Made by a program: the position numbers and the translations under genes
NCBI GenBank assembly: GCA_009699915.1
Contig: WLNG01000050.1
Location: 1 to 8,534, forward strand
DNA from: Actinomycetota bacterium
GTDB taxonomy: Bacteria > Actinomycetota > Thermoleophilia > Solirubrobacterales > Solirubrobacteraceae
Reading direction: 5' to 3'
DNA: 8,534 nucleotides
Notes under the pieces: model-generated
What the model saw: only the letters and a program-made list of their open reading frames with translations
Database searches by the model: none
What the model was told of the DNA's origin: nothing
Part shown: positions 1 to 8,534 of the stretch, in pieces
How the letters are laid out: each line of letters opens with the position of its first letter
Position numbering within the stretch: the stretch's first letter is position 1

Positions 1-1
1 C

Positions 2-556
2 GCTGCGGCGGTCCTGCTGCTCGGCGCGGGGGCCGGTGCGGCGCTCGCGGCGGCGCTGCGCAACGACCCGCAGCCGCAGCAGCCACGCACGACAACCCGG
101 GTGTCGAATCTCCCGGCTCCGGTCTCGCTCAGCCCCTACAAGGCCGAGGGGTATCAGGCGCGGGTCCCCGACGGTTGGGAGATCGTCGCCGACGACATGC
201 CGCGCGGCAGCGCGCGTGAAAGCCGCTGGCGGACAGGCGGGGTCCACGCCGCGGAGCTCGTGATCACCTACGCGCAGAACTCCGAGGCGACCCCCGAGAG
301 CGCGGCATCGGGCGACCGGGCGCGGCACTACCGGGCCCCGACCTTCTCCGAGCTCGCCTTCGGTCCAGTCGGGCTGGCCGGTGGCCAGGCCTACCGCTGG
401 ATCTACGGGGCGGCCGGCGAGGCGAACCTGAACTGGTACCTCAACCCCTGCGGGACTTCCGTCACCGTCCGCGGGCAGACGGGCTCGCGCTCGGTCCTCC
501 ACTGGGCGCCCACCTTCCGCACGGTCGCAGAGTCGGTCCAAACAGCCTGCGAATAG
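2..556 (+). CDS. C-terminal part of a membrane-anchored extracytoplasmic protein (5' end outside window)
   Basis: The frame is open from position 2 to the TAG at 554-556, giving 184 visible residues with no stop, so the gene begins upstream of the window. The first ~20 residues are Ala/Leu/Gly-rich and read as a membrane helix (AAAVLLLGAGAGAALAAAL). A short Pro/Gln/Thr-rich linker follows, then a compact domain of about 140 residues (from YQARVPDGW) that would lie outside the cell. It has two cysteines, in NPCGTS and in the C-terminal TACE, which could form a disulfide. Actinobacterial PknB-like Ser/Thr kinases often end in a helix, a Pro/Thr linker and a small sensor domain like this, so it may be a kinase tail. 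The kinase domain is not in view, so that is an inference. A GTG at 101 is an internal codon, because the membrane helix upstream is in the same frame. The P-type ATPase follows 23 bp downstream on the same strand. Confidence 0.7.
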   Translation, partial: AAAVLLLGAGAGAALAAALRNDPQPQQPRTTTRVSNLPAPVSLSPYKAEGYQARVPDGWEIVADDMPRGSARESRWRTGGVHAAELVITYAQNSEATPESAASGDRARHYRAPTFSELAFGPVGLAGGQAYRWIYGAAGEANLNWYLNPCGTSVTVRGQTGSRSVLHWAPTFRTVAESVQTACE

Positions 557-579
557 GGCATACCGTCACTCTGCGCGCA

Positions 580-2457
580 ATGGCCCCCGACGACGACCGC
601 CAGGGCCTCCGCCGCCTGATCGCCGAGCACTTGCCGCGGGTGCTGGCACTGCTCTGCCTCACGGGCATCGTCAGCGGCGGAGTCCTCGCGCTCGTCGGGC
701 GAGACGAGGCCGCGCGCGTCGCGTGGGCGACGACGATCGTCGTGACGCTCATCCCGCTGACCTGGGGGGTGGTGCGGGCGCTGCTGCGCGCAGATGTGGG
801 CGTTGACGTCATCGCCCTCCTGGCCATGGCGAGCGCGCTCGCCGTCGGCGAATACCTCGCCGGGGCGGTGGTCGCACTGATGCTCTCCGGCGGGAACGCC
901 CTCGAGGCCTACGCGGCGCGGCGCGCGCGGCGTGACCTGACGGCCCTGCTGGCCCGGGCGCCGCGGGTGGCGCAGCGACGCGAGGGCGACCGCTGGATCG
1001 AGGTCCCGGTCGGCGAGCTGCGCCGCGGGGACCGCGTCCTGGTGCGGCGCGGCGACGTCGTGGCCGTCGACGGCACCGTCGACGGCGGCAGCGCGGTCAT
1101 CGATGCATCGGCGATGACCGGTGAGTCGCTGCCGGTGACCGTGCCGGCCGGAGGGTCGGTGCGCAGCGGCACCGCGAATGCCGGCGATCCATTCGAGCTC
1201 CGCGCCACGCAGCGCGCCGACGACTCGTCGTACGCAGCGCTTGTCCGGCTCGTGCGCGAGGCCGAGAAGGAACGGGCGCCATTCGTGCGGATGGCCGACC
1301 GCTACGCCGTGTGGTTTCTTTTGGTGACCGTGCTCCTGGCGGGGGGCTCATGGCTCGTCTCCGGTGACGCGGTGCGGGCCGTCGCGGTGCTCGTCGTCGC
1401 CACACCCTGCCCGCTGATCCTCGCGGCGCCGATCGCGCTGATCGGCGGGCTGTCCCGCGCGGCGCGCGCCGGGATCATCATCAAGGGCGGTTCAGCCATC
1501 GAGCAGCTCGGCGAGGCACGGACCGTCCTCCTCGACAAGACCGGCACGCTGACGATCGGCGAGCCCGGCGTGCGCGAGGTCATCCCCGTGAACGGCTTCG
1601 ACGAGGCCGAGACGCTGCGGCTGGCAGCCAGCGTCGACCAGCTCTCCGCCCACGTCCTCGCCGGCGGCCTCGTCCGCGAGGCACTCGGCCGAGGCCTGGA
1701 GCTCGCGCCCCCACTGGCAGCGACCGAAACCCCCGGTCAGGGGATCTCCGGGACGATTGAGGGACGCCGCGTGAGCGTCGGCAGCGCAGCCTTCCTGGCG
1801 GCCGAGGGGTGCGAAACCGATCAGGCCGCCGATCGGCTGATCGCCCTCGACCGCGCCGAGGGCATGGCACGTGTCATGGTCGGGATCGACGGTCGGCTGG
1901 CGGGCGTGATCGTCATGGCCGACCATCTGCGAGAGGACGCGGCGCAGATGGTGGCCGTGCTGCGTGAGCGCGGCGTGCAGGTCGCGATGGTGACCGGTGA
2001 CCACGAGTCGGTCGCGCAGGAGATCGCGCAGCGCGTCGGGCTGGACCAGGTCTACGCCGGACGCTCGCCCGAAGGGAAGCTCGAGGTCGTCGCCGCGATG
2101 CGCGCGCAGGAGCGGCTGCGGCCGGTGGTGATGGTCGGCGACGGAGTCAACGACGCTCCCGCACTGGCGCTCGCCGATGTGGGGATCGCGATGGGAGCCG
2201 CGGGATCGACGATCTCGGCCGAGACAGCCGACTGCGTGATCACGGTCGATCGCGTCGATCGCGTCGCCGAGGCGATCCGCCTCGGCCGCCGCACGCTGCG
2301 CATCGCACGCCAGAGCGTGCTGTGGGGGATCGGGCTGAGCGTTGCGGCGATGGGCATCGCGGCCGCCGGATATCTGCCTCCGGTTGCAGGAGCGCTCCTG
2401 CAGGAGGCGATCGACGTCGCGGTGATTCTCAACGCGCTGCGCGTCCTGCGCGGCTGA
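580..2457 (+). CDS. P1B-type heavy-metal-translocating ATPase, TPCP subgroup
   Basis: This 625-residue protein is an integral membrane pump that should use ATP to move a transition-metal ion across the cytoplasmic membrane. Visible motifs are TGES (180-183, actuator domain), the intramembrane TPCP (275-278), the phosphorylation site DKTGTLT (D319) and the hinge GDGVNDAP (520-527). Hydrophobic segments suggest eight helices: about 19-40, 45-68, a pair in 74-105, 242-262, 264-292, 580-597 and 602-622. There is no N-terminal CxxC metal-binding domain. The metal motif is TPCP rather than the CPC of Cu/Zn/Cd pumps, which resembles the P1B-5 group linked to Ni/Fe. The substrate cannot be fixed from sequence. 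The nucleotide-binding domain has SAHV (H358) where most P1B pumps have an invariant HP. The final helix carries QEAIDV, whose acidic residues may bind metal. ATG 580 is the first start and fits the N-terminus of the first helix, but no clear Shine-Dalgarno sequence precedes it. Confidence 0.95.
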   Translation: MAPDDDRQGLRRLIAEHLPRVLALLCLTGIVSGGVLALVGRDEAARVAWATTIVVTLIPLTWGVVRALLRADVGVDVIALLAMASALAVGEYLAGAVVALMLSGGNALEAYAARRARRDLTALLARAPRVAQRREGDRWIEVPVGELRRGDRVLVRRGDVVAVDGTVDGGSAVIDASAMTGESLPVTVPAGGSVRSGTANAGDPFELRATQRADDSSYAALVRLVREAEKERAPFVRMADRYAVWFLLVTVLLAGGSWLVSGDAVRAVAVLVVATPCPLILAAPIALIGGLSRAARAGIIIKGGSAIEQLGEARTVLLDKTGTLTIGEPGVREVIPVNGFDEAETLRLAASVDQLSAHVLAGGLVREALGRGLELAPPLAATETPGQGISGTIEGRRVSVGSAAFLAAEGCETDQAADRLIALDRAEGMARVMVGIDGRLAGVIVMADHLREDAAQMVAVLRERGVQVAMVTGDHESVAQEIAQRVGLDQVYAGRSPEGKLEVVAAMRAQERLRPVVMVGDGVNDAPALALADVGIAMGAAGSTISAETADCVITVDRVDRVAEAIRLGRRTLRIARQSVLWGIGLSVAAMGIAAAGYLPPVAGALLQEAIDVAVILNALRVLRG

Positions 2458-2467
2458 ACCTGCCGAG

Positions 2468-2484
2468 CGACGGCTCAGCCGTCG
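2468..2484. terminator. Hairpin between convergent genes
   Basis: A perfect inverted repeat, CGACGGC-TCA-GCCGTCG, has a 7-bp GC-rich stem and a 3-nt loop. It lies 11 bp after the ATPase stop and covers the stop codon of the opposing STAS gene, which forms the loop. No T-tract follows on either strand. The position suits a bidirectional U-less terminator of the kind proposed in high-GC actinobacteria. That function is inferred. Confidence 0.45.
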
Positions 2485-2827
2485 ATGAGCGCTGCGACGG
2501 CTGGATCGCGGTGCTCGAAGACATTCAGGAGCTCGTCGAGGCCGGTGATCGCGAGCGTCCGGGCGATCTCCGGATCGACATTCACGAGGACCACATCGCC
2601 CCCCACCGGACGCACCCGCTTCACGAGGCCGATGATCACGCCGAGCGCCGTGGAGTCCACGAAGGTCGTCTCCGTCAGGTCGAGGACGAGCTTCGGGGAG
2701 CCGGAGACCGCCTCGGTCGCCGCGGCCTTCACCTCCGGTGCGGTGTAGACGTCGATCTCACCGCGGACTGCGACGATCTCGACCCCCTGCGGGTGTCCGT
2801 CTCCCTGCTCACCGCGAACTCTGCCAT
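2475..2827 (-). CDS. STAS-domain anti-sigma factor antagonist (RsbV/SpoIIAA-like), frame disrupted near the N-terminus
   Basis: The protein is the anti-anti-sigma partner of the upstream GHKL kinase: unphosphorylated, it should bind the kinase and free the sigma factor. The STAS core is clear: an N-terminal strand region VEIVAVRGEIDVYTAPE, the strand KLVLDLT, then FVDSTALG with the expected phosphorylatable Ser (codon at 2652-2654), ending in DPAVAALIDG at 2475. The frame holding this core has no ATG, GTG or TTG between the upstream stop (2838-2840) and an internal GTG at 2732. Starting at 2732 would remove the first two strands. A plausible start, ATG 2827 (MAEFAVSRE), lies one base out of frame and its own frame stops at 2729-2731. 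One extra base between about 2784 and 2815, for example in the five-G run at 2783-2787 (minus strand), joins the two parts into 117 residues, the usual STAS length. It may be a sequencing error or a real mutation. The gene ends the three-gene minus cluster. Confidence 0.8.
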
Positions 2828-2846
2828 GGTCGGTACGCTAGCCGCC

Positions 2847-2872
2847 GTTCCCGTTTCGCGCGGCGGTCAAAC
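2847..2872 (-). promoter_or_regulatory. Candidate SigB/SigF-type promoter upstream of the STAS gene
   Basis: On the minus strand, GTTTGA (2872-2867) and GGGAAC (2852-2847) are separated by exactly 14 nt. This resembles the general-stress sigma consensus, GTTT...N12-16...GGG(T/A)A. The predicted start site is near 2840, leaving a leader of about 12 nt before ATG 2827. It falls in the 50-bp gap between the degenerate GHKL gene and the STAS gene. The element also overlaps a CCGCCG/CGGCGG inverted repeat (2842-2847 / 2861-2866). This is a pattern match only, and the -10 is not perfect. Confidence 0.35.
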
Positions 2873-2877
2873 CACTC

Positions 2878-3255
2878 TCAGGCGGCAATTCGCACCAGCA
2901 CCCGCTGAGCGTCGCCGGAAGGCTCGGCGAGAGCTCCCGTCGCCAGCCGGGCGATGACGGCGCCCGCACCGGGGAGGTTGCCGGCATCGAGCAGGCGATT
3001 CGCGTCGCCCGCGGCGAGCGGCCCGACGCGCAGTTCGAGCACGCCGTCGCGCGAGCATGCCTCGACGCTGAGGCGGCCGTCGGGTCCGAATGCCGCGCCG
3101 TCACTCGTGAGCGCCTCCGCGATGAGCAGTGCGTCATCGAGGCGATCGACCGGCAGCTCGCTGCGTGAGCCCGCCATCGCCACCAACCGCGTAAGGACCG
3201 GCCCGGCCAGCGGCCCGCGCCGGACCGTAAGCGTGATGCGCTGCTCGTCGCTCAT
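2878..3255 (-). CDS. Degenerate GHKL-fold protein, RsbW paralogue without ATP-binding motifs
   Basis: This 125-residue protein follows the RsbW-like gene with an ATGA start/stop overlap (3252-3255), so the two are translationally coupled. Its layout can be laid against the upstream kinase: ITLTVRRGP matches the first strand, LDDALLIAEALTS (residues 39-51) the N-box helix, LSVEACSRDGVLELRVGP the central strands, and the C-terminal helix and strand follow. The Glu of the N-box is kept (E47) but the essential Asn is Ser (S51). The G1 motif DxGxG is replaced by VGPLAAG, and the glycine-rich G2 loop by NLPGAGAVI. It therefore probably does not bind ATP or phosphorylate. It could dimerise with, or regulate, the active kinase or the sigma factor. 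The relationship is my own reading of the alignment and is inferred. Similar poorly conserved ATP-binding-like proteins may be annotated as hypothetical or anti-sigma factor. Confidence 0.75.
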   Translation of the reverse strand: MSDEQRITLTVRRGPLAGPVLTRLVAMAGSRSELPVDRLDDALLIAEALTSDGAAFGPDGRLSVEACSRDGVLELRVGPLAAGDANRLLDAGNLPGAGAVIARLATGALAEPSGDAQRVLVRIAA

Positions 3256-3686
3256 GCGTGGTCTCGGACGGCCGGGGAGGTCAGCAGGAAGGCCATGCGC
3301 ACCTCGTTGCCATCGCTGTCATCCTGCGGCGAGCCGACTTCCATGGAGCGGGTGAGCGCAGCAATCAGCGGCAGGCCGAGCCCCAGGCCCGGGGAGTCCG
3401 GGCGCGGCCTCAGGCCACGTCCCCGGTCGCGAACGGTCACATGCAGCAGCGAGCCATCGGACGCCGCGTCGACCTCTAGCAGCCCCTCGGCCACACTCCG
3501 GTACGCGTGGACGACGACGTTCGTGCAGGCCTCGCTCGCCGCCAGCCGCAACTGCGCCTGCGCCTCAGCGTCCATGCCCAGAGCAGCCCCCATCGCGGCG
3601 AGAATGTGCCGGACGATCGCGACGTTCTCCGGGCGCGCTGGGAGGACGATCGCGACGTCGGGCGCGCTGTCGACCGGCGTGTTCAT
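3252..3686 (-). CDS. GHKL anti-sigma factor / serine kinase, RsbW-SpoIIAB family
   Basis: The protein has 144 residues, the usual length for RsbW-type anti-sigma kinases. The HATPase fold is visible: N-box SEACTNVVVHAY (E52, N56), G1 box DRGRGL (D87-L92), and G2 box GLGLGLPLI (100-108) followed by the helix ALTRSMEV. In this family the protein binds a SigB/SigF-type sigma factor in the cytoplasm to block it, and phosphorylates a STAS antagonist on Ser. The expected partners are next door: the sigma gene is divergent (3897) and the STAS gene is the last of the same minus cluster. ATG 3686 is the first start and suits the N-terminus, though no strong Shine-Dalgarno sequence is seen. A 13-bp palindrome lies 18 bp upstream and a U-tailed hairpin about 70 bp upstream, either of which could affect expression. 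Confidence 0.92.
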   Translation of the reverse strand: MNTPVDSAPDVAIVLPARPENVAIVRHILAAMGAALGMDAEAQAQLRLAASEACTNVVVHAYRSVAEGLLEVDAASDGSLLHVTVRDRGRGLRPRPDSPGLGLGLPLIAALTRSMEVGSPQDDSDGNEVRMAFLLTSPAVRDHA

Positions 3687-3704
3687 GCGCTCAGAAAGGC
3701 CACG

Positions 3705-3717
3705 GTGTCGGCGACAC
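3705..3717. promoter_or_regulatory. 13-bp palindrome upstream of the anti-sigma gene
   Basis: GTGTCG-G-CGACAC is a perfect dyad with a single central base, starting 18 bp before the ATG at 3686. The centre is too tight for an RNA hairpin, so a protein-binding site is the more natural reading. The binding protein is unknown. Confidence 0.3.
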
Positions 3718-3757
3718 TAACCGAGCGCGAGGGAGTTCGACGATGCGTGCGAAGCGC

Positions 3758-3778
3758 AAAAAACCCGCTAATTGCGGG
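3758..3778 (-). terminator. Rho-independent terminator-like hairpin in the leader of the minus cluster
   Basis: Read on the minus strand, CCCGC-AATTA-GCGGG is followed directly by six T residues (AAAAAA at 3758-3763 on the plus strand). This is a classical intrinsic terminator: a 5-bp all-GC stem, a 5-nt loop and a U-tract. It is unusual in such GC-rich DNA. It lies between two divergent genes, so the only transcript it can stop is one that starts in 3780-3896 or reads antisense out of the sigma gene. It could be an attenuator for the anti-sigma cluster, the end of a small RNA, or a block to antisense transcription. Confidence 0.6.
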
Positions 3779-3849
3779 AATCGGGATCCGTACCTTCCGG
3801 GTTTCGCCAATGCGCCGTGCGAACCGGTGTCCCAGACTGCGAAGACGCA

Positions 3850-3870
3850 CCCGACCCTGTTGAGGTCGGG
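3850..3870 (+). promoter_or_regulatory. Hairpin in the 5' leader of the sigma gene
   Basis: CCCGACC-CTGTTGA-GGTCGGG is a perfect 7-bp stem with a 7-nt loop, ending 26 bp before ATG 3897 and 12 bp before the Shine-Dalgarno sequence. No T-tract follows on the plus strand. It may be an RNA structure in the sigma mRNA leader or an operator. The function is not evident. Confidence 0.35.
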
Positions 3871-3882
3871 CCCATGCCGGAC

Positions 3883-3889
3883 AAGGGAG
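3883..3889 (+). promoter_or_regulatory. Ribosome binding site of the sigma gene
   Basis: AAGGGAG lies 7 nt before ATG 3897. It is one of the few good Shine-Dalgarno sequences in the window and favours 3897 over the in-frame ATG at 3909. Confidence 0.7.
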
Positions 3890-3896
3890 TGTCACG

Positions 3897-4682
3897 ATGA
3901 CATCAGTCATGTTCGAAGTACGGGCCACCGGACGGCGCGGCCCGATGGCCGCAGCAGAGGAGCGGGAGTTCCTGCGGCGCTGGCACGAAGAGGGCGATCG
4001 CCTTGCCCGCGAGCAGCTTGTCGAGCGCATGCTGCCCTTCGTGCGTCATGTGGCGCGGGTCTACACCGGGCGCGGCGAGCAACTCGAGGATCTCGTCCAG
4101 GTCGGGGTCGTCGGCCTGCTGAACGCGATCGACCGCTTCGACCTCGAACGCGGCCTGCGGCTCTCGACATTCGCCGCCCCGAACATCTCGGGTGAGATCA
4201 AGCGCCACTTCCGTGACCGCTCCTGGGCGGTGCGCGTCCCGCGCGACCTGCAGGAGCTCAGCGCCAAGGCGAGCAGGGCGACTGAGCGCCTGAGCGCGAC
4301 GCTCGGCCGCACCCCAACCGTCACCGAGCTCGCCGCCGTCCTGGATAGCGACGAGGAGCATGTCCTGGAGGCGATCGAGGCGGGCAGGAACTACGTGGCC
4401 GCGTCGCTCGACGAGCCCGGAGAGGATGGCGAGGGCCTCTCGCGCATCCCCGGCGTCGTCGACGGCGGGTTCCTCCTGGCGGAGGACCGCGTCATGCTGG
4501 GCGAGGGTCTCGCGGCGCTGCCTGAGCGCGAGCGCCAGATCGTCCTGCTGCGCTTCGCGCGCGGGTTCACCCAGCGCGAGATCGCAGATCACGTCGGGAT
4601 CTCGCAGATGCACGTGTCGCGGCTGCTGCGCCGCTCCATCGAGCAGATGCGCATGGCGATCGATTCGGGAGCCGCAGCCTGA
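3897..4682 (+). CDS. RNA polymerase sigma factor, SigB/SigF/SigG type (group 3 sigma-70)
   Basis: The 261-residue protein has sigma regions 2, 3 and 4 but no region 1.1. Region 2 spans about 40-112, with the core-binding segment LEDLVQVGVVGLLNAIDRF (64-82) and the -10-reading helix ISGEIKRHFRDR (97-108). The AVRVPRDLQEL that follows is typical of the SigB/SigF/SigG group. Region 3 spans about 115-190. Region 4 spans about 205-252, with the helix-turn-helix TQREIADHVGISQMHVSRLL (225-244) reading the -35 box. It should direct RNA polymerase to stress or developmental promoters when not held by the anti-sigma kinase encoded divergently at 3252-3686. ATG 3897 is supported by AAGGGAG 7 nt upstream. 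The gene is convergent with the MerR-type gene, with 8 bp between the stops and no clear terminator there. A short dyad, TGTCA-CGA-TGACA (3890-3902), covers the start codon. Confidence 0.95.
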   Translation: MTSVMFEVRATGRRGPMAAAEEREFLRRWHEEGDRLAREQLVERMLPFVRHVARVYTGRGEQLEDLVQVGVVGLLNAIDRFDLERGLRLSTFAAPNISGEIKRHFRDRSWAVRVPRDLQELSAKASRATERLSATLGRTPTVTELAAVLDSDEEHVLEAIEAGRNYVAASLDEPGEDGEGLSRIPGVVDGGFLLAEDRVMLGEGLAALPERERQIVLLRFARGFTQREIADHVGISQMHVSRLLRRSIEQMRMAIDSGAAA

Positions 4683-4690
4683 GCGACGCC

Positions 4691-5836
4691 TCACGCGCGC
4701 ACCGGGGAGCCGATGAGGGCGAAGCCGATCGTGGTGGCAAGCCCGAGCAACAGGTCCCGCTCGGCATCGCCGAGTGGGACCTCTCGGCGGAAGACCAGCA
4801 GCAGCAGTCCGAGCGTCCTGCCGGCAGCGACAATCGGGACGATCACCGCAGCACCCTCACCCGGGACGCCGAAGGCATGACAAGCCGGGAGGTCAAGCCA
4901 GTCCACGGCGCTGTCGCGCAGCGCCCCCGCGACTTCGGGGAAGGCAGCGGGATCGACGGCCGACGGCTCGAGCATCCCCTTCAACGACGGGCTCGCGACG
5001 AGGGTGCCGTCGACGACCGGCAGCAGCGCGGCGTCGAGCGCGCCGATCCTCGCGGCGAGCCGCCGGAGCGCCTCGCTGGCAGCGTCGACGCCGCCGTTCT
5101 CGCGTAGCGCGCCAGCTGCATCGTCGACGGCGACCGTCCAGGCGTTGACTCGGTCGAGCGAACCGCGCAGGCGGCTCATCTGCCGCTCGATCGCGTCGCC
5201 ATCCGGAAGTTCGCCATCGAACGCCCGGGTGGGGATCGCAACCAGCGCAGCGAGCGGCGCAGTCCCCGGCTCCTGCGGCAGACACCAGCCGACCGACGCC
5301 GTGGCGACCGGGAAATGCTCGGTCCAGGACGGGTGCTCGATCCAGGCGGGGCCGTCGCCGCCCGCGAAGAGCGCCTCGAGCGCCGCATGCCCAGCGCCGC
5401 CGGCGAATGCCGGTGCGCTGCGCAGCAGATCATCGCCGGCTGACGGGCCGTCAGGCACGGCGCGCAGACACCCGTTCACCCAGACGACCTCGAGCGGCTG
5501 AGGGCCGCTGACGACAAGCGCCGCAAACGGGGCGTGGTCGAGCGCTGCGACCAGATCCGGGACCGACCGGCCAGCAGGCTGCCGCCCGTCCCCGTGCTCG
5601 GCTCCATCGATCGCCTCGAGCAACGGGACACCCTGCTCGATCGCCCTGCGCACCGCCAGCACGCGGCGAACGTCGCCGACGTCGTAACGGCGGGCTGCAC
5701 CGGGACTGCGTACCGGCTCGGGGAATCCGTGGCGACGCTCCCAGGTGCGCAAACGTTCCCGGCCAACACCGGTCAACGCGGCGAACTCTCCTGCGCAGAT
5801 GGTCACCGGGGCCGGCGTCTTCGCGGTCATCGTCAT
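4691..5836 (-). CDS. MerR-family regulator with C-terminal sensor region (GAF-like, possibly PAS plus GAF)
   Basis: This 381-residue protein has a MerR-type winged-helix N-terminus (about 12-78): an ERLRTWERRHGFPEP recognition region, then SPGAARRYDVGDVRRV. The ERLRTWERR form resembles the CarH/LitR-like MerR branch. Residues ~95-200 look like a small ligand-binding or PAS-like fold (PFAALVVSGPQPLEVVWVN at 103-121 has the look of a PAS start). Residues ~250-375 look like GAF: a helix of the DAASEALRRLAARIG type, a central CHAFGVPGEGAAVIVPIV, then RTLGLLLLVF. It probably binds DNA and senses a small molecule or redox/light cue, but no chromophore or B12-binding motif is evident. The start may be ATG 5836 or ATG 5830. 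A TGTGT-TCGG-ACACA dyad lies 9 bp upstream. Its 3' end meets that of the sigma gene, so it may belong to the stress regulon, but position is the only evidence. Confidence 0.8.
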   Translation of the reverse strand: MTMTAKTPAPVTICAGEFAALTGVGRERLRTWERRHGFPEPVRSPGAARRYDVGDVRRVLAVRRAIEQGVPLLEAIDGAEHGDGRQPAGRSVPDLVAALDHAPFAALVVSGPQPLEVVWVNGCLRAVPDGPSAGDDLLRSAPAFAGGAGHAALEALFAGGDGPAWIEHPSWTEHFPVATASVGWCLPQEPGTAPLAALVAIPTRAFDGELPDGDAIERQMSRLRGSLDRVNAWTVAVDDAAGALRENGGVDAASEALRRLAARIGALDAALLPVVDGTLVASPSLKGMLEPSAVDPAAFPEVAGALRDSAVDWLDLPACHAFGVPGEGAAVIVPIVAAGRTLGLLLLVFRREVPLGDAERDLLLGLATTIGFALIGSPVRA

Positions 5837-5845
5837 GGCCGTGGG

Positions 5846-5859
5846 TGTGTTCGGACACA
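5846..5859. promoter_or_regulatory. Operator-like dyad upstream of the MerR-type gene
   Basis: TGTGT-TCGG-ACACA is a perfect 5-bp inverted repeat around a 4-bp centre, 9 bp before ATG 5836 on the minus strand. MerR-family proteins bind dyads and often regulate themselves, so this is a candidate autoregulatory site. It could also form a small hairpin near the ribosome binding region. Confidence 0.3.
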
Positions 5860-5899
5860 GAGAACGGGAAACCTCGGCGCCGATCGCGCCGGCGCGGCC

Positions 5900-6490
5900 T
5901 CAGCGGCCCGGCTGCAGACCGCGAACCAGCGCGGGCGGGCCGCCGATGCGTGCGAGCGCCGCAGGGACGCCGTCGCCGAGGTCGAGGTCGGTCGCCACGG
6001 GCAGCGGCGCGTCCGGCGTCACGGCCAGCCCGGTCCCCATGCACTTCCGTGCGGCCTCGTGACGCGTCCACGCGCGATGGAACCACTCCGCGCGCCGCTC
6101 CGGCGGCAGCGCCTGCAGCGCGGCGGCCTCCTCCTCGCCCCAGGTGCGCCGGGCAAGCGCGACGACCGGGCGACGCGGACGGACGAGCTCGACGTCCACG
6201 CCGAGCTCGGCATCGGCGCAGACGGCGACGAGCAGGACGCACTCGCTGTGGGAGATGCTGAAGCGCACGAGCGGCGGATCGAAGGCCGGCTTGCCATGCA
6301 TCCCGCGCACGAGGCGGGCATCGCCCTCCGACACGTAACGGCCGAGGATTCCGCGCGCGGCCTCACGCTGGCTGGCGCGCACCTCGCGGCGGGCGCCGGG
6401 GAGAGCATCCATGCGCCAGAGGTCGACGGTCCCGGGCGATGGTGGCGCGCAAGCCCCCCGTGGCGGGGCGATCCAGCGCGGCCGCAGCAT
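5900..6490 (-). CDS. 4'-phosphopantetheinyl transferase, Sfp type
   Basis: The enzyme should transfer the 4'-phosphopantetheine arm of CoA to a conserved Ser of carrier proteins used in fatty acid, polyketide or peptide synthesis. From ATG 6490 (196 residues) the family landmarks are HGKPAF (65-70), FSISHSE (77-83), GVDVE (97-101, Mg-binding D99 and E101) and WTRHEAARK (141-149, third acidic ligand E145 and K149). The frame stays open upstream to 6580, but that would overlap the AlgH gene by 79 bp and adds a Gly/Arg-rich stretch with no family features. ATG 6490, GTG 6499 and TTG 6505 (overlapping the AlgH stop) are the realistic starts, and no strong Shine-Dalgarno sequence chooses between them. 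The segment before HGKP is shorter than in Sfp, so the first half-domain is somewhat reduced. The gene lies directly after the AlgH gene and is probably co-transcribed with it. Confidence 0.85.
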   Translation of the reverse strand: MLRPRWIAPPRGACAPPSPGTVDLWRMDALPGARREVRASQREAARGILGRYVSEGDARLVRGMHGKPAFDPPLVRFSISHSECVLLVAVCADAELGVDVELVRPRRPVVALARRTWGEEEAAALQALPPERRAEWFHRAWTRHEAARKCMGTGLAVTPDAPLPVATDLDLGDGVPAALARIGGPPALVRGLQPGR

Positions 6491-6501
6491 CTCGTCCACG
6501 C

Positions 6502-7050
6502 TCAATTGCTGCTCGGATCGGCGGGCATCGTCGCGACCAGCGCGTACGCCCCGCCCATGCGGCGCAGCACGTGCGCCCACAGGCCTGTCGGGTCCGCGCT
6601 GAAGAGGTCCTCGAGCTCCGGCTGCCCGACGATCCAGGACTCCTCGTCGAGCTCCTCCTCGAGCTGCCCGGGGCCCCAGCCGGCATGGCCGACGAAGATC
6701 CGCGCCCGATCGACGGCATCGGCGAGCGCCGCCGGGTCCTCGTCGCCTGCGGCGATGAATCCCACATCCTCATGGACGAGCAGCGCCGCGCGCTCCGGCT
6801 CGTGGAACCGCGCGAGCACGGTGATGCCCTCCTCGCCGACCGGGCCGCCGACATGCACCGACGCCCCGGCGCCGGTGAGCGCCGCCAGATCGGGGATCGT
6901 CTCGCCGACCATCGCCTCCGTGACCCGATTGAGGATGACGCCCATCGCCCCATCCTGCGTGTGCTCCGCAAGCAGCACGACCGTCTGGCGGAAGTGGGGA
7001 TCGTGGATCGCCGGTGAGGCGATCAGCAGATGGCCGCGGAGCGACTCCAC
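6502..7050 (-). CDS. AlgH/YqgE family protein (DUF179)
   Basis: This 182-residue protein is full length for the family. Visible signatures are RGHLLIASPAI (5-15), FRQTVVLLAEH (20-30), GAMGVILNR (34-42), VHVGGPVG (65-72) and FVGHAGWGPGQLEEEL (119-134). The family is widespread and cytoplasmic, but its biochemical function is unknown. The AlgH name comes from alginate regulation in Pseudomonas and should not be carried over. The start is GTG at 7050, placed because the conserved L-x-G-x-LLIASP begins within the first residues. The gene is divergent from the phosphoesterase with only about 23 bp between the chosen starts, so at least one promoter must lie inside coding DNA. The phosphopantetheinyl transferase gene begins within about 12 bp after its stop. 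Confidence 0.92.
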   Translation of the reverse strand: MESLRGHLLIASPAIHDPHFRQTVVLLAEHTQDGAMGVILNRVTEAMVGETIPDLAALTGAGASVHVGGPVGEEGITVLARFHEPERAALLVHEDVGFIAAGDEDPAALADAVDRARIFVGHAGWGPGQLEEELDEESWIVGQPELEDLFSADPTGLWAHVLRRMGGAYALVATMPADPSSN

Positions 7051-7073
7051 ACCCGTATGGTGACAAGACCGGC

Positions 7074-8129
7074 GTGCGCACCCTCGTCATCTCCGACCTT
7101 CACCTCGGCTCCGTCCTCGGGCGGGACGTCCTGCGGCGCCCTGAGGCACTCGACGCGCTGGCCCAGACCGCAGCCTCGGCCGATCGGCTCGTGCTGCTCG
7201 GTGACACGATCGAATTACTCGAGGGACGCCCCGCTCAAGCGGCACAGATCGCCGCGCCGATCCTGCGTCACCTCGCAGCCGCACTCCCGGCCGGCGCCCC
7301 GGTGATCGTCGTCCCCGGCAACCACGATCACGACCTGATCCGCCCGTGGCTGCGGCGGCGCCTGGAGTCGGGCGCGCGCCTCCAGCCCGCAACGCGGGTG
7401 CCGCTCTCGGCCAGCCCGCTGCTCGGCGAGCTCGCCGGGTGGCTGCGCGCCGAGGGACCGCGGCCGGTGGAGGTCCGCTACCCGGGAGTCTGGCTCGGCG
7501 ATCGTCTCTGGGCGACCCACGGCCATCACCTTGACCGGCTGCTCGGCGCCGCTATCCGCGGACGGCTGCGCCCCGAGGACGGAGTTGCCCGCGCACGGGT
7601 CGAGGACTTCGAGCGGGCCCCCGGAGCCGACGCAGGCGGCGTGCGTGACGTCCTCGCATCGGTTCTGCCCGACGCCGTCGGCGACGGGCTCAGCGAGGCG
7701 CTGGGCACGGCGCGCCGCACGCTCCTCCAGGGGCTGCCGGCGCTCGCGGGAATCCCGGGGATGCGGGAGGCCGCGTCGGTCGCCGCGCTCCTGATGGAGC
7801 AGGGCATCCATCGCCGCGCCGCGATCCCCGCGATGGCGCAGGTCGCCCGGCGGCTGCGCGTTCCGGCCGACACCGTCATCTTCGGCCACATTCATCGGCG
7901 CGGCCCGCTGGCTGGCGACCCGGGCGAGCTCTGGCATCCGGACCCGAGCGGACCGGTGCTCATGAACAGCGGCTCGTGGGTCTACGACTCGATCCTCGTC
8001 GGGCCGGACCGAGGCCAGGATCGCGGATATCGGCCCGGCGGAGCGATCCTGATTGGGGAGGATGGGATCCCGGCGTGCCTTGACCTGCTGGCCAAAATCC
8101 CGGATGACGTCCTGCGCGGACGCATCTGA
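7074..8129 (+). CDS. Calcineurin-like metallophosphoesterase
   Basis: From GTG 7074 this is a 351-residue protein. All the family's metal-binding blocks are present in order: SDLHLG (7-12, D8 and H10), LGDTIE (42-47), PGNHDHD (81-87), ATHGHH (147-152) and FGHIHRRG (270-277). It should hydrolyse a phosphoester with a two-metal centre. The substrate is unknown. The N-terminus resembles LpxH-like UDP-diacylglucosamine hydrolases, but that role is doubtful in an actinobacterium. An insert of about 120 residues lies between the HGHH and GHIH blocks (roughly 153-269), which may be a helical cap. A signal peptide and membrane segments are absent, so it is probably cytoplasmic. The frame extends upstream to GTG 7014, but that overlaps the divergent AlgH gene. 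GTG 7074 gives the typical start MRTLVISDLH. The Shine-Dalgarno sequence is weak. Confidence 0.93.
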   Translation: MRTLVISDLHLGSVLGRDVLRRPEALDALAQTAASADRLVLLGDTIELLEGRPAQAAQIAAPILRHLAAALPAGAPVIVVPGNHDHDLIRPWLRRRLESGARLQPATRVPLSASPLLGELAGWLRAEGPRPVEVRYPGVWLGDRLWATHGHHLDRLLGAAIRGRLRPEDGVARARVEDFERAPGADAGGVRDVLASVLPDAVGDGLSEALGTARRTLLQGLPALAGIPGMREAASVAALLMEQGIHRRAAIPAMAQVARRLRVPADTVIFGHIHRRGPLAGDPGELWHPDPSGPVLMNSGSWVYDSILVGPDRGQDRGYRPGGAILIGEDGIPACLDLLAKIPDDVLRGRI

Positions 8130-8213
8130 GCTCTGAGGCACGGTTCCGTCCGCAAATACCGGGATGCTGCAGCGCGTACGGGTTGACGCGGGCCTTCCGC
8201 TTCACCTCTGATC

Positions 8214-8217
8214 GGAG
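8214..8217 (+). promoter_or_regulatory. Ribosome binding site deciding the start of the small membrane protein
   Basis: GGAG lies 7 nt before ATG 8225, the ideal spacing. It favours this ATG over an in-frame TTG at 8183. Confidence 0.55.
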
Positions 8218-8224
8218 CACTGCC

Positions 8225-8386
8225 ATGCGGCATGACGTGATCTACGCGAGCTACGTCAGTCGGCGCGATCTGCGCCGCCGCCGCCAACGCCGTCTCCTGG
8301 GCATGGTCGGCCCCCGACTGATGTTCGCCGGACTCTGGATCGGCGCCGCCGGGACCACCGTCCTGGCGATCCTGCGGATCACCTGA
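8225..8386 (+). CDS. Small single-helix membrane protein of unknown function
   Basis: This 53-residue protein starts MRHDVIYASYVSRRDL, followed by a strongly basic stretch (RRRRQRR, about residues 17-23) and one hydrophobic helix (about 29-49, rich in Gly/Ala/Leu/Ile), ending ILRIT. By the positive-inside rule the basic N-terminus should be cytoplasmic. ATG 8225 has GGAG 7 nt upstream, so the TTG at 8183 is less likely. I do not recognise the family. A weak SigB-like pattern (GTTCCG at 8143-8148, 12-nt spacer, GGGATG at 8161-8166) lies 58 bp upstream of the start. It is too imperfect to call a promoter. The good Shine-Dalgarno sequence and codon use make it a credible gene. Confidence 0.6.
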   Translation: MRHDVIYASYVSRRDLRRRRQRRLLGMVGPRLMFAGLWIGAAGTTVLAILRIT

Positions 8387-8390
8387 AAGC

Positions 8391-8416
8391 GCCGGCGCCT
8401 GCGGTCAGGCGGCGGT
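8391..8416. terminator. Hairpin between convergent genes
   Basis: The core CGCCTG-CGGT-CAGGCG (8396-8411) forms a 6-bp stem with a 4-nt loop. After one G-G mismatch the stem extends through CCG/CGG (8391-8416). It sits between the stops of the small plus-strand gene (8386) and the minus-strand gene (8405-8407), overlapping the latter. There is no T-tract, so a U-less bidirectional terminator is inferred. Confidence 0.4.
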
Positions 8417-8533
8417 CGCCTGCGTCCGCTCGGTGACCGCCGGCGGCGTCCCGCGGCCGGGGTTTCCGGCCGCACTCCACGACCAGAGCACGACAAGCCA
8501 GGTGAGCGTGGCCGTGCAGACGTGGACCCACAC
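8405..8533 (-). CDS. C-terminal end of a membrane protein, possibly heme A synthase-like (start outside window)
   Basis: The minus frame is open from the window edge (codon 8533-8531) to the TGA at 8407-8405, giving 42 residues. It begins VWVHVCTATLTWLVVLWSWS, which reads as a membrane helix, followed by a polar tail NPGRGTPPAVTERTQATAA. A final helix with an H-x-x-x-A-x-L-x-W pattern and a short polar tail resembles the end of CtaA/COX15-type heme A synthases. With so little visible this is a guess. The stop falls in the convergent hairpin. Confidence 0.5.
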   Translation of the reverse strand: MWVHVCTATLTWLVVLWSWSAAGNPGRGTPPAVTERTQATAA

Positions 8534-8534
8534 G

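Follow-up and report, generated by a model that had tools for sequence, protein, structure and literature searches.

A one-base frame break in an rsbV-like anti-sigma antagonist gene: a probable recent lesion weighed against an assembly slip

This study asked whether an rsbV-like antagonist gene that appears one base out of register is broken in the organism, broken only in its assembly, or used in some other form. The window, the whole stretch of 8,534 bases that was analysed, is an entire contig (C176). The draft genome to which it belongs comprises 229 contigs totalling 1.47 Mb and has an estimated completeness of 60.6%. On the minus strand, a gene encoding an RsbW-like anti-sigma kinase (3686-3252) is followed by a gene encoding a 125-aa protein (3255-2878) and then by the split antagonist gene. 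The kinase matched the HATPase_c_2 profile and retains the intact motifs EACTN and DRGRG, which we take to be its ATP-binding motifs. Divergent from the kinase side, a gene on the plus strand (3897-4682) encodes a SigB/SigF/SigG-family sigma factor (TIGR02980, 254.8 bits; cut-off 234.35). The kinase and sigma genes are both uninterrupted, and the split gene beside them stands in an RsbV/SpoIIAA-type neighbourhood.

The gene order was compared by eye with that of another genome of the genus (G003, locus L134), in which a P-type ATPase, the STAS gene, the 125-aa family, RsbW, sigma, and a MerR-GAF gene follow one another as in the window. The window has the ATPase gene directly next to the STAS gene, and in G003 an additional open reading frame lies between the two (L134 3173-3958, plus strand), presumably for a cyanase, which its product resembles by eye. 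The MerR-type HTH and GAF-domain protein (4691-5836, minus strand) is encoded convergently with the sigma gene, has a similar counterpart at the equivalent position in G003, and is a possible sensor for the same module as the sigma switch. The contig starts within a gene (1-556, plus strand), the G003 counterpart of which resembles, by eye, a Ser/Thr protein kinase whose C-terminal part is extracellular.

Two frames that differ by one base in register run through the antagonist gene. The STAS-domain frame (VEIVAVRGEIDVYTAPE...AALIDG, 2475-2783, minus strand) is rsbV/spoIIAA-like, matches PF01740 with 82.0 bits when read from stop to stop, and is open from just past TAG 2838-2840 to the gene-end TGA 2477-2475. 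The original prediction stated that this frame has no start codon before the stop at 2838-2840, and the coordinates and codon inspection agree: the 18 STAS-frame codons between TAG 2838-2840 and the GTC at 2783 include no ATG, GTG, TTG, or CTG, and a start of this frame upstream of 2783 was accordingly rejected. The first usable start in the STAS frame is GTG 2732-2730, which opens an 85-aa remnant (2475-2732, minus strand) with the same sequence as the database protein P0003. The start reading MAEFAVSRE that had been placed at 2827, one base out of frame and ending at 2729 after 32 codons, was also confirmed on the sequence. This short frame (MAEFAVSRETDTRRG..., 2729-2827, minus strand) begins with ATG 2827-2825 and ends with TGA 2731-2729, and only its first 9 to 15 codons or so resemble relatives. 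Its stop sits on the internal GTG start in a GTGA overlap (2732-2729). The minus-strand G5 run described in that prediction was located at 2787-2783, within the stretch (2783-2803, minus strand) where codon scores, relatives, and the sequence suggest that the register changes. The one-base frame break in the rsbV-like gene was thus correctly observed and is confirmed.

Judged by codon usage and protein similarity, the register break exceeds chance. When frames were scored by the codon usage of this genome, the 18 codons of the STAS frame starting at 2783 gave +7.5 nats, and the ATG frame gave +1.1 nats for codons 1-15 and -9.4 nats for codons 16-32; a cruder frame detector produced noise on shadow frames, and only its codon scores were used. 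In a comparison with 19 relatives, the 17 residues VEIVAVRGEIDVYTAPE preceding the GTG reached a score of 1174; the highest score among 500 shuffles was 716, and that of the ATG frame over the same stretch was 260. The first 15 residues of the ATG frame (MAEFAVSRE...) scored 309 against a shuffle mean of 254; because 9 of the 500 shuffles reached 309, this N-terminal match to relatives is supported but modest. In the window, 56 nt separate the N-terminal F codon from GE[ILV]D, compared with 17-19 codons (51-57 nt) in the 19 relatives (17 codons in 3, 18 codons in 15, and 19 codons in 1, namely P0004, the nearest). Twenty relatives had been taken, and P0017, in which a GE[ILV]D match was absent, was dropped.

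A comparison with orthologues, which had been proposed together with the claim, was then made. Of 112 loci scanned, 111 had a STAS match, and 109 of these, many of them more distant STAS proteins and not strict orthologues, had an in-frame start at least 5 codons before beta-2 (the nearest start lying 7-18 codons before it). The two loci without an early in-frame start (L001 and L002) were both the window itself, so the break was conserved in none of the 109 other STAS loci. The loci examined included no close relative that shares this frame and starts elsewhere. At E 1e-12, 3 of the 17 genomes of the genus, including this one, gave a match; both of the other two have an in-frame start in their best match, and the frame break is therefore private to this species as sampled. 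Viral contigs scanned for the remnant yielded no relative. Judged by titles among the matches listed, the literature included no paper on the window's antagonist gene.

The 85-aa remnant frame scored 63.1 bits with PF01740 (cut-off 22.6) and 62.9 bits with TIGR00377 (cut-off 53.45), and it carries the DS[TS] phosphorylation site as FVDSTALG. The residues D61 and S62 are invariant across the 21 rows of the alignment (A1) and align with the DST of 6m36. In the model of P0004, the nearest listed relative (pLDDT 93.2), strands occupy residues 7-13 and 18-27 and the first helix residues 32-44. According to this model and the alignment, the remnant lacks both strands (beta-1 and beta-2) and begins inside the helix; a complete STAS fold is therefore absent from any single started frame, as both strands precede the GTG start. 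The remnant also lacks the GEID loop, although it keeps the DST serine. In Bacillus subtilis RsbV, an aspartate contacts RsbW (PMC7340262), and this aspartate aligns with the D of GEID, allowing for a one-residue offset in numbering that we infer. On the basis of the model, the remnant would be expected to fold poorly or to bind RsbW weakly, and the 85-residue product is shortened and probably inactive.

The switch might then operate as follows. Translation from ATG 2827 would end at TGA 2731-2729, and a fraction of the ribosomes may reinitiate at the GTG that overlaps this stop. The remnant keeps the DST serine, the residue that RsbW would phosphorylate. RsbW would hold the sigma factor sequestered unless another protein, possibly the RsbW-like 125-aa neighbour or a STAS protein encoded on contig C170, substituted as antagonist.

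We lean towards a real, recent mutation that placed the rsbV-like gene one base out of register and reduced its product to an 85-residue remnant probably unable to release the sigma factor. This account is more likely than a sequencing or assembly error, according to which the organism carries an intact gene and the consensus dropped one base; we regard such an error as possible. The fragmented and incomplete draft and the G5 run within the likely break stretch are both consistent with an error. The protein sequence past the break is otherwise well conserved, and the absence of decay in this part of the STAS frame was counted against a real lesion.

The same remnant, however, is listed on a second contig. 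P0003 has two member sequences on two contigs, the longest of 12,210 bp; the identity with the window's sequence was established for one of the two members. The 125-aa neighbour is likewise listed on two contigs (longest 12,210), and the neighbouring ATPase is listed in two versions, one on a contig of 8,534 and one on a contig of 12,210, that differ at 4 of 625 residues. We equated contigs of equal length, taking the two 12,210-bp entries as one contig and the window's contig as the other one of P0003. Because its ATPase version differs at these residues, the second contig is not a mere copy, and the reading of a single assembly error is weakened, as a contig with a slightly different neighbouring gene lists the same remnant. 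An intact copy from this species was absent among the 69 proteins listed, the next best being 73% identical; an intact 117-residue version would share words and length range with the query in that listing, on the assumption that a copy on the second contig would be called from its ATG.

The ATPase differences are clustered. The 12,210-bp version departs from the window at residues 80, 83, 85, and 99, which correspond to window positions 817-876 (plus strand). Three of the differences are changes to arginine and fall within the codons at 817-834, a stretch in which the window, unlike the 12,210-bp version, matches G003; if these arose in single steps, two would be T-to-G and the third may be A-to-C, as deduced from the protein. 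The clustering suggests read errors in the 12,210-bp contig at modest coverage, so that coverage may be low and reads may be common to both contigs. Such error-like substitutions, approximately 2 kb from the break, favour an error at the break as well. The use of the second contig as proof of a distinct strain was dropped, as the differences cluster and look like read errors.

We also estimated how frequently the assembly breaks frames by using a codon Viterbi model on 61 contigs (512,529 bases), with at least 10 codons demanded on each side of a break. The model returned 72 raw events, of which 70 fit a gene-junction rule and the remaining two (L194 and L207) were junctions by eye. After the model and inspection, no mid-gene frameshift was left in the 512 kb at a sensitivity of approximately 59%. 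This sensitivity derives from 129 simulated deletions: at a penalty of -8 and before any junction rule, 119 were found, and at -10, once the rule was applied, 76 were recovered; the 512-kb run used a slightly wider junction rule than the latter test, and its sensitivity may be a little lower. In an earlier pass over 21 contigs, three events were left over at -8 (two of them also at -10), and these were junctions by eye. The first run of the model, at a penalty of -15 on 160 kb of this genome, gave seven events, each with at most 3 codons on one side. In the control genome G003 (271 kb), 7 candidates were left at -10 and 11 at -8 before inspection. The model was silent at the antagonist gene because the 5' piece of this gene is too short; therefore, the background rate covers longer gene-internal breaks only. 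None of the 72 raw candidates was left in the sample examined, and on this sample we rejected the view that the assembly is frame-broken throughout. The lack of any such break in 512 kb argues against an error at the antagonist gene, with a sensitivity that is lower still for short 5' pieces.

A further reading accepts the break as fixed and the STAS antagonist as dispensable: the 125-aa protein would have taken over by pairing with RsbW, and a phosphorylation switch would have become a heterodimer switch. We consider this improbable. The 125-aa protein gave no Pfam or NCBIfam match at E 0.001. Its model (pLDDT 89.1) predicts an RsbW/SpoIIAB fold, with SpoIIAB 1th8_A as the best match (Foldseek E 2.0e-7, TM 0.73), and by eye it lacks the N-box Asn and the DxGxG of RsbW. 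Within the fetched stretch around the STAS gene, the family was present in all 10 of the closest loci (L003-L012, from the same genus or the same family), in none of 10 loci from another family of the order (L013-L022), in 4 of 9 further loci (L023-L031), and in 1 of 80 genome-contig loci. The structural model and this distribution make the 125-aa protein a candidate for an extra partner in the sigma switch. An additional RsbW-type protein in a SigF-type switch has been described in Mycobacterium smegmatis, in which the extra RsbW homologue RsbW3 acts as an anti-SigF antagonist through interaction with RsbW1 (PMC7693655). RsbW3 is likened to the window's protein by putative role, and it differs in that the window's 125-aa protein lacks ATP motifs by eye; it may serve by analogy as a precedent for the neighbour as a stand-in antagonist and is not evidence for it.

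Other partners were sought in the draft genome. Among its five sigma matches, only the window's sigma gene was above the SigB/F/G cut-off, and the window's RsbW was the best of five HATPase_c_2 matches (86.7 bits compared with 27.3 for the next). One SpoIIE-type phosphatase was found, together with two other STAS genes, L216 on C170 (G000:C170:1542-1832, 58.8 bits) and L217 on C90 (G000:C90:1846-2106, 27.4 bits), the products of which might supply an antagonist. Because approximately 40% of the genome is missing by the completeness estimate, further switch partners may lie outside the draft.

It is also conceivable that the arrangement is the normal layout, with a short open reading frame coupled to an 85-residue working protein by termination and restart at GTGA; we likewise consider this improbable. 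The overlap is exact, and the 85-aa form is the one listed, on two contigs. Nevertheless, such a protein would be missing the GEID loop and two conserved strands, relatives still match the STAS frame strongly ahead of the GTG, and an earlier start is present in all 109 other loci. Moreover, GGAG abuts the GTG, and a GGAG directly abutting a start codon is too close to serve as a Shine-Dalgarno site. Least credible of all is a programmed minus-one ribosomal slippage on the G run that would join the two frames and keep the yield of full-length antagonist low and regulated. A minus-one slip on GGG would fit the direction in which the register changes, but no X XXY YYZ heptamer is present (zero-frame codons AGG GGG TCG, by eye), the downstream RNA at 2700-2790 has a z of -0.44 with 62 of 200 shuffles folding as well in a test that covered structures other than pseudoknots, the 109 other loci read in a single frame from a start, and among the papers searched none joined the terms programmed ribosomal frameshifting, anti-sigma, and slippery. 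Slippage was rejected, with heptamer, RNA structure, and conservation all absent, and either restart or slippage is unlikely as a working mechanism. Among the outcomes originally envisaged, the best-supported one is loss of the antagonist, with no more than a remnant made from GTG 2732, and rescue by slippage found no support.

If the lesion is real, as we favour, the lineage would have lost the normal on-switch of the only above-cut-off SigB/F/G sigma factor in its 60.6%-complete draft and would offer a natural example of a stress response that has been locked off or rewired. If the break is an error, it illustrates that single-base breaks in drafts can make a complete switch look like a pseudogene. 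Neither outcome would surprise a specialist, and the conserved RsbW-fold neighbour without ATP motifs is of more interest than the lesion itself.

The antagonist gene resembles the RsbV/SpoIIAA family (TIGR00377, PF01740; PDB 6m36 and 1th8) in its STAS domain with a conserved DS[TS] phosphorylation site and in its position beside genes for an RsbW-like kinase and a SigB/F/G-family sigma factor. It differs from this family in that its first two strands and the GEID loop lie outside the started frame of the remaining gene. In laboratory Staphylococcus aureus, the rsbU deletion is a loss-of-function lesion in a sigma-B activator, a phosphatase gene, with known phenotypes; with a positive regulator impaired by this small deletion, the sigma factor stays bound to RsbW. 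In contrast to the rsbU deletion, the probable lesion in the window concerns the antagonist gene and is known from assembled sequence alone.
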